From: Rummeliibacillus pycnus
GTDB taxonomy: Bacteria; Bacillota; Bacilli; Bacillales_A; Planococcaceae
Length of the DNA: 64,000 nt
Reading direction: 5' to 3'
Assembly (NCBI RefSeq): GCF_002884495.1
Contig: NZ_KZ614145.1
Coordinates: forward strand, 2,618,423-2,682,422
The stretch's first letter is position 1; each line of letters starts with the position of its first letter. Under the pieces are notes generated by a model. That model saw nothing but the letters and a program-made list of their open reading frames with translations, made no database searches and was not told where the DNA came from. This document shows, piece by piece, positions 1-64,000 of this stretch. The position numbers and the translations under genes are program-made.

Positions 1-555
1 TTCATACGCCATCATCGGTGTTTCTGTCGCTGGTTTCCAAACTACCGTATTTCCAGCTACAATAGCAGGAAATGACTTCCACGTAGCGATTGCTACAGGA
101 AAATTCCACGGTGTAATAAGACCCACAACACCGATTGGGGCACGAACACTCATAGCAAATTTATTGGCTAACTCAGAAGGCGTTGTCTCGCCAAAGAGCC
201 TACGACCTTCACCGGCCATATAGAAAGCCATATCTATTCCTTCTTGTACTTCCCCCCTGCCTTCCTCAATCACTTTACCCATTTCTTTCGTTAGGACTTG
301 TGCAAGGTGTTCTTTCTTTTCTTTCATCTTTTGGCCAATTGCAAATAAATAATCAGCTCTTTTTGGCGCAGGCACTAAAGCCCATTTTTTTTGTGCCTCT
401 TTAGCAATAGCCACTGCTTCATTTACCACACCTTTTGATGCCATTGGTACAGTTGCTAATTTCTGTCCATTTGCTGGATTAAAAACCCCAACATAATTTT
501 CATTCTCAAATGTCTGAAATTTCCCGTCAAAATAATGCTGTAGTTGTATACTCAT
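1..555 (-). CDS. Aldehyde dehydrogenase family protein (partial, N-terminal 185 residues)
   Basis: The reading frame runs off the left edge, so only the N-terminal part is present. It starts at an ATG (555) behind a GAGGAGGG ribosome binding site. The translation has the NAD(P)-aldehyde dehydrogenase N-terminal fold signature: TPWNFP near residue 148, then [10 protein letters not shown], which contributes to the cofactor pocket. The catalytic Cys and Glu would lie beyond the window. Family members oxidise aldehydes to carboxylates with NAD(P)+ in the cytoplasm. The sequence looks like the semialdehyde/2-oxoglutarate-semialdehyde branch, but the substrate cannot be assigned from half a protein. 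It is divergent from the AIM24 gene. Confidence 0.92.
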
Positions 556-750
556 GTATACCCTCCTCATCCAATGCATTAAATTGCTGTATTAACTAAT
601 AATATTTCTACAAAACGCAGAAATACCCTTTTATTTACCAAGGATATTTTTGTCTTAGTATTCATAAGTTTGAAAAGTTGAAACTTTTTTTATTAGCACA
701 TCGCATTTATACTTATACTGAACAGATTATACGATTCGGAGGTAAATAAT

Positions 751-1545
751 ATGAATAATCATGAAATTGATTACAAGTTACATGGCGATGATATGCAATT
801 TGTTGAAGTAGAATTAGACCCTAACGAAACAGTTGTTGCTGAAGCCGGTTCCTTAATGATGATGGAAGATGGGATCCATATGGAAACTGTTTTTGGTGAT
901 GGATCAAACTCTGGTGGTGGAGGCTTTATGAGTAAGCTTATGGGCGCTGGTAAACGTTTAATTACGGGAGAAAGCTTATTCATCACTACATTCACAAATG
1001 AAGGCATGGGAAAAAAACATGTTTCTTTTGCAGCACCTTATCCAGGAAAAATTATTCCAATGGATCTAAGCGTATTTAACGGTAAAATTATCTGTCAAAA
1101 AGATGCCTTTCTTGCAGCTGCAAAAGGCGTTTCAATCGGGGTTGAATTCCAACGAAAATTAGGTACTGGTTTCTTTGGTGGTGAAGGTTTCATCATGCAA
1201 AAGTTAGAAGGCGATGGTATGGCATTTGTTCATGCTGGCGGTACAATTATTCGAAAAGATTTACAACCAGGAGAAAAACTACGAATTGATACAGGATGTC
1301 TTGTTGCCATGACAGGTTCAGTTGAATATAACATCGAAGCGGTAGGTGGCGTTAAAACAGCTTTATTTGGCGGTGAAGGTTTATTCTTCGCAACACTTAG
1401 CGGACCAGGTACTGTATGGGTACAATCTCTTCCATTCAGTCGCTTAGCAAGTAGGGTATTCGCAGCAGCACCAAAAGGATTAGGTGGTTCATCAGCAGAC
1501 GAAAAAGGCATTGGTGGACTGTTTAATCTTTTCAGTGACGACTAA
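751..1545 (+). CDS. AIM24 / TIGR00266 family protein
   Basis: This 264-residue protein starts at an ATG preceded by GGAGGT (738-743). It is glycine-rich, has no signal peptide or membrane segment, and repeats short beta-type modules (VVAEAGSLMMM, GEGFIMQKLEGDG, VWVQSLPFSRLA). This matches the AIM24 (former DUF124) family of beta-sandwich proteins. The family is widespread and related to a yeast mitochondrial inner-membrane organisation factor, but its bacterial function is not established. The gene forms its own unit and ends at a strong terminator. Family assignment is confident; function is unknown. Confidence 0.9.
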   Translation: MNNHEIDYKLHGDDMQFVEVELDPNETVVAEAGSLMMMEDGIHMETVFGDGSNSGGGGFMSKLMGAGKRLITGESLFITTFTNEGMGKKHVSFAAPYPGKIIPMDLSVFNGKIICQKDAFLAAAKGVSIGVEFQRKLGTGFFGGEGFIMQKLEGDGMAFVHAGGTIIRKDLQPGEKLRIDTGCLVAMTGSVEYNIEAVGGVKTALFGGEGLFFATLSGPGTVWVQSLPFSRLASRVFAAAPKGLGGSSADEKGIGGLFNLFSDD

Positions 1546-1563
1546 AACTAAATTATGAATAAT

Positions 1564-1608
1564 AATGCAAAATAAAAAACAGCCATAGGCTGTTTTTTAT
1601 TTTGCATT
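1564..1608. terminator. Strong bidirectional Rho-independent terminator
   Basis: A perfect 21-bp stem (1564-1584 with 1588-1608) closes a 3-nt loop, with an A-run on one arm and a T-run on the other. It lies 18 nt after the AIM24 stop codon. Confidence 0.9.
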
Positions 1609-1741
1609 TGGAATATACATCTATCGGTTTTCTAATGAATTTTAATTGAGAAAAATTGAGGCTTGTCATTTAGACCCTCTGAAATGGGCAAGTATAGTTA
1701 TACCAATTAGATAACTCCTATTTAACAATATTTTTTTAAAT

Positions 1742-1800
1742 TTATCTACAAGGACAAAATTGTCTCCTCAATCTACATTTATCCACAACTATTTTCCACA
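1742..1800 (+). repeat. Cluster of DnaA-box-like 9-mers
   Basis: The 370-base interval from the terminator to the oxidase genes holds no ORF. It carries three DnaA-box-like sites in the same orientation: TTATCTACA (1742-1750), exact TTATCCACA (1779-1787) and TTTTCCACA (1792-1800). In B. subtilis, clusters of such boxes outside oriC are known to bind DnaA. Binding here is inferred. The region is AT-rich, so chance matches are possible. Confidence 0.4.
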
Positions 1801-1981
1801 ATGTAAAACAATTCACAATTCAAAAAAAGATAAAATCCCATCTATTTAGAATAATATTTCGACTTTTTCGTTTGATAAAGTTTAACTCTGTCAAGAATTA
1901 ATGCTATAGGATTAACCTTGATTTTAATAAGTAGATTGTACGTGAAGAATTGTTTCGAACCATAGGATAAGGAGGCTTTTT

Positions 1982-2104
1982 ATGGGCGACAAAAAACAAC
2001 CTGAAGCAAATTTAAAAGGGACTTTCTTTTTTGTTATGTTCGTTGGTATTTTCATTGTAGTTGCTTGGACTCTTATTTTAAACCTGTACCTTAATCGCTT
2101 TTAA
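1982..2104 (+). CDS. ba3-type cytochrome c oxidase subunit IIa
   Basis: This 40-residue protein has an excellent ribosome binding site (AAGGAGG, 1969-1975). A charged N-terminus is followed by a single transmembrane helix (about residues 14-36) and a short basic tail. Length, topology and position directly before the subunit II start match the small subunit IIa of b(a)3-type haem-copper oxidases, which supplies a helix packing against subunits I and II. The gene is intact, but its partners are not: the next reading frame is a deletion fusion. The oxidase is therefore probably not assembled from this locus. Confidence 0.75.
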   Translation: MGDKKQPEANLKGTFFFVMFVGIFIVVAWTLILNLYLNRF

Positions 2105-2127
2105 TCAACAGGAAAGAAGGAACCAAA

Positions 2128-2972
2128 ATGCATTTGCATAAGTATGAAAAATATTGGCTTATTCTGGTTCATGGAAATATCTACAAGTAGTTTTAACCAT
2201 GATGGTCGTTATTCCTTCAATGATTACAGCTTTCTCAATGTTTGCTACATTTGAAATGCGTGGTCGTGAGCTCGGTGCAAAAAGACTGTTTGGTTGGTTA
2301 AAAAAACTCCCTTGGGGGGATGCACGTTTTCTTGCTCCATTCATCGGGATGGTAGCATTTGTCCCTGGTGGTGCAGGGGGTATTATCAATGCCTCTTATC
2401 AAATGAACCAGGTTGTTCATAATACAATTTGGGTAACAGGTCACTTTCACTTAACTGTAGCCACAACTGTTGCTTTGACATTCTTCGGAGCAGCTTACTG
2501 GCTAATCCCACATTTAACAGGCCGTGCATTTACAAAACCCTTAAATAATTTAGGCATAGCGCAAACAATCTGTTGGGCACTAGGTATGGCTATTATGTCT
2601 GGTGGGATGCATTTTGAGAGATTATTAGGTGCACCTAGACGTTCGGCAATTTCAGATTATGGTGGAGCGGAAATTGCTAAAACCTGGGCTTCTTACCAAG
2701 TTGCTGAGGCGATTGGAGGGACGCTTCTTTTCATAGGTATTATTATTTTCTTATATATTTTTGTAAAGCTTTGCTGGTTCACACCTAAAGGTGAACAAGA
2801 ATTCCCTATTGCAGAAGTAGCTCCACATGCAGAAAAGACTCCTCCTATTTTGGAAAATTTCAAAGTATGGATTGTTGTTTTAGTCGCATTAATCCTAATC
2901 GCATATACCTTCCCAATATATGATATCGTGCAAAATTCTCCGCTAGGATCAAAAGGGTTTAAACTTTGGTAA
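2128..2972 (+). pseudogene. ba3 oxidase subunit II-subunit I deletion remnant
   Basis: An ATG at 2128 with a GAAAGAAGG-type RBS opens with MHLHKYEKYWL, the usual start of ba3 subunit II, then hits a stop at 2188. From about 2154, in another frame, the sequence encodes the C-terminal part of subunit I: 272 residues with several membrane helices, the VTGHFHLT motif carrying haem/copper-ligand histidines, and PRR near LLGAPRRSAI. Everything from residue 11 of subunit II through the first half of subunit I is missing, including the CuA site. The only in-frame start for the tail is a TTG at the junction with no RBS. The locus looks like a simple internal deletion, possibly at the short TTGGCTTAT-like stretch near 2154-2162. 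Confidence 0.85.
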
Positions 2973-3104
2973 TTAGGATCTCACTCTACGAAAAAACAAA
3001 AAGATGGCAGCTTAATGCATTTTATTAAAAGTCAAGATTATAAGTAATTCACTTGATGTATCAGTATTTTTTATACAATGTGTAACATTATAATAAGTTA
3101 TTTT

Positions 3105-3142
3105 AAAGCTGAACTAATACAAAATTAGTTCAGCTTTTATTT
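3105..3142 (+). terminator. Rho-independent terminator after the oxidase remnant
   Basis: A 14-bp perfect stem (3105-3118 with 3124-3137) and 5-nt loop are followed by TTTATTT. The rest of 2973-3354 has no convincing gene. A start-less reading frame of 41 residues (3207-3332) is the only coding-like stretch. Confidence 0.8.
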
Positions 3143-3354
3143 GTGTTTAAAGATATAACTTATATTCAATAATCGGGCCATATTGTTGAATAACATTCTT
3201 TTGTGAAATGTTGCCAAAAGATGCTTAGGTAAGGAAGGTTGCAATTGTTACACCAAATTAGATATAAAAACTGTTCATAAAAAAACAGATGAAGCCTCTG
3301 CTACACCTGCTCTACAAGCAACTTTATATTAATTAGATTAATTGCATTATAAGT

Positions 3355-3684
3355 TTATATTTCTGTACTTAGATATCGACTAATTTGCTGAATTTTTTCT
3401 TCATTGCGACGATAGTATGTCCATTTCCCCATTCGCGTGGGAATTAGAAGACCTGCTTTCGCCATCATCGATAAATATTGTGACATAGTAGATTGATTCA
3501 TATCAATTTTTTCTGTAATTTGACCGACACAAACACCTACTTCGGATGGCTTTGCCTCTGGTACTTTTGTATTTTCATAACCAAAATTCACTTCTGGTTC
3601 TTTTAGTAATTTCAATATTTTTAATCGTGTTTCATTGGAAATAGCCTTAAACACGTCAATCATTTCTAAATCAATATTTTCCAT
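3355..3684 (-). CDS. ArsR-family winged-helix repressor
   Basis: This 109-residue protein has the ArsR/SmtB layout: an N-terminal helix with ISNETRLKILKLL, then a helix-turn-helix (VGQITEKIDMNQSTMSQYLSMMAKAGLL) and a wing ending in YYRRN. The start ATG has an AAGGAGGG ribosome binding site. The canonical metal-site ELCVCDL segment is replaced by VGVCVGQI, leaving a single Cys, so metal sensing is unlikely. It may respond to a thiol or redox signal, which is inference. A promoter TTGAAA-17-GATAAT (3728-3756 region) overlaps an operator-like inverted repeat also found, twice, in front of the adjacent nitroreductase gene. This suggests autoregulation and local control. Confidence 0.88.
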   Translation of the reverse strand: MENIDLEMIDVFKAISNETRLKILKLLKEPEVNFGYENTKVPEAKPSEVGVCVGQITEKIDMNQSTMSQYLSMMAKAGLLIPTRMGKWTYYRRNEEKIQQISRYLSTEI

Positions 3685-3727
3685 ATTACCCTCCTTATAT
3701 TAAGAGCAAGTTTTTAAAAGTATCATT

Positions 3728-3759
3728 ATTATCTACTACATATTGCAATATTTCAATGT
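3728..3759 (-). promoter_or_regulatory. ArsR gene promoter and operator
   Basis: On the minus strand, a -35 TTGAAA (3751-3756) and -10 GATAAT (3728-3733) are 17 bp apart. ATATTG-N8-CAATGT (3740-3759 on the plus strand) overlaps the -35 and spacer, as expected for a repressor site. It is the same motif, with the same 8-nt spacer, as the two copies before the nitroreductase gene. Confidence 0.6.
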
Positions 3760-3830
3760 AATCAATTTAAAAACCCCTTTCTACGTTCAAACAATTAAAC
3801 TTAAGTCACAGAAAGAAAAGGGGGAATATA

Positions 3831-4478
3831 TTATTTGTTAATTTGTAAAACGTTATCTAAGCTATTACGTGACATAACTAAAGTGCTTAATGGTTTGTCT
3901 GGTGTTGGGTAGCCGATTGCGATTCCCATAAGGATTGACTCTTCTTCTGAAATATCAAAGTTTTCACGAATTTCATCTGGATAACGGATAAGTTCGTAAG
4001 CAGGAACTGCCCCTAAACCGTGGTGACAAGCAGAAAGTAAAATACCATAACCAAATGCACCTACATCATATGCAGAATACAGTGAAGAATCCTTTGGTAG
4101 AGTTAAGTAAACGATAGCTGGTGCATTAAATAAAACAGCATTTTGTGCTAATAAATCTTGAATACCATCAGCACCAATCAACTCTTCTGTCTCCTTCATA
4201 TAATTTGCTACGTTATTTTTAGGATACTCTTTCCACTCACGAGGAGGAACTACCTCTGTATAACTTCTTTGACGAGCTGCAACTTTTTCAGCGTGTACTT
4301 TACGAATGTTTTTTAGTGTTTCACCTGTTGCAATATATGCTTTCCAAGGCTGGCTATTTTCATATGAAGGCGCTCGCTGTGCCTCAGCAATAATTTGTTT
4401 TAATAATTCGATGTCAATTTCCTTATCTGTAAAGTCACGAATTGAGTGACGTTGTAATAAAAGATTTGTGTTTTCCAT
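3831..4478 (-). CDS. Nitroreductase family FMN oxidoreductase
   Basis: A 215-residue form is chosen because an AGGAGG site sits just before the ATG at 4478; the longer frame to 4520 has no RBS and would run into the operator. The family marks are RHSIRDF at the N-terminus (FMN phosphate-binding Arg), AQRAPSYENSQPW, and GYGILLSACHHGLGAVPAYE, then MGIAIGYP near the C-terminus. Such enzymes are dimeric FMN proteins that reduce nitroaromatics, quinones or other electrophiles with NAD(P)H. The gene is monocistronic and sits upstream of an ArsR-type repressor on the same strand. Shared operators suggest induction by a reactive compound. Confidence 0.9.
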   Translation of the reverse strand: MENTNLLLQRHSIRDFTDKEIDIELLKQIIAEAQRAPSYENSQPWKAYIATGETLKNIRKVHAEKVAARQRSYTEVVPPREWKEYPKNNVANYMKETEELIGADGIQDLLAQNAVLFNAPAIVYLTLPKDSSLYSAYDVGAFGYGILLSACHHGLGAVPAYELIRYPDEIRENFDISEEESILMGIAIGYPTPDKPLSTLVMSRNSLDNVLQINK

Positions 4479-4503
4479 TTTGATAAAACCTCCTAATATT
4501 AAC

Positions 4504-4557
4504 ATATTGAAATATATCAATATGTTATAGTGTTATTATATTGAAATATACCAATAT
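4504..4557 (-). promoter_or_regulatory. Tandem palindromic operators of the nitroreductase promoter
   Basis: Two inverted repeats, ATATTG-N8-CAATAT, lie at 4504-4523 and 4538-4557, exactly 34 bp apart; the first extends to AACATATTGA/TCAATATGTT (4501-4526). They bracket the likely promoter. The 12-bp arms and spacing suit an ArsR-type winged helix. The rest of 4558-4801 shows no gene. Confidence 0.65.
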
Positions 4558-4801
4558 GTCAATTGGTTTGATTTATATCAAATTATTTATAGTAATAAAT
4601 TGGGTAAATTAAGAGGTAGGTAACTCTTTGAGTGTAGAGTAATGGGTTGTTCAACAATCGGGAGCGTTAGTTAAAGATGAATTAAGTGATTTTAGGTTTG
4701 AGAACTTCTTATAGTTATTCCATTATAGGGCGCGATTGTTAAAGAAGCGTCTCTTTTCTCTTTCAACTAAAGGGTGCTTTTGTTTAACAAGAAAGTTAAG
4801 G

Positions 4802-4836
4802 TAGCCTTGTTAATTATAATTTAACAAGGCTATTTT
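4802..4836. terminator. Hairpin at the left side of the transposon genes
   Basis: A perfect 12-bp stem (4802-4813 with 4821-4832) has a 7-nt loop, followed on the plus strand by TTTT. It lies just past the end of the tnpC-like gene and may stop transcription in or out of the element. Confidence 0.55.
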
Positions 4837-4851
4837 GTATCCCATTAATAT

Positions 4852-5325
4852 CTATTTAAACTGCTCAAAATGGTTAGCAACCCAACGACTTTGATTCTCC
4901 GCTATATATTGTTCCACAGCTATTAGCTTGTTCACTAATTCTTCCTTTGAGAGCTTCATGTACTTCTTTTTAACAACATCTATATTACGATTAGGAGAAA
5001 TCTTTCTTAAATTTGATTCATCAAATTTAAGAGGCGTTTTGAGCTTTTTACGAACCATATTTACTTTATATGTTTTGCTATGCTTTTTGTAATAGGTATA
5101 CAATTCATCATTACTCTTTATTGTATTGGGATGAATCCCTTTTTCTTGAGTGTCAAAATGTTTCGAATGCTGACTAATATTATGATAGGTTACAGGAATG
5201 CCTTGTTCGATAAGATATTCAATTGTTTCAATCCCAATGGAAACAGAACGCTCTTTACGTTGTTGATGTACTTTATCAAGCCATTCTCGATTATCTGAAT
5301 GGGTTTTGCTGTATGGATGGTTCAT
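4852..5325 (-). CDS. tnpC: Tn554 TnpC-like accessory transposition protein
   Basis: This 157-residue, basic, soluble protein overlaps the 3' end of the tnpB-like gene by 35 bp, so the two are probably translationally coupled. The layout fits the TnpC/DUF6262 type: an N-terminal basic helix (DKVHQQRKERSVSIGIETIEYL), a helix-turn-helix-like stretch with IPVTYHNISQHSK and HPNTIKSNDELY, and a C-terminal helical tail. In Tn554 TnpC is not essential but influences transposition frequency and orientation. Position as the third gene of the trio is the strongest evidence; sequence identity is weaker. There is a minor hairpin 20 nt downstream. Confidence 0.65.
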   Translation of the reverse strand: MNHPYSKTHSDNREWLDKVHQQRKERSVSIGIETIEYLIEQGIPVTYHNISQHSKHFDTQEKGIHPNTIKSNDELYTYYKKHSKTYKVNMVRKKLKTPLKFDESNLRKISPNRNIDVVKKKYMKLSKEELVNKLIAVEQYIAENQSRWVANHFEQFK

Positions 5326-7432
5326 GATGACGTTCCTCTCTATATTTTTTGATTAAATCAATTTCCTTAAGTTCGATTTTTGCCTGTTTTGCCATTTCTT
5401 TTGCTTTTCGAACTTCAACTTCTAATCCTAACTCTTTAAAACGCTTTTCCATATCTTTAGATAATTTTATAACCTCTAAAAGTTCTTCTTCTTGGCTTGG
5501 TTCGGGTACTTTGGCCTTACAGCCTAAACATTGCATTTTATTTGGGCATATATAATCAGTGACACATGTACCACCTAGTACTTTGTTGAATACACCAACT
5601 TTCTCCTTGTAATCATCTAATTCTTCTTGTAACTCTTTTGGGCTTCTTAAATACGCATCATCTATATCTACATAACTTGAAATCACATCTTGCAGTTCAC
5701 TAACTGATTCTGCAATTTGTGAAGGAGTTGGTGCTGAATAATAACCAGTAATCCTTAAATCTTTTTGATGCAATATTTTTGCTACAATATCAATCGGTAT
5801 TTTTTGACGTTGTACGGCTTCTGTAGCGAATGCATGGCGTAGGAGATGGCTTTTGATTTTTATAGGTTTTCCATTTTGTGTTTCAAAATATAGACCGTGT
5901 AGAAGAAAACGAATACAAGAGCTGATGGTAGCATTTAGCAGCCCCTTACCAGCATATTGAAAGAAATATGGTTTTGGTTCTTTGAATAAATGTTTTCTTT
6001 TATCACGATATATAATACTCGGAATCTTAGAGTTGGAATAATGTTCTTTCAACATCCTCGAAACAATTTGGATTAGCTCCATTGTTTGTTTACTAATATA
6101 GAATTCTTCTAAAGCATCCCTCCCTTTTGGAATAGCTTTAAAAGAGAAGTGGATTTTACCGTTTATTTTTTTAAATTCAATGCACTCTTTTGTATTATTG
6201 ATTTGCAATAGTTCATTTACTCTTGCACCAGTTGTTGTCAAAATATCGATTGCTAATAAACCGAAAGTACAGCCTGTATAAAACGGTTCTACATCAAATA
6301 GAAGACCCTTTACTTTGTCCTTATGTCTAGTTACGAAAGAAGAGTTTGTGATAATGCCTTTATGTGCCAAACTGAATGGGTTAGGAAGTTCTGATTTTTT
6401 TTCCACATAACCCCATAAAGATAAAAATTCAAGTCTATTTTCAAACACTTCTTTTGAGCAATTTTCGGGCAATTTCGAAAGAACGTTATTTTCAATTAAC
6501 TCATTAAACCACAGACCTTCCACTTCTGATTCACCATTTAAAGATTCAGCTTTTATAAATTCAAGAAAGTATGAGTTGTTTTTGTTGGAGTATGTTGATT
6601 TTCTTTTGGTAGCTGAACAAATAGTTTGTGAACTAAATTTTTCTTGATGATTAAGAACAAAAGATCGTTTATCCCATAACCGAAAATAAAAACGTTCTCC
6701 TACTCGTTCAGGCTCATCATATTGAAATTCTAATGGTAGTTCTAATGACTTTGTTTGAACATTCTCAATAGTCTCTCTGAATGCTTCTCGAAGTCTTTTT
6801 ATCTGATTCCATCGGAAATTTGCTTCTATACGAATTTTCGGAAGATTCGGCGCAATAGCATCTGTATCATCTTTACGAATAGTTTGGGCTTCCTCCTTGA
6901 CTATCTTATGTAAAGAAAATTCTCTTAGATCAAATTTAGGATCAATGAGTAAGAAATGCTTGAAGTATTTTCTTTCCTCAAGGTTAAGTTTCTGATGTAA
7001 CCATTTATTTGTTTCGTAGGTTAATATCTTATATTGACTAATGAACTGATATCTTTTGCTATTCGAATCATCTGGAAATATATCACCTTTTAGATACTTA
7101 TACCCATGTGTTTCTACATCAAATGATTCCATTGATGTTAAGTTAAAGACTGAAAAAATATCTTTGAATCTCACGTTAATAGTTCTAATTTTATTAGAAA
7201 TTGATTGATAATCTAAATTTCTATCAGTGCTAACGAATACCCCAAATAATAAATGATTTACCCATACAGTTTCTATACAATTATTATCTATGTAGTAAAG
7301 GAGTCTTTCATCAACTTTGTCGAGTAAAAATTCCTTTCGATTATTTTGTAGACACAGTAACTTAATATCTATTTTTCCATTCCATTGCTGATACCATTCT
7401 GATTTTGGTATCTGTTGTGCAGCTATATTCAC
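5291..7432 (-). CDS. tnpB: Tn554 TnpB-like tyrosine recombinase
   Basis: This 713-residue recombinase has its catalytic domain in the last 350 residues. The box I arginine is in TTTGARVNELLQI, and box II is HLLRHAFATEAVQ with the H-x-x-R pair. The second histidine is in ILHQKDLRI, and the nucleophile tyrosine lies in TGYYSAPT. After the active site, a Cys-rich tail (GGTCVTDYICPNKMQCLGCKAKVPEP) could bind a metal, followed by a charged helix. The long N-terminal half is poorly conserved but probably DNA-binding. Tn554 TnpB is similarly large. The start ATG is 2 nt from the end of tnpA, so the genes form one operon. All catalytic residues are present, so it may be active. Confidence 0.85.
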   Translation of the reverse strand: MNIAAQQIPKSEWYQQWNGKIDIKLLCLQNNRKEFLLDKVDERLLYYIDNNCIETVWVNHLLFGVFVSTDRNLDYQSISNKIRTINVRFKDIFSVFNLTSMESFDVETHGYKYLKGDIFPDDSNSKRYQFISQYKILTYETNKWLHQKLNLEERKYFKHFLLIDPKFDLREFSLHKIVKEEAQTIRKDDTDAIAPNLPKIRIEANFRWNQIKRLREAFRETIENVQTKSLELPLEFQYDEPERVGERFYFRLWDKRSFVLNHQEKFSSQTICSATKRKSTYSNKNNSYFLEFIKAESLNGESEVEGLWFNELIENNVLSKLPENCSKEVFENRLEFLSLWGYVEKKSELPNPFSLAHKGIITNSSFVTRHKDKVKGLLFDVEPFYTGCTFGLLAIDILTTTGARVNELLQINNTKECIEFKKINGKIHFSFKAIPKGRDALEEFYISKQTMELIQIVSRMLKEHYSNSKIPSIIYRDKRKHLFKEPKPYFFQYAGKGLLNATISSCIRFLLHGLYFETQNGKPIKIKSHLLRHAFATEAVQRQKIPIDIVAKILHQKDLRITGYYSAPTPSQIAESVSELQDVISSYVDIDDAYLRSPKELQEELDDYKEKVGVFNKVLGGTCVTDYICPNKMQCLGCKAKVPEPSQEEELLEVIKLSKDMEKRFKELGLEVEVRKAKEMAKQAKIELKEIDLIKKYREERHHEPSIQQNPFR

Positions 7433-7434
7433 AT

Positions 7435-8769
7435 TTACTCCAACCCTTCAATCAAATCTCTTAAATTTTCATCAAAAATTTCATCTTTTAGCGTTTGTGA
7501 TACTTGTAACTTTTTCGAAGATTTCCGTAGCTTATTATAATCGTTTTCATTTTGCTTCATTTGTTTTAACATTTGATCATGGGCTTCACGATGCTTTGTT
7601 TCATCAAAATAATGTTCATATACATTCATCGTATCAGGATTTCTCCACTTCATATATTTAATCAGTTCATTTTTCCGTTGCTCTATTTCAGATTCATTTA
7701 TTGAAATATTATAAATCTCTCGTAGTCTTGATGTTACGAACCAATGTCTTGCCTTATGAGGATTTAAACTTAACTTATTTGCATGCATTGCTCGATTCCA
7801 ATGATAGTACCAAGCATGATAAGTAAAAGGAGTACCATTAGATGATAAAAAAATAGGAGCACCATCGGATAATTCATGAGAACATAAATGATCTTTATCA
7901 AAGAATTTCCGTTCGGTATCAATGTAGTGAAATAACCGTTTAACGGTGTCTTTACTGAATCGTAGAAACTTTACTTTTTTCCCATAACTACCTTTGTTAA
8001 AAGTAATAACTTCTTGATGGCTTTTTCTATTTCGATAATCTCCAATAGTTAATTCAATAATTTCAGATGCTCTTGCACCTGTTTCAAATAGCATACGGGC
8101 AATGATCATTTCTCGTTGTGACCAATTTACTTTATTTCCAGCTTGATATACTTGATAAGGGAGATTAATATCATCAATAATTTGTGGTTGCCATTCTTCG
8201 TTAATGATTTTAAAATAGGAATCTGTTAATCTGCGATGCATTAAAGGATCTTCTGTTCCGGCAACAGAAGGCATTCTAGGTTTATCAACTCGGACACCGT
8301 TTATTTCTTCTTTGTATCGATTCGATATAGCTTGACCATCAATTAATGGATTATTATAAGTATATTGATTTAATCGGATCATTGCTTTATAAAATGATTT
8401 TAATGCTGATAAAAAGCGACTAACTGTATTTGGACTTTTATTGGTTAGATTTATAAAACGAAATGATTCTCGATCTCGAATCTTGCAGTTCATTTCATGC
8501 ATTAAATAATCTTCAACAACTACTCGTATCTTTTCTTCTGCATCATTCCATTGCACTCGTTCACCTTGAAAATTACTTTCTTCCTCTAACCATTTGAAAA
8601 AGGGAAGTAAACAGTTTAAGTAAGATGTTGCAGAACTCTTATCGATTCTTCCTAAACAATCATTATAATAATCTGTTAGCGGTAAAAATGGTTGGTTTTC
8701 TTTAAATACTAAAAGCTTATACTTGCTTTCTATATGCTTTGGGCAGTATTCATACCAATACAAAAGCAA
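7435..8769 (-). CDS. tnpA: Tn554 TnpA-like tyrosine recombinase
   Basis: This 444-residue protein is the first gene of the trio. The N-terminal half is an SAM-like core-binding domain (YLNCLLPFFKWLEEES, SRFLSALKSFYKAMIRL). The catalytic part has the box I arginine in FETGARASEIIEL, HKARHWFVTSRL in box II, and Tyr in NVYEHYFDET. KWRN stands where many integrases have a histidine, a Trp substitution known in this superfamily. Phage integrases are usually single; the operonic companion of a second and third protein argues for a Tn554-type element. The start ATG has a GGAGGT site 8 nt upstream. The intergenic region before it (8770-9101) is AT-rich. Confidence 0.82.
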   Translation of the reverse strand: MLLYWYEYCPKHIESKYKLLVFKENQPFLPLTDYYNDCLGRIDKSSATSYLNCLLPFFKWLEEESNFQGERVQWNDAEEKIRVVVEDYLMHEMNCKIRDRESFRFINLTNKSPNTVSRFLSALKSFYKAMIRLNQYTYNNPLIDGQAISNRYKEEINGVRVDKPRMPSVAGTEDPLMHRRLTDSYFKIINEEWQPQIIDDINLPYQVYQAGNKVNWSQREMIIARMLFETGARASEIIELTIGDYRNRKSHQEVITFNKGSYGKKVKFLRFSKDTVKRLFHYIDTERKFFDKDHLCSHELSDGAPIFLSSNGTPFTYHAWYYHWNRAMHANKLSLNPHKARHWFVTSRLREIYNISINESEIEQRKNELIKYMKWRNPDTMNVYEHYFDETKHREAHDQMLKQMKQNENDYNKLRKSSKKLQVSQTLKDEIFDENLRDLIEGLE

Positions 8770-8859
8770 TCACCTCCACAATTAAAAACAACTATTTTAC
8801 TTTAACTTTTTTCTATGTAATATGGTACATACTTTCTTTAATAAATTGCACTAAACAAA

Positions 8860-8900
8860 AAAATGTACACCACTAAAATTTATTTAGTAATGTACATTTT
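8860..8900. repeat. Imperfect inverted repeat between tnpA and the exporter
   Basis: An 18-nt arm at 8860-8877 pairs with 8883-8900 (16 of 18 match, 5-nt loop) and is followed by T/A-rich DNA. It may be a terminator between divergent units or a recombinase binding site. The remainder of 8770-9101 shows only a possible 19-residue ORF on the minus strand, with no good support. Confidence 0.5.
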
Positions 8901-9101
8901 AATAATATGTGCAACATTATAAACAAGATATGATGAAGTCAAGCATCATGTACAATTACTTTTCTTTAATGTTACAGAACAAAGTGCCATCTTTTTGTTT
9001 TACTACACTTTTTTATTGACCTTACTGAAAAGGGGATGGATACACCGAACGACTTTTTTCATCTTCAAATCTCCATTTAAATAATCCTATTTTTTATAAA
9101 A

Positions 9102-9130
9102 TTTACATTATTTATATTTTCGTATGATAT
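9102..9130 (+). promoter_or_regulatory. Candidate promoter of the exporter leader
   Basis: A TTTACA -35-like hexamer at 9102-9107 is followed by overlapping -10 candidates TATGAT (9123-9128, 15 bp spacing) and TGATAT (9125-9130, 17 bp). It is positioned 35-60 nt before the leader peptide start. Exact start site not determinable. Confidence 0.4.
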
Positions 9131-9164
9131 ACTGTACTTACTTTTACTTAAGGAGTGAACGAAT

Positions 9165-9218
9165 ATGAAAAGCTTATTTCAAACTTTCAACATAAACTCG
9201 GAGGGCATACTGTCTTAA
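9165..9218 (+). CDS. 17-residue leader peptide of the MFS exporter
   Basis: The ORF MKSLFQTFNINSEGILS has its own AAGGAG site (9150-9155). Its last codons contain the first of three complementary blocks that can hide or free the exporter's ribosome binding site. Leaders like this precede erm, cat, tet(K)/(L) and fexA genes, where an antibiotic-stalled ribosome opens the downstream hairpin. Stalling drug and codon are unknown. The reading frame is too small for standard gene callers; the support is the RBS plus the paired structure. Confidence 0.7.
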   Translation: MKSLFQTFNINSEGILS

Positions 9219-9257
9219 TATTGAGAGTTTGACCTCCGATATTCTACTATTCGGAGG
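9198..9257 (+). promoter_or_regulatory. Translational attenuator (three alternating blocks)
   Basis: Block 1 TCGGAGG (9198-9204, inside the leader) and block 3 TCGGAGG (9251-9257, the exporter RBS) are both complementary to block 2 CCTCCGA (9233-9239). Pairing 2-3 sequesters the RBS; pairing 1-2 frees it. Since block 1 is translated, ribosome position on the leader should select between the states. Confidence 0.7.
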
Positions 9258-9263
9258 GAAAAA

Positions 9264-10457
9264 TTGAAAACACAAACTATCTATTTTACAATCACTAGTC
9301 TACGCTCTCTCTTTATACAAATGGTTTTTACGATTAATGCCATTTACTATGTTGTGAATGCAAACCTTAACCCACTACAACTTGTTCTAATTGGAACAAT
9401 TATGGAAGCTACGATTTTTTTATTCGAAATGCCTACTGGATTAGTTGCTGATCATTTTGGACGCAAACATTCATTATTCATCGGTACTCTAATCGTAGGA
9501 ATTGCACATCTACTTGAAGGTGTTTTTCCATCATTTTGGTCAATTGCTTTTGCTTCAGGACTTTGGGGATTAGGTTGGACATTTATTAGCGGGGCGGAAG
9601 AGGCTTGGATTGCAGATGAGTTAGATGGAAAAAATCTTGATTATGTATTCTTGAAGGGTGCTCAGTTTGAATCGTTAGGACAATTTATCGGTATCATTCT
9701 TAGTGTTTGTATAGCCATACTATATTCAGTAAAAGTTTCGATTATTATTGCAGGTTCTATGCTTATATTACTTGCTTTTGCCATGTTATTTTTTATGCAT
9801 GAAACAAAGTTTATACAAATCACAAGTATGAGAAATGTTTCGGCAATTCGACATTTGAGGAAAACAATTAGAGCAGGTGCAAAACAAATTCAAGGCAATA
9901 AAATACTTGTAAGTATAGCCATAATTACCATATTTTCAGGATTAGCAAGTGAGGGATTTGACCGATTATGGGGAGCACACTTCATAGAGGATTTTCATGT
10001 ATCTGAGGAAAAATCTATCTATTGGTTTGGTGCATTTTATGCCACTACATTTTTGCTAAATATTATTGTTTTATATTTTGTAGAACGTCATTTTAACAAA
10101 AATTATCCTCTGGTTCTGTTCATTACAAATAGTTTGTTAATCATTATGGTACTACTCTTTGCTTTTAGCTCAAATTTCGCAATTGCTGTTATAACCTATT
10201 TGATGGCTAGCTCATTACGTAAAATTCACTATCCTTTAATAAGTATTATGACAAATGAAAGATTAGAGCCTAAAGGTCGTGCTACTATTTTATCTATGTT
10301 CGGACAATTAGATGCAATAGGTCAAATTTTGGGTGGCCCTATTATTGGAACATTTGCATTGTATACAACGATTGCAAGTGGTATCGCATCATCTGTGATA
10401 CTGATCTTACCAATTCTACTATTTTTATTACGAATGTTAAGAGAATATCATCTATAA
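9264..10457 (+). CDS. MFS drug exporter (DHA3-like)
   Basis: The 397-residue protein has about 12 hydrophobic helices. The MFS motif A appears between helices 2 and 3 as GLVADHFGRKHSL, preceded by PLQLVLIGTIMEATIFLFEMPT. The start is TTG, chosen because the GGAGGG site lies 5 nt upstream. Similar DHA3 proteins export tetracyclines, macrolides or other drugs with proton antiport. Substrate is not predictable here, but the attenuator strongly suggests a ribosome-targeting antibiotic. The gene is a likely cargo of the adjacent transposon. It ends at a good terminator. Confidence 0.85.
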   Translation: MKTQTIYFTITSLRSLFIQMVFTINAIYYVVNANLNPLQLVLIGTIMEATIFLFEMPTGLVADHFGRKHSLFIGTLIVGIAHLLEGVFPSFWSIAFASGLWGLGWTFISGAEEAWIADELDGKNLDYVFLKGAQFESLGQFIGIILSVCIAILYSVKVSIIIAGSMLILLAFAMLFFMHETKFIQITSMRNVSAIRHLRKTIRAGAKQIQGNKILVSIAIITIFSGLASEGFDRLWGAHFIEDFHVSEEKSIYWFGAFYATTFLLNIIVLYFVERHFNKNYPLVLFITNSLLIIMVLLFAFSSNFAIAVITYLMASSLRKIHYPLISIMTNERLEPKGRATILSMFGQLDAIGQILGGPIIGTFALYTTIASGIASSVILILPILLFLLRMLREYHL

Positions 10458-10467
10458 CATTGCAATA

Positions 10468-10509
10468 AAAATGCCACGTTAGTCAAATAAATGATAAACG
10501 TGGCATTTT
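10468..10509. terminator. Bidirectional terminator between exporter and nrdF
   Basis: A 13-bp perfect stem (10468-10480 with 10497-10509) closes a 16-nt loop, flanked by A and T runs. It serves the exporter on the plus strand and nrdF on the minus strand. Confidence 0.8.
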
Positions 10510-10555
10510 CTCTTATTAAATTTAGGATTTGTTCATTTGTTCAAATCTATGCTAT

Positions 10556-11596
10556 TTATAATTCATCAAATCCATTATCTTGAACATTCACTTTTACATA
10601 TTGGCGTGAGCGTTGTTCAAAGAAGTCTGTTTTGCCAAGATCAACATCTTCGTAAGCTTTAATCCATTTCATCGGATTTTTACGATAGCCTTCAAAAGGT
10701 CGCTCGTAACCTAGTTGTGCACAGCGAACATTGGCGTAAAAGTAAATATAGTCTTCTACATCTTCACTATCTAAACCATCTATTTTATCACCGATGACTT
10801 CTCGGCCCCATTCGATTTCAAGTTCTGCTGCTTCACGGAAAATAGCTTCTACTTTCCTTGCACGCTCAGGTGTATCATATTCCGGATACTCTTCTAATAA
10901 TTCCTTATATATTTTTACGAATAAATCAACATGTAATTGTTCGTCGCGATTAATATAGTTAATCATCGTACTAGTAGCAACCATTTTTTGATTGCGTGCT
11001 AGATGGTAGAAGAAAGAAAAACCTGAATAGAAGAATAAGCCTTCTAAAATCACATCATAAACAATTGAATCGAGCATATGTTCAACAGTTGGTTCTTCAG
11101 CAAATTGTTTATACCCTTTAATGACAAAATCATTACGTTTTTCAAGTACAGGTTCAGTACGCCAAAAATCAAATACTTCATCCTGCTCATCTTTCGAAAC
11201 AAGGCTAGATAGTATATAAGAATAGGAATGATTATGAATCACTTCTTGTTGTGCCAAAATAATCATCAATGCATTGAGACTCGAATCTGTTAAATAATCA
11301 GCAATTCTCCCTGCATAATCTGTTTGGATACTATCAAGTAATGCAAGTAAACCAATAATTTTCTTAAATGCTTGCTTTTCATCAGCAGTTAGCTGTGGAA
11401 ACTGTTTAATATCATTGCTCATATTAATCTCAAACGGTGTCCAGAAGTTGCCTAGCATTTTTTTATATTTTGGATATGCCCAGTTGAACTGAACATCATC
11501 CCAATTTAGTATATTTGAAGAACGACCATTGACGATTTTAGTCGAACGATTGGGTGCTTCCTTATCCATTAACAAACGCTTTTTTACTTCAGCCAT
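10556..11596 (-). CDS. nrdF: Ribonucleoside-diphosphate reductase beta subunit
   Basis: This 346-residue class I small subunit builds the radical that nrdE uses to make deoxyribonucleotides. All di-metal ligands are recognisable: Asp88 (LLDSIQ), Glu118 and His121 (QQEVIHNH), a Glu in VILEGLFFYS, and Glu-x-x-His in NRDEQLH. The radical tyrosine is Tyr125 (HSYSY), four residues after His121 as in E. coli. The C-terminal tail that docks on the large subunit is NVQDNGFDEL. It lies 15 nt behind nrdE in one operon controlled by a cobalamin riboswitch. No nrdI is seen nearby, so class Ia versus Ib is not settled. Confidence 0.95.
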   Translation of the reverse strand: MAEVKKRLLMDKEAPNRSTKIVNGRSSNILNWDDVQFNWAYPKYKKMLGNFWTPFEINMSNDIKQFPQLTADEKQAFKKIIGLLALLDSIQTDYAGRIADYLTDSSLNALMIILAQQEVIHNHSYSYILSSLVSKDEQDEVFDFWRTEPVLEKRNDFVIKGYKQFAEEPTVEHMLDSIVYDVILEGLFFYSGFSFFYHLARNQKMVATSTMINYINRDEQLHVDLFVKIYKELLEEYPEYDTPERARKVEAIFREAAELEIEWGREVIGDKIDGLDSEDVEDYIYFYANVRCAQLGYERPFEGYRKNPMKWIKAYEDVDLGKTDFFEQRSRQYVKVNVQDNGFDEL

Positions 11597-11611
11597 TTTT
11601 ATCTCCCCCTA

Positions 11612-13837
11612 TTAGCTTGCACAAGATTCACATTCTAGTAATTCAACGGATGTAGAACGGACATAATAAGTTGTTTTTATACCGCTGTTCCAAGCATTTA
11701 AGTGAAGTGCTAGCAGGTCTTTTGCTTTAATTGTATTTTGTACATAAAGATTTAACGAAATGCCTTGGTCAATATGACGTGCACGTGCTGCATTTTGTTG
11801 AATAGTCCAGTTTTGATCGATAAAGTATGCTGATTTGTAATACCATGTGGTTTTTTCATTTAAATCTGGTACTGTAACTGGGATTTTATAATCTTTTTTC
11901 TCTTCAGAATAACTCTTCTGGAAGATTGGATCGATACTTGCCGTGCTTCCTGCAATAATGGACGTTGTGGAATTTGGTGCCACAGCCATTACATAGCCAT
12001 TACGCATTCCTTTTTTAGCAACTTCCAGTTTTAAGGCTTCCCACTTTTCATCATGATACCCACGTTCTTCAAAATAGCTACCTGTTTGCCAATCAGAACC
12101 TTCAAATAACAAATAAGCACCTTTTTCTTCTGCTAACTTCATAGAAGATTGAATGGTTAAGTAAGCTATTTTTTCATATAATTCATCAGCGAATGTAACT
12201 GCTGCTTCAGACTCCCATGCGATGCCTGAAGTTGCTAATAGATGATGCCATCCAAAAGTACCTAGGCCAATGCCACGATAGCGCTCATTTGTGCGTGCTG
12301 CTTGTTTAACAGGAATATTATTTAAATCAATCACATTATCTAGCATTCGGACTTGAATTGGAATTAGACGTTCTAACACGTTTGCCGGCACTGCTCTGCC
12401 TAAGTTAATAGAAGATAAGTTACATACAACAAAATCTCCTGGTTTACGGCGAGTAACGATCATATCATTTTCTAACTCCACAGATTCAAATTCTGTTGCA
12501 CTCATATTTTGTGCAATTTCTGTACATAAGTTAGACGAATAAATCATCCCTTTATGTTTGTTTGGATTTTTTCGATTGACTTCATCACGATAGAACATGA
12601 ATGGTACACCTGTTTCTAACTGACTACGCATAATTCGCTTCATAATATCAATTGCTGGAACAACATCTCGGGATAATAATGTATTTTTTACACAAGCCAA
12701 ATAATTGTCACGGAATGATCCCTCGCCGCGTTTTTCATCATAATAATCTTCTAAGTCAAATCCCATAATAGATCGTACTTCGTATGGATCAAATAAATAC
12801 CAATCTTCACGATTCTCTACTGCTTCCATGAAAATATCTGGAAGACACACTCCTGTGAAGATGTCATGTGCACGCATCCGCTCGTCACCATTGTTAAGTT
12901 TTAAATCAAGGAATGAAAAAATATCTTTGTGCCATACATCTAAGTAGACTGCAATCGCCCCTTGACGTTGTCCAAGTTGATCTACCGAAACTGCTGTATT
13001 ATTCAATTGCTTGATCCATGGTATAACACCACTAGATGCCCCTTTAAATCCGCGAATAGCCGAACCACGACTACGAACTTTTCCCATGTAAACACCGATG
13101 CCACCACCAAATTTAGAAAGCGTTGCAACATCTGTGTTTGAATCGTAAATTCCTTGCAAACTATCATCTACAGTATCGATAAAGCAGCTTGAGAGTTGAC
13201 CATGAGTTTTTCCGGCATTTGACAGTGTAGGTGTCGCTGTTGTCATATATAAATTGCTCATTGCCCAATATGCTTCTTTTACTTTTTCAATTCGGTCCTC
13301 TTTTTCTTTTTGCATGAGTGTCATCGCGATAACCATCCAACGTTCTTGTGGTAATTCGATAGGTGTTTTGTCAAAATCACGGGTTACATAACGATCCATT
13401 AGCGTTTTAAGCCCAATATATGTAAAAAGTTCGTCGCGTTTTGGATCTAACGTTAAAGCCAATTGTTGTAGTTCGTCTTCAGAATATGCTTCTACTAATA
13501 TAGGATTATAAAGACCTTTTCCAACTAGTTTACGAACTTGTTCTGGAAACACCTTATAGATATCTTTTACAGCGACTTTCCTTATAGCGGAAGCTTCTCG
13601 ATAGATTTCAGTTAGTAATAGACGAGCAGCCGTAAATGTCCAATAAGGTTCCTCTTCGTCTAGAAAACTTAATGCATCTAATGCCAGTGCCCTTGTCCAC
13701 TCATCTTCTGTTGCATCAGGATGTTTTTGCACAAAACGTTCATGCTTACGTCTTAAAGGGCTCATTTCCTCTCTCCCAAATTCATCCTCTAACCGCTGCA
13801 ATACTGTTTCTTTTATATCTATAATTGTTGTTACCAT
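11612..13837 (-). CDS. nrdE: Ribonucleoside-diphosphate reductase alpha subunit
   Basis: The 741-residue large subunit reduces NDPs to dNDPs. Active-site elements are visible in order: a Cys in LSSCFIDT, the N-x-C-x-E triad in NLCTEIA, the second redox Cys in VVCNLSSINL, and the radical-relay Tyr pair in KTTYYVRS. The C-terminal redox pair is CESC. The first 80 residues (IDIKETVLQRLEDEFG) are not a full ATP cone, so overall activity control by ATP/dATP is uncertain. AAAGGAG precedes the ATG. Upstream, a cobalamin aptamer and a terminator suggest repression when B12 is plentiful, and two NrdR boxes add a nucleotide-sensing layer. Confidence 0.95.
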   Translation of the reverse strand: MVTTIIDIKETVLQRLEDEFGREEMSPLRRKHERFVQKHPDATEDEWTRALALDALSFLDEEEPYWTFTAARLLLTEIYREASAIRKVAVKDIYKVFPEQVRKLVGKGLYNPILVEAYSEDELQQLALTLDPKRDELFTYIGLKTLMDRYVTRDFDKTPIELPQERWMVIAMTLMQKEKEDRIEKVKEAYWAMSNLYMTTATPTLSNAGKTHGQLSSCFIDTVDDSLQGIYDSNTDVATLSKFGGGIGVYMGKVRSRGSAIRGFKGASSGVIPWIKQLNNTAVSVDQLGQRQGAIAVYLDVWHKDIFSFLDLKLNNGDERMRAHDIFTGVCLPDIFMEAVENREDWYLFDPYEVRSIMGFDLEDYYDEKRGEGSFRDNYLACVKNTLLSRDVVPAIDIMKRIMRSQLETGVPFMFYRDEVNRKNPNKHKGMIYSSNLCTEIAQNMSATEFESVELENDMIVTRRKPGDFVVCNLSSINLGRAVPANVLERLIPIQVRMLDNVIDLNNIPVKQAARTNERYRGIGLGTFGWHHLLATSGIAWESEAAVTFADELYEKIAYLTIQSSMKLAEEKGAYLLFEGSDWQTGSYFEERGYHDEKWEALKLEVAKKGMRNGYVMAVAPNSTTSIIAGSTASIDPIFQKSYSEEKKDYKIPVTVPDLNEKTTWYYKSAYFIDQNWTIQQNAARARHIDQGISLNLYVQNTIKAKDLLALHLNAWNSGIKTTYYVRSTSVELLECESCAS

Positions 13838-13895
13838 TTTGTCGTCTCCTTTTTACACAAAATATATATCTAGCTCTAGTTTCGCCATCCCAGAG

Positions 13896-13940
13896 CAAAT
13901 AAAAAAGCGATTGTCAGCCTTCATCGGCAGAACAATCGCT
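13896..13940 (-). terminator. Expression-platform terminator of the nrdE riboswitch
   Basis: On the minus strand, AGCGATTGT (13932-13940) pairs with ACAATCGCT (13906-13914), followed by TTTTTTATTT (A-run at 13897-13906 on the plus strand). It sits between the cobalamin aptamer and nrdE, so it is the likely switch element. Confidence 0.85.
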
Positions 13941-14049
13941 CTAACTGAAATGGAAACAACATACAGCAAAAAAACATTTCACCTGAAAGTGAATAAATTT
14001 AGCTGTAATTATTTGCTTCCACTTCTCAACCCCCGAAGAAAGTGTCGCA

Positions 14050-14218
14050 AAACGAAATGGCAGGTCTACTGGCTTGTGTTTCCTCCATTTTGTCGTCCTT
14101 CCCAAGCATTGCTCAGTGGTTAATCGACAAATGTCCACACTTACAGTTGCGGGGACAGCTTCGGCATTGAACCGAATTCCCTATTACACCATTACTGGTA
14201 CCAATTTTCGCCTTCATA
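14050..14218 (-). ncRNA. Cobalamin (AdoCbl) riboswitch upstream of nrdEF
   Basis: The minus strand shows the conserved blocks in order: GTAATAGGGAA-like P2 region, a GGTTCAATGCCGAAGC arm, GTCCCCGCAACTGTAAG (14140-14156), a CCACTG core, GGGAAGG, and the B12 box AAGCCAGTAGACCTGCC (14059-14075). This is a classical cobalamin riboswitch. B12 binding should favour the downstream terminator and turn off class I reductase. Such an arrangement is known where a B12-dependent class II enzyme can substitute; none is visible in this window. Confidence 0.93.
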
Positions 14219-14263
14219 CTATATATTGTGTTTTTATAATATATATAATCTAACATATTGTGT
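14216..14263 (-). promoter_or_regulatory. Two NrdR boxes before the nrdEF leader
   Basis: A 16-mer at 14216-14231 (ATACTATATATTGTGT) matches the NrdR consensus acaCwAtATaTwGtgt at 15 positions. A second at 14248-14263 matches at 12. They are 32 bp apart (three helical turns), the usual geometry for paired NrdR boxes. NrdR represses RNR genes when dATP is high. The nrdR gene is outside the window. Confidence 0.7.
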
Positions 14264-14430
14264 TTATATAAAACAAGCACAATCGCAAAATTAAAGAAAA
14301 AGAGCTACTAAGTTAACATATATATTTAATAAATTTAATCTTTATCATAATAAAATTGATACATTCGTGATTTCACTTAAACATAAATGAAATTAATTCA
14401 TATCAAAAAGATACGTATTTTCATGCAAAA

Positions 14431-14463
14431 AGCTACCCTAAAGTTATTGTTTGTAGGGTAGCT
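14431..14463 (-). terminator. Terminator of the large PepSY gene
   Basis: A 10-bp stem (14431-14440 with 14454-14463) lies 18 nt past the stop codon on the minus strand, followed by TTTTTGCATG. The AT-rich stretch 14264-14430 carries no gene. Confidence 0.7.
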
Positions 14464-14480
14464 AAAATTATTAACGATCT

Positions 14481-15800
14481 CTAATCATCATATTCTTTAT
14501 CAACACTTAATACATCCCCTGTTTTTGCATCGATTTCAATTTCGTATTGATATGTACCATCTTTAACTTCCACGTCATATACACCATTGACTAACTCAAT
14601 TTTTGTAACAGTTCCTTTTGCTTTTGTTAAGGCAATTTGAGATGCTTGTTGCGTTGTAATAATAGTTGCATCACTACTACTAACTGATGAATCTTCTACT
14701 GTTTTTTGATCTTGTTTACTAATTTCTCCTGTATATGCATTAATGTCGAAATCATATGCAGTTCCATTTGCTAAAATTGAAATTTCATAGACACCATCAT
14801 TCTGTTCATAGCTTGATGATGTTACGGTTCCAGATACTTTTGACAAAGCAATTTGTTTTGCTTTTTCAATCCCTATTACAGTTCCGTTGTTATTTAAAGA
14901 TGTTGTGGAGTCTTCTTTTTCTTGTTTTACGATTCCCCCTGAAACAGCGTTAATCTCAATGTCATAGACAACATCTCCACTTTGCACTTTTACTTCATAA
15001 ACACCATCTTCACTATCGAAGGTAGCATCGATAATTGTTCCACCTACTTCGTTTAAGGCAATTTGCTTTGCCTTCTCAACACCTATACCATAATTAGATT
15101 CCGTATTCACTGAACTATTACTTCCACTGTTTATAATTTGTCCAGTATAGGCATCGATTTTAAATTTAAAAGTTTTAGCATTTTGTGCAACATGAATTTC
15201 ATATATACCGCGATTACGATCATATTTTACTTTTTGAACAACACCGTCTATATAATTAAGTGCAATTTGTTTTGCCTTTTTTAAACTAATTGCTTTGCTA
15301 TTTTTTAGGGTAGTTATTTTTTCTTTTTCTTTTTTAAGAACTTCTCCTGAATAAGCATTAATATCAATGTCATATTCGTATTTTCCTTTAAGAATTTCAA
15401 ATTCATAGAGGCCGTCTTCTTCATTAAATTTTGCTTTTTGAATTTTCCCATTTACTATTTTTAGAGCGATTTTCTTCGCTTTTTCAAGTCCAATTATATC
15501 TTTTGATGAGTAACCAGACGTATACTTTGTTGACTTTTCTAATAGTTCACCTGTTTTAGCGTCTAATTTCAGTTCGTACTTTGCTTGTTCACTTTTCACA
15601 TCTACATCGTATACAGGACCATTTTTTTCGTAATCCAGCTCAACTTTATATACTTTTCCCTTTACATAGCTCAAAGCTTTTTTGGAAATTTCCTTGGAAG
15701 ATAAAATATTCTGTTTTCCAGTATTTTGTGCTGCAATGGCAACAACTCCTGATACTGCTAGACAACCTACTATAGCAAATGAAATAATTATTTTTTTCAT
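14481..15800 (-). CDS. Secreted protein with six PepSY repeats
   Basis: A Sec signal peptide (MKKIIISFAIVGCLAVSGVVAIA) leads into six PepSY-type modules of roughly 60-70 residues. Each has a helix such as KAKQIAL, a strand with GVYEVKV or GLYEFEI, and a turn such as NAYTGEI or DAKTGEL. PepSY domains bind or inhibit proteases and act in the cell wall compartment; B. subtilis YkoI/YkoJ-type proteins are the closest comparison. The count of six in one chain is unusual; most such proteins have one or two. It follows a PepSY membrane gene and a YkoGH-like two-component system on the same strand after 182 nt, so it is probably under the same control. Confidence 0.88.
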   Translation of the reverse strand: MKKIIISFAIVGCLAVSGVVAIAAQNTGKQNILSSKEISKKALSYVKGKVYKVELDYEKNGPVYDVDVKSEQAKYELKLDAKTGELLEKSTKYTSGYSSKDIIGLEKAKKIALKIVNGKIQKAKFNEEDGLYEFEILKGKYEYDIDINAYSGEVLKKEKEKITTLKNSKAISLKKAKQIALNYIDGVVQKVKYDRNRGIYEIHVAQNAKTFKFKIDAYTGQIINSGSNSSVNTESNYGIGVEKAKQIALNEVGGTIIDATFDSEDGVYEVKVQSGDVVYDIEINAVSGGIVKQEKEDSTTSLNNNGTVIGIEKAKQIALSKVSGTVTSSSYEQNDGVYEISILANGTAYDFDINAYTGEISKQDQKTVEDSSVSSSDATIITTQQASQIALTKAKGTVTKIELVNGVYDVEVKDGTYQYEIEIDAKTGDVLSVDKEYDD

Positions 15801-15982
15801 TTTTACTGTCCTCCTTTTATCAACTAGGCTATGTTAATGCTCACTGTGGATCTCCCAAAATGGTCAAAGATATTTATTTCCTTTTTACAATCAACAATGA
15901 AAATTTAACAACCCCATTTACTAAAATGTATAGGATGAAAATGAAAATACTCAAAGAACTCTATTAGAATTCAGTGAGAATC

Positions 15983-16672
15983 TTAGTTACTCGTAATGGA
16001 CATTATTTTTCCTGATACTGCATGAATTTGGAAAGTTTCTACTTTTCCCTTTGTTTCAATCTCTACTAAATAATAACCACCATTACTTGTTTCAAAATAA
16101 GTCGCACTTTGAATAGTACCATTCAATTTCTTTTTAGCAATTTTCTCAGCTTCTTTTTTATTTATAATCGAATTGTCCGTTTTTGAATCAATCAAAGTTT
16201 CAGATAGAACTTCACCTGTAGTGGCATCGACATGGATTTTCAACTTTTTATGTTGCTGGTTAATTTGAACTTGATAAATGGGTGTATTTTGTCCAGTATA
16301 TAAAATAATACGTGAAATTTTGCCCTGATAATTTTCCTTGATAATTTTTTGCAATTTTTTCTTTGAAATTAAATCTTTTTGTTTAATTCCTGCTAAATCA
16401 ATTCTCTTCATTTGCAAAATTTTTCCGTCTTTCGATTCTACTTCGATATAATAAACTGCCCCATTTTTGGAAAGCTCCATTTCATATTTCGTGCCATTAT
16501 TTTTAAATGTTTTGATCTCTCCCCCATACATTGTTTCAATATTTTTATACACTTCTTCAGTTGATTTGTTATTTGAATTTGACATATGACTCCACATAAA
16601 TAATCCGATTAGAGCAGCGATAATTATTAATACCATGAACGATAGGAGTGTCCAATTTTTATATTTTCTCAT
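15983..16672 (-). CDS. Membrane-anchored PepSY protein
   Basis: The start at 16672 is chosen over the longer frame because an AGGAGGGG site lies 4-10 nt before the ATG. The product (229 residues) has one N-terminal membrane helix (LLSFMVLIIIAALIGLFMW) and an extracytoplasmic part with three PepSY-like units (TYEMELSKNG.., ATTGEVLSE, AVSGKIMS). Its first 14 nt overlap the end of the kinase gene, so the two are translationally coupled. It is likely an accessory sensor or protease modulator of the kinase, by analogy to the ykoGHIJ cluster. This role is inferred. Confidence 0.85.
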   Translation of the reverse strand: MRKYKNWTLLSFMVLIIIAALIGLFMWSHMSNSNNKSTEEVYKNIETMYGGEIKTFKNNGTKYEMELSKNGAVYYIEVESKDGKILQMKRIDLAGIKQKDLISKKKLQKIIKENYQGKISRIILYTGQNTPIYQVQINQQHKKLKIHVDATTGEVLSETLIDSKTDNSIINKKEAEKIAKKKLNGTIQSATYFETSNGGYYLVEIETKGKVETFQIHAVSGKIMSITSN

Positions 16673-18017
16673 GTTGCCCCTCCTCCTGCTCATTAAAAGT
16701 CAAGATCATGGTTGTACCGATTCCAACTGTACTTTTTACAGATAAGGAGATATGCAATTGTGCAGCAATTTCTGTTGCAATAGCCAGTCCAAGGCCAGTC
16801 CCCCCTGTTTTACGATTTCGATCCTGACTGACTCTATAAAAGCGTTCAAAAAGATAAGGTATATGTTCTTCTGCAATACCGTCTCCCTGATCTTTAATCT
16901 TCACAACAAGGGGATGATTAGATATATATACATGAATATCATCTTCACTATAGCGACGGGCATTTTCCAAGAAAATAAAGAACAATTGCTTTATTTTTTG
17001 TTCATCTGTGGTAATGAAAACTGGCCCTTTTCCGTGTAAATAAAAATTTCTATTATATGCTTGATGCATTTGCTGGAGTGTTTGATTTAATAAAGTATGA
17101 ACATCCAATCTATTCATTTGTAAAGGTGCTCGTTCTTTATTTTTGGCAAGCTCTAGCATTTGTTGAATCATTTCAGACATTCGAATGGATTCACTCAAAA
17201 TAGCTTCAACTGATTCAACTGCAACTTCTCTATTGTCAAAACCTCTACGTTTTAATAATCTAGCGTAACTTTCAATTACCGTTAAGGGCGTCTTTAATTC
17301 GTGGGAAGCATTTGAAACAAACTGCTCTTGCTTACGATAATTTTGTTCGAGTTGAGACATCATATCGTTGAAGGTTTGGCTCATTTCTCCTAGCTCATCC
17401 TTACCTTGCTTTGTAACATCAATTTTTTCGAATGTTCCTGATTTACTGCTCCGTTTCATCGTAGCTGTGAGACGTTGAATGGGTCTTAGAACAATTTCAG
17501 CAAGTGTCATACTAGACAACAATACGAGAATAGCTGCTAATACCGCCATTCCACTTAAAACTAGTTTTAATAGTGATAGGGTACTTGCTACACTTTCCAT
17601 CGATTGCATCATTTGCACATATACGACTGAGCCATCCATCCAAATAACAGGTATTTTAAATGATAAAATGGTTTTCCCTTTATATGTTTCTACTAAATAA
17701 TGGTCCTCTTGTAGTTTTGGTTTATAGTCTTCAATACCTTCCATCGATTGTACAGCTACCAGTGATTTTCCATGATCATCAACAATACGAATGGCACCAT
17801 TCGATGGTATGTACGCCCGTAAAATTGTTGCTGGATCGTTAATCATACTTGTTTGGCTAATAGATGTTACAAGTTCTTGTGATTCATCTAATAATTGTTG
17901 ATATTCTGTATCATATGCCATTTTTTCGTATAAAAAGTAAATCCCAATTGTTGTCAAAGTTAAAATGATGAGCATAAGTATCGTTGAAAAGATATGAATT
18001 TTTGTTTTTAGTTTCAT
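16659..18017 (-). CDS. Sensor histidine kinase (YkoH-like)
   Basis: The 452-residue kinase has two membrane helices (about 10-30 and 150-172) enclosing a 115-residue sensor domain, then a HAMP linker. The phosphoacceptor is in SNASHELKTPLTVIESYARLL; N, G1 and G2 boxes are ENARRYSE, IKDQGDGI and TGGTGLGLAIATEI. All expected catalytic residues are present. It lies 1 nt from its response regulator and overlaps the PepSY gene. Envelope or antimicrobial signals are plausible; the true signal is unknown. Confidence 0.92.
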   Translation of the reverse strand: MKLKTKIHIFSTILMLIILTLTTIGIYFLYEKMAYDTEYQQLLDESQELVTSISQTSMINDPATILRAYIPSNGAIRIVDDHGKSLVAVQSMEGIEDYKPKLQEDHYLVETYKGKTILSFKIPVIWMDGSVVYVQMMQSMESVASTLSLLKLVLSGMAVLAAILVLLSSMTLAEIVLRPIQRLTATMKRSSKSGTFEKIDVTKQGKDELGEMSQTFNDMMSQLEQNYRKQEQFVSNASHELKTPLTVIESYARLLKRRGFDNREVAVESVEAILSESIRMSEMIQQMLELAKNKERAPLQMNRLDVHTLLNQTLQQMHQAYNRNFYLHGKGPVFITTDEQKIKQLFFIFLENARRYSEDDIHVYISNHPLVVKIKDQGDGIAEEHIPYLFERFYRVSQDRNRKTGGTGLGLAIATEIAAQLHISLSVKSTVGIGTTMILTFNEQEEGQHEKI

Positions 18018-18018
18018 G

Positions 18019-18726
18019 TCATTGTTCCTTTAATACATAACCTACTCCACGTACAGTTTGAATCAGTGGACGATTGCTTCCTTTATCTATTTTCTGGCGG
18101 ACATATCGAATATAAACATCAACAACATTTGTATCTCCATAATAATCATAACCCCACACTCTATTTAAAATCTGTTCACGTGTCAGTACCTGTTTTGGAT
18201 GTTTCAGTAAATACAGCAACAGTTCAAATTCACGTGGGGTTAAGTCGATTGCAACACCATCTTTCAATACCTCACGTGTTTTTTCATGCATTGAAAGTCC
18301 TGCATATTCGTGGAAAAAGATATCCTTTTCTTTAGTAGTTGCATTAACTTGTCGATTTTTCTTTTGAAATCTTAATGCTACCCGTATTCGTGCAAGTAAT
18401 TCTTCTATTTCAAAAGGTTTTGTGATATAGTCATTTGCCCCAAGGTCTAACCCTAAAACTTTATCATCCAGTTCATCCTTTGCAGTTAACATAAGGACAG
18501 GGGTTGAAAATTCTGTTGCACGGATTCTTTTTAATACCTCTATTCCACTCATAATAGGTAGCATTATATCTAATAAGACCAAGTCCCACTGCTGTTCGCG
18601 ATAAAGTATAAGGCCATCTGAACCTGTATAAGCAATTCCCGTTTCATAACCTTCGAACTCTAACTCTAATTGCAGTACACGAGCAATCTTTTCTTCATCT
18701 TCTATAATTAAAATTCGCTCTGCCAA
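18019..18726 (-). CDS. OmpR-family response regulator (YkoG-like)
   Basis: This 235-residue regulator has a receiver domain with the acidic pair (IIEDEEK), phosphorylated Asp in LVLLDIMLP, Thr in MLTAKDE and Lys in ITKPFEI. The C-terminal winged helix has LTPREFELLLYLLKHPKQVLTREQIL and ends VRGVGYVLKEQ. It heads a minus-strand operon with the kinase and PepSY gene. It probably controls this cluster. The promoter was not resolved. Confidence 0.93.
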   Translation of the reverse strand: MAERILIIEDEEKIARVLQLELEFEGYETGIAYTGSDGLILYREQQWDLVLLDIMLPIMSGIEVLKRIRATEFSTPVLMLTAKDELDDKVLGLDLGANDYITKPFEIEELLARIRVALRFQKKNRQVNATTKEKDIFFHEYAGLSMHEKTREVLKDGVAIDLTPREFELLLYLLKHPKQVLTREQILNRVWGYDYYGDTNVVDVYIRYVRQKIDKGSNRPLIQTVRGVGYVLKEQ

Positions 18727-18871
18727 ATCTTAATCACCAGCCTCTTTATCTCTTATGTATTATCTAATGGGCAGTATTCTTCCATTTTAATCGTTTCTTC
18801 TATCGTACCATTTCTTTATGAGAATTTGCTGAGAAGAAAAAGACTCTGCCCTCTTTAGAGTAAAAGAAAAA

Positions 18872-18913
18872 GGTTGTAGACAATCTCAGAATTCCTAGAG
18901 TTTGTCTACAACC
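18872..18913 (-). terminator. Terminator of uppP
   Basis: A 12-bp stem (18872-18883 with 18902-18913) encloses an 18-nt loop. On the minus strand it is followed by TTTTTCTTTT, 30 nt after the uppP stop. Confidence 0.85.
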
Positions 18914-18942
18914 AGAAGAACCTTAAAAGGTATCTCTTTTCA

Positions 18943-19770
18943 TTACATATAAACAATAATCGCTAACACGATCGCTAATAGTATACGATAAATTGCAAAT
19001 GGCAATAATTTTACTTTTGAAATTAGTTTTAAGAAGAATTTAATTGAAATAAGTGCAAAGATAAATGCACTGATAAAACCAGCTACATAGAAGCCCATAT
19101 CACCGAAGTTGATTTCGTTCCAGTGTTTTAGTAGTGATAAACCACTAGCCCCTGCCATAATTGGCACCGCCATGATAAACGTGAAATCTGATGCTGTACG
19201 ATGGTCTAAGCCAAACAATACCCCACCTGAAATTGTGGCTCCTGAGCGTGAAAATCCTGGCCATAATGATAAACATTGAAAAAGACCAATTTTAAAAGAT
19301 TGCACATAAGATAAGTCATCTAAAGAAGTAATTTTTGGTCTCTTTGGTCCAAATTTATCTGCAATGATCATCAGTATCGCGCCAATAAATAAGCCGATAA
19401 TGACCGTTTTAATACCAAATAAATAGCTATCGATAAAATTCTCTAATAATACACCTAATACCCCCGCAGGAATAACTCCTACAATTACATGTAGTAAATT
19501 GAATCGATGATGTGGCCGCTGCCCTTCAATTTTATATAAACCGATAAGGCTTAACATACGCTTCCACATAACAACAACGACAGCTAAAATAGACCCTAAC
19601 TGAATAACTACTTTAAAAGTATTAGCAGATGATTCTCCTAAAAACTCCTGTGTTTTCAGCCACATATCATCGACAATAATCATATGACCTGTAGATGAAA
19701 CTGGAGCAAATTCTGTCATTCCTTCAACAAAACCCAAAATAATGGATTTTAATATTTCTAAAAAGTCCAT
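18943..19770 (-). CDS. uppP: Undecaprenyl-diphosphatase
   Basis: This 275-residue BacA-type membrane enzyme dephosphorylates undecaprenyl diphosphate, recycling the carrier lipid for peptidoglycan synthesis; extra copies confer bacitracin resistance. The signature E16-x-x-x-E20 with PVSSTGH and the PGFSRSGATISGG motif contain the catalytic residues. About eight hydrophobic segments are predictable. The start ATG has an AAGGAGATA site. It is monocistronic. A position close to lia genes, which also respond to lipid II cycle damage, is suggestive but not proof of shared control. Confidence 0.97.
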   Translation of the reverse strand: MDFLEILKSIILGFVEGMTEFAPVSSTGHMIIVDDMWLKTQEFLGESSANTFKVVIQLGSILAVVVVMWKRMLSLIGLYKIEGQRPHHRFNLLHVIVGVIPAGVLGVLLENFIDSYLFGIKTVIIGLFIGAILMIIADKFGPKRPKITSLDDLSYVQSFKIGLFQCLSLWPGFSRSGATISGGVLFGLDHRTASDFTFIMAVPIMAGASGLSLLKHWNEINFGDMGFYVAGFISAFIFALISIKFFLKLISKVKLLPFAIYRILLAIVLAIIVYM

Positions 19771-19877
19771 AATATCTCCTTATTCTTATTATTTACGAAT
19801 GATACTTACAAACATTCATTACTAGTAAGACTATCATAACACACTAGAAGTAGAAGCTATTTTAAAGTTTTATTAAA

Positions 19878-20966
19878 TTAATTTGTTAGCTCTACATCAA
19901 TTACCCACATTTCACTTCGACTATTTGTACGAATTGGTGGACCCCAAAAACCGAAGCCCGAAGATACCAGTAGATGTGTCGTATTTTTCAAAAGATAACC
20001 ATAATCCAATTCAAAAATTCTTTTTGTAATCCACTGATTTGGCCACATTTGACCTAAATGAGTATGACCAGATAGATGAATATCTACCCCTAATTCAACT
20101 GGTGTTGTTAAATCTGATGGCGTATGATCCATAACAATCCATGGTAATCGATGCCTTACCGAAGTAGATAATTGTTCTAGAGATTTACGATTTTTATTTG
20201 TTTTGTCTTCTCTTCCTGTAACGTAAAACGAATCTGCGATACAAATTGTTTCGTCTCTTAATATAGTTACCCCTGATTTTTTCATCTCATCTATAAAAAT
20301 AGGAATCTGCTTCCCATAGTATTCATGGTTTCCTAGTACACCATAAATACCATATGTAGAGGTTAACTTCTTCATCACTTCATCCATTTCATATACCTTA
20401 TACCAATATGGATGATCATCTACAATATCTCCAACAAGAAAAACAATATCCGGTTTGGCAGCATTCGAACGTTCAACGAATTTTTGTAAAAGTTTTTTAT
20501 TGGATAGGATCCCCAGGTGAAAATCAGAAGCAATAACCATTCGGAAATTTTCACTCTTATGTTGTGTTTTTACTTGTATGGTTTTTGTGCGAACAATTGG
20601 AGAATAAGCCATATATGAACCAAATCCAATGATTGCTACAAAAAGGACTAAAATAATATATCCTATCCACAACATATGTACTGAAGGTACAAGCCATAAC
20701 AACAAGTTTGCTATTGGAAATAATAACAAACCATATTCCATTAGAATCATCCAGTAGCAACTAACAACCTTTGTAATACGAAATCGTTCATTGAGATTAC
20801 TAATAACAATACTATATGCGAAGTACAACCATATAATTGAAAAAACAATTGGTGTATTCAGATGAAACGCTACCTCTAACCAATGGTAAACATTCCAACC
20901 AAGATAAAAGATAACCACATTATATAAAAGAAAAGTCGAAAAACTCACAATTACTTTTTTAAGCAT
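19878..20966 (-). CDS. Membrane-bound metallophosphoesterase (YkuE-like)
   Basis: The start at 20966 is preferred to 21017 because AAAGGAGATT lies 8 nt upstream. The product (362 residues) begins with about four membrane helices, followed by a calcineurin-type catalytic domain: SDFHLG (D-x-H), VGDIVDD, GNHEYYG, MDHTP, and GHTHLGQ. These are the expected binuclear metal ligands. YkuE-like enzymes of this build act near the membrane and are thought to hydrolyse phosphoesters of lipid-like substrates; the exact substrate is unknown. It diverges from the lia operon and shares a promoter region with it. Confidence 0.9.
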   Translation of the reverse strand: MLKKVIVSFSTFLLYNVVIFYLGWNVYHWLEVAFHLNTPIVFSIIWLYFAYSIVISNLNERFRITKVVSCYWMILMEYGLLLFPIANLLLWLVPSVHMLWIGYIILVLFVAIIGFGSYMAYSPIVRTKTIQVKTQHKSENFRMVIASDFHLGILSNKKLLQKFVERSNAAKPDIVFLVGDIVDDHPYWYKVYEMDEVMKKLTSTYGIYGVLGNHEYYGKQIPIFIDEMKKSGVTILRDETICIADSFYVTGREDKTNKNRKSLEQLSTSVRHRLPWIVMDHTPSDLTTPVELGVDIHLSGHTHLGQMWPNQWITKRIFELDYGYLLKNTTHLLVSSGFGFWGPPIRTNSRSEMWVIDVELTN

Positions 20967-21030
20967 ACTTTGGAATCTCCTTTTTTTAATCTTATAGTCA
21001 ACTTTCTGTGTAATCATTTTACATATACTG

Positions 21031-21094
21031 GACGAAAATCTTCAAATAATATCTAGTCTTAGATTATCTCAGCCTCTAGACCTAGACGAAAATC
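21031..21094 (+). promoter_or_regulatory. Candidate LiaR operators before liaI
   Basis: Two near-palindromic 12-mers, TCTAGTCTTAGA (21052-21063) and TCTAGACCTAGA (21075-21086), are 23 bp apart. A direct repeat GACGAAAATC lies at 21031-21040 and 21085-21094. They lie just upstream of a weak promoter region before liaI (best -10-like TATCAT, 21131-21136), as expected for an activator such as LiaR. Binding is inferred. Confidence 0.45.
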
Positions 21095-21166
21095 CATTTC
21101 AAGCCCGTTTTGGCCAATCCAGATTCTGCGTATCATAAAGGTACAAACGAAAGGAGGACGTGACCA

Positions 21167-21520
21167 ATGAAGAAATTTGGTTTATTCATCATAGGCATTG
21201 TCGCAGGAATTACAATTTTATGTTCTTTAGGAGCTTTATCAGGATTAGCTGTTTCAGCAGCTATTTTATTTGCTGGAATCCATTTTTATGTAAAAAGCAA
21301 TTCCACTTTTTCTAAAGTTGTGTGGGTTCTTGTTGCCATAGCAGGAATACTAACAGCTACTGCCAATATTCCAGGATTTATCGGATTAGCTGCAATTGCA
21401 ATTTTATGGTTAATCATCGGCAGGGGGAATAACTCCGATAAAAGTAATATTTTCTTTACTCAAAAAAAGGACGACCCGTTCACTAATTTTGAAAATCAAT
21501 GGCATGAACTAACAAAATAA
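21167..21520 (+). CDS. liaI: LiaI-like membrane protein
   Basis: This 117-residue protein has a start with an AAAGGAGGAC site and several hydrophobic helices in the first 90 residues, then a polar tail (NNSDKSNIFFTQKKDDP). By position directly ahead of the PspA-type gene liaH and the LiaFSR regulators, it is LiaI, which anchors LiaH at the membrane during envelope stress. It is the first gene of the operon. Sequence alone is weak; context is strong. Confidence 0.8.
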   Translation: MKKFGLFIIGIVAGITILCSLGALSGLAVSAAILFAGIHFYVKSNSTFSKVVWVLVAIAGILTATANIPGFIGLAAIAILWLIIGRGNNSDKSNIFFTQKKDDPFTNFENQWHELTK

Positions 21521-21536
21521 CAGGGGGATACAGCTA

Positions 21537-22190
21537 ATGGTCAACTTATTACAACGATTAAAATATACAATTGAAGCAGATCTTCATCATCTATTCGATA
21601 AGAAAGAAGAAAAAAATCCAATCGCAATGTTAAATCAATACATTCGTGAAGCTGAAAAACAAACAGAAGAAACTGGTAAATGGTTAGAAAGACAAGCAAC
21701 TCTCAAACAAAAGTTGGAAAAGGAACTTGAAGAAACAAAGAAAATGCACGATAAGCGCTCAAAACAATTAGATCTTGCCAAATTAAGTGGCGAACAAGAC
21801 CTAATTGACTTTGCAGAACATGAAATTTTAGCATACGAACAACGTAGCATTGTTTTAAGAAATAGTATCGACAAAAACGCTGACGAACTATTTGGACTAG
21901 AACGTAAATATGAAGAAATGAAACACAAGATAAAAGATATGAAAGTTCGCCAATTACAACTAATGGGAAAAGAAAATGTTGTCAGAGCCCATAACCAAAT
22001 GGATCATATTCTTCATCCAGAAACAACAGGTAACATTAATGACAGATTAGATACATTCGAAACAATGGAAAATTATATCGAACGACTAGGACAAAAAATA
22101 GATCATCAACATGAAGTTACCTCTATGGAAGAACGGTTAACCTTACTTGAACAAAAAACAACGAAAAAAGAAACTCAAGATTTAGCGTAA
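21537..22190 (+). CDS. liaH: PspA/IM30 family membrane-protecting protein LiaH
   Basis: The 217-residue, fully helical coiled-coil protein carries the PspA/IM30 pattern: an amphipathic N-terminus (LLQRLKYTIEADLHHLF), NPIAMLNQYIREAEKQ, then long heptad segments to about residue 165. PspA-type proteins oligomerise on damaged membranes and stabilise them. In B. subtilis liaIH is the main output of the LiaRS system, strongly induced by lipid II-targeting drugs such as bacitracin, nisin and daptomycin. It starts 16 nt after liaI. Confidence 0.93.
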   Translation: MVNLLQRLKYTIEADLHHLFDKKEEKNPIAMLNQYIREAEKQTEETGKWLERQATLKQKLEKELEETKKMHDKRSKQLDLAKLSGEQDLIDFAEHEILAYEQRSIVLRNSIDKNADELFGLERKYEEMKHKIKDMKVRQLQLMGKENVVRAHNQMDHILHPETTGNINDRLDTFETMENYIERLGQKIDHQHEVTSMEERLTLLEQKTTKKETQDLA

Positions 22191-22222
22191 TAACTAGACT
22201 TCCACAAGGCGATCGTTATACT

Positions 22223-22252
22223 GAAAAGGAGGAGGTTTCCCTTCTCTTTTTT
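22223..22252 (+). terminator. Weak hairpin between liaH and liaF
   Basis: GGAGGAGG-rich and CCCTTCTC-rich arms form a short imperfect hairpin followed by TTTTTT. B. subtilis has an attenuating terminator at this point that lowers liaF-S-R output relative to liaIH; this may be the equivalent. Confidence 0.35.
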
Positions 22253-22280
22253 GCTTTTATGTTTTAGAAGGAGGCGACCA

Positions 22281-22976
22281 ATGACTCATTTTTCTACAAA
22301 CAAAATATCAATGATGGTGATTACTGCTATCTTACTTATTTTTATAGAGGCTACGTTTTTTGAAAACGGCAGTATCATGTTTGCAATTTTCGGTGCTTTT
22401 TTCATTTATATTAGTATGCGTAAAAGACGCAAATGGCTCTTTTGGGTTGGTGTATGTTCTTTAGTCATTGCGCTAATGTCTATGTGGAGTTTACGAATTA
22501 TTGTAATATCTACTTTAATTTATGTATTATGGCAAATGAAAAAAGGCGATCCAATACAAGTTTCATTTGCAAAGCCTGTATCTAACCAAACCGTTGATCA
22601 ACCTATTAAAAACAAGTTTTTCTCATTTCAAAGCACACCCCTGCAATCTTATGAGTGGCAGGATGTACATATTCAAAGTTTGGTAGGAGACTTGTATATT
22701 GATACAACACAAACTGTATTACCGAAAGGTACTTCGCTGATTTCTATTCGCCAAGGGTTTGGAAAAGTTAAGATTATCGTGCCTTATGAAATACCTGTAC
22801 GTCTTCATTACAATGCATTTGTTGGAGATGCAAGTTGTTTCGGGGAGATTTTTCCACGTATATGGTACGATACCATCTCTCTTCGTGATGGCTATGAATA
22901 TATTGAAGATGCCAGTACGGAACTAATTATTACCGTATCAACATTTTTGGGGGATGTTGAGGTGATACGCCAATGA
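22281..22976 (+). CDS. liaF: LiaF-like negative regulator
   Basis: The start at 22281 is chosen because AAGGAGG sits just upstream; the longer frame to 22251 lacks one. The 231-residue protein has four or five membrane helices in the first 95 residues and a soluble C-terminal domain (VGDLYIDTTQTVLPKGTSLISI, FLGDVEVI) with the beta-rich repeats of the LiaF C-terminal domain. LiaF holds the kinase LiaS inactive until lipid II cycle stress. Its stop overlaps the liaS start by 4 nt (ATGA), so stoichiometry is probably fixed. Confidence 0.9.
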   Translation: MTHFSTNKISMMVITAILLIFIEATFFENGSIMFAIFGAFFIYISMRKRRKWLFWVGVCSLVIALMSMWSLRIIVISTLIYVLWQMKKGDPIQVSFAKPVSNQTVDQPIKNKFFSFQSTPLQSYEWQDVHIQSLVGDLYIDTTQTVLPKGTSLISIRQGFGKVKIIVPYEIPVRLHYNAFVGDASCFGEIFPRIWYDTISLRDGYEYIEDASTELIITVSTFLGDVEVIRQ

Positions 22977-24022
22977 CAAAATTTTTAACGCGAATAATGA
23001 GCATTCTCTTTTTCGAAGTGGCTATGTTAGCTTCAATTTTCTTTATCCTTTACGGTACAAAGTTCTCAAACTGGGAATATCTATGGACCACTCAATATTG
23101 GAATTTACCTATTATCATATTGTATATTTCATTACTTTTTCTTTTTAGCGTTTGTGTAGCTTCTTGGAGCCTACTATTGACACATCAAAAGGAACAACAA
23201 TTCGAGCTAGCTTTACAAAATTTAATAAAAGACGACAATATTCCACATGAAACAATTGATGTAAATGCTAGTTTACAGAAACAATTAAATGCCACAAGAG
23301 AATTAATTCATACGCAGCGAAAAAGTCTTCAAAAACTAACAAATGATAAAGCCATTACTCAAGACCAAGTCATTCAAGATCGTATCATTCAAGAGAGACA
23401 ACGTTTAGCACGAGAACTTCATGATTCGGTTTCCCAACAACTATTTGCTGCTTCTATGCTACTTTCAACTGTAAACGAAACAGCAGTAGATGATTTACCT
23501 AAACATACACAAAATACCCTTCTACAAACTGAACAAATCGTTCAACAAGCACAACTTGAAATGCGCGCGCTCTTACTTCACCTTCGTCCTGTGGCTTTAA
23601 AAAATAAATCATTGACGCAAGGAATGGAAGATTTACTAATTGAATTACAGCAAAAAGTATCCTTTAAGATCAAATATCGCTTAGAAGATGTTCATCTATC
23701 AAAAGGTGCTGAGGATCATTTATTCCGAATTGCTCAAGAGACCTTATCTAATACATTAAGACACGCAAAAGCAACAGAACTAGAATTACTACTAGTGGAA
23801 CGAAATAAACGTGTAATTTTCCGAGTTCAAGATAATGGTGTTGGATTCAAAACAGTTGATGAAAAATCAGGTTCTTATGGTTTACACAATATTGAAGAAC
23901 GGGCAGTTGAAATAGGTGGAACATGTAAAATTGTATCTGTCCCATCACAGGGTACAGTTGTTGAAGTTCAAATTCCAGTAGATAAGGAGATATCAAAGAA
24001 TGATTCGAATTCTGTTAGCTGA
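22973..24022 (+). CDS. liaS: LiaS-like sensor histidine kinase
   Basis: The 349-residue kinase has two membrane helices close together (about 8-30 and 45-65) with a very short loop between, the intramembrane-sensing build. The HisKA_3 motif is ERQRLARELHDSVSQQLFAASMLL, and the ATPase shows QDNGVGF and GSYGLHNIEERA. Such kinases sense the membrane interface rather than an external ligand. It overlaps both neighbours. Confidence 0.93.
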   Translation: MTKFLTRIMSILFFEVAMLASIFFILYGTKFSNWEYLWTTQYWNLPIIILYISLLFLFSVCVASWSLLLTHQKEQQFELALQNLIKDDNIPHETIDVNASLQKQLNATRELIHTQRKSLQKLTNDKAITQDQVIQDRIIQERQRLARELHDSVSQQLFAASMLLSTVNETAVDDLPKHTQNTLLQTEQIVQQAQLEMRALLLHLRPVALKNKSLTQGMEDLLIELQQKVSFKIKYRLEDVHLSKGAEDHLFRIAQETLSNTLRHAKATELELLLVERNKRVIFRVQDNGVGFKTVDEKSGSYGLHNIEERAVEIGGTCKIVSVPSQGTVVEVQIPVDKEISKNDSNSVS

Positions 24023-24635
24023 TGATCATGAAATGGTACGTATTGGTGTTTCTGCCTACTTGCAGGTACAATCTGATATGGAGGTTATTGCTGAAGCTAC
24101 AAATGGAAGAGAAGCTGTCGATTTAGCACTACAACATCGACCTGATATCATATTAATGGATATGGTCATGCCCATTATGGATGGTGCTGAGGCAACTAAA
24201 ATGATTATCAAACAATGGCCAGAAGCTAAAATAATGATTGTTACTAGTTTTTTAGATGACGATAAAGTATATCCTGCTTTAGAGGCTGGAGCTATTAGCT
24301 ATCTGCTGAAAACAACGAATGCCAAGCAAATTGCTGAGGCTATTCGAAGCACTTTTGATGGTCAACCTATTTTAGAACCAGAAGTGACCAATAAAATGAT
24401 GCAACGAATGCGTCACAAAGATCAACCACTTCACGAGGACTTAACAGAACGTGAGCACGAAGTCCTTTTACTAATGGCTCAAGGAAAAACAAACCAAGAC
24501 ATTGCAGATGAATTATTTATCGCTCTTAAAACTGTCAAAACACATGTAAGTAATATTCTCTCCAAATTAGAAGTACAAGATCGAACGCAAGCGGTTGTTT
24601 ATGCCTTTAATCATCAACTCGTTCCAATTAATTAG
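24000..24635 (+). CDS. liaR: LiaR-like response regulator
   Basis: The 211-residue NarL-type regulator has a receiver (ILLADDHEMVRIG, phospho-Asp in ILMDMVMP, Thr in IVTSFLDD, Lys in LLKTTNA) and a LuxR-type HTH (LTEREHEVLLLMAQGKTNQDIADELFIALKTVKTHVSNILSKL). It overlaps liaS by 23 nt, with its own AAGGAGAT site. It should activate liaIH. A terminator follows immediately. Confidence 0.95.
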   Translation: MIRILLADDHEMVRIGVSAYLQVQSDMEVIAEATNGREAVDLALQHRPDIILMDMVMPIMDGAEATKMIIKQWPEAKIMIVTSFLDDDKVYPALEAGAISYLLKTTNAKQIAEAIRSTFDGQPILEPEVTNKMMQRMRHKDQPLHEDLTEREHEVLLLMAQGKTNQDIADELFIALKTVKTHVSNILSKLEVQDRTQAVVYAFNHQLVPIN

Positions 24636-24639
24636 ATTT

Positions 24640-24665
24640 AACCACTCAAAAACGGGTGGTTTTTT
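24640..24665 (+). terminator. Terminator of the lia operon
   Basis: AACCAC (24640-24645) pairs with GTGGTT (24656-24661), followed by TTTTTCC. Confidence 0.75.
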
Positions 24666-24802
24666 CCATTTTATTTCCTTTTTATAATAAAAATTTCGCA
24701 AATTTGTAAATAGTCTGCGAAAAATACACCTTTCTACCGATTCAAATTTCATTAAAATCATGTAATAATTCTTAAAATAGTACAAAAGTTGAAAGGATTA
24801 TC

Positions 24803-26098
24803 ATGCGAAATATTGGGGATATTATAAAATCTGAGCGTATTAAACAACATATAACGCAAAAAGCATTGGCAGAAAATATTTGTTCAACTTCCTATTTAAG
24901 CAAGATTGAAAGTGGAAAACAAATTCCACAGGATGAAGTAAAAAACGCACTTCTACAAAAATTAGATATAAACTTAGATCATTATATAGATATAGATGAA
25001 CAACAATTTATGGAAGAAAGCTATGCTGTAATTAAAAAAGTTCTTCTAAAAAATGATCCTATACTCATAAAAAATACAATAGAACATTATAAATCGATGA
25101 ATCTGGAATTTAGTAAAGTTGAAAACTTCTATACTTTTAATCTAAGATTACTTCGCATGTGTCTTATGGCGAATGAACCATTAGATAAAATTAATACTAT
25201 ATTGAATGCTTTGACGACTATGGAAGAAAATTTGAATGATCGTCAAAAATTCCTCTACTATACAAACTGTTATTTGTATTGTTTTCGCTCTAAAAAATAC
25301 AAAACAGGATTATCTTTTCTAGAAAAAGCAGGATTATTAATGTCTACAGTTAAGCTTACTAAATGGGAAAAGGCTGATTATTATTACATGTTAAGTTCTG
25401 TATACCATAAATTACATCGAACATTAAATGCAATTGAGTATGCAGAGCAAGCTATGAAACTTTATACAGAATTAGATTATCATCAACAAATGGTCAACTG
25501 CTATATAAGATTAGGGCTATCACACATCCAGAATGGCCATTATAATTGTGCACTCGAAATCTTCGACAACTGCTATGATGCCTGTATCAAATATAATTTA
25601 AAAGAAAACAACGGCCTCATTTTTCAAAATTTAGGTTATATTTATGCTTTAGAAGGCGATTCCAGAGGGGCTATTTCTTATTACAGAAAAAGTTTAGCTG
25701 TAAAAAAAGATCCAATACGTATTCTTATTTCCATTCACTCTATGGTTAAAGAATATTCAAAATTAAATAATGTTTCTAGTGTGGAGTCATGGTGCCAAAA
25801 AGGATTACAGCTAATAAAGAAGAATCATATTGAAGAAACCGCTAAAGAATTTGTTTATCATTTTAATATTTATAAAATCTTTCATCACTTGAGTGCATTT
25901 AATGAGGAACTCATTGCAGACGCTATCCATTATTTTCAACAAACACAAGACTATCAAAATGTTTATAAATATACTACATTGCTTGGCAATTTACTATGTG
26001 AACGAAACGAATATAAAAAAGCTACATTTTATTACCAAAAAGCTACTGAAGCAATGTATGCAATCCAAAATATAAAAGTATGGGAAGATTTGTCATAA
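24803..26098 (+). CDS. HTH-TPR regulator (RRNPP-like)
   Basis: This 431-residue protein begins with an XRE-type helix-turn-helix (IKQHITQKALAENICSTSYLSKIESGK) and continues as TPR-like helical repeats to the end (AIEYAEQAMKLYTELDYHQQMV, YNCALEIFDNCYDACIKYN, AISYYRKSLAV, KKATFYYQKATEAM). Size and layout fit the RRNPP regulators (PlcR, NprR, AimR type), many of which bind a short secreted peptide. No peptide gene is visible in the flanking 150-200 nt on either strand, so the class is uncertain. It has an AAAGGA site and no clear operon partner. It may be a peptide receptor whose ligand gene lies elsewhere, or a peptide-independent TPR regulator. Confidence 0.75.
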   Translation: MRNIGDIIKSERIKQHITQKALAENICSTSYLSKIESGKQIPQDEVKNALLQKLDINLDHYIDIDEQQFMEESYAVIKKVLLKNDPILIKNTIEHYKSMNLEFSKVENFYTFNLRLLRMCLMANEPLDKINTILNALTTMEENLNDRQKFLYYTNCYLYCFRSKKYKTGLSFLEKAGLLMSTVKLTKWEKADYYYMLSSVYHKLHRTLNAIEYAEQAMKLYTELDYHQQMVNCYIRLGLSHIQNGHYNCALEIFDNCYDACIKYNLKENNGLIFQNLGYIYALEGDSRGAISYYRKSLAVKKDPIRILISIHSMVKEYSKLNNVSSVESWCQKGLQLIKKNHIEETAKEFVYHFNIYKIFHHLSAFNEELIADAIHYFQQTQDYQNVYKYTTLLGNLLCERNEYKKATFYYQKATEAMYAIQNIKVWEDLS

Positions 26099-26117
26099 TA
26101 TACTGAATAGACAAAAA

Positions 26118-26148
26118 GAGAGCTGTACCTAAATCCGGTATAGCTCTC
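26118..26148. terminator. Terminator between the TPR regulator and the kinase gene
   Basis: A 12-bp stem (26118-26129 with 26137-26148) has one G-T pair and a 7-nt loop; TTTTTG follows on the minus strand, so it mainly serves the kinase gene. Confidence 0.75.
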
Positions 26149-26153
26149 GAACT

Positions 26154-28352
26154 TTAGATGATTGGCACATTGACAGTTACTTTGAATAAATCACCATCTA
26201 TAGTAATATCCATCTTGCCCTCGTGCAAGTCTACAATTGATTGAGAAATGGCCAAACCAAGTCCAGACCCATCTGTATGGCGAGATGTATCAGCACGTTT
26301 AAAACGTTCAAATAACTCCTCAACATTTTGATCGCCTAGCTCATATTTCGTAATATTTTTGATTACAAATTGTGCATGTTGTTCTACTTTATTCAACGAA
26401 ATATAAACTCGCGTTCCCTCTAGTGTGTATTTCAAAGCATTAATGATAAGATTATCCAACATTCTCCACCACTTTTGGCCATCAACATATGCCATTAATA
26501 CTTCATCTGTTATTTGAATACGGAAATCGATTTCTGCTTTGTCCATATCTTCTTCATGTTCCCCAAGGGCTTGTTGCAACAGCTGGTTTAAATTCACTTT
26601 TTGCTTTTGTAATTCCATATTACCCGAAGCCATTTTTGAAACTTCAAACAAATCCTCAATCAGTGTTTTTAAACGCTGAGATTTTTTATCTAAAATGGCT
26701 ATATAACTATTGCGCTCGTCCTCTGTTATATTTGGATTCTTCAACAAATCCGTATACGTAATAATAGAAGTAAGTGGCGTTCTTAAATCGTGACTAACAT
26801 TGGTAATCAGTTCCGTTTTTAAACGTTCGCTTTTTGCTTGTTCTGATAAAGAAGTTCTAACTCCTTCACGTAGCTGATTTAAATTAGCTGCATGTTTAGC
26901 AAAAACAGATTTACCTTGGACTTTAATTTCGCTATTTAATCGTCCTTCCGCCATATCTTCTGTTTGCTTCATGATTCTATTTAAATAGCCGATACGCAAT
27001 AAGAAAATAAGAACAGCTGGTAAAGCAATCGTAAAGAATAAAAAGATATAGATTAGCAATAGACCTCCATCATAAACTGCTCCAACAATGCCTACACCCG
27101 ATAAAAAAACAATAATTAGAAGTGCTACTGACTGTAAACCAATACTCCTGGATAAAAACAAGTTCCGAAGATTCTGTACAACACGTAGACTAACGGAACT
27201 CTTATAGGCTATTAATCGTTTTTCTTCCGTATTCATATCTTCTATTAATAGAAAGAACTGCATCAAAACGAACCACACTAATAGGTAGAGCACCAGAATG
27301 CCAATAATTAACACAGCTATAAATGAAAATATATTCGTAAAACTTACGTGAGTTAGATGATCCGATAAGATAAGTAAATCTATGATGACGCCATAACCAG
27401 TGATAAGTAGACCCATTGCTCTTACATCAATCGGCCATTTCCTTATAACCCGTAGTATGGATATTTCCTTCTTCATTTCAAATTTCAATGGTCTATTGAA
27501 AAATAATGCAATGCTTGAAAGCAAACTTAAAATCCATATGAACACTAATAATCTTTGGCTAGATTGAAAAGTTTTATATTCATGATAGTAGTATGAATTC
27601 ATGAATGCTGACTTTGAAATACGGATTTCCCCTGTATATTGATGTGTTGTATTCGGTATTGCCTCTTTTATATCAAATGAAATTTTATTATCATCTAAAT
27701 TTGCAGCATAATTATTGTCAATCGTAGAAGTTTGAAATACATTTTGATTCTTTTTATATGTGTGTGTATAAACAACATCATCTTGTGAGTAATTCCCCGA
27801 AGTAAAAGTTTGACCTGTTTGTAAATCCGTTAATTCATAGGAAAAATAATCGTAGTTATTTAGAAATTCTTGTTTTTGTTCCTTTACATTTTTGTCATAC
27901 TGATCTATTTCTTCTTCCTTTATCTTCACAATCTTACGGAATACATAGTCATCGTCTTCAAAGTTTTTAGTAATATCTTTTACTTTTTTGTCCCGTTCTG
28001 TGATGAGGGCTTTTTCAACTGAAGTGGACTTTGCATTTTTAGCTTCTTCTATTTTGTCTTTATATTGCTCGTTGATATTCGCAATTTGTTCACTTAAACT
28101 ACCATAATAATTTCTGTATTCTTCAATTTCCGAACTTGTCACTCGAATATTCTTTTTTGCTTGTGCTGTATCTAGGGGATTTAATACAAGTGGCCCTAAT
28201 CTATTGGTAAAATCATTATATTGTGATTGAAAAGTATCTGATTCAAAAAAGTTTTTGGCAAAATACTGATCACCATAATCCAAAAAGGAAAAAGCGCCAA
28301 TTAAAAGCATACAGATGAAAGAAAGGAAAAGAGTGTTTTTGGATTTTCTCAT
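26154..28352 (-). CDS. Large membrane sensor histidine kinase
   Basis: The 732-residue kinase has an N-terminal membrane helix, a large extracytoplasmic region rich in charged helices (residues about 30-265), then five or more membrane helices (265-465) before a HAMP-like linker (MKQTEDMAEGRLNSEI). The core has NVSHDLRTPLTSIITYTDLL, DNLIINALKYT and GSGLGLAISQSIVDLH. The cytoplasmic core resembles VanS-type kinases and the multi-helix module is unusual for them. Its partner is the VanR-like regulator 140 nt upstream, with a small membrane ORF in between. The signal is unknown; a role in envelope stress is likely. Confidence 0.9.
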   Translation of the reverse strand: MRKSKNTLFLSFICMLLIGAFSFLDYGDQYFAKNFFESDTFQSQYNDFTNRLGPLVLNPLDTAQAKKNIRVTSSEIEEYRNYYGSLSEQIANINEQYKDKIEEAKNAKSTSVEKALITERDKKVKDITKNFEDDDYVFRKIVKIKEEEIDQYDKNVKEQKQEFLNNYDYFSYELTDLQTGQTFTSGNYSQDDVVYTHTYKKNQNVFQTSTIDNNYAANLDDNKISFDIKEAIPNTTHQYTGEIRISKSAFMNSYYYHEYKTFQSSQRLLVFIWILSLLSSIALFFNRPLKFEMKKEISILRVIRKWPIDVRAMGLLITGYGVIIDLLILSDHLTHVSFTNIFSFIAVLIIGILVLYLLVWFVLMQFFLLIEDMNTEEKRLIAYKSSVSLRVVQNLRNLFLSRSIGLQSVALLIIVFLSGVGIVGAVYDGGLLLIYIFLFFTIALPAVLIFLLRIGYLNRIMKQTEDMAEGRLNSEIKVQGKSVFAKHAANLNQLREGVRTSLSEQAKSERLKTELITNVSHDLRTPLTSIITYTDLLKNPNITEDERNSYIAILDKKSQRLKTLIEDLFEVSKMASGNMELQKQKVNLNQLLQQALGEHEEDMDKAEIDFRIQITDEVLMAYVDGQKWWRMLDNLIINALKYTLEGTRVYISLNKVEQHAQFVIKNITKYELGDQNVEELFERFKRADTSRHTDGSGLGLAISQSIVDLHEGKMDITIDGDLFKVTVNVPII

Positions 28353-28353
28353 A

Positions 28354-28506
28354 TTACACTCCTCCTATCGCACGTGTCATCTGAGCAAATTTTCTTGTAA
28401 AGCTAAAATCGATTAAATGAAAAATAAATCCTAAACAGTATAGTAAACTACATATTGCAAGGATTAGTGCAATGATTGACCAAATAAAGGTACTATGCTT
28501 TTTCAA
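28354..28506 (-). CDS. Small membrane protein ORF between regulator and kinase
   Basis: A TTG-start frame of 50 residues overlaps the last 14 nt of the regulator gene and ends one nucleotide before the kinase ATG, so its last codons (ATA GGA GGA GTG TAA) include the kinase RBS. The product has one hydrophobic segment (FIWSIIALILAICSLLYCLGF), basic ends and a final RAIGGV. A weak GGTGTGGGG-type site lies upstream of the TTG. The exact fit between two genes suggests translational coupling. No family is recognised. It could be a kinase-modulating small protein; alternatively an untranslated spacer. Confidence 0.5.
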   Translation of the reverse strand: MKKHSTFIWSIIALILAICSLLYCLGFIFHLIDFSFTRKFAQMTRAIGGV

Positions 28507-29188
28507 TTTTGTAACCAATGCCCCACACCACCTTTAAGTATCTCGGATTCTTTGGATCCACTTCGATTTTTTCCCGTATTTTTCTTATGTGTACTGCGAC
28601 GATATTCTCCGCATTGTAAGCCGGTTCATTCCATACACGTTCGTAAATTTCTGAAATAGAGAAAACTCGCCCCGCATTTGTAATTAGTAACTCCGTAATG
28701 TTATATTCAATTTTTGTTAACTTTACTGGTTCACCATCTAGCAACAATTCTTTCGCATCTGGATCAAGCGATAGTCCTCCAACTTCAACTTTCCCCTGCT
28801 GCTCATTATAAGTTCCTAATTTAACGTAACGCCTTAGTTGTGATTTCACTCGAGCCATTAGCTCTAAAGGATGAAAAGGTTTCGTTACATAATCATCCGC
28901 ACCAATGGATAATCCATGGATTTTATCTGTATCCTCTGCCTTTGCACTTAGCATAATAATTGGAATATTACGCTCTTCTCTGATTTTAAATGTTGTTTGA
29001 ATACCATTTAGCTCTGGCATCATAATGTCTAAAATAATTAAATGCACTTCTTGTTCCATTAATTGTTCAAGTGCTTCCAAACCATTCGCAGCTTTTAGTA
29101 CATTGTATCCTTCATTTTTTAGATAGATTTCTATACCATCTCGTATATCTTGATCGTCATCTGTTACTAATACGGTATATGACGACAT
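28493..29188 (-). CDS. VanR-like OmpR-family response regulator
   Basis: The 231-residue regulator has VTDDDQD for the acidic pair, phospho-Asp in LIILDIMMP, MLSAKAED, and VTKPFHP for the Lys. The C-terminal winged helix has LTKIEYNITELLITNAGRVFSISEIYERVW and ends VWGIGYKIEKA. Such regulators in the VanR branch work with membrane kinases sensing cell-wall antibiotics or envelope state. It heads the operon with the small ORF and kinase. The promoter, in the long intergenic region above it, was not resolved. Confidence 0.93.
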   Translation of the reverse strand: MSSYTVLVTDDDQDIRDGIEIYLKNEGYNVLKAANGLEALEQLMEQEVHLIILDIMMPELNGIQTTFKIREERNIPIIMLSAKAEDTDKIHGLSIGADDYVTKPFHPLELMARVKSQLRRYVKLGTYNEQQGKVEVGGLSLDPDAKELLLDGEPVKLTKIEYNITELLITNAGRVFSISEIYERVWNEPAYNAENIVAVHIRKIREKIEVDPKNPRYLKVVWGIGYKIEKA

Positions 29189-29332
29189 TTGTCACACCTC
29201 ATTTCAATGGTTTTTTATGATTATTACTTTACAGATCAAATCTTAAAAAGTAGTGATGATAAAAATGAAGAAATTCTTAAGATTTTTTATGATAATTCCT
29301 ATTTTACAGGATTACTCAAATTTTTTAGAAAG

Positions 29333-29581
29333 TTATCCACAAAAAAACTGTTTTGAAAGCCTTTACTGACTTATAAAACAGTTTGTCCACAGATTATTAA
29401 ACTCTAGGTTCTATTTAGTTACCCATGCACGTCTCTAATCTAAAGCGATAGATAATTACAATCACACATTGAGAATGTTATTGCCACATCCGGTAACGCT
29501 TCTCTTTATCCATTAATGACTTACCCACATGTGTATAAGTTCAGAATGCTATTTCTGCACATGAGGCTAAACTTATCCCCA
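29333..29581. repeat. DnaA-box-like cluster in a 735-base gene-poor interval
   Basis: The interval 29189-29924 holds five DnaA-box-like sites: exact TTATCCACA (29333-29341), TTGTCCACA (29383-29391), TTACCCACA (29521-29529), TTATACACA on the minus strand (29530-29538, fits TTATNCACA) and TTATCCCCA (29573-29581). The back-to-back pair at 29521-29538 is notable. A DnaA-binding regulatory locus is possible. The sequence is AT-rich, so binding must be tested. Confidence 0.45.
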
Positions 29582-29683
29582 TCACATTAACAGTTCTTGT
29601 CCTTTATTGATAAAAAGTAAGTACATAACCTAAGATTGATAATCCGGGGCCTATTCCCCATGCGAGACGGTCTTTTTAAGTAA

Positions 29684-29776
29684 CTAGATACCATTTATTA
29701 AAAAGGTATGTGCTGTACCAACTGTTCCCCATAAAGTAGCCGTTAAAAGCACCAAAATGTATGAAAACAGATTCAT
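29684..29776 (-). CDS. Possible 30-residue membrane peptide
   Basis: An ORF reads MNLFSYILVLLTATLWGTVG and then a ten-residue tail (30 residues in all) with one hydrophobic helix. The frame stays open for another 20 codons upstream without a start. The ribosome binding site is poor (GGGGTAG). It lies in a long intergenic stretch before the excisionase-like gene. No family recognised; may be spurious. Confidence 0.25.
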   Translation of the reverse strand: MNLFSYILVLLTATLWGTVGTAHTFLINGI

Positions 29777-29872
29777 ATCGTCATCTTTTTCTACCCCAAT
29801 GGCGAAATAAAAATTACTTTTTTTATAAATAATCCTCTACCATCCATTCAATATACCATATATTTTAGAAAG

Positions 29873-29901
29873 TTGAGGACTGACTTTTCTTTTATTATAA
29901 T
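29873..29901 (+). promoter_or_regulatory. Promoter of the excisionase-like gene
   Basis: TTGAGG (29873-29878), a 17-bp spacer and TATAAT (29896-29901) form a near-consensus sigma-A promoter 24 nt upstream of the start codon. Confidence 0.75.
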
Positions 29902-29924
29902 GAAGCAAAAGGAGGCCTTACGCT

Positions 29925-30155
29925 ATGTACAAAACAGTTGCGGATACAGCAAAAGATATTTCAATGCCGGAACATCAAGTGATGCGTTATATTTTAGAAG
30001 GCCGCATTCGTGCCGTACATGACGGTAAACAATTTTTAATTAGTAGTGATCAATTCGATCGATACCACGAGCAGCTTGAAAGAATAAAAGAGGAAATTGA
30101 AATATGGAAAAATACACCGATTCCTGAGGATATTGATATTAAAGATGAAGACTAA
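29925..30155 (+). CDS. Excisionase-like helix-turn-helix protein
   Basis: The 76-residue protein has a MerR/excisionase-type DNA-binding fold: TVADTAKDISMPEHQVMRYILEGRIRAVHDGKQFLISSDQFDRY, with the arginine after the recognition helix and a wing, then a charged coiled tail. The promoter (TTGAGG-17-TATAAT) and AAAGGAGG site are excellent. Chromosomal copies without a nearby integrase are common in Bacillales and of unknown use; a true excisionase would need a partner, which is absent here. It may act as a small regulator. Confidence 0.8.
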   Translation: MYKTVADTAKDISMPEHQVMRYILEGRIRAVHDGKQFLISSDQFDRYHEQLERIKEEIEIWKNTPIPEDIDIKDED

Positions 30156-30252
30156 TTTAGCAAATCAGGGAACTAATCCCCTATTTTCTTCTTTACCTTT
30201 GAATCTAGAAGCATGGGTTTTGCTTTTCATAAGTGTAGATTAAAACAAAGAT

Positions 30253-30290
30253 GGACATCTATAAGTAACGAGCGTTATCCATAGATGTCC
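30253..30290. terminator. Hairpin terminator upstream of hom 3' end
   Basis: A 10-bp perfect stem (30253-30262 with 30281-30290) and 18-nt loop, followed by TTACTTTATT, lies between the converging excisionase-like gene and hom. Confidence 0.65.
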
Positions 30291-30407
30291 TTACTTTATT
30301 CAATTATTTAAATTTTTTTCATCTTTTTTCTTTGAAAGCTATTAACATGCACGTATGTAGCTAATTATTTTATTTGAAGGATCTCTTAACGTGCTCTCAA
30401 AGAAACA

Positions 30408-31394
30408 TTAAATTGATACTACTGCAGGTGCTTTTACTAGCATATCAGCATAGTCTTCTACCATTACGCTTGCAGTGGGGAACATACCTGCCCCTGGACC
30501 AACTAAAGTGAGGGTTCCGATATAGTTTGTATCTAGTGCCACAGCATTGTTTACACCTTCTATTGAATACAATGGATGCTCTGGACCTACTAATTGAGGG
30601 CCAACTGTTGCAATTATTTTACCTGTAGCTTGATCACGACGGACATCAGCAACATGGCGATAACGTAATCCTTTTGTTTTTGCATCCTCCACTTGCTCTG
30701 CTGTGATTTCAGTAATACCCGCTACATCCACTTCATCCCAATTTGGTTGTTCTCCAAATGCCAAAGCACTTAAAATCATTAATTTGCGGAACGGATCTTG
30801 ACCAGAGATATCATTGTATGGGTCAGCTTCTGCATAACCCAAACGTTGGGCATCTTGTAACGCCTCATCAAATGGCATACCTTCACTACGCATTTGAGTT
30901 AAGATGTAGTTTGAAGTACCGTTTAAGATTCCTTGAATATGACTTACTTCATTTACCCGTAGTATATTTTGCATTGTTTTGATTACCGGTACCCCACCGG
31001 CTACTGTAGCTTCGTATCCAACCTGTACGCCATATTTCTTTGCTTTATCTTGTAAAGCTAAACCGTGTTTTGAGAACATCACTTTATTTGCTGTAATAAT
31101 GTTGATCCCTTTTTCAATTGCCTGAGATAAATATTTGAATGCAGGTTCTTCCCCCACAATTGCTTCAAAAACAACTTCTAAGTTTGGAATTGCTAAAATA
31201 TCTTCGAACTTATCTGTTAGTAATTCTTTTGGTGCATGTGGACGTGGTTTGTTCACATTACTTACAAGAATTTTAGCGATTTCAATATCTACACCTAAAG
31301 TGCTCTTAAAATGCTTTCGCTTTTCATTGACAATACGATAAATACCTTGGCCCACTGTGCCAAATCCTAGAATTGCTACCTTCACTGTTGTCAT
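30408..31394 (-). CDS. hom: Homoserine dehydrogenase (short form, no ACT domain)
   Basis: This 328-residue enzyme reduces aspartate semialdehyde to homoserine, leading to methionine and threonine. It has the nucleotide-binding G10-F-G12-T-V-G15 motif, catalytic-domain marks VTANKVM-like IITANKVMFSKHG, GGVPVI, NGTSNYIL, AEADPYNDISGQD (Asp and Lys nearby in FRKLM). The usual C-terminal ACT domain (about 100 residues) is missing, so threonine feedback through it is not expected. It lies downstream of metY on the same strand, separated by a terminator and 355 nt, and has its own GGAGG site. No riboswitch or T-box was found before it. Confidence 0.92.
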   Translation of the reverse strand: MTTVKVAILGFGTVGQGIYRIVNEKRKHFKSTLGVDIEIAKILVSNVNKPRPHAPKELLTDKFEDILAIPNLEVVFEAIVGEEPAFKYLSQAIEKGINIITANKVMFSKHGLALQDKAKKYGVQVGYEATVAGGVPVIKTMQNILRVNEVSHIQGILNGTSNYILTQMRSEGMPFDEALQDAQRLGYAEADPYNDISGQDPFRKLMILSALAFGEQPNWDEVDVAGITEITAEQVEDAKTKGLRYRHVADVRRDQATGKIIATVGPQLVGPEHPLYSIEGVNNAVALDTNYIGTLTLVGPGAGMFPTASVMVEDYADMLVKAPAVVSI

Positions 31395-31693
31395 ATTCTC
31401 GCCTCCAAAATTTTTTCTTCCTTATATTTAGAATTACGTAATCTCAATTCACCATACGCATTCATGTAATTTTTTTATGACATAGACAGGTAACCCTGTT
31501 CATCTATAAAAATTCTAAATTATTGAACTTATTGATGATTTTAGACTACATACAGACAGATTACAAGAAAAATCTCTCTGAGAAGGACAAATGTTTTTTC
31601 TGGGAGGTCATGAAAATCGCTTACATCGTTGATTTGATGGAATTTTCCGATTTTCAAAAACGCAAAAAAATTTCGTCACATTTAAGAAAAGAA

Positions 31694-31723
31694 AAGAGTG
31701 AGCGCTATGCATGCGTCACTCTT
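31694..31723 (-). terminator. Terminator of metY
   Basis: AAGAGTGA (31694-31701) pairs with TCACTCTT (31716-31723), with T-rich DNA after it on the minus strand. The interval 31395-31749 otherwise holds no credible gene; the ORF crossing it on the plus strand has no RBS. Confidence 0.75.
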
Positions 31724-31749
31724 CTATATTCTTTTATTTGAAAACCTTC

Positions 31750-33045
31750 TTATTTTGTAGCTGTGGGTGTATTTACTTTTGCAAATGCTGCATCTAATGC
31801 ATCAATGATATCTTCTGCTGCCTCTAGACCAATTGAAAGACGCACTAATTCTTCTGGCACTCCTGCTTTTTTCAATTCTTCTGCATTTAATTGTTGATGT
31901 GTAGTAGATGCTGGATGGATAATTAATGAACGAGCATCCCCTACATTTGCTACATGGCAGAATAGTTCAATATTATCGATCAACTGACGTCCAGCATCGC
32001 GACCGCCTTTAATCCCAAATGTGAGTACTGAGCCATAGCCATTTTTTAAGTATTTTTTTGCATTAGCAGCAAATCGACTATCATCAAATCCATTGTAATG
32101 TACCCATTCTACTTGGTTATTTTCTCGAAGATATTCCGCTACTTTTCGAGCATTTTCATTATGATATGGTACCCGTAAATGTAACGTTTCCAATCCTTGT
32201 AATAATTGGAATGCTGCATCTGCACTCAATGTTGGGCCAAAGTCGCGTAATAATTGAACACGTAAACGCGTAGCAAAAGCTGCTTCTGCAGTATCAATAC
32301 CGTATCGCAAACCGTGATAAGAAGCATCTGGCTCTGTATAATCTGGGAATTTACCGCGAGTCCAGTCAAATTTTCCTGCATCAACAACTACTCCCGCAAT
32401 TGTTGTTCCATGACCGCCAATCCATTTTGTTGCAGAATGTACGACGATATCTGCACCGAATTCAATTGGGTTGCATCCAATCGGTGAAGCAAATGTATTA
32501 TCGATTATTAACGGAATTTCATGTTTATGTGCAATTTCAGCCAATACCTCAATATCAACAATTGAAAGGCTTGGATTACCAATCGTTTCAGCATAAATTG
32601 CCTTGGTATTTTCTTGAATAGCTGCTTCAAATTCATTTGGATTTGTTTCATCAACAAATGTTGTTGTAATACCATAGCGAGGCAATGTATTTGCAAATAG
32701 ATTGTATGTTCCACCATAAATACTAGCTGCTGAAACAATATGGTCACCTGAACGTACAATGTTCAAAATAGAAAATGCAATAGCTGCCATCCCTGAAGAT
32801 AGAGCAACTGCTGCTGTACCGCCTTCTAATAATGCAATACGTTTTTCAAAAACATCTACTGTTGGGTTCATAATACGAGAATAGATATTACCAGGCTCTT
32901 CTAGTGCAAATAATCTTCGTGCATGTTCAGAATCATTAAATTTATATGCTGTTGTGCGATACACTGGTACTGTAATTGCTCCTGTTGTTGGGTCTGGCGT
33001 TTGACCACCACGTACTGCTAAAGTCTCTTTACGTAATTCTGTCAT
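31750..33045 (-). CDS. metY: O-acetylhomoserine sulfhydrylase
   Basis: The 431-residue PLP enzyme belongs to the Cys/Met metabolism family. Marks include the SSGMAAIAFS start of the active site, PLIIDNTFASP (Asp for PLP N1), and the PLP lysine in HSATKWIGGHGTTI. A length of 431 and RLSIGLEAAEDIIDAL at the end suit MetY, which makes homocysteine from O-acetylhomoserine and sulfide. It is under a SAM-I riboswitch, so it should be off when methionine is high. The start ATG has AGGAGG. The 220 nt between the riboswitch terminator and the start codon show no clear ORF. Confidence 0.93.
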   Translation of the reverse strand: MTELRKETLAVRGGQTPDPTTGAITVPVYRTTAYKFNDSEHARRLFALEEPGNIYSRIMNPTVDVFEKRIALLEGGTAAVALSSGMAAIAFSILNIVRSGDHIVSAASIYGGTYNLFANTLPRYGITTTFVDETNPNEFEAAIQENTKAIYAETIGNPSLSIVDIEVLAEIAHKHEIPLIIDNTFASPIGCNPIEFGADIVVHSATKWIGGHGTTIAGVVVDAGKFDWTRGKFPDYTEPDASYHGLRYGIDTAEAAFATRLRVQLLRDFGPTLSADAAFQLLQGLETLHLRVPYHNENARKVAEYLRENNQVEWVHYNGFDDSRFAANAKKYLKNGYGSVLTFGIKGGRDAGRQLIDNIELFCHVANVGDARSLIIHPASTTHQQLNAEELKKAGVPEELVRLSIGLEAAEDIIDALDAAFAKVNTPTATK

Positions 33046-33262
33046 TTTAATTCCTCCTAAAAAGTTATAAGTTATAGATGGAAAACGGAGGTGTGTTAAA
33101 GGGTTTCAGTACTATAAGGCTATATGAATGGATATTGTTGACATATGATCTAAAGTGCCAGCACGCTCAGTGTACAAACCATGTTCATACGCTTTATGTA
33201 AGGCATGCTTGCACAATAGCTATTTCTTAAATATCAACAATCCAATTTAACAGCGCCTAATA

Positions 33263-33299
33263 AAAAGAAAAACCCTTCTTCACGTAAGAAGAGGGTTTA
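33263..33299 (-). terminator. SAM riboswitch terminator
   Basis: AAACCCTCTTCTT and AAGAAGGGTTT arms form the stem on the minus strand, followed by TTTCTTTTTATT. It closes the metY riboswitch. Confidence 0.85.
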
Positions 33300-33309
33300 A
33301 TTAGCATTA

Positions 33310-33432
33310 TCCTCCCCTTATCTTTCAGATCTTATTAAGATCTGTAGGAATTAGCACCGTAGCAAGTTTAGAAACTTACTGGTTGCTGGGCATCGTAGGG
33401 CCTATCCCTCCGCCGCTCTTGATAAAGGTTAT
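33310..33432 (-). ncRNA. SAM-I (S-box) riboswitch upstream of metY
   Basis: The minus strand carries the conserved S-box blocks in order: TTATCAAGAGCGGCGGAGGG, AGGCCCTACGATGCCCAGCAACC, TTGCTACGGTGCTAATTCC, and the closing GAAAGATAAG of P1. Terminator at 33263-33299 completes the switch. SAM binding should terminate transcription of metY. Confidence 0.95.
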
Positions 33433-33459
33433 TAGTATCTGTTCCATCTTGTTGACGTA

Positions 33460-33489
33460 AGTATAGAAGATTCTTAGAATAATTGTCAA
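33460..33489 (-). promoter_or_regulatory. Promoter of the metY riboswitch
   Basis: TTGACA (33484-33489) and TATACT (33460-33465) on the minus strand, 18 bp apart, lie 28 nt ahead of the aptamer. The interval 33490-33988 beyond it is AT-rich and shows no gene. Confidence 0.75.
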
Positions 33490-33988
33490 TGTTTTTTTCT
33501 GAATTTTTAATTATTTTTGAAAATGACTTTATCTGTAATTAATTTATAATGACATAAATAAGTACAATTAATTTTCCATCTCTAACATCCCGATCTTACT
33601 TAATTTCAACATTTCGGATGTATATCTTTATTACTTTTTACAAATAAAATTTTTCTGCTATTTCCATAATATCTCTACAATAAAGCGATTACTATCTGAA
33701 TAATTCAGTTGATATTAAAAGGAAATCGAAATAAGCCAGATCAACAAAAAGAAAGCGAATTTTATTTAAAATAAATCAACTCTTGTAACGCTGTATTAGT
33801 AATTAATACATATTATCAAAAACACTTTTTCAATAAAAATTTTACAAAACAGATTCAATTCGTATTCGTATTTTGAAACTCTAATAAACTTGTTCGGTTG
33901 AAAATCTTTTGACCTCCTTATGACTAGTCACTTTCAATAAAATCCCGTATAGTGAAAATGATACCGAATTGAAAAAGGAGCTGACATT

Positions 33989-34720
33989 ATGGTTAAAGAA
34001 CTATTACGTAGTCATACATCTGTTCGAAAATATACAGGTGAAATAATTCCAAAAGAAGTCGTGAGAGATTTAATTGAAACTGCTCAAATGGCTGCTTCAT
34101 CACATTTTATCCAAGCATATAGTGTTATTTGGGTTACAGATAAAGAAAAACAACAACAACTTGGTGAACTATCCAATAATGCTTTCCAATTCCAAACTGC
34201 AGGTGCAACTTTCTTATTCTGTGTGGATTTTAAACGCTTGCAAGTCGCTGGTAAAAAACAAGGAATTGAAATTGTAGCCGATTCTGCTGAAAATGTCCTA
34301 GCAGGTGTGGCAGATGTATCTCTTTTTGCACAAAACTTTGTTATTGCAGCAGAAGCAGAAGGCTACGGTATTTGTTATATCGGCGGTGCTCGTAATAATC
34401 CAGAGAAAATTAGTGAATTATTCAATCTGCCTGATTACGTCTTCCCGCTATTTGCAATGACAATCGGTAAGCCTACAAAACGGAACGAAACAAAACCACG
34501 TTTACCTTTAGATGCCGTACTGCATGAAAATAGCTACGATGTCGAAAAATATGATCATCTACTAGATGATTACGATGCTACATTAGAAAAATACTACGCA
34601 AGTCGTTCTTCAAATCAAAAAATGGCCAATTGGACAAAACAAATGGCCGACTTCCTAATCGAACAACGTCGTCCTTTTATAAAAGATTTCTTAGCTAAGA
34701 AAGGATTCAGTTGGAAATAA
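33989..34720 (+). CDS. NADPH-dependent FMN reductase / nitroreductase (NfrA-like)
   Basis: This 243-residue protein is the NfsA/NfrA branch: LRSHTSVRKYTGE at the N-terminus, AQMAASSHFIQAYSVIWV, and EAEGYGICYIGGARNNPEKISELFNLP in the middle, then FAMTIGKPTKRNETKPRLP carrying the FMN and NADPH contacts. Such enzymes reduce FMN, nitro compounds or chromate, and Bacillus NfrA is stress induced. An AAAAGGAGC site precedes the start. It differs in sequence from the other nitroreductase at 3.8 kb and has no ArsR-type operator. Confidence 0.9.
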   Translation: MVKELLRSHTSVRKYTGEIIPKEVVRDLIETAQMAASSHFIQAYSVIWVTDKEKQQQLGELSNNAFQFQTAGATFLFCVDFKRLQVAGKKQGIEIVADSAENVLAGVADVSLFAQNFVIAAEAEGYGICYIGGARNNPEKISELFNLPDYVFPLFAMTIGKPTKRNETKPRLPLDAVLHENSYDVEKYDHLLDDYDATLEKYYASRSSNQKMANWTKQMADFLIEQRRPFIKDFLAKKGFSWK

Positions 34721-34769
34721 TAGGGTGTATCCAATTTAAATTGATACTCCCAAGAACATGCATAAAAAT

Positions 34770-34802
34770 AGAGCCAATGAAAAAAATGTTTTCATTGGCT
34801 CT
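34770..34802. terminator. Bidirectional terminator
   Basis: A 14-bp stem (34770-34783 with 34789-34802) between the NfrA-like gene and the convergent membrane protein gene, with A and T runs. Confidence 0.85.
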
Positions 34803-34816
34803 TTTATCTACTCAAA

Positions 34817-36505
34817 CTACTTCTCTTCTATTCCTTTAATGGTGATTTCTTTAACCGGTAAGAAAATATCGTTGGAATTCACGTATTTCACTTCTACTTG
34901 ATCACCTTCTTTTAGATACACTGCCAGAGGTGCAGCTTCAGAGCTAACAATATAGTTTTCTTTATTGTCTAATAAAAATGAAATGGTTGTGTAATCCCCA
35001 TTCTTCTCTTTATATACACGAACTACTTTACCTTTAGCTGTTTTTTCTTCATTGGAAGAACTGCTATTTAAAGAACTATTCCCTGATCGATTAATAATGG
35101 TTTTATATTGTCTTAATGCTTCGTTTGGTGTTGCAGCAGAAACAGAGAGTTCAGGATTTGCTGCTGAGACAATTGAATAGTTTTGCAAGAAACCATTGGA
35201 ATCAAGCACTGGTACTAACCAACTTGCTTCACCATAGAAATTGTAGATTATAGGCATAGAAGCTTGCCATTTTTTCTCGATAAATTTTTTCTCTATTATT
35301 TGAATGGCACCTTGTGAATCCATATAAGCTTCGTTTTTATTACCTGAATAGTAAGTAGCTTGACCTGTACGTGCATTAGTCAATGAATAACCAAGCATCG
35401 AATCTACACCCTTTTTGGGACTCGTAAAATCTGTAAAGTAATACATTACACCGTTTTCATCGAATACAGGACTAACATTTGCTTCTGTTCCTTCATCAGA
35501 AGGCAGTTTCATATCTTTTTTCCCAATAATACTATTCCAATAACCATGAACGTATTTACCAAAATACTCATTTTGAAGGCTGACCGCTTCTGGAGAAATA
35601 GCGCCATCGATAAATTCAGGTACATCTTTTAATGCGTAAGTTTTTGAAGCACCTGTTTTCGCATCAACCATAACAATTCCCTCTGGGTCAAACCCATTAC
35701 GTCCTGAGATAAACTTACCATATGTACGAATATAATATGGTTTTCCATGATCATCTACTTCTAATTGTGCATCTCCATAAAATATTGCTTTCGTGTTTGC
35801 TAATCTCATATGACGCTCTACATTGTTATTTAAATAGGCTGAGGTAGTATACACCATTGGTGATTTTACAAATTTCGGATTGTCTGATGAGTTTGTTGCA
35901 CTCATCATTAAATAACCCGGCGATTCTTTTCCCTTCAACCATTTAAAGAAATCTGAAAATTCAACTGGTGCAATATAAACATATTCACCATTTACTTTTT
36001 GAATTTGAAGATTCCCTAATTCATAGTAGCTTGTGTTTGGCACTTGGCTAAAAGCCTTCTTCATTTTGTTTCGTGCAAATTTAGGTGGTACACTTGCGGG
36101 TGTTTTTGTATCATCAAATGGCTTAATTTCAACTTTTTTTGACATCTCTGCAGATTGGTATTTTTGATTTGCATTAAAAAACGGAGCTGATAAAAGATAC
36201 ACACCAAAAATAATGCTTGCAAGCGTTATAAATCCTTTCATCTTTCTTTCGATTCCGTTAGATAATAATGTTCCAATTAACGCCATCACAAATACTTCTA
36301 CCCACAACTGAGACCAATTTTGGTCTATCTTTGTTATATAAAAAATAATTGCGGTAATTGCAAACACCAGTAGAAACATTGCTATACCAAATTGAATTTT
36401 AAATTTAGTCTTAAAGTCACCGTCGGACGTTTTACCTGTAAACGGCATAATCAGAAATGTAGCTACAATTGCAACAATTGCTGACATGATAAAAGTCGTT
36501 GTCAT
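34817..36505 (-). CDS. Membrane protein of unknown function (562 residues)
   Basis: I do not recognise a named family. Three N-terminal membrane helices (about 4-22, 38-60, 67-115) are followed by a long, probably extracytoplasmic, region of about 440 residues. This includes repeats such as MVDAKTGASKTYALKD and LTNARTGQATYYSGNK, like two halves of a duplicated domain, a Ser/Asn linker (SGNSSLNSSSSNEEK), and a C-terminal beta-barrel-like segment (GKVVRVYKEKNGDYTTISFLLDN) that may be an OB-type fold. It is a single gene with an AAAGGATG site, divergent from the YhhN gene. Function cannot be assigned. Confidence 0.8.
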   Translation of the reverse strand: MTTTFIMSAIVAIVATFLIMPFTGKTSDGDFKTKFKIQFGIAMFLLVFAITAIIFYITKIDQNWSQLWVEVFVMALIGTLLSNGIERKMKGFITLASIIFGVYLLSAPFFNANQKYQSAEMSKKVEIKPFDDTKTPASVPPKFARNKMKKAFSQVPNTSYYELGNLQIQKVNGEYVYIAPVEFSDFFKWLKGKESPGYLMMSATNSSDNPKFVKSPMVYTTSAYLNNNVERHMRLANTKAIFYGDAQLEVDDHGKPYYIRTYGKFISGRNGFDPEGIVMVDAKTGASKTYALKDVPEFIDGAISPEAVSLQNEYFGKYVHGYWNSIIGKKDMKLPSDEGTEANVSPVFDENGVMYYFTDFTSPKKGVDSMLGYSLTNARTGQATYYSGNKNEAYMDSQGAIQIIEKKFIEKKWQASMPIIYNFYGEASWLVPVLDSNGFLQNYSIVSAANPELSVSAATPNEALRQYKTIINRSGNSSLNSSSSNEEKTAKGKVVRVYKEKNGDYTTISFLLDNKENYIVSSEAAPLAVYLKEGDQVEVKYVNSNDIFLPVKEITIKGIEEK

Positions 36506-36640
36506 ACTTACTCATCCTTTCTCATATTAAGATACGAATGATTCCATAGAAAGTTTCGTAGAATTTTGCTGATCAATGATTGAAAGAACTAGATTTGGGT
36601 ATAAATGTATTGAAAAATATTTTGAAAAGGAAGTGTATGT

Positions 36641-37294
36641 ATGAAAATAATACATCTTATTACACTCATAATTTTCTTTTCTGTTCTTTATATTTTCTTC
36701 ATACCTGAACAATCCTTTTTACTGAAAATTTTGTTTAAAATTATTCCCATCATCTTAATGCTTACTCTCATCTATTTACAGCGTGATTTAAACAATCCAC
36801 TATTTTCAAAATGGCTTCTTATAGGATTATTATTCTGCATGTTTGGAGATGCCACTCTACACTGGTTTTTATTGGGGTTATCTTTCTTTCTAATTGGTCA
36901 TATCTGCTATATTGTTGCATTTTTTCAGGTAAAAGTGAAAACAATAAATCCCTATATTGCAATATCATTATTGGCATATGGGATGGTAATGGTTGCATGG
37001 ATTGCTGGTAATATTTTTAGAACTGGTAATTATGGACTGGGGATAGCGGTTTGCTGCTATATTGCGGTTATTTTAACAATGGGATGGTCTGCTTTTCAAA
37101 CGTATTCACCATTTATTATTCTTGGTGCCCTTTCTTTTATTTTCTCAGACTCCATTTTAGCTATGGATATGTTTATAACAGATATTCCTACGGCTCATAT
37201 TCTGATCATGACTAGTTACTATAGTGCCCAACTTTTATTTACCTTGAGCACGCTAAAATATTCCGTAGCTCGAAAGAAAGTGTTAGAATTATGA
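36641..37294 (+). CDS. YhhN / TMEM86-family membrane protein
   Basis: The 217-residue protein has about eight membrane helices and the family motifs: [14 protein letters not shown], then [13 protein letters not shown] and [10 protein letters not shown]. YhhN proteins are relatives of lysoplasmalogenase, which hydrolyses the vinyl-ether bond of lysoplasmalogens. Activity in Bacillales has not been established in general. The start ATG has an AAAGGAAG site. It precedes pepT by 31 nt, so they may be co-transcribed. Confidence 0.85.
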
Positions 37295-37325
37295 CAATGC
37301 TTTAAATATAAGGAGGATTCTAATA

Positions 37326-38552
37326 ATGAAAGAAACAGTAATCGAACGATTAGTTCGCTACACTAAAATTGATACACAATCTAACGAAGCAAGCCAAACA
37401 ACACCTTCTACAAAAAAACAATGGGATTTACTACGTGTATTAGAAACTGAATTGAAAGAAATCGGTATGGAGGAAATCGAAGTAGACGAAAATGGCTATT
37501 TATTTGCAACTTTACCTGCAAATTCTGATAAAGAATTACCAACAATCGGATTTTTAGCTCATGTTGATACAGCAACTGACTACACAGGTACAAATGTAAA
37601 TCCACAACGCCATGACAATTATGATGGTGGCGATATCCAACTAAATCCTGAAGTTGTCTTATCTCCAACAAATTCACCAGAATTAGCTAACTATATTGGT
37701 CAAACATTGATTACTACAGATGGTACTACATTACTTGGTGCAGATGACAAAGCAGGAATCGTAGAAATTATGACTGCTATGGAATACTTGATTAATCATC
37801 CTGAAGTAAAGCACGGCAAAATCCGTGTAGGCTTTACCCCAGATGAAGAAATCGGTCGTGGACCTCATAAATTTGACGTGGAACGTTTCAATGCAGATTA
37901 TGCATACACAATGGATGGTGGTCCACTAGGGGAACTACAATACGAAAGTTTTAACGCAGCAAGTGCTAAAGTAACAACTCATGGTGTTAGCGTTCATCCA
38001 GGTTCTGCAAAGGGCAAAATGGTTAATGCAATTACAATGGCCATTAAATTCCAAGAAATGCTGCCAAAAGAAGCGGTTCCAGAATTAACAGAAGATCATG
38101 AAGGATTTATCCACCTTATGAGCTTCAATGGTGAAATTGAAAAAGCTAGTCTTTCTTACATTATCCGTGATCATGATCGTAAAGCCTTCGAAGCAAAAAA
38201 AGCATTAATGAAAGAAGCTGAAAAAGCAATTAAATCAGAATTTGGCGAAGAGGCAATCACAGTTGAACTTTCTGATCAATATTACAACATGGCAGAAAAA
38301 ATCCTCCCTGTAAAAGAAATTGTTGACATTGCACAAAAAGCTATGGAAAATTTAGATATCAAGCCTCTAATTTTACCAATTCGCGGCGGTACAGATGGTT
38401 CTCAACTGTCATATATGGGACTTCCAACACCTAATATCTTCGCTGGTGGCGAAAATATGCATGGTAAATATGAATATGTTTCAGCTGAAACTATGGTGAA
38501 AGCAACTGAAGTAATCATTGAAATCGTTCAATTGTTTGAGCAAAAAGCTTAG
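37326..38552 (+). CDS. pepT: Tripeptide aminopeptidase PepT
   Basis: This 408-residue M20 peptidase removes N-terminal residues from tripeptides in the cytoplasm, using two zinc ions. Ligands and catalytic residues are seen as H-x-D in [23 protein letters not shown], and D in YTMDGG; a late His is in ENMHGKYE. The AAGGAGG-like site precedes the ATG. Length and motif order match the family. It is followed by an exporter gene after 27 nt and probably shares its message. Confidence 0.96.
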
Positions 38553-38579
38553 TGAATGAATCGATAGGCAGGTGACATT

Positions 38580-39551
38580 GTGAAAGAAATTGCACTTGGA
38601 ATATTAGCATCATTATTCTTTGCCGTAACATTTATTTTAAATCATTCGATGGAACTTGAAGGTGGAAGTTGGTTGTGGAGTTCATCCTTACGTTATCTCT
38701 TCATGCTCCCCTTCTTGCTCATAATTGTCTCATCACGTAAAGGACTTACTGCAGTGGTACAAGAGATAAAAACTCAGCCAAAAGATTGGCTTCTTTGGAG
38801 CTTTGTTGGTTTTGTACTCTTTTATGCTCCTCTTACTTTTGCTGCTGCATACGGTCCTGGTTGGCTCGTATCAGGAACTTGGCAGTTTACCATTGTAGCA
38901 GGGGTGTTACTTGCTCCATTCTTTGTTCAATATGTTGAGGGGAAAGCCATTCGACAAAAAGTACCACTCATTTCTTTACTTATTTCGAGTATTATTTTAG
39001 TCGGCATTATCTTAATACAAATTCCAAGTGCAAAAAGTGTTTCCTTGGAAAGCTTACTATTTGGAATCTTTCCTGTAATTATTGCGGCTTTTGCGTATCC
39101 ACTTGGAAACCGCAAAATGATGGATATTTGTGATGGTCGTCTAGATACATTTCAACGAGTACTTGGTATGACAATAGCATCTTTGCCAGGCTGGATTATC
39201 TTAGCAATTTATGCACTTGCAACTGTAGGGCTTCCTTCTATTAGCCAAATGGTTCAGTCATTAATTGTTGGTATTAGCTCAGGTGTTATTGCTACTGTGC
39301 TATTCTTTATCGCAACTGATCGCGTGCATAACGACCAAGGCAAACTCGCGGCTGTTGAAGCAACACAATCTACAGAAATCCTATTTGTGATTGTCGGTGA
39401 AATGTTACTTCTAGGCATTCCACTTCCACAGTCACTTGCTCTCTTTGGTATAGCCACTATTATTGTTGGAATGTCATTACATAGCTATTACACTTCATTA
39501 TTGAAGAAAAAAAGTAATATCATTTTGCAAACTCAGGAAAAGATAGAATGA
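38580..39551 (+). CDS. DMT-superfamily multidrug exporter (EmrE-type fold)
   Basis: The 323-residue protein has about ten membrane helices in two repeats. The first runs from LFFAVTFILNHSMELEGGSWLWSSSLRY, and the second from FGIFPVIIAAFAYPLGNRKMMDI. The start is GTG with a GGCAGGTG site. This matches the PF13536-type group of the drug/metabolite transporters. Substrate unknown. Its start lies 27 nt after pepT, so it is probably co-transcribed; a terminator follows. Confidence 0.8.
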   Translation: MKEIALGILASLFFAVTFILNHSMELEGGSWLWSSSLRYLFMLPFLLIIVSSRKGLTAVVQEIKTQPKDWLLWSFVGFVLFYAPLTFAAAYGPGWLVSGTWQFTIVAGVLLAPFFVQYVEGKAIRQKVPLISLLISSIILVGIILIQIPSAKSVSLESLLFGIFPVIIAAFAYPLGNRKMMDICDGRLDTFQRVLGMTIASLPGWIILAIYALATVGLPSISQMVQSLIVGISSGVIATVLFFIATDRVHNDQGKLAAVEATQSTEILFVIVGEMLLLGIPLPQSLALFGIATIIVGMSLHSYYTSLLKKKSNIILQTQEKIE

Positions 39552-39570
39552 AAGACAAATAGATTATGAA

Positions 39571-39597
39571 GGTGCCCTATTCTGGGGCATCTTTTTA
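39571..39597 (+). terminator. Terminator after the DMT exporter
   Basis: GGTGCCC and GGGCATC arms (with one G-T) form a short hairpin followed by TTTTTATT. The interval up to the Fur box also holds a second stem, CGATAAGATT/AATCTTATCG (39617-39641). Confidence 0.7.
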
Positions 39598-39776
39598 TTA
39601 TTTGTATAACAAAAAACGATAAGATTAATAAAATCTTATCGCCCAGTCTTATCGAATATTCCTAAATTTTTGAGGGGGTTTTAGGAATTTTTGTTTAGCT
39701 AATTTTTGGAGAAAAGTAGCTTTTTTAATATCTCCTGCTCTACATTGAGTTTTAGAGGAGTTTTATTTCTCTATAT

Positions 39777-39795
39777 GACAATGATAATCATTATC
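39777..39795 (+). promoter_or_regulatory. Fur box before the FhuF-like gene
   Basis: GACAATGATAATCATTATC matches the 19-bp consensus GATAATGATAATCATTATC at 18 positions. A possible promoter TTGAAA-16-TATAGT (39830-39857) lies downstream. Iron-replete Fur should repress the reductase gene. Confidence 0.85.
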
Positions 39796-39877
39796 AATTA
39801 AAATGTCAATACTTATTCTACATTGTTTTTTGAAAATTACATCAGTAATTGTATAGTAATAACTAAGAGGTGATGAT

Positions 39878-40588
39878 ATGAGTTCTTTATCAAGAGATCA
39901 ACTACAACAATTACAATCCTATAGTATCTATGTAGATTACTCAGGTAATACTATATTTAATCTGCAGCAATTACATAATAATGAGTTTTTACCTGATTTT
40001 TTAACGCTTATAAAAGCAATAAGTAATGTAGAATCCGATACAATCGCATTGTCTTATTTTACACGTCGTTATGGTATGTTTGTTGCTATGCAATTTTATA
40101 TGCTAACTATGTATGACGAAGTATGGGATGGTACTTTAGATCATTTAAAATTTGGTGTTAAAAAAGAATTTGGAAACAACGCATTATGTATGTTTACACT
40201 TTCTTCAGACTGGAAAATGATTGATGAAGAAGAACGAAAAACTACTTTTAAAAAAATTTTAGAGCAACAATGTCATACAATTTTTGCTCAGCTTCGAAAG
40301 ATTACATCGGTTTCCCCTAAAATGCTTTGGGAAAATGTCTTTGGTTATTTGTTATGGCATTTGCATGTACTACTTTCAAATCCAGGTACATGTGAACAAG
40401 CGCAAATGGATCTTACACTCTTAGAAGATGACTCTTTATGGTCTTCATTCGCAAATCAGTCCTATTTTAAAAAATATACAGGTGGAGAGCATCCTTCAAA
40501 GCTCATCAATATACCTGTTCGGAAGACTTGCTGTTTTTCAAAAGATATCCCCGGATGGATGCAATGCGGATATTGTCCATTGAAATAG
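39878..40588 (+). CDS. FhuF-like siderophore-iron reductase
   Basis: The 236-residue protein ends in KTCCFSKDIPGWMQCGYCPLK: two adjacent Cys, ten residues, then Cys-x-x-Cys, the [2Fe-2S] ligand pattern of FhuF-type ferric reductases. The N-terminal 200 residues are mostly helical and resemble the FhuF family only loosely. Such proteins release iron from ferric siderophores by reduction after import. An 18/19 Fur box 80 nt upstream supports the iron role. It is a single gene; no siderophore transporter is next to it. Confidence 0.85.
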   Translation: MSSLSRDQLQQLQSYSIYVDYSGNTIFNLQQLHNNEFLPDFLTLIKAISNVESDTIALSYFTRRYGMFVAMQFYMLTMYDEVWDGTLDHLKFGVKKEFGNNALCMFTLSSDWKMIDEEERKTTFKKILEQQCHTIFAQLRKITSVSPKMLWENVFGYLLWHLHVLLSNPGTCEQAQMDLTLLEDDSLWSSFANQSYFKKYTGGEHPSKLINIPVRKTCCFSKDIPGWMQCGYCPLK

Positions 40589-40685
40589 CCAATTCTTTTC
40601 GAAAAAAGTGTGTGCTATAGCCTATAAAGAAAATAAAAGAATATGAATCTAATATCTTTACTTTTCAGAACAATTGAAGTACACT

Positions 40686-40706
40686 AAAACTTTCCTTCAG
40701 GAAACT
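40686..40706 (+). promoter_or_regulatory. MntR-like operator before mntH
   Basis: AAAACTTTCCTTCAGGAAACT is a palindrome-like site (TTTCC-TTCA-GGAAA) resembling the MntR box in front of mntH in other Bacilli. Binding of Mn2+-MntR would repress. Position 40 nt before the start fits. Confidence 0.6.
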
Positions 40707-40745
40707 TTATTTCAGGAATAACACTTTTGGGAACGGAGGAAAAAC

Positions 40746-42032
40746 ATGAGTAAAATTTATAAAGAAAAACAAATCTCAAGGTTACAATATCCAACAGCTC
40801 AAGATGTTCTAACTGGTAAAGTGCATGGGATAAGAAGTATTCTCCCCTTCTTGGGACCGGCATTTATCGCTGCCGTAGCCTATATTGATCCAGGAAATTT
40901 TGCCACGAATATTACTGCTGGATCTCAGTATGGGTATTTACTATTATGGGTTATTGCCTTTTCAAATTTAATGGCCGTTTTAATCCAATCATTATCTGCA
41001 AAGCTAGGTATCGCTACAGGAAAAAATTTACCTGAGGTGGCACGAGAAAACTTCTCAAAAAAAACAGCTATCTTTTTATGGATTCAATCAGAACTTGTTA
41101 TTATGGCAACTGACTTAGCAGAATTTATCGGTGCTGCACTTGGTTTATATTTATTATTCGATATTCCTATGCTACCTGCAGCACTAATAACAGCTGTTGG
41201 CTCATTTGCTATATTAGAGCTTCAACGTCGTGGCGTACGGGCATTTGAAGCTGGGATTTCTGCTATGGTCATGATGGTTGTTTTGGCATTTGCATTCCAA
41301 ACATTTTTGGCACATCCAGCCGCTACTGATATTGCTACAGGCTTTATTCCTAAATTTGAGGATGTCAACTCTATACTCCTTGCTACTGGGATTTTAGGTG
41401 CAACTGTTATGCCACATGCCATATACTTACACTCTTCTTTGACACAACATCGAGTTGTAGGTAACAATGACGAAGAAAAGCGGAAAATTTTTAAATTTGA
41501 ATTCATTGACATTGTTATTGCCATGATTATTGCAGGTGCGATCAATATGAGTATGTTAGTGATCGCAGCCGCTGTGTTCCATTCAAAGGGTATGAATGTC
41601 GAAGATTTAGATGTCGCTTTCCATTCTTTCCATGATATGATTGGTCCAATGGCATCTGTCTCATTTGGTTTAGGATTATTAATTGCTGGCCTTGCAAGTT
41701 CATCAGTAGGTACTTTATCTGGTGATGTTGTGATGCAAGGGTTTATCAATAAACATATTCCGATTTATATACGTCGTGCCATTACAATGATTCCTCCTCT
41801 ATTAATCATCGCTTTTGGAGCAAATGCTACAAAAGCACTTGTTTGGAGTCAGGTTATTTTATCTTTTGGAATTGCCTTTGCCTTAATTCCACTGATTATG
41901 TTTACTAGTAATAAGAAAATTATGGGTTGTCTTGTCAATCATAAATTAACAACCATCGTTGGATGGATTGTTGCAACAATTGTTATATTTTTAAATTTAT
42001 ATCTCCTTTATCAAACTGCTGTTGGTGTATAA
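40746..42032 (+). CDS. mntH: Nramp-family Mn2+/divalent metal transporter
   Basis: This 428-residue transporter has eleven membrane helices. The first metal-binding motif DPGN is at residues 48-51, and the second is the ATVMPHAIYLHSSL segment. Both are typical of bacterial proton-coupled Nramp (MntH) proteins importing Mn2+ and, less well, Fe2+. The CGGAGGA site precedes the ATG. An MntR-like box upstream agrees with control by manganese. A small unknown gene follows, 47 nt downstream. Confidence 0.95.
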   Translation: MSKIYKEKQISRLQYPTAQDVLTGKVHGIRSILPFLGPAFIAAVAYIDPGNFATNITAGSQYGYLLLWVIAFSNLMAVLIQSLSAKLGIATGKNLPEVARENFSKKTAIFLWIQSELVIMATDLAEFIGAALGLYLLFDIPMLPAALITAVGSFAILELQRRGVRAFEAGISAMVMMVVLAFAFQTFLAHPAATDIATGFIPKFEDVNSILLATGILGATVMPHAIYLHSSLTQHRVVGNNDEEKRKIFKFEFIDIVIAMIIAGAINMSMLVIAAAVFHSKGMNVEDLDVAFHSFHDMIGPMASVSFGLGLLIAGLASSSVGTLSGDVVMQGFINKHIPIYIRRAITMIPPLLIIAFGANATKALVWSQVILSFGIAFALIPLIMFTSNKKIMGCLVNHKLTTIVGWIVATIVIFLNLYLLYQTAVGV

Positions 42033-42079
42033 TATTATTCGATAAACGCACACTACTCTTTAAAAAGGAGTGTGTTGTT

Positions 42080-42286
42080 ATGAAGAAGGATTCATTACCT
42101 AAAGACAAAAAGATATTCGCAGATCTACCCTATCAAAGTCGACCTGATATGTTAGATTCAGAAAACATTAGCATTTATGATTTACACGAAGATATGCATA
42201 CAGTAGATCCAATTCCTGTTTCTAAACAAACCGAAGATTTAGAGTCCGAAGCAAAAGATGATAAATATGATGGTAAATGGACTTAG
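42080..42286 (+). CDS. Small acidic protein downstream of mntH
   Basis: This 68-residue hydrophilic protein has an AAAAAGGAG site and a clear ATG at 42080; a longer frame starting at 41963 would overlap mntH and has no RBS. The sequence is rich in Asp, Glu and Lys, without Cys, signal peptide or known motifs. It ends before a terminator and may be co-transcribed with mntH, perhaps under MntR. The function is unknown. Homology was not tested. Confidence 0.6.
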   Translation: MKKDSLPKDKKIFADLPYQSRPDMLDSENISIYDLHEDMHTVDPIPVSKQTEDLESEAKDDKYDGKWT

Positions 42287-42294
42287 AAAAAAGC

Positions 42295-42334
42295 TGTAGA
42301 CAAACATGAGTTTCTTCAAGTTTATCTACATTTT
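42295..42334 (+). terminator. Terminator of the mntH unit
   Basis: TGTAGACAAAC (42295-42305) pairs with GTTTATCTACA (42320-42330) with one mismatch, followed by TTTTCCC. Confidence 0.6.
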
Positions 42335-42398
42335 CCCTGTTTTTTCACCTAATAAGTAATAGGTTGGTACTATTTAAAATAAATCCATTCATATCAAT

Positions 42399-42435
42399 AA
42401 AAGACATTCAGATGAGATTATCTGAATGTCTTTTT
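42399..42435. terminator. Bidirectional terminator before nucleoside hydrolase
   Basis: A 15-bp A/T-flanked stem (AAAAGACATTCAGAT / ATCTGAATGTCTTTT) lies 26 nt after the end of the minus-strand hydrolase gene. Confidence 0.85.
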
Positions 42436-42460
42436 GTCGATAAAAAGAAGATATCAAAAT

Positions 42461-43426
42461 CTATTTACTTAAAAGTTTTTCACCAACTGTTGTACATGCT
42501 TCAAAGAAAAGCTTTACATAGCCTTCTCGATTAACGCTATGTAATACTTTGGCATTTGGTTCGTGACCGGTTTTACGTGTATAATCCACAATTGTAGAAC
42601 CAGCAGTTAATCGACCTTCTAGCTCTACCTCTACATAATAGTCATCACCTTCAAATAGTTCGGGTGCTACTAACACTGCAACTGCACAAACATCATGAAC
42701 CCTAATTTGTTCTTCGAAATGTGGTGCGTGGAATGGAGTCTGTGTTTGTGTAAATGTATAGAATTTCATCATATCTGCTGCTTTTTCAGCAAATGGTGTA
42801 CCTAGTGTGCGAAGTTCTGCCATTTCTTCTCGAGTGATATACGCTTTATGTGTTACATCTAAACCACTCATTATAATTGGAACACCTGAACGAAAAACAA
42901 GCTCTGCAGCATGCGGATCAACATAGGCATTAAATTCTGCTGTAGTTGACATATTCCCTCCCACAGCTGCTCCACCCATCCATGAAATAAGTTTAATTTT
43001 AGGTTTTATTTCAGGATGTGCAAGTAATAACGCACCTATATTCGTTAATGGACCTGTTGCAACAATAATTACGGGTTCATCACTAGCTAATAAAGTTTCA
43101 TATATAGCTGTAATCGCTGGACGTTGACTCTCTTTCAAAATTGGATCAGCCCATTTTACATTTCCTAATCCGCCTTCACCATGAATATCTTCTGCCACTT
43201 CTAAAGTACGAAAAATGGGATGCTCTAACCCTCTAGCTACTTCAACATCCTGCCCTATATATGTTAAAAAGCTCAAAGCATTATATGTTGTTTTATCAGT
43301 TGATAAATTTCCTGCTTCTGTAGTAACTAGTTTAATATCTAATTCTGGACGTGAGAATGCTAAAGCAAGCATCATTGCATCATCAATTCCCGGATCACAG
43401 TCAATGATAACTGGGGTTTTATTCAT
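42461..43426 (-). CDS. Nucleoside hydrolase (inosine-uridine type)
   Basis: The 321-residue enzyme cleaves the N-glycosidic bond of nucleosides to base and ribose. The calcium-binding DCDPGIDDAM motif is at the start, and IHGEGGLGNV and VATGPLTNIG in the middle; a late FNAYVDPHAAELV supplies the remaining ligands. Substrate class (purine or pyrimidine) cannot be fixed. It may be the last gene of the epimerase-GNAT operon, 101 nt downstream, with no clear terminator between. Nucleosides could enter from another transporter; none is here. Confidence 0.93.
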   Translation of the reverse strand: MNKTPVIIDCDPGIDDAMMLALAFSRPELDIKLVTTEAGNLSTDKTTYNALSFLTYIGQDVEVARGLEHPIFRTLEVAEDIHGEGGLGNVKWADPILKESQRPAITAIYETLLASDEPVIIVATGPLTNIGALLLAHPEIKPKIKLISWMGGAAVGGNMSTTAEFNAYVDPHAAELVFRSGVPIIMSGLDVTHKAYITREEMAELRTLGTPFAEKAADMMKFYTFTQTQTPFHAPHFEEQIRVHDVCAVAVLVAPELFEGDDYYVEVELEGRLTAGSTIVDYTRKTGHEPNAKVLHSVNREGYVKLFFEACTTVGEKLLSK

Positions 43427-43527
43427 TATTCACACTCCTCATACTGGCTTTCCTCTTTGATTAAGTATCGTTGTTATTGTATCTTATCTGGAAGAATTAT
43501 TCTTTTAAAGAAAAACACAAATCTTTA

Positions 43528-44208
43528 TTATTTTCTATACGTGACGTACCACTGTTCGTTTTGTTCAAACATATCTGTTCCAACAAAACCTTTTTTTAAC
43601 AATTGCTGTTGTCCCGTAATATCGCTCATTAATAAGAGTCGAGCTTCTGTAAATGTTGGTTTTTCACCATTAAGCTCTTTATAGAAAATATAGCGAAGTT
43701 TGTTACCGTATTTTTCCTTTAATCCCGCAACTACCATTCCTTGTGCAAATTTATCTTTCAAACTTGGTATATTCAATGGTTTTACGGTTGCACAAATATA
43801 ATCAAAACGACTTAAATCGATTTGTTTCATAATAATTTGTGCCATTGTTTTCTGTAAGCCATAACCACGATAACGTGGAGAAACATTGGATATCTCTTGA
43901 TATAACACTCTAGGGAGTTTTTGTTCTGGAATACCGCAATCTCTTCCTAAATGTTCGTCATCAATCATTGGCTCAAGTAATGCTCGGAATGCAATTAGCT
44001 CATCTGCTACAAATACACCAATCATTAAACCATGGCCAGTTAAAATATAGCTAAATTCTTCATCACTAAGTGGTTGTAATGTATTTGCATCAGGCAGTGC
44101 AGCGATAACTTCAGACTGTAGTTTTCTAAGTTGAGGCACTTGCTCTCGCGTTAAAATTTTAACAGTGTATAGTGTTTCACCAAGGAAACCTTGCGCAATA
44201 TTATCCAT
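43528..44208 (-). CDS. GNAT-family acetyltransferase
   Basis: The 226-residue protein has the GNAT core: EISNVSPRYRGYGLQKTMAQ with the acetyl-CoA pyrophosphate-binding R-G-x-G loop, then a long C-terminal part (LRYIFYKELNGEKPTF). The N-terminal 60 residues (MDNIAQGFLGETLYTVKIL) are specific to this group. Acceptor unknown. Only 15 nt separate it from the epimerase gene, so both probably act on the same substrate or pathway, for instance amino-acid or dipeptide derivatives. Confidence 0.85.
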   Translation of the reverse strand: MDNIAQGFLGETLYTVKILTREQVPQLRKLQSEVIAALPDANTLQPLSDEEFSYILTGHGLMIGVFVADELIAFRALLEPMIDDEHLGRDCGIPEQKLPRVLYQEISNVSPRYRGYGLQKTMAQIIMKQIDLSRFDYICATVKPLNIPSLKDKFAQGMVVAGLKEKYGNKLRYIFYKELNGEKPTFTEARLLLMSDITGQQQLLKKGFVGTDMFEQNEQWYVTYRK

Positions 44209-44223
44209 TATTTTACTTCCCTT

Positions 44224-45336
44224 CTAACGAACAATGCATGATTTGTGGCAAAGTTCTTGTATTACATTTTCATCAACATCAATGCCTAACCCTGGTCGCT
44301 CATTTAAGCAAATAAATGGAACATCATAGTGAAGATTACCAACATCTTTTGAGAATTTAAGAGGTCCTGTTAATTCCACGCTTTTCATAATTTTTTTCGA
44401 AAATGCAACGTGGAATCCTGCAGCTGAACCGATTGATGATTCAACCATCGATCCTACTTGGCACTCAATGCCAGCCATTTCTGCCATATTTGCTAGCTTC
44501 ATAGCAGGGTAAATACCTCCACATTTCATCAATTTAATATTTACTTTATCTGCAGCACGTTTTGCGATAATTTCACGCATTTCTTTGGCACCATGTAAAC
44601 CTTCATCAATCATCAAGGTTACGTCTGTTTTTGACTTTACTTCAACCATTGCATCTAGATCATCTGCATCCACTGGTTGCTCTAACCAATCTAAATTGAC
44701 ATTACGTAATGCTCGTAAACCTTTTAAAGTAGTAGCAGCATTATGCCACCCTTGGTTAACGTCTACACGAATATCGATATCATCACCAACTTTTTCACGC
44801 ACTGCTTGAATTCTCTCTACATCTTTCATCACTTCAGTACCGACTTTCATTTTGAAAGAGCGATACCCCATTGCAACACGTTCTGCAGCTTCATTTGCCA
44901 TTTTATCAGGAGATCCAATGCTTAAAACATGAGTAATTGGGAACTTTTCGTGATAACGACCTCCGATTAGTTGATAAACAGGGACATGTAACTTTTTCCC
45001 TGCTATATCGAAACATGCAATATCAATAGCAGCCTTAGCTGCCGGCACTTGATAAACAGTTTTATCCATTAATTCGTGAATTTTTTCAAAACTTAGAGGA
45101 TCTTGTCCTAATACTGTTGGTGCCAGTTGATGCTTTAACACCCTATAAGTACTTTCCCAAGTTTCACCCGTTACATGTTCGTCCGGTACAGCTTCACCGT
45201 AGCCAACAATACCTTCATCTGTTGATACTTTCACAATAATAGAAGGCATTGTATCATAAGTGTCGTAACTAATAATAAACGGCTCGATTAAAGGTAAATT
45301 GATTGCAAAAATTTCTATTTCAGTTATTTTCAACAT
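44224..45336 (-). CDS. Enolase-superfamily dipeptide epimerase / muconate-lactonizing-like
   Basis: The 370-residue enzyme has the enolase-superfamily catalytic residues: SFKMKVG (K-x-K), metal Asp in IRVDVNQGW, Glu in LEQPVDADD, Asp in LMIDEGLHG, and a final Lys in NIKLMKCGG. GSMVESSIGSAAGFHVAF resembles L-Ala-D/L-Glu epimerases such as B. subtilis YkfB. These recycle cell-wall peptide fragments, but the superfamily is broad and lactone-forming relatives share the layout. Epimerisation of a dipeptide is therefore a reasonable but unproven guess. It starts divergently from a regulator gene across a tandem operator. Confidence 0.88.
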   Translation of the reverse strand: MLKITEIEIFAINLPLIEPFIISYDTYDTMPSIIVKVSTDEGIVGYGEAVPDEHVTGETWESTYRVLKHQLAPTVLGQDPLSFEKIHELMDKTVYQVPAAKAAIDIACFDIAGKKLHVPVYQLIGGRYHEKFPITHVLSIGSPDKMANEAAERVAMGYRSFKMKVGTEVMKDVERIQAVREKVGDDIDIRVDVNQGWHNAATTLKGLRALRNVNLDWLEQPVDADDLDAMVEVKSKTDVTLMIDEGLHGAKEMREIIAKRAADKVNIKLMKCGGIYPAMKLANMAEMAGIECQVGSMVESSIGSAAGFHVAFSKKIMKSVELTGPLKFSKDVGNLHYDVPFICLNERPGLGIDVDENVIQELCHKSCIVR

Positions 45337-45378
45337 TTTTCACTCTTTTCTTTACAAAATGATTTTCTATTGATATAG

Positions 45379-45400
45379 TTGTCGTTAAATAGTCGCTATT
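45379..45400. promoter_or_regulatory. Tandem 11-bp operator at the epimerase/regulator divergent promoter
   Basis: TTGTCG (45379-45384) and TAGTCG (45390-45395) are 11 bp apart. The right copy sits in AATAGTCGCTATT (45388-45400), a palindrome. The same pair at the same spacing lies before the NhaC gene (48282-48304), in reversed order, strongly suggesting a common regulator. Confidence 0.6.
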
Positions 45401-45432
45401 ATTGTTAAAAAAATAGTAAAGGAATTGATGTA

Positions 45433-46677
45433 ATGTCTACTAAAATTGCCGTTATTAGCTCTCTTGCCTTTAGAGATCGTTTAATAAGTATCGCACAAGA
45501 AGTCGATAATATCCAATTAGAATTTTACATCTATAATACGCCAGATGAAACACCTACGTTAATGAAAAAAATAAAACCATGTGATGTATTATTATTATCT
45601 GGTACATTGCCTTATTTATACGCTAAACCATTACTATCTAACTGGCCAATTCCTTGGACATACTTACAGCAAGAGGAATTCTCTATAACAACCTCTCTAT
45701 TAACTGCATTAGCCAATAGAAACTTGTCCCTTTCTAGAATATCAATTGATGTGATGAATATACAACATGTACGCAATGTTGTAAATGATATTCTCTATGA
45801 AGGACCACTACCCTATATACAAGAAATTCACATTGACAAACCATTCAATCATATTTTTCTTGAACACAAACAATTATGGCAAGAAGGGAAAATTGATTTT
45901 GTCATTACAAGCATCCACAGTATTTACGATGCTCTAAAGGCTGAAGATATTCCCGTTATGCGAATGCATGACCCAAATAGCTCGATTATTCGTCGATTAG
46001 AACAAACAAAAGCTTTATCGAAAATGACAAAATCAGAATCTGCAAAAGCAGTTGTAGGCGTACTAGAATTTCTTGAATCTACGGAAGATCATCAACAAGT
46101 ATTGCAACGAATCATAACCACTACACATGCATCCTATCAAAAACTCAATAACAATTGTTTTGAATTATATACTACCCTTGGCCATATTCAAAATGCTTTT
46201 AATTACAATTTATTAGAATCATTTTTTAGCATATCGAAATATCCCATCAAACTTACATTTGGCTATGGAGGATCTATTCTTGAAGCACAAAAAAATGCGC
46301 AACAAGCATTAAAATTTGCAACACCAAATGCAGTTTTCATCATGAATGAAAATAAAGAGTTACAGGGACCGTTTCCAAATAAACCTACTACACTATCCTT
46401 GCAAACTAAGGATCCATATGTACTTCAGATGGCAAAAGAAACAAAATTGAGTCCTCTTAATATTTCTAAAATCATGGCTTTTAGCGTCTCAAGAAAATCT
46501 TTACAATTTACAGCTCTAGATTTGGCAGAATACTTACAAGTTACACGGCGAACAACTGAACGAATCTTAAAGAAATTAGTAGAACATGGATACGCCAAAG
46601 TAGTTGGAGAGGAAATGTCCTATCAACAAGGGCGCCCAAGGGCTGTTTATGAACTTAACTTTTCGACGTATCACTAG
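45433..46677 (+). CDS. Transcriptional regulator with C-terminal winged helix
   Basis: The 414-residue protein has an N-terminal alpha/beta region (IAVISSLAFRDRLISIAQEV, CDVLLLSGTLPYLYAK) resembling PrpR-type or ABC-like sensor domains, then a middle segment with GYGGSILEAQKNAQQALKF, reminiscent of degenerate GGDEF-like folds. The C-terminus carries a winged helix-turn-helix (LTALDLAEYLQVTRRTTERILKKLVEHGYAKVV). It lies divergently from the epimerase operon and has a good start. It is the obvious candidate for the repeated TWGTCG operators. The effector may be a dipeptide, amino acid or related metabolite. No exact family name is claimed. Confidence 0.75.
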   Translation: MSTKIAVISSLAFRDRLISIAQEVDNIQLEFYIYNTPDETPTLMKKIKPCDVLLLSGTLPYLYAKPLLSNWPIPWTYLQQEEFSITTSLLTALANRNLSLSRISIDVMNIQHVRNVVNDILYEGPLPYIQEIHIDKPFNHIFLEHKQLWQEGKIDFVITSIHSIYDALKAEDIPVMRMHDPNSSIIRRLEQTKALSKMTKSESAKAVVGVLEFLESTEDHQQVLQRIITTTHASYQKLNNNCFELYTTLGHIQNAFNYNLLESFFSISKYPIKLTFGYGGSILEAQKNAQQALKFATPNAVFIMNENKELQGPFPNKPTTLSLQTKDPYVLQMAKETKLSPLNISKIMAFSVSRKSLQFTALDLAEYLQVTRRTTERILKKLVEHGYAKVVGEEMSYQQGRPRAVYELNFSTYH

Positions 46678-46722
46678 AGAAAGGGCATATTTTGGCTTAT
46701 AAGCTATTGATCGTGAAACTTC

Positions 46723-46756
46723 CATCAGTGGAGTTTTCTTCATCCCCACTGATGGG
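46723..46756. terminator. Hairpin between the convergent regulator and NhaC genes
   Basis: A 10-bp perfect stem CCATCAGTGG/CCACTGATGG (46723-46732 and 46747-46756) with a 14-nt loop; only weak T-runs follow. Confidence 0.55.
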
Positions 46757-46807
46757 TTTAGAAACAATCAGGCTTTGGCAGGCAGTTATCCTCACTATCT
46801 TTATCAA

Positions 46808-48256
46808 TCATAAAATCGATACAGATGATACACTACGTTCCCTTTCCGAATTACTTTCCTCATTTTCCACTGCTTCCATTTCTTCAGGCGAAAGTTTTAC
46901 AATCGTAAATCCTGTGTACGCATAAATAATCGAAATAATTGGCACTGTATAATTCAATATAGCATAAGGGGCATATTCTGCTGCACCTACACCTAAAGTA
47001 GCAAGTATAAATACACCACAAGTATTCCATGGGAAAAATACGGATGACAATGTCCCACCATCTTCTAAAGCACGAGAGAGATTCTTAGAATTCAACCCAC
47101 GTTTCTTATAAACTTTAACAAACATACGTGCTGGCACAACGATGGAAATATACTGTTCTGAGCAAGTAGCATTTGTAGTAATACACGAAGCAATTGTTGC
47201 TGCAATTAGACTTCCAGTCGATTTCGCTGCTTTTACTATTAAGCTCATCATAGAACTTAACATACCGGAGAATTCCAAAATACCTCCGAATGTCATAGCC
47301 ACAATGGTCATTGAAACCGTGAACATCATGGAATCTAAACCTCCACGGTTAAATAAATTATCCACCATTTCATTGCCTGTTTGGATTTTAAATCCTTCTT
47401 GTAATGCATTAACAGCAGCTGAAACAGATCCACCCTGTATGAATATTTGAGATAAAAAGCCAAGAATAATCCCAATCATTAAAGCCGGAACTGCAGGTAC
47501 TTTTTTTGCCACTAAAACAATTACAATGACTGGAACAAGCAACAACCAAGGACTAATGACAAAGCTATCCTGCATAACTTGTAAGGTTGTTTGAATCTCT
47601 TTAGTATCCATACCTACGTGAGCGAAACTTCTCCCCAACCATGCAAAAACGCCAAGAGAAATCATTAAAGCCGGGATTGTTGTATAAAGCATATGTTTAA
47701 CATGGTCAAATAAATCTGTATTGGTTAAACCTGATGCTAGGTTGGTCGTATCTGATAAAGGCGACATTTTATCGCCAAAATAGGATCCAGAAATAACTGC
47801 TCCCGCAATCATTGGTGCAGGAATGCCCATACTCAAGCCAATTCCCATACCTGCAACACCAATTGTTGCCATTGTAGACCAAGAGCTCCCAATCGCTAAA
47901 GATACAATCGAACAAATGAGCAAGATTGTTACAAGGAACCAAGCTGGAGAAATCATTTTTAAACCATAGAAAATCATGGTTGCAACAACTCCACCACCAA
48001 TCCAAGCTCCTATGGTTAATCCAACCAGCATAATAATTACAATGGCAGGTAGTGCTAATTTAATTCCCTTGTACATCATTTCTTCAATTTCAGTCCATTT
48101 GTAGCCATGTTTCCAAGTTACAATTGCCGCTACAATCGTACCAACAATTAATGGAACGTGTGGACTTTGTTCTAAAACAACAACTGTCACAAGCATTGTT
48201 AGTATCATTACAACAAAAGTAAGTATCGCCCACAATGCACCTATCTCTTTTTTCAC
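46808..48256 (-). CDS. NhaC-family Na+/H+ antiporter
   Basis: This 482-residue membrane protein has about twelve helices. NhaC-family marks are GSSWSTMATIGVAGMGIG, ISGSYFGDKMSPLSDTTNLA and CTEQ-like TNATCSEQYISIVVP. NhaC proteins exchange Na+ for H+, and some are malate-lactate or other organic anion antiporters (MleN type). It has its own promoter region with the tandem operator, so it is probably coregulated with the epimerase operon. The likely role is transport of a substrate or product of that pathway. Confidence 0.9.
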   Translation of the reverse strand: MKKEIGALWAILTFVVMILTMLVTVVVLEQSPHVPLIVGTIVAAIVTWKHGYKWTEIEEMMYKGIKLALPAIVIIMLVGLTIGAWIGGGVVATMIFYGLKMISPAWFLVTILLICSIVSLAIGSSWSTMATIGVAGMGIGLSMGIPAPMIAGAVISGSYFGDKMSPLSDTTNLASGLTNTDLFDHVKHMLYTTIPALMISLGVFAWLGRSFAHVGMDTKEIQTTLQVMQDSFVISPWLLLVPVIVIVLVAKKVPAVPALMIGIILGFLSQIFIQGGSVSAAVNALQEGFKIQTGNEMVDNLFNRGGLDSMMFTVSMTIVAMTFGGILEFSGMLSSMMSLIVKAAKSTGSLIAATIASCITTNATCSEQYISIVVPARMFVKVYKKRGLNSKNLSRALEDGGTLSSVFFPWNTCGVFILATLGVGAAEYAPYAILNYTVPIISIIYAYTGFTIVKLSPEEMEAVENEESNSERERSVSSVSIL

Positions 48257-48281
48257 CCCATCATCCCCTTATTATTTTCTG

Positions 48282-48304
48282 AATAGTCGCTATATTGTCG
48301 TTAA
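48282..48304. promoter_or_regulatory. Tandem 11-bp operator upstream of the NhaC gene
   Basis: AATAGTCGCTATA (48282-48294) is followed by TTGTCGTTAA (48295-48304), so TAGTCG and TTGTCG are 11 bp apart as at 45379-45400. Located just upstream of the minus-strand start at 48256. Confidence 0.6.
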
Positions 48305-48454
48305 TATGAATATTTTATAATTTACTATTTTATAAGTCAATGTCATATTCAATACATATTCGATTATATTTATTCCATTTTGAAGAAATAAAGCGCTTGC
48401 AAATATTAAATCATTGAAATTTAAAAATGTATAATTATTCTATTTTACAAATAA

Positions 48455-48488
48455 AAAAACATCCATCCTTTAAAAGATAGATGTTTTT
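48455..48488 (-). terminator. Terminator of the M20 amidohydrolase gene
   Basis: AAAAACATC (48455-48463) pairs with GATGTTTTT (48480-48488), with TTTTTTTAT after it on the minus strand. Confidence 0.7.
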
Positions 48489-48495
48489 AATCCTA

Positions 48496-49593
48496 TTAAT
48501 AAGGTTTTTTAGCCAATACAGCTGCTAATACCTTTGAGGCATCAAGTAATGCTTCATGATTAAAAGTCATTTTTGGATGATGTAATCCAGGTGCTAGATT
48601 TGCCCCAATTCCAATCATTGTCGCTTTTAACTCAGGTTTCTTAATAGTATAAAAATGGAAATCATCACTACCAGGTGTCATCACGTGTGGAGCTAAATGG
48701 TCTTTCCCTAATGTTTCGACAATAGCTTGCTCTGCCATTTTAGCTGCTTCATCTGAAACTTCAGCCCCTGGCGTATAGTCAACCCATTTCCAACTTACAT
48801 CGATATTGAATTGTTGCTGAATTGCTTTTAGACCTTGTTCAATCTTATCTTGAAGCTCATTTAGCACAGCATTTTTCTGTGCGCGAATATCCATTGTAAA
48901 GGTTGCAGCGCCAGGGATAATATTCATACTTCCTCCATCAGCTACAATCTTCGTAAGCTTTGCAGAATGGGGATCAAATGGGGAAACATATATACTTTTA
49001 ATCATTTGATGGATCGCCATTACAACATCGATCGAGTTTTGTCCTTGATGTGGACGAGCACCATGTGCATCTGTGCCGTGTACTTCTCCTTCAAGGAAAA
49101 TCGCAGAACCATGATGAATGGCCGGTGAAACTTCACCTAATTTCAATTCTTCTATAGGTCGCAAATGTACTCCAAATAGATATGATACCCCATCCACTGC
49201 ACCATGTTCAAATGCAGCAACTGCACCATTTCCAAGTTCTTCAGCAGGTTGGAAGATAAAACGTACTTTATGTTCTAGCGGCTGATTTTTCAAGTGTAAT
49301 AATGCACCAAGTACCATCGACATATTGGCATCATGACCACATGAATGATTAGCCTTCCATTCTCCATCAACTTCTTGCCATAATGCATCAATGTCTGCAC
49401 GTACTGCAACAATTTCTTCCCCTTCACCTATTTCAGCGACAAGACCAGGAATATCTCCGAACAATTGGTAAGAAATATGTAGCTCTTCTAAAATACTTGC
49501 AATTTTCTTGGTTGTTTTATGCTCTTTCCAACTAATCTCAGGATGTTCGTGAAAATAATCAAACCACTCTAAAATTTGTTCATCAATTGTCAT
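48496..49593 (-). CDS. M20-family amidohydrolase
   Basis: The 365-residue enzyme belongs to the M20D group (N-acyl-amino acid or IAA-amino acid hydrolases). Metal and catalytic residues appear as VRADIDALW, SCGHDANM (the Cys-Gly-His-Asp motif), QPAEELGNG, and GVHLRP, with a dimerisation insert in the middle (HGARPHQGQNSID). Such enzymes deacylate N-acylated amino acids or cleave small amides. It is monocistronic, with no operator repeat visible at its start. It may feed the same pathway as the neighbouring genes. Confidence 0.9.
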   Translation of the reverse strand: MTIDEQILEWFDYFHEHPEISWKEHKTTKKIASILEELHISYQLFGDIPGLVAEIGEGEEIVAVRADIDALWQEVDGEWKANHSCGHDANMSMVLGALLHLKNQPLEHKVRFIFQPAEELGNGAVAAFEHGAVDGVSYLFGVHLRPIEELKLGEVSPAIHHGSAIFLEGEVHGTDAHGARPHQGQNSIDVVMAIHQMIKSIYVSPFDPHSAKLTKIVADGGSMNIIPGAATFTMDIRAQKNAVLNELQDKIEQGLKAIQQQFNIDVSWKWVDYTPGAEVSDEAAKMAEQAIVETLGKDHLAPHVMTPGSDDFHFYTIKKPELKATMIGIGANLAPGLHHPKMTFNHEALLDASKVLAAVLAKKPY

Positions 49594-49684
49594 CTTTTTT
49601 ACACCTCATTTGACTTACATCATACTGCAAAATCAATGTATTTTCCAAAAGATCTTATTTATTTATCACAGCATGAACAAAAAA

Positions 49685-49705
49685 ATACAGCCTTTTGGGC
49701 TGTAT
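49685..49705 (-). terminator. Terminator of the 44-residue gene
   Basis: ATACAGCC (49685-49692) pairs with GGCTGTAT (49698-49705), with TTTTTG following on the minus strand, 8 nt after the stop. Confidence 0.8.
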
Positions 49706-49712
49706 CAACGAT

Positions 49713-49847
49713 CTATAATTCCGTAAAAAATCCCTCTGGATATTGTTCCACTTCGTATGGCTTTAACTCAAGGTATGAATTTTCACTTGATGTTTGAAAA
49801 TCATATTCTTCATCCAATAAATAGGTTTCAAATTTCGATGGTTCCAT
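49713..49847 (-). CDS. Small acidic protein (44 residues)
   Basis: The ORF starts at the second ATG after an AGGAGG site (the first ATG is too close to it). The product, beginning MEPSKFETYLLDEEYDFQ, is acidic, hydrophilic and without known motifs. A near-consensus promoter and a strong terminator bracket it, so it looks like a complete transcription unit. Not reported by typical gene finders at this length. Function unknown. Confidence 0.7.
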   Translation of the reverse strand: MEPSKFETYLLDEEYDFQTSSENSYLELKPYEVEQYPEGFFTEL

Positions 49848-49886
49848 GGGCATCCTCCTAATTTAATTGAATTTTCTGATTTTTTA

Positions 49887-49915
49887 ATCATACATGAAAA
49901 ACTTTAAAAATTCAA
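49887..49915 (-). promoter_or_regulatory. Promoter of the 44-residue gene
   Basis: TTGAAT (49910-49915) and TATGAT (49887-49892) on the minus strand, separated by 17 bp, form a near-consensus sigma-A promoter 40 nt before the start. Confidence 0.75.
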
Positions 49916-50029
49916 CTACAAACAAATAATTTTTCTATATTTTTTACCCTTAGCAACGCATATTTCTAAAAACTATCTTAAACGGAGAAATCATTCTTTA
50001 ATTGAATAAATAAAACAAAATAATTATAG

Positions 50030-50128
50030 GATCAAAACGAAAAACTACGATTAGAACTTAAACAATTTCAAGGAACATCTTCTGACTCTAAACTGCTCGA
50101 TCTTGATCGTCAAAAAAGTCAAGAATAG
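50030..50128 (+). pseudogene. Start-less coding-like fragment
   Basis: From the stop codon at 50027-50029 an open frame of 32 residues (including NEKLRLELKQFQGTSSDS) ends with TAG at 50126. It has a coding-like look but no start codon. It may be the tail of a lost gene or a spurious frame. The following hairpin overlaps the ABC permease 3' end. Low confidence. Confidence 0.3.
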
Positions 50129-51778
50129 CTATGCATTCTTGACTTTTCTTTTTCCGAACGAATACTTCCAGCCCCACAAAATAGCACCAATTAGAAGCAC
50201 TGCATAAAAGACTATACCGTAGGGTACATAGCTTAAACATAGGTGGACTAATACTAGTAATCCCAATAACAACATGGATCCTAATAATCGAATCGTATTG
50301 GTATCTTGTGTAGCTTCTAAGGAACTTGAAAATGGATAAATTTCTTTATTACCGATTGCATAAGAAACCCATAACAATAAAATTGAAATGAGAAGCATAA
50401 TACCTATGTCAGGTAATATCCTCCATTTAAATATAGCTATAAAAAGAATACTTACTAAACTAAATAACGGTAAAAATAATTTCACGTAACATGCCTTTAA
50501 TGTTGCTCTATAGAAAATTCTTTCATCTTGAACAGGGGCAACTCTATAAATCCAATGGCTTTTATATTTATCCGAGAATTTTAAAAGATGTATCAAAGCA
50601 GGAAGCATAATCAAAGTAAAGTATAAAACCATCACACTACCATTTTCCTGTATAACTTGCATTGAAAATGAACGCGAAGTATTAAACAAAAAGATAAATG
50701 GGATAATGAGAGCAAACCCAACTTGTGGATAAGCCTTTAGTTTAAATGAACGTTCCTTGCTCATCATTAATGACGCGAAATTGAAAAACACTCGCTCTTG
50801 GGGATCTTTACATAATATTTTTGACCACATTATGGTCCATCGATACATCTTTCCTTTTTGTCTTGAAGAATCGCTTAATAGTTTTGATAAATTCCTCTCA
50901 AAAGTAGGCATTAGTTTTACGTATAGAACGATTGATAAGATCGGCATTAACACCCCAAGAATACTTAATAATACAAGTTGTCCTGACCAATGTTGATGCA
51001 AAATCATTTCTACAAACGCTGAATACCATAGGGGAGGTAAAAAACTATGCCACCACTCAAAATGATATGTCACAGAAAATCGTGTAAGTTCAAATGAACG
51101 TGACATAAATTGATAGCCAACCATGATGACAACGGTTAAGATAATTTGTACATAATTAATCAAGTCTTTTAACTTTTCACCACTAAAGAAACGTAAAATA
51201 ACTAAATAGATTAAGGCAGTTAATACAACAATAAAACAGCTTAGTAATGCTGTCATCAACATAAATAGTAGCCCAAAAAGAATGCCGAAACGAATAACCC
51301 CTACGATCAAAGGTATGAAAATAAGAGCACTATTAAGCATCGATAGGTAAATAACGATATGCATGATTTTCGCAGCATTTAATGTTCGACTATTGATAGG
51401 CTTCGGTTGTAGTATATTTTTATCGCGAATATCTAATAAAACGGCAGAAAAATCGGATACCATTGCTGTCATTGAAATAAACATTAGAACCGTAAAAACA
51501 ATACCCATTGGAAAAATATATTGGGAAGGTAAAAATAAAAATGGCATCAATCCCAATGTACCGTATAGTACATAAATCCAAAGCGAACTTAAAAATAGAT
51601 TTTTTTCTTTTTTAATCTTTTGTCCATTTAACATGGGAGGGATACGACGTGTATCCATTGTTAACTTTAGCTGTAAAATTTTACGCATCGAATCATAGTC
51701 AATACCAAATTTCTCAAAAAGTCTTTTAAAGTGATCCAATGCCTTTAAAGATTTATAATCCTTCATCGGCATCTTCAC
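50129..51778 (-). CDS. ABC transporter permease
   Basis: The 549-residue protein has about ten to twelve membrane helices and a polar N-terminus (MKDYKSLKALDHFKRLFEKFG). Marks such as MVSDFSAVLLDIRDKNILQPKPI suggest an ABC-2-type permease of the kind used for drug or peptide export. It starts inside the last 26 nt of the ATPase gene, so the two are coupled. Substrate unknown. A terminator (stem across 50114-50147) overlaps its stop codon. Confidence 0.85.
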   Translation of the reverse strand: MKMPMKDYKSLKALDHFKRLFEKFGIDYDSMRKILQLKLTMDTRRIPPMLNGQKIKKEKNLFLSSLWIYVLYGTLGLMPFLFLPSQYIFPMGIVFTVLMFISMTAMVSDFSAVLLDIRDKNILQPKPINSRTLNAAKIMHIVIYLSMLNSALIFIPLIVGVIRFGILFGLLFMLMTALLSCFIVVLTALIYLVILRFFSGEKLKDLINYVQIILTVVIMVGYQFMSRSFELTRFSVTYHFEWWHSFLPPLWYSAFVEMILHQHWSGQLVLLSILGVLMPILSIVLYVKLMPTFERNLSKLLSDSSRQKGKMYRWTIMWSKILCKDPQERVFFNFASLMMSKERSFKLKAYPQVGFALIIPFIFLFNTSRSFSMQVIQENGSVMVLYFTLIMLPALIHLLKFSDKYKSHWIYRVAPVQDERIFYRATLKACYVKLFLPLFSLVSILFIAIFKWRILPDIGIMLLISILLLWVSYAIGNKEIYPFSSSLEATQDTNTIRLLGSMLLLGLLVLVHLCLSYVPYGIVFYAVLLIGAILWGWKYSFGKRKVKNA

Positions 51779-52550
51779 CTTTTACAATTGATACAAAACG
51801 ATTTGCTATTGCTTCTTGCTCGTTGAAACCTGTCATCTCATTGAAAATTTCTTCTAATGTCCCTTCTTCACTTTGTTCCTGTAGCTCTTCAAACGATCCA
51901 TCTGCTACCACTTGCCCATCATTTAATAACACGATTCGATCACTGATTTTCTCAACAACCTCCATAATGTGAGATGAGTAAAAAATCGTCTTACCCTGCT
52001 CTGCAAGTTTTGCCAGAATTTCCTTCACGATTAAAACACTATTTGCATCTAAACCACTTAATGGCTCATCATAAAACAGTAAATCCGGATTATGCAGCAA
52101 ACTAGAGGTGATTAATACTTTTTGACGCATCCCCTTTGAAAAAGAGGATAACCTTTGGTGAAAAGCATGTTCTAATCCAAATTCTTGTAACAACTTTAAT
52201 GACTTTTCTTCTGCTTCATTATGACTTAAACCATACATTTCTCCAGTAAAAGTTAAAAATTCACATGCTGTCAGCTGATCATAAATCTCTGCGGTTTCTG
52301 GTACATAACCAATACGTTTTTTATATGTATAATCGCCATTTGCTAAATCTTGACCAAAGATTTCTATTTTTCCTTCGTACCCTTCTACCAAACCTAACAT
52401 CAACTTAACAGTTGTACTTTTACCAGCACCATTCGGACCGATATAACCAATGATTTGCCCTTTTCCAACGGTTAAATTAATACCATTTAATACTTGTTTA
52501 TGACCAAAGTACATTTTCACATCTTCTAAACGTAAAATTACATCTTGCAA
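51753..52550 (-). CDS. ABC transporter ATP-binding protein
   Basis: The start is set at the TTG at 52550 because AAGGAG lies 8 nt upstream; the GTG at 52559 would overlap that site. The 265-residue protein has Walker A GPNGAGKST, Q-loop region near VPETAEIY, signature LSSFSKGMRQK, Walker B LLFYDEPLSGLD and the H-loop in SSHIMEV. It is the ATPase partner of the downstream permease. The pair resembles ABC-2 exporters for peptides or drugs, but no substrate can be named. Confidence 0.92.
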   Translation of the reverse strand: MQDVILRLEDVKMYFGHKQVLNGINLTVGKGQIIGYIGPNGAGKSTTVKLMLGLVEGYEGKIEIFGQDLANGDYTYKKRIGYVPETAEIYDQLTACEFLTFTGEMYGLSHNEAEEKSLKLLQEFGLEHAFHQRLSSFSKGMRQKVLITSSLLHNPDLLFYDEPLSGLDANSVLIVKEILAKLAEQGKTIFYSSHIMEVVEKISDRIVLLNDGQVVADGSFEELQEQSEEGTLEEIFNEMTGFNEQEAIANRFVSIVKGEDADEGL

Positions 52551-52699
52551 AATCCGCACTCCTTTCAGTTTTTCGCATAATATTTTTCATATATTCTATT
52601 TTTTCCTATTTATTCACTATTAGTTTAACATAACATTATGTCATATTGCAGTTTGTTTTGATGTGTTACCAGGGGTGTATTTTATGATAAAAAAGAAAA

Positions 52700-52727
52700 A
52701 GACTGTAGACAAATTGGCCCACAGTCT
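52700..52727 (-). terminator. Terminator of mprF
   Basis: AGACTGT (52700-52706) pairs with ACAGTCT (52721-52727), followed by TTTTTCTTTT on the minus strand. Confidence 0.75.
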
Positions 52728-52755
52728 GAAAGAATCCTGTTTCTGTTTCCTATGT

Positions 52756-55332
52756 TCATTTTCTCGATTGTTTTGCTTCCGATACTTTTTCTCTCATGGA
52801 TGAATATTTATTATCACCAATTAACATCATTATTTGTAAAATTGTAAATGGCAGAAAAACTCGTTTTCGATATGCAAGATATTTAGGTTGCCAATCGTTC
52901 GCATACTTCTCTTTAAATCGTTGAATATCCCTAAAATTATAATAATCCTGACCATCTACCAATATTTGTGTCCCAATTTTTTCATTTATACCGGCAAATT
53001 TTGAAACCCCGACATGAGACAATGGAGTCATCCCCACATTTAATCGTTTAAACCCTTGGCCGATTGAGGATGCGAAAATATTTAAAAATAAATAGTCCAT
53101 TGCCTTATCTGGAAGTTCTCCCTTTTTAGAACGCATCAGATCAATTGTCACTGTTCGTTCTTCATCATAAAGGGGGATGAGATTGGCAAATGCCACAATT
53201 TCAAAATGATGATTTCTCAACACAGCAAGAGGCGTAAATTGTAAATAATCTTCATTAAAATAGCCGAGCGAAAAACCTTTTTCTTTTCGATTATCAAGCC
53301 ATTCATCTGAAATATTCTGCAATTGGTCCATGATTTCAGCAGAATATGGCGGATGCAAGATTTCACATGAATAACCTTCTTGCTTAAAAAGCTGATTCAA
53401 TTCAGACGTCTTTTCTATTACCTTTTTTGAATTATGAATTTTTAGTAAATCGATATACCCTTCTTCTCCAAGTTTGAAAAAGCTGTATCCAAAGCCATGT
53501 AAGTAAGGTACAAATTGATCGCTGACCTCATAGAAAACAAGGGTATACCCGTACGAATCGGCAAAGGCTATAAATTCTTCAATAGCTTCTCTAAAATCTT
53601 CCTTTTCCCCTACTAAATCTCCCAGTATGACAAGTTTATCTGCAATTTCTTGATAGGCAAATAGAACCGTCTTTTTCTTATTCCAAAACACATATTTATC
53701 ATGTAAGAAGATTAAATGAGATAATTCCTTACCTCCATACTTATTGAGATGTAAAAAAATTTCCTGTTCATATGCCAATGATGGTATCTTTGTAAATTGT
53801 GTAAGTTTACGTAAAGAGATCTCAAAAACTACTACAATTATTATCACAATAAGACCCATAAATGCACTTTTAAATAGATCTTCAGAATCCGTTGTCAAAA
53901 ATGGTTTCAATTTTTCGGGAATAGAATATTTTACGTAAGGGTTCGTGAATAGACCGATAATGATATAAAGTAACAAGATCACTATAATAAGCAATGTATT
54001 GAAAATACTACGTCCCCACGTCACAATATAACTTTCTCTATAAAATCGTCCACGTGATAAAAATAACAAGCCTGCTACAAATAGCATAAATAGAGCTTGC
54101 TTATATTGAATTCCTTTTATGATAAAAAGAGCCGATGCAAAGAGTAAAACAAAAACTGTCATCCGATAAGAACTTTTATCTTTATAAGAAATTCCATTTG
54201 ATAATGCGAGTAATACAAAGCCCGTCGCAACTGCTAATTGATGTGAAATACTCACAATTGGAAATGACATCAGCTCTTTTGCATATCGAATACGTTCAAT
54301 TGCTCCAGGCGCTACAGATGAAACTAGCAGTACAAGTCCTGCTAAAAATACAAGTGCAGTTGCTAATATATGGCTAGTTTTTTCTAAAAAGAATCGAGGA
54401 ATCGCATTAAAACCAACATTAAACTTGCCCCATAACTCACGTAAAAAGAGTACAAGTCCCGCCAAAAACGGAATCACATAATAGCCAATTCTATAAAATA
54501 ACAACAGAACTAAAATCGATTCATTGGGAATTTGTAGACTTTGTGCTCCCCATATAAAAACCAAATCGAATGATCCAAGGCCTCCGGGGATCATACTTAC
54601 AATTCCTGCACTAGATGCAACAATAAAAATTGGAATAATATTCGCTATGTTAATCGGTACTTGTAACATAAACACTAAAATCATCATAAATGTAAATGCA
54701 CCAAGCCATTCTAAAATCGAGACACCTAACAGTGCGACATCACCTAATATTTGGCGTTTAGTTGTTGTTCCTTTAATCAATTGCACAATTGCTTTAACAA
54801 TTAGAAAAGGAACATATAATCCAATTATCCCTGCTGCAACAATTAACAACTTATGTTCTTTAAACATAGGAAAATCTCTGTAAAAAATAGGTAAAATCCA
54901 AGTGAAAAGTGAAATCCCCGCAAGATAAAACAAAGTGACAGATGCAATTGTTTTAAAAAAAGTTGTACTATCTACTTCTTTTTTCTTAAAATAATGAGTC
55001 CTTAATAATACCCCTACAAGGCCACCAAAACCAATTAGATTTGAAAAAGAATTAATAATTAATGATTCTTTCATTAGACGTCGTAACGGTCTTTTTAAAT
55101 TTAATTTTTTAATAATAAAGTAATCATAGAAAAACATTGGAAATACAAGTATTAGAGGAATCACAGCCATTAGTGTTACTGTTCTGACATCTAAAGATTC
55201 TAATTTATTCGCAATTTCGCGACCATTAACATTTCCTAAAATCTTACCGATTTCATGAATTGCAAAAATCATCAGCAAAATTGGCAAAATGACTTTTAGC
55301 CATTGAACAAGCGTCGATTTATTGATTTTCAT
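52756..55332 (-). CDS. mprF: Phosphatidylglycerol lysyltransferase MprF
   Basis: The start at 55332 is preferred because the upstream 45 nt begin with a TTG and have no RBS. The 858-residue protein has an N-terminal flippase module of about 14 helices, including SAGIVSMIPGGLGSFDLVFIWG, and a C-terminal cytosolic synthase (DUF2156/GNAT-like) with YDEERTVTIDLMRSKKGELPDKAMDYLF and GMTPLSHVGVS. MprF transfers lysine from Lys-tRNA to phosphatidylglycerol and flips the product outward, giving resistance to cationic peptides and daptomycin. It is a single gene downstream of a terminator. Confidence 0.95.
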   Translation of the reverse strand: MKINKSTLVQWLKVILPILLMIFAIHEIGKILGNVNGREIANKLESLDVRTVTLMAVIPLILVFPMFFYDYFIIKKLNLKRPLRRLMKESLIINSFSNLIGFGGLVGVLLRTHYFKKKEVDSTTFFKTIASVTLFYLAGISLFTWILPIFYRDFPMFKEHKLLIVAAGIIGLYVPFLIVKAIVQLIKGTTTKRQILGDVALLGVSILEWLGAFTFMMILVFMLQVPINIANIIPIFIVASSAGIVSMIPGGLGSFDLVFIWGAQSLQIPNESILVLLLFYRIGYYVIPFLAGLVLFLRELWGKFNVGFNAIPRFFLEKTSHILATALVFLAGLVLLVSSVAPGAIERIRYAKELMSFPIVSISHQLAVATGFVLLALSNGISYKDKSSYRMTVFVLLFASALFIIKGIQYKQALFMLFVAGLLFLSRGRFYRESYIVTWGRSIFNTLLIIVILLLYIIIGLFTNPYVKYSIPEKLKPFLTTDSEDLFKSAFMGLIVIIIVVVFEISLRKLTQFTKIPSLAYEQEIFLHLNKYGGKELSHLIFLHDKYVFWNKKKTVLFAYQEIADKLVILGDLVGEKEDFREAIEEFIAFADSYGYTLVFYEVSDQFVPYLHGFGYSFFKLGEEGYIDLLKIHNSKKVIEKTSELNQLFKQEGYSCEILHPPYSAEIMDQLQNISDEWLDNRKEKGFSLGYFNEDYLQFTPLAVLRNHHFEIVAFANLIPLYDEERTVTIDLMRSKKGELPDKAMDYLFLNIFASSIGQGFKRLNVGMTPLSHVGVSKFAGINEKIGTQILVDGQDYYNFRDIQRFKEKYANDWQPKYLAYRKRVFLPFTILQIMMLIGDNKYSSMREKVSEAKQSRK

Positions 55333-55502
55333 CCACATCCACCCAATTTTATAATTCTCATATACTCTACTATACAATTAAGACAACAATTATGCAGTTA
55401 ACGTTGCCTAATTTCTTTCTTTTTTTCGAAATCTTTTGTGAATGTTAGATCAATAAGTTCTTTTTTCGAAGAAAATCTCTGTAATATTTATAAGCTTCTA
55501 AA

Positions 55503-55539
55503 AAAAACGCTCTTAATGCTTAACACATTAAGAACGTTT
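55503..55539 (-). terminator. Terminator of the LysM-3D gene
   Basis: An imperfect 15-bp stem (55503-55517 with 55525-55539) and 7-nt loop, followed by TTTTTTTAG on the minus strand. Confidence 0.8.
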
Positions 55540-55571
55540 TATATCACTATGACTGATATTCAATAGTTTAC

Positions 55572-56357
55572 TTAATCTAATACTTTAATGGTAACTGTTC
55601 GTACGCCCCAGCTATTAGCTTGGCTATTGTTTGGCATTAATAAATCAATTCTATTACCTTTGATTGCTCCGCCTGTATCACCAGCAATTGCTGTTCCGTA
55701 ACCTTCAACCCACACTTTTGAACCTAATGGAATAACCCTAGGATCGACTGCAATTACTTTCATATTTGGATTAGCTTTTACATTAATACCTGTTGCAGTA
55801 CGGCCTGAGCAACCTGCACAATTTGGTGTATAAGCTGTAGCTGTAACTGTCATCGTTTTCCCTGACGATTGTTGTGTAGATTGACTAGTTGATGGTTGTG
55901 TATTAGTCGTTTGTTTATTTTTTGGTTGTATATTTGTTGATTGTGTTTTAGCTGGTGTTTGATTGTCCGAAACAGAAGCAACATTCACATTATGTGAATC
56001 TCCTGATAACGCAAGCGATTGACCTTCATAGATTACATCACTAGTAAGATTATTATAAGCTTTTAAATCTCCAACAGAAACGCCTGTCGCTTGTGAAATT
56101 TTAAATAAGGTGTCACCTTTTTTTATAGTATATGTTTTAGCTTTAGAGCCAATTTCTAGCTGTTGTGAAGGAACAATAACATCTGATTTTAGTTCGTTCC
56201 AATTTTTTAAGTCCTGTACGGTTACATCTTGGTCTTGAGAAATTTCCCAAAGTGTATCACCTTTTTCCACTTTGTAACTAGCAGCTGATGCTTGAGTTGT
56301 TAAAGCTGCTGTACCTAGTGCGAAAACACCTGCTAGTGCAATTAAATATTTTTTCAT
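55572..56357 (-). CDS. LysM-3D cell-wall protein (YocH-like)
   Basis: A signal peptide (MKKYLIALAGVFALGTAALTTQASA) is followed by two LysM motifs (YKVEKGDTLWEISQ.., YTIKKGDTLFKISQ..), a Thr/Gln/Ser-rich linker and a 3D domain: TATAYTPNCAGC, VIAVDPRVIPLGS, GDTGGAIKGNRIDLL, the three Asp ligands of the fold. LysM binds peptidoglycan; YocH-like proteins are muramidase-type autolysins. A WalR-type box upstream agrees with control by WalRK. Confidence 0.93.
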   Translation of the reverse strand: MKKYLIALAGVFALGTAALTTQASAASYKVEKGDTLWEISQDQDVTVQDLKNWNELKSDVIVPSQQLEIGSKAKTYTIKKGDTLFKISQATGVSVGDLKAYNNLTSDVIYEGQSLALSGDSHNVNVASVSDNQTPAKTQSTNIQPKNKQTTNTQPSTSQSTQQSSGKTMTVTATAYTPNCAGCSGRTATGINVKANPNMKVIAVDPRVIPLGSKVWVEGYGTAIAGDTGGAIKGNRIDLLMPNNSQANSWGVRTVTIKVLD

Positions 56358-56442
56358 CGTTTAAAAACGACCTCCTTTGTACTAACACGACTAACTTTAC
56401 CATCGTCACATGTCATAACTATTGCTATTCGATGTACACACT

Positions 56443-56459
56443 GTAACAATCGTGTTACA
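56443..56459 (-). promoter_or_regulatory. WalR-like box upstream of the LysM-3D gene
   Basis: On the minus strand TGTAAC-ACGAT-TGTTAC fits the WalR consensus TGTWAH-N5-TGTWAH in both halves. The B. subtilis homologue yocH is a WalR target. The interval 56358-56809 beyond it shows no gene. Confidence 0.65.
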
Positions 56460-56809
56460 TTCTTTGCCAATTTTCTGACATTTAATACATCATAATTGAT
56501 ATTTTTTTAGAGATATTTTCATAGCTATTGATATGACTGAGTTAATAGCTCGTGGAATATTCTTACTTTTACTAAAATAAATAAAGTATATTTTTTACAA
56601 AAGAACGTATTATTTCATGAAAATAACGAAAAAACTTTTTTGTAACGCTAAAAAATAACGAAAATCATGCAAAAAAACGACTTTTTCGCATTGAAATATT
56701 ACAAAACTTCTTCTTTATAATGGAAATATATCTATTTATAAGAATTTAAGTATTCATAAAATCTAATATTCTTAGTTTAAAGAGACATGGTTGTTCTAAT
56801 AGAAATATA

Positions 56810-56852
56810 AAAAGGAGTTATACAAAAGAAAAACTTTTGTATAACTCCTTTT
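56810..56852 (-). terminator. Strong terminator of the XRE gene
   Basis: A perfect 19-bp stem (56810-56828 with 56834-56852) with a 5-nt loop, followed by a T-rich run on the minus strand. Confidence 0.9.
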
Positions 56853-56929
56853 ATTGAAACATTTTACTAGTCTATTCATAAATAATGAAAGGTTTATAAA
56901 TTTTCACTCTTTATAGTTGAACTTTACCT

Positions 56930-57304
56930 TTATAATGATACTTCTTTTTGCATTGCTTTTAGTTCAGCTAAGGTATAAAGTTCCCATAAATCTTTTTTAT
57001 CTAGTTCATGTAGTAAAATATTCAAATCATTTAATATGACATTGCGCTTTTTAGGAAATACCTTCTCCCCCTTTGAAGGTGATTCCTCAAGTATGTTAAG
57101 TAGCAATTCATCAGCCGATACCTGTAGTATATTGCTAAGCTTAACGATCCAGCTAGCAGAAGGTACACTTTCACCCATTTCCCAACTTTTAATACGGCTT
57201 GCCGATGTACCGATTGCTTTGCCCAACGATAGCATTGAATACCCATTTTGAATACGTAACTCTTTTAACTTTTCACCAAAATCTTGTGGATTAAACATCG
57301 CCAT
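56930..57304 (-). CDS. XRE-family helix-turn-helix regulator
   Basis: The 124-residue protein has an HTH_3 domain (LKELRIQNGYSMLSLGKAIGTSASRIKSWEMGESVPSASWIVKLSNIL) and a C-terminal helical part (LNILLHELDKKDLWELYTLAEL) for dimerisation or binding a ligand. The target is unknown. It is 65 nt downstream of the thioesterase gene and may be co-transcribed; a strong terminator follows. Confidence 0.85.
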   Translation of the reverse strand: MAMFNPQDFGEKLKELRIQNGYSMLSLGKAIGTSASRIKSWEMGESVPSASWIVKLSNILQVSADELLLNILEESPSKGEKVFPKKRNVILNDLNILLHELDKKDLWELYTLAELKAMQKEVSL

Positions 57305-57369
57305 CTCTCCCTTGTGTTAGTCAAAATGATGCCAAGCGCTTACTTTTTATCTAGAATATTAAGATCGTT

Positions 57370-57861
57370 TTATATGCCTTCACTTATCAAAAAGCTTTTG
57401 GGCATAACAACAGCGACTACTTCAGCATTCGCTACATGAAGATCACCTGCAAACACTTGAATCATCACTCTAAATTTCTTTGGATGAATTTCTTCTACCT
57501 CTCCAATCGCCTTTAATTGCACCCCTTGTGGCGTTGGTTTTAGATAATCTACATGTAAAGATGCCGTAACAAAACGAGGTGGTTCTACTCCATCACCCGG
57601 TTTGTAGCCATTTTTACGATGCAATGCTAATGATGCTGACCCAGTTCCATGACAATCTATAAAAGAAGCTATAAATCCACCATACACGAAACCAGGTAAT
57701 GCCGTATACTTTTTGTCCGGTTGAATGTAAGATATTGTTTGATCGCCATCCCAAAACGTTCTCACATGAATACCCTCATTGTTTAGTCGTCCACATCCAT
57801 AGCACCAAGCAAAATCTTCTGGATAATCATCTTGAATTGCTTTACTATACTCTTTAACCAT
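57370..57861 (-). CDS. PaaI-like hot-dog thioesterase
   Basis: The 163-residue protein has the hot-dog fold signature: GFVYGGFIASFIDCHGTGSA (helix of the fold with catalytic Asp/His), RFVTASLHVDYLKPTPQG and GDLHVANAEVVAVVM. A leading CYGCG motif with two Cys (residues 20-23) is common in this subfamily. Members hydrolyse acyl-CoA thioesters; the acyl group is unknown. The gene precedes the XRE gene on the minus strand. Confidence 0.85.
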   Translation of the reverse strand: MVKEYSKAIQDDYPEDFAWCYGCGRLNNEGIHVRTFWDGDQTISYIQPDKKYTALPGFVYGGFIASFIDCHGTGSASLALHRKNGYKPGDGVEPPRFVTASLHVDYLKPTPQGVQLKAIGEVEEIHPKKFRVMIQVFAGDLHVANAEVVAVVMPKSFLISEGI

Positions 57862-57996
57862 ACCCCTTACACCTTTCTGTATAAAATAATTTCCATACTA
57901 CTTACATTTCGACGTAAATGACATGAATCCTTTTTCTTTTTAGTGAATTTTATCCTTAAAAAGAAAATATTCTTCCGGAAGAGAATATTATAAAAA

Positions 57997-58022
57997 ACTC
58001 GAATACCTATAAGATACTCGAG
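57997..58022 (-). terminator. Likely terminator of desK
   Basis: An imperfect hairpin CTCGAGTATC.../TATTCGAG with TTTTTTATAA following on the minus strand, just after the desK stop. Confidence 0.5.
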
Positions 58023-58030
58023 CAAAAAAA

Positions 58031-59155
58031 TTATTCACCATTAGGTGCGATCACAATTGGTACAGTTATTCTCACAGTCGTTCCATTTTTTTCGCGTACT
58101 TCTAATTCGCCATTTACAAATTCAACACGTTCTTTCATACCATTTAACCCATTGCAAGAAGGTTTTCTTTGGCTATTTGATAAGCCAATTCCATTGTCAC
58201 TAATAATCATTTCTATAAAATCAGCAGTCTGCAAAATTGCTATCATACAATCTGTTGCTTGACTATGCCGCACTACATTATTAACAGCTTCTTTTAAACA
58301 CATACTCAATGAGTTACTAAGCATTGTTGGAATTTTTTCGAATTGTGGATTGCCTTCCATCGTTAACTTTATATTAGCTGCCCTTAAAATTTGCTGTACA
58401 TGCATTAATTCCTCTTGCAATTTAACATTCTTCATATTAGATACCATCTCACGTACTTCTTTTAATGCAATGCTAGAAGTTTGACGAATATCATGAAGTT
58501 CTTGAATAGCCGCTTTTGGATCTTTTTCTACTAAACGAACAGCTAAATCACTTTTCAATCCAATCATTGAAAGTTTTTGTCCTAGGGTATCATGTAAATC
58601 CCTTGCAATTCGTTGTCTTTCTTCATAAACACTCAGTTCTGAAATACGTGCATTCGCTGTTTCTAATGCTCCTTCAAGTTTTTTGCTCTTACTTTCACTA
58701 TAAAGATAAAATGGCCCTAAAATCGCACTAAACAAAATCACAACAATTAATGGAATTTCTTGGATGAATAAATCTGTCTCGATAAAAAAACCACCAATAA
58801 CAGAGCCTACCGTCATCGCAATATGAAGTCCATACATAATATAAAAGCCAACAGTATGATGAATTTTCCCTATTGAAAATGCTGTAAAGAAAGCAAAATA
58901 TATATACCCAAATAAAACCGTCATCCCAGCATTGATCAGCATCCCAAAAGCAATCCACATATACACAAGTCCATTTGTCGCAGTATACGCAAATCTGAAG
59001 CATATTAAATACATAATAAGGACTGCAAGAGCAATTGACCCCTCAAGCTTTGATGATGAGTGAAATATTAAATAAAACGGAATAAAACAAAAAGCAATCC
59101 ATGCTACCAAGCTCATTACTGGATTTTTCGGAAACACACTATACCATTTTGTCAC
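58031..59155 (-). CDS. desK: DesK-like thermosensor histidine kinase without adjacent desR
   Basis: The 374-residue kinase has four to five membrane helices (YFAFFTAFSIGKIHHTV among them) and a HisKA_3 domain: ERQRIARDLHDTLGQKLSMIGL, then LSMCLKEAVNNVVRHSQA, ISDNGIGL, and a final ATPase box. The match to the B. subtilis DesK core is close. DesK senses membrane fluidity and, with DesR, controls a fatty acid desaturase. Here no desR follows; the next gene on the strand is a thioesterase after a hairpin, and no desaturase is visible upstream. The regulator may be elsewhere, or the kinase may be decoupled. Confidence 0.82.
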   Translation of the reverse strand: MTKWYSVFPKNPVMSLVAWIAFCFIPFYLIFHSSSKLEGSIALAVLIMYLICFRFAYTATNGLVYMWIAFGMLINAGMTVLFGYIYFAFFTAFSIGKIHHTVGFYIMYGLHIAMTVGSVIGGFFIETDLFIQEIPLIVVILFSAILGPFYLYSESKSKKLEGALETANARISELSVYEERQRIARDLHDTLGQKLSMIGLKSDLAVRLVEKDPKAAIQELHDIRQTSSIALKEVREMVSNMKNVKLQEELMHVQQILRAANIKLTMEGNPQFEKIPTMLSNSLSMCLKEAVNNVVRHSQATDCMIAILQTADFIEMIISDNGIGLSNSQRKPSCNGLNGMKERVEFVNGELEVREKNGTTVRITVPIVIAPNGE

Positions 59156-59356
59156 GTATACTTTTCACCGTCCTTTAGCTTCCTTCATTATAACAAAGAA
59201 ACTTAAATCTATATGTATCGGCCTTATATATTAACACTTCCTACTATGTGTTCTTCCCTGATTAGTTAAACCAATCGTGACTTAGACTTCTATGGAAAAG
59301 TAATTCTAAATCTCCCACAAGAACGAACGAGGAGGCTACTGAAAAAGTAAAAGCAG

Positions 59357-59381
59357 CAAGATTTTTATGATAAAAATCTTG
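59357..59381. repeat. Short perfect hairpin
   Basis: CAAGATTTTTA (59357-59367) and TAAAAATCTTG (59371-59381) form an 11-bp stem with a 3-nt loop, next to the larger palindromic repeat. It may be a remnant of an insertion end or a terminator. Confidence 0.5.
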
Positions 59382-59394
59382 TATTACAATCTTA

Positions 59395-59584
59395 GTTGAA
59401 CGTGGAATTAGCGTAGACTCCTGTTGGAAAACGGACTAGACGAAACCCCAAAAGAGAGAAATAAGGAACGGAGTCTAAGAACGCCACGTCCTGTGGCAAC
59501 GACTCCGTGACCAACATCCTGTTGCCCCGAGGAGGCTCGTCAGTTCGCCCACGGAAAGCGGAGCTAATTCCACTTTTATTCAAC
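59395..59584. repeat. MITE-like palindromic repeat element
   Basis: About 190 bp flanked by GTTGAA...GTGGAATTAGC (59395-59412) and GCTAATTCCAC...CAAC (59563-59584) in inverted orientation, with GC-rich internal blocks such as GAGGAGGCTCGTCAG. GC content and palindromy differ from its neighbours, and no gene is encoded. It resembles repeated intergenic elements seen in many Bacillaceae genomes. The flanking 59156-59356 and 59585-59814 also hold no gene. Confidence 0.6.
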
Positions 59585-59814
59585 AGCAGATATTTACTAT
59601 ATATTTTTACAATCTACGTTCTGTAGCCTCAATCTTCACAGATAGGTTGTCTTACTGGCCTTTAGTGAAGGATCCATAATGAGTAAGTGACCCTTTACAT
59701 AAATATCGTTTCTATTAAAATTAATAATGGCAAAAATAATGATAAACTTAAACTTATTTTTACTTACATTTTAAAAAAAGTAATAGAACGTGGCTATATA
59801 GGAGATGACCTAAA

Positions 59815-60612
59815 ATGAATTCACAAGCAATCGTTCTAGACCTCGATGGAACAACTTTGACAACTAAAAAGACTGTTAATCCATTATTAGTACAGTATAT
59901 ACAGTCACTTAGGAAACGCGGATTGCTAGTTTTAATCGCAACTGGGCGAACGATTAACGAAGTAAATGACATTCTTCCAGAGGAATTTATAGTAGATGGA
60001 GTAGTTGCTTCTAATGGTATGAATATATTTGTTGGTAAACAACAAGTTCATAAAAGTGAAATTCCATCTGCTACAGTTCAATATTTAATCGAGCAATCAA
60101 TTGAATTTGGTATTTATCATGAAATATATCACCAAGATGGATCCAAAACAGCTAAGAAAACATCGTTACAGTCTGAAATGACAAATTTGAATTCTCACAA
60201 GTATAAGCATACAAAATGGACAGCTTCTATCCATACAAATAATGTGGAAAAGATATTATTCTTCGATGATCGTGCTTCACTAGTGTCTAAATGGTTCGAG
60301 AAGTTACAAAAAATGCAATTAACCCATCCATTTGCAGCAGCTTTATCATCATCTGACTTAATTGATGTGAATGGTTTGGGTGCTACGAAGGCCGCTGGTG
60401 TTTCAACTGTACTATCCAAATTACATCTCGATTTCAAAAATGTCATTGCATTTGGAGATGGAGGTAATGACTTACCCCTATTCCAAAGAGTGGGTAAAAG
60501 TGTTGCAATGAAAAATGCCCGTGAAGAGATTCAATCTAAAGCAGACGATATCACTACTTATACGAATGATGAAAACGGTCTATATCATTATTTATATCAA
60601 TTATTCCATTAA
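59815..60612 (+). CDS. Cof-type HAD hydrolase
   Basis: This 265-residue phosphatase has the HAD motifs: D9-L-D11-G-T (nucleophile and acid), LIATGRT, a K in GLGATKAAGV, and AFGDGGNDLPLF. A cap of the C2 type sits in the middle (about residues 80-180). Such enzymes dephosphorylate sugar phosphates or nucleotides; substrate unknown. It is a single gene, with a GGAGATG-type site. Confidence 0.92.
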   Translation: MNSQAIVLDLDGTTLTTKKTVNPLLVQYIQSLRKRGLLVLIATGRTINEVNDILPEEFIVDGVVASNGMNIFVGKQQVHKSEIPSATVQYLIEQSIEFGIYHEIYHQDGSKTAKKTSLQSEMTNLNSHKYKHTKWTASIHTNNVEKILFFDDRASLVSKWFEKLQKMQLTHPFAAALSSSDLIDVNGLGATKAAGVSTVLSKLHLDFKNVIAFGDGGNDLPLFQRVGKSVAMKNAREEIQSKADDITTYTNDENGLYHYLYQLFH

Positions 60613-60753
60613 CAAATATCTACAAAATTATCTAAAATTATTTCTCGGGAAATTTCCCGTGACAAAATTCCACCCTTTACCCTTTTCTTCAACAGTGTAA
60701 ATGGGAATTTTATAAAGCATACACCAATGTTTCTAGATGTTCTTCGTATCTAT

Positions 60754-60790
60754 AAAAAAGCTAGAGAAATATAAATTCTCTAGCTTTTTT
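60754..60790. terminator. Bidirectional terminator
   Basis: A 15-bp perfect stem (60754-60768 with 60776-60790) with A and T tails, between the convergent HAD gene and the membrane-anchored protein gene. Confidence 0.85.
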
Positions 60791-60803
60791 ATAGATTATT
60801 ACC

Positions 60804-61280
60804 TTATAGATGTCTTAATAATTTCTGTGTATTCTTAGACTGTTGAAGTATTTTATTTTGATCAGGCCAATAGATTACATACGTATGGCCTTTTATCTGA
60901 AACAAGAACGGTTGCAATTCTTCAGAAATTGCTACATCATTATTTTTTAATCGTAATATTTCTACAGAATATAATTCTTTGCCATCCACCTTATAAATAA
61001 TCGTATAATCCGGATCATTTTCGAATAACTTACGATCTGCTTTTTCTAATTTTTCAATATGGCTTAATGGATAGTATTCTTTATACTGTTCCGCCTCATG
61101 TTCTGTTGAAAAAATAACTTTATCAAATTTATTATCCTTTACTTCAATTTGATTGACATCTTGTTGTTCATTAATGATTTTATTGATTTGTTGTTTTTCC
61201 TCTTTTTGTTTATGTGCACCCCATCCCAAAACAATCAAGACAACTGCTATAAGGATGAGACCAATCCTCATTTTCTTCAT
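60804..61280 (-). CDS. Membrane-anchored protein of unknown function
   Basis: The start at 61280 is chosen because an AAAGAGGA site lies just upstream; the longer frame has none. The product (158 residues) has one N-terminal membrane helix (MRIGLILIAVVLIVLGWGA) and a hydrophilic extracytoplasmic domain with VIFSTEHEAEQYKEYYP. No known motif was recognised. It is divergent from the PBP gene. It could be a small cell-wall protein. Confidence 0.6.
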   Translation of the reverse strand: MKKMRIGLILIAVVLIVLGWGAHKQKEEKQQINKIINEQQDVNQIEVKDNKFDKVIFSTEHEAEQYKEYYPLSHIEKLEKADRKLFENDPDYTIIYKVDGKELYSVEILRLKNNDVAISEELQPFLFQIKGHTYVIYWPDQNKILQQSKNTQKLLRHL

Positions 61281-61551
61281 ATTTAATCCTCTTTCTATAC
61301 TCACTTCGTCATCTATTCTCACAATTCCCCTCACTAATAGTTAGATAATGCAATTTCCAAAACTTATCTTCTTGCTTCTCTCATCTTCAGATACGATCTT
61401 ACTGCTATTTAAATACGGGATAAATGCTCAATTTCTACTAATACTTAAGAATAGAATTGTGAAATTTCACATTATTATTTTAACATTAATCGTTCATTCT
61501 ATTATACTTTTAACCATACATCATTATAATAACGATAAGGAGGCGATTTAC

Positions 61552-63549
61552 TTGAAAAGTAAAAAACTGCTCATTAGCCTAGTAGTTATACTAATCGCCG
61601 TCATTTCTGGCGGCACATATTATATGGCACAACAACATGCCGATCAAAAGGCTGAACAAACAGCCAAAAATTTTGTCAAAATCATTACAAAACAACAGTA
61701 TCAAGAATTACCTACACTAATATCCTCTCAAGCATTAAAAAGATACAACTATGATCAGCAAACATTGATTAATAAGTATACAAACATTTTCCATGGTATT
61801 GGTGCAGAAAATATGAAAGCTAGCAATGTTACCATAACCAAGATTAAAAGTGGGCAATACTCATTTACGTATAAATTAGATTTAACAACAGCACTTGGAA
61901 AAATGTCCAGCCTTTCTTATAAAGGAACAATTATAAAACAAGGAAATGATTTTGTTGTTAATTGGCGTCCTGAACTTATCTTCCCCCATATGAAGGCAAC
62001 TGATAAGATTTCCTATTCAGAAGAAGACGCTATTCGAGGGAAAATCCTCGACAAAAATGGCAATGAATTAGCAACAAATGCTGAATTTCGTCAAGCGGGA
62101 ATTATCCCTAAAGAACTTGGAAAAGGGACAACAAAAGAAGACAATATTAAGGCTATTGCAAAACAATTCGATATAACTGAAAAAGATATTGAAACAAAGC
62201 TCAACCAAAAGTGGGTCAAAGACGATTTGTTTGTCCCATTAAAAGTAATTGATAATAATCAAATAAAGAAAATGGCTGGTGTACAATATCAAGCCGTGGA
62301 TATTCGTTACTATCCCCTTGCTGAAGCTGCTTCTACAATGATTGGTTATACAGGGAAAGTAACTCAAGAAGATCTTGCAAAAGATTCCACACTCTCTGCT
62401 GATGCCATAATTGGTAAAAGCGGTTTAGAAAGAGCTTACGATAAAGAATTACGTGGAAAAAACGGTGGAAAGATATCTTTGATCAATCCAAATGGTAAAG
62501 TCAAAGAAGTATTACTTGAAGCCTATCGCGAAGACGGTAAAAATATTCAATTAACCATAGATGCTGATACACAATTAAAAGCATACGATGCACTAAAAAA
62601 TGCTACTGGTGCTACAGTCATCATGGATCCTAAAAGTGGTAATTTACTTTCACTTGTAAGCAAGCCTTCCTACGATCCAAATAAAATGGTTCGAGGAATT
62701 TCACAAAAAGAATACGATGCTTATATGAACAACGAACAGAAGCCATTTATCAATCGTTTTACTCAACGATTTGCACCTGGTTCTACGCTGAAAACCGTTA
62801 CAGCAAGTGTGGCACTTGATGCAGGTACATTAACAACCAAAAAAGTTCGGACAATCAATGGACTAAAATGGCAAAAGGATAAATCTTGGGGTAATTATTT
62901 TGTCACTCGCGTTTCTAATGTCCCAAAAGTAAATCTACAAACAGCTTTAATCTACTCAGATAATATTTTCTTTGCTCAAGAGGGACTAGAAATGGGCGAA
63001 GATGTATTAAGAAAAGGGTTCAATAAGTTTATCTTTGGTGAAAAATTAGATTTACCATTTGATATGAAACCTGCACAAATTTCAAACAATAATTCTTTTA
63101 AATCCGATATTCTATTGGCCGATACAGCTTATGGACAAGGACAAGTATTAATGTCCCCCATTCAACAAGCCATTACGTACAGCGCTTTTGCAAATAATGG
63201 TCAAGTGGTATATGCGAATTTGTTAAAGGGTCAACAAACAAAGACCAAAAAAGCTGTTAGTGCCCAATCCGCGAAAATTATACAAAATGCAATGATACAA
63301 GTTGTACAAAATCCAAATGGTACTGCACATACCTTAAACGGTATTAGCTCTACTCTAGTTGCTAAAACAGGTACAGCCGAATTAAAACAAACACAAGGAA
63401 CAGAGGGTCAGGAAAATAGCTTTATTGTAGCTTTTGATACGAAAAAAAACCATAATTTTCTCGTTTTATCTGTTGTAGAAGACCATAAAAAAGTTGGAAA
63501 AACAGCTACAGAGCTTGCAAAACCTTTAATACAAGATTTAGAAAAATAA
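61552..63549 (+). CDS. Class B penicillin-binding protein (MecA/PbpC type)
   Basis: The start is the TTG at 61552, with AAGGAGG 9 nt upstream; the longer open frame back to 61348 has no RBS. The 665-residue protein has an N-terminal membrane anchor, an NTF2-like MecA_N domain (EQTAKNFVKIITKQQYQEL), a PBP dimerisation region (RGKILDKNGNELATNAEF), and a transpeptidase domain with S-T-L-K (APGSTLKTV), SDN (YSDNIFFA) and KTG (VAKTGTAEL). It cross-links peptidoglycan. MecA-like proteins of this build can show low beta-lactam affinity; that is not testable here. Confidence 0.93.
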   Translation: MKSKKLLISLVVILIAVISGGTYYMAQQHADQKAEQTAKNFVKIITKQQYQELPTLISSQALKRYNYDQQTLINKYTNIFHGIGAENMKASNVTITKIKSGQYSFTYKLDLTTALGKMSSLSYKGTIIKQGNDFVVNWRPELIFPHMKATDKISYSEEDAIRGKILDKNGNELATNAEFRQAGIIPKELGKGTTKEDNIKAIAKQFDITEKDIETKLNQKWVKDDLFVPLKVIDNNQIKKMAGVQYQAVDIRYYPLAEAASTMIGYTGKVTQEDLAKDSTLSADAIIGKSGLERAYDKELRGKNGGKISLINPNGKVKEVLLEAYREDGKNIQLTIDADTQLKAYDALKNATGATVIMDPKSGNLLSLVSKPSYDPNKMVRGISQKEYDAYMNNEQKPFINRFTQRFAPGSTLKTVTASVALDAGTLTTKKVRTINGLKWQKDKSWGNYFVTRVSNVPKVNLQTALIYSDNIFFAQEGLEMGEDVLRKGFNKFIFGEKLDLPFDMKPAQISNNNSFKSDILLADTAYGQGQVLMSPIQQAITYSAFANNGQVVYANLLKGQQTKTKKAVSAQSAKIIQNAMIQVVQNPNGTAHTLNGISSTLVAKTGTAELKQTQGTEGQENSFIVAFDTKKNHNFLVLSVVEDHKKVGKTATELAKPLIQDLEK

Positions 63550-63553
63550 ATAG

Positions 63554-63600
63554 AAAAGGATGCCTTAGAATTGTTTAAATACAAAATAAGGCATCCTTTT
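63554..63600 (+). terminator. Terminator of the PBP gene
   Basis: A 14-bp perfect stem (63554-63567 with 63587-63600) and 19-nt loop, followed by TTATTTTT. Confidence 0.85.
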
Positions 63601-63682
63601 TATTTTTGAATCATAATGTTTTTAGTACAAGGCTACTATAGAAAAAAGTTAGTCTATCAATAGCTAGAATATTATCTTTTTC

Positions 63683-64000
63683 CTACCATAATGTGGGTTT
63701 TGTGACCATAAACCAAAGCATGATTAATAATAATATTGTATAGATCCATACGGATTTAGTTAATTTATTGACAAAGTATTGTTGATTGTATTGTGTTGTA
63801 TTAAATGTTCGCATCGTTGGCTTAAATGCACGTGCTAAAAAGACAATTGAAAAAACTAACAAAGTGATTGTCATTGCAATAAAAGGTGTTGCAATGGAAT
63901 AACCGCCGCGCCAAAGAATGTATATTCCCGATAAAATAAGTACATGACCAGAATGCTTAACTACCGTAATAGCAAGAGAAAAGGTAGATACATATGCCGT
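63683..64000 (-). CDS. Integral membrane protein, partial C-terminal part
   Basis: The minus-strand frame is open to the right edge, giving 105 residues of a longer protein with three hydrophobic helices (SGHVLILSGIYILW, IAMTITLLVFSIVFLARAF, SVWIYTILLLIMLWFMV). The annotated ATG at 63874 is internal. No family was recognised from this part. The start codon is outside the window. Confidence 0.65.
   Translation of the reverse strand, partial: TAYVSTFSLAITVVKHSGHVLILSGIYILWRGGYSIATPFIAMTITLLVFSIVFLARAFKPTMRTFNTTQYNQQYFVNKLTKSVWIYTILLLIMLWFMVTKPTLW

Follow-up and report, generated by a model that had tools for sequence, protein, structure and literature searches.

In Rummeliibacillus pycnus, a short leader open reading frame (ORF) with its own Shine-Dalgarno (SD) sequence lies directly 5' of the gene for an MFS efflux pump, an arrangement that is kept in homologues. 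Our analysis indicates that this leader region is probably a translational attenuator that senses ribosome position, of the same working type as the attenuators of tet(K) and tet(L), and that tetracycline is its most likely inducer. The presence of an attenuator of some kind is very likely, and as to the drug we lean toward tetracycline. From sequence comparison and computed folding, we infer attenuator function in cells, induction by tetracycline, and export of tetracycline by the pump. The elements of the locus are listed below; positions are those of the window, i.e., the whole stretch of 64,000 nucleotides that was analyzed.

9125 to 9133, + strand: putative extended -10 promoter element TGaTATACT; weak, from sequence reading only, and absent from the output of the consensus scan
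9150 to 9155, + strand: leader SD AAGGAG, from the sequence; an SD-like motif also lies 5' of the leader in the homologues listed
9165 to 9218, + strand: leader ORF MKSLFQTFNINSEGILS, 17 codons plus TAA, from the sequence; 27 of the 30 aligned leaders have this length
9179 to 9190, + strand: 5' arm of outer stem A, partner of 9221 to 9232, in the minimum-energy and centroid folds
9198 to 9204, + strand: block 1, TCGGAGG, an SD mimic within leader codons 12 to 14, from the sequence and a GGRGG register kept in 30 of 30 leaders
9221 to 9232, + strand: 3' arm of outer stem A, from the fold
9233 to 9239, + strand: block 2, CCTCCGA, an anti-SD and the partner of block 1 or block 3, from the sequence, the fold, and coevolution with block 1
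9251 to 9257, + strand: block 3, TCGGAGG, the pump SD, from the sequence and the fold; its opening cost varies with ribosome position
9264 to 10457, + strand: MFS efflux pump gene, TTG start, 397 amino acids, related to TetA(P)/Tet(40), from the sequence, profiles, and the tree

Leader architecture and fold

By direct reading of the sequence, the leader begins with ATG at 9165 and ends with TAA at 9216 to 9218, and its stop is separated from the pump start by 45 nt. The original prediction had proposed a 17-codon leader that has its own ribosome binding site and carries TCGGAGG, followed by a complementary CCTCCGA and by an exporter ribosome binding site that is again TCGGAGG; all of these elements are found at the positions listed above.

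The minimum-energy fold of the RNA is composed of two elements, stem A around block 1 and a hairpin of blocks 2 and 3 (the 2:3 hairpin) that hides the pump SD. In this predicted structure, stem A encloses block 1 and would keep it looped in ribosome-free RNA. The fold of the 151-nt RNA has a z score of -2.63, and 3 of 200 shuffles were equally good. Stem A (9179 to 9190 with 9221 to 9232) is an element that the original prediction did not mention. No curated RNA family in Rfam matched positions 9050 to 9350 at E values of up to 1.

The 2:3 hairpin could also be read as a terminator, with stalling on the leader permitting read-through, and transcription attenuation is indeed used by other leader-controlled resistance genes, e.g., tetM (PMC5418344, partial text). 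At this locus it is very improbable: the hairpin is followed by GAAAAATTG, in which there is no T run, and no terminator-like site was found on the + strand within 8770 to 10560, including the leader-to-pump interval, in a scan for sites of the hairpin/T-run type.

Because SD motifs are common, the blocks might be there by chance or by coding coincidence, a reading to which we give a negligible probability. The arrangement GGAGG-CCTCC-GGAGG at comparable spacing occurs once in the 64-kb window, versus a mean of 0.01 in 100 shuffles, and a related three-block pattern occurs once across the 3.85-Mb genome and 0 times in a reversed control. Coevolution of the blocks and their fixed register (see below) likewise count against chance, and the strongest evidence against it is conservation 5' of pump orthologues.

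Predicted effect of ribosome position on the pump SD

For a ribosome at each leader codon, we disallowed pairing under a footprint of P-site -14 to +16 and computed what it costs to open the pump SD. In the window, this cost is 0.9 to 1.7 kcal/mol with the ribosome on codons 1 to 7 and 7.1 to 11.1 kcal/mol with the ribosome on codons 8 to 17, while it is 3.8 kcal/mol without a ribosome. The observed contrast of 8.5 was reached by 0 of 300 shuffles (mean, -0.6; largest, 3.0). Other footprint sizes shift the step by one to three codons, so that the exact switch codon is not fixed by the mask method, and with small masks the cost at codons 1 and 2 stays at about 5; otherwise, the switch is stable to mask size and context. 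The calculation predicts that pairing hides the pump SD and that a ribosome on particular leader codons uncovers it.

The set used for ribosome masking comprised 37 leaders. The cost on late codons (9 to 16) exceeds that on early codons (2 to 7) by at least 2 kcal/mol in 29 of the 33 long leaders, a count that becomes 31 of 33 when the correct SD is used for L009 and L020. The largest rise in cost falls between codons 7 and 8 in 23 of the 33 and between codons 6 and 7 in 7. Switching is weak in L030 (2.7 to 3.9) and in L022, which has no block 1, and in the short leaders L040 to L043 the cost climbs towards the leader ends. The ribosome-free RNA is weakly closed in several homologues (0.8 in L006 and L017; 1.0 in L028).

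We propose the following mechanism. Without drug, ribosomes would translate the 17-codon leader; a ribosome on codons 8 to 17 would cover block 1, block 2 would then pair with block 3, and the pump SD would be hidden (OFF). In this genus, stem A would loop out block 1 and so keep ribosome-free RNA mostly OFF as well. A drug-induced stall on the start codon or anywhere in codons 1 to 7 would leave block 1 free and stem A opened, and the free block 1 would pair with block 2, thereby exposing the pump SD (ON). Of the classic drug-inducible attenuator that had originally been proposed, what stands is a conserved translational attenuator in which block 2 is predicted to choose between block 1 and the pump SD, with a switch in the computed folding and no terminator in the scanned interval. 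Its logic, however, does not appear to be of the erm type, since the pump would be OFF when block 1 is masked and ON when the ribosome stalls before reaching it (codons 1 to 7), as the same calculation gives for tet(K) and tet(L).

A termination-reinitiation model exists for B. subtilis tetA(L). If it applied here, tetracycline would make it easier for ribosomes that have completed the leader to get to the pump start. In the calculation, the SD opens again with a ribosome on the last codon in L010, L012, L015, and L016 (0.3 to 2.1) and in tet(L) (1.9), and in leaders of this kind termination might also activate the pump. Furthermore, a GGAGG lies 11 nt upstream of the leader stop codon in 27 of 30 leaders and could hold a terminating ribosome. 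In the window, however, the SD is tightly OFF with a ribosome on the last codon (10.9), and the 45 nt between leader stop and pump start likewise argue against such coupling, which we therefore regard as unlikely compared with the sensing of a stall early in the leader.

Conservation of the leader region

The pump was found at E values of up to 1e-80 in 29 of 261 genomes of the order, and in all 29 a leader ORF with an SD lies 5' of the orthologous pump. The leader is within the nearest 220 nt of the pump in 28 of them, and the three blocks are all in place in 27. The exceptions are G032 (L021), where an insertion parts the intact leader and block 1 from blocks 2 and 3 and the leader lies further upstream, and G099 (L022), where the leader ORF is kept, the SD hairpin is retained, and the GGAGG block is gone. 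In L032, block 2 is reduced to CCCTC. The arrangement is also present in all six loci of another family, f16. A shorter form, with a leader of 8 to 11 codons, exists in 4 of 4 Bacillaceae loci (L040 to L043); read by eye, block 1 comes right after the leader stop in these loci, and in L040 and L042 an SD-like part still lies at about nt 35 to 39 from the AUG. The upstream sequence in a genome of the same genus (G051; L008) and in the Rummeliibacillus locus L038 is the same as that of the window.

A sequence model built from 30 such leader regions (R1) gave 28 matches at E values below 1e-5 in 250 family genomes, all of them 5' of a pump orthologue or a broken copy, and most of the 28 match by construction; a further 15 matches in one scan and 16 in another were weaker. 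In one genome (G113; L079), stops interrupt the reading frame of the pump, and the leader and its three blocks are intact. Putative phage copies occur in three records (about 33% identity).

The three-block pattern is absent from 19 of 19 loci in a group of pumps of 36 to 40% identity (L060 to L078). These loci share a box like CGCAAATTTGGACAAG, close to the SD and some 20 nt ahead of a TATAAT-like element; this box would point to a different kind of control. In the titles and abstract openings searched, a scope with subscription journals mostly outside it, no attenuator was described 5' of this pump lineage.

The alignment of 30 leaders omits the near copies L012 and L055, L022 with its missing block 1, and the short-form leaders L040 to L043; L021 and L056 are in neither the alignment nor the mask set. 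Among the 30 leaders, the core CGGAG:CTCCG is almost invariant and uninformative for covariation, so that the case for covariation depends on the flanking pairs and on a small number of clades. Six nucleotides into block 1, the position pairs as C-G in 14 leaders, U-A in 9, and U-G in 2 and is unpaired in 5 (n = 30). The duplex between the block 1 and block 2 regions comes to -20.2 within a sequence versus -15.9 across clades, and when block 2 is reassigned among seven clades, which were picked by hand, the observed mean is attained by a single one of the 5040 permutations, the true one.

Fixed register and variable peptide

GGRGG starts at leader nucleotide 36 in all 30 aligned leaders, and codon 13 is Glu in 15 of 16 representative leaders. 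Leader amino acids 2 to 10 vary widely among clades, which makes peptide-specific arrest unlikely. Judged by these alignments, it looks as though selection acts on RNA and position, not on the peptide. The nt 36 register with GAG as codon 13 is common to tet(K), tet(L), and the pump lineage, without detectable sequence homology. We put forward, tentatively, the possibility that the distance from the AUG to block 1 is a physical ruler, i.e., that these leaders are general sensors of start-codon stalling that are set by the ribosome footprint and read position rather than peptide, being either independently reached or a portable module.

Comparison with known leader systems

The tet(L) leader has three blocks, too, with block 1 at codons 13 and 14 (GAG-GGA), a complementary block 2 past the stop codon, and block 3 as the SD. 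In tet(L) leaders from plasmids (L057 and L058, whose leader regions are identical) and genomes (L132 and L133), the computed switch lies between codons 7 and 8, as it does here; L134 to L136 are outside the computed set. The tet(K) leader of pT181 (NC_001393; L151) has 16 codons (MKCLFKNLGNLYEVKE), with GAG as codon 13, and like the leader described here it has three blocks, a pump with a TTG start, and a computed step from codon 7 to codon 8, whereas its block sequences differ (GAGGTGA/TCACCTC/AAGAGGT). Both the peptide and the RNA of the tet(L) leader are not recognizably related in sequence to the leader here. R1 gave no match in the tet(L) loci L057 to L059 at E values of up to 1, and PF08050 (Tet_res_leader) had 0 matches in the window's genome at E values of up to 0.001 and again of up to 0.1; as a control, this profile does match in B. 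subtilis. Tet(L), with 14 helices, falls into another MFS group, and the tet(K) pump belongs to a lineage different from that of the pump here. The leader region is predicted by the folding calculations to work like the tet(K) and tet(L) attenuators; the sequence searches found no sign of common descent with them.

The tet(L) leader has been described as part of inducible tetracycline resistance (PMC9387203, partial text). In an Enterococcus faecium plasmid record (L059, 1801 to 1860), the tet(L) leader has a stop at codon 5; 289 of 348 records are 95 to 99% identical to the query and might carry the same codon-5 stop.

In the erm(C) and cat types, arrest is peptide specific, and it is the stalled ribosome that covers the competing arm; in the four-segment erm type, it is segment 1 that the stalled ribosome masks. 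Here, the residues before block 1 are unconserved, and the stall would have to be upstream of block 1. The likeness to erm(C)-type and cat-type attenuators is that leader stalling uncovers a hidden SD (PMC5418344, partial text); the same source surveys attenuators of other resistance genes, both translational and transcriptional. E. coli toiL-topAI is alike in that a short upstream ORF senses start-codon stalling by tetracycline and retapamulin (PMC12121999, partial text), but it involves another gene, host, and RNA, and toiL senses several stall positions.

The pump and its genomic context

Among named pumps, TetA(P) and Tet(40) come closest to this one, both by profile and in the tree. The pump scores far below the curated NCBIfam cutoff for TetA(P) (273.2 of 750 bits) and also below that for Tet(40) (227 of 800 bits), and across the aligned part it shares 38 to 39% identity with TetA(P). 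Single copies of TetA(P) and Tet(40) (L049 and L050) show about 38% and 33% identity, respectively, and upstream of these two copies no leader with three blocks was seen. In a tree of 32 proteins, 17 attenuator-bearing pumps form one group (100/99), next to which stand TetA(P), Tet(40), and one protein from clostridia (85/83), with long branches that include Tet(40). The pumps make up a clade of their own, and its placement as the sister of TetA(P)/Tet(40) has moderate support.

In Rummeliibacillus and Viridibacillus, all four loci compared (L035 to L038) have the pump close to nrdB-nrdA, and Tn554-like transposase genes had no match beside it there. In L039 to L043, neither nrdB-nrdA nor Tn554-like genes were found by the pump. 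Its location near nrdB-nrdA without Tn554-like genes suggests that the pump is an old chromosomal gene.

In the window, the leader is separated from a nitroreductase gene by three genes on the - strand (4852 to 8769), two for tyrosine recombinases and one for a small protein, whose arrangement we take to resemble tnpA-tnpB-tnpC of Tn554. The idea that the pump is cargo of a Tn554-like element was rejected on account of the four nrdB-nrdA loci without transposase genes.

The likely inducing drug

In E. coli, ribosomes exposed to tetracycline stall on start codons, and their front edge then lies at +16 to +18 (PMC12121999, partial text); with such an edge, nt 36 to 42 would stay free under a start-codon stall. 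This start-codon stalling, together with TetA(P) and Tet(40) as the nearest named relatives, makes tetracycline the most likely inducer. The original prediction, which did not recognize the leader peptide among well-known ones, had considered a possibly new inducing drug; that suggestion loses its footing, given that leader residues 2 to 10 vary and that the nearest named relatives of the pump are tetracycline pumps.

The same attenuator may instead respond to a different ribosome-targeting drug with an early stall (a pleuromutilin, lincosamide, phenicol, or macrolide), which the pump would then export. What is sensed would be ribosome position, not a drug, and the pump shares just 38 to 39% identity with TetA(P) in the aligned part; moreover, retapamulin, too, stalls at start codons and induces E. 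coli toiL (PMC12121999, partial text). However, the closest named pumps are tetracycline pumps, and the same register is present in the tet(K) and tet(L) leaders, so that we consider another drug a minority possibility, somewhat unlikely but not remote, and retain tetracycline as the candidate.

Implications

If the proposed reading is true, an uncharacterized chromosomal pump lineage of environmental Bacillota would be an intrinsic resistance gene that is inducible and has a clearly predicted drug, and tetracycline-sensing leaders would be recognizable where the peptide profile PF08050 finds nothing. Because the 36-nt register is common to this lineage and to tet(K) and tet(L), it becomes testable whether attenuators read the peptide or only the position at which the ribosome stops. 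If the more tentative ruler reading were also true, tetracycline resistance pumps would share one sensing principle, and leaders with GGAGG at nucleotide 36 elsewhere would flag unrecognized inducible resistance genes.
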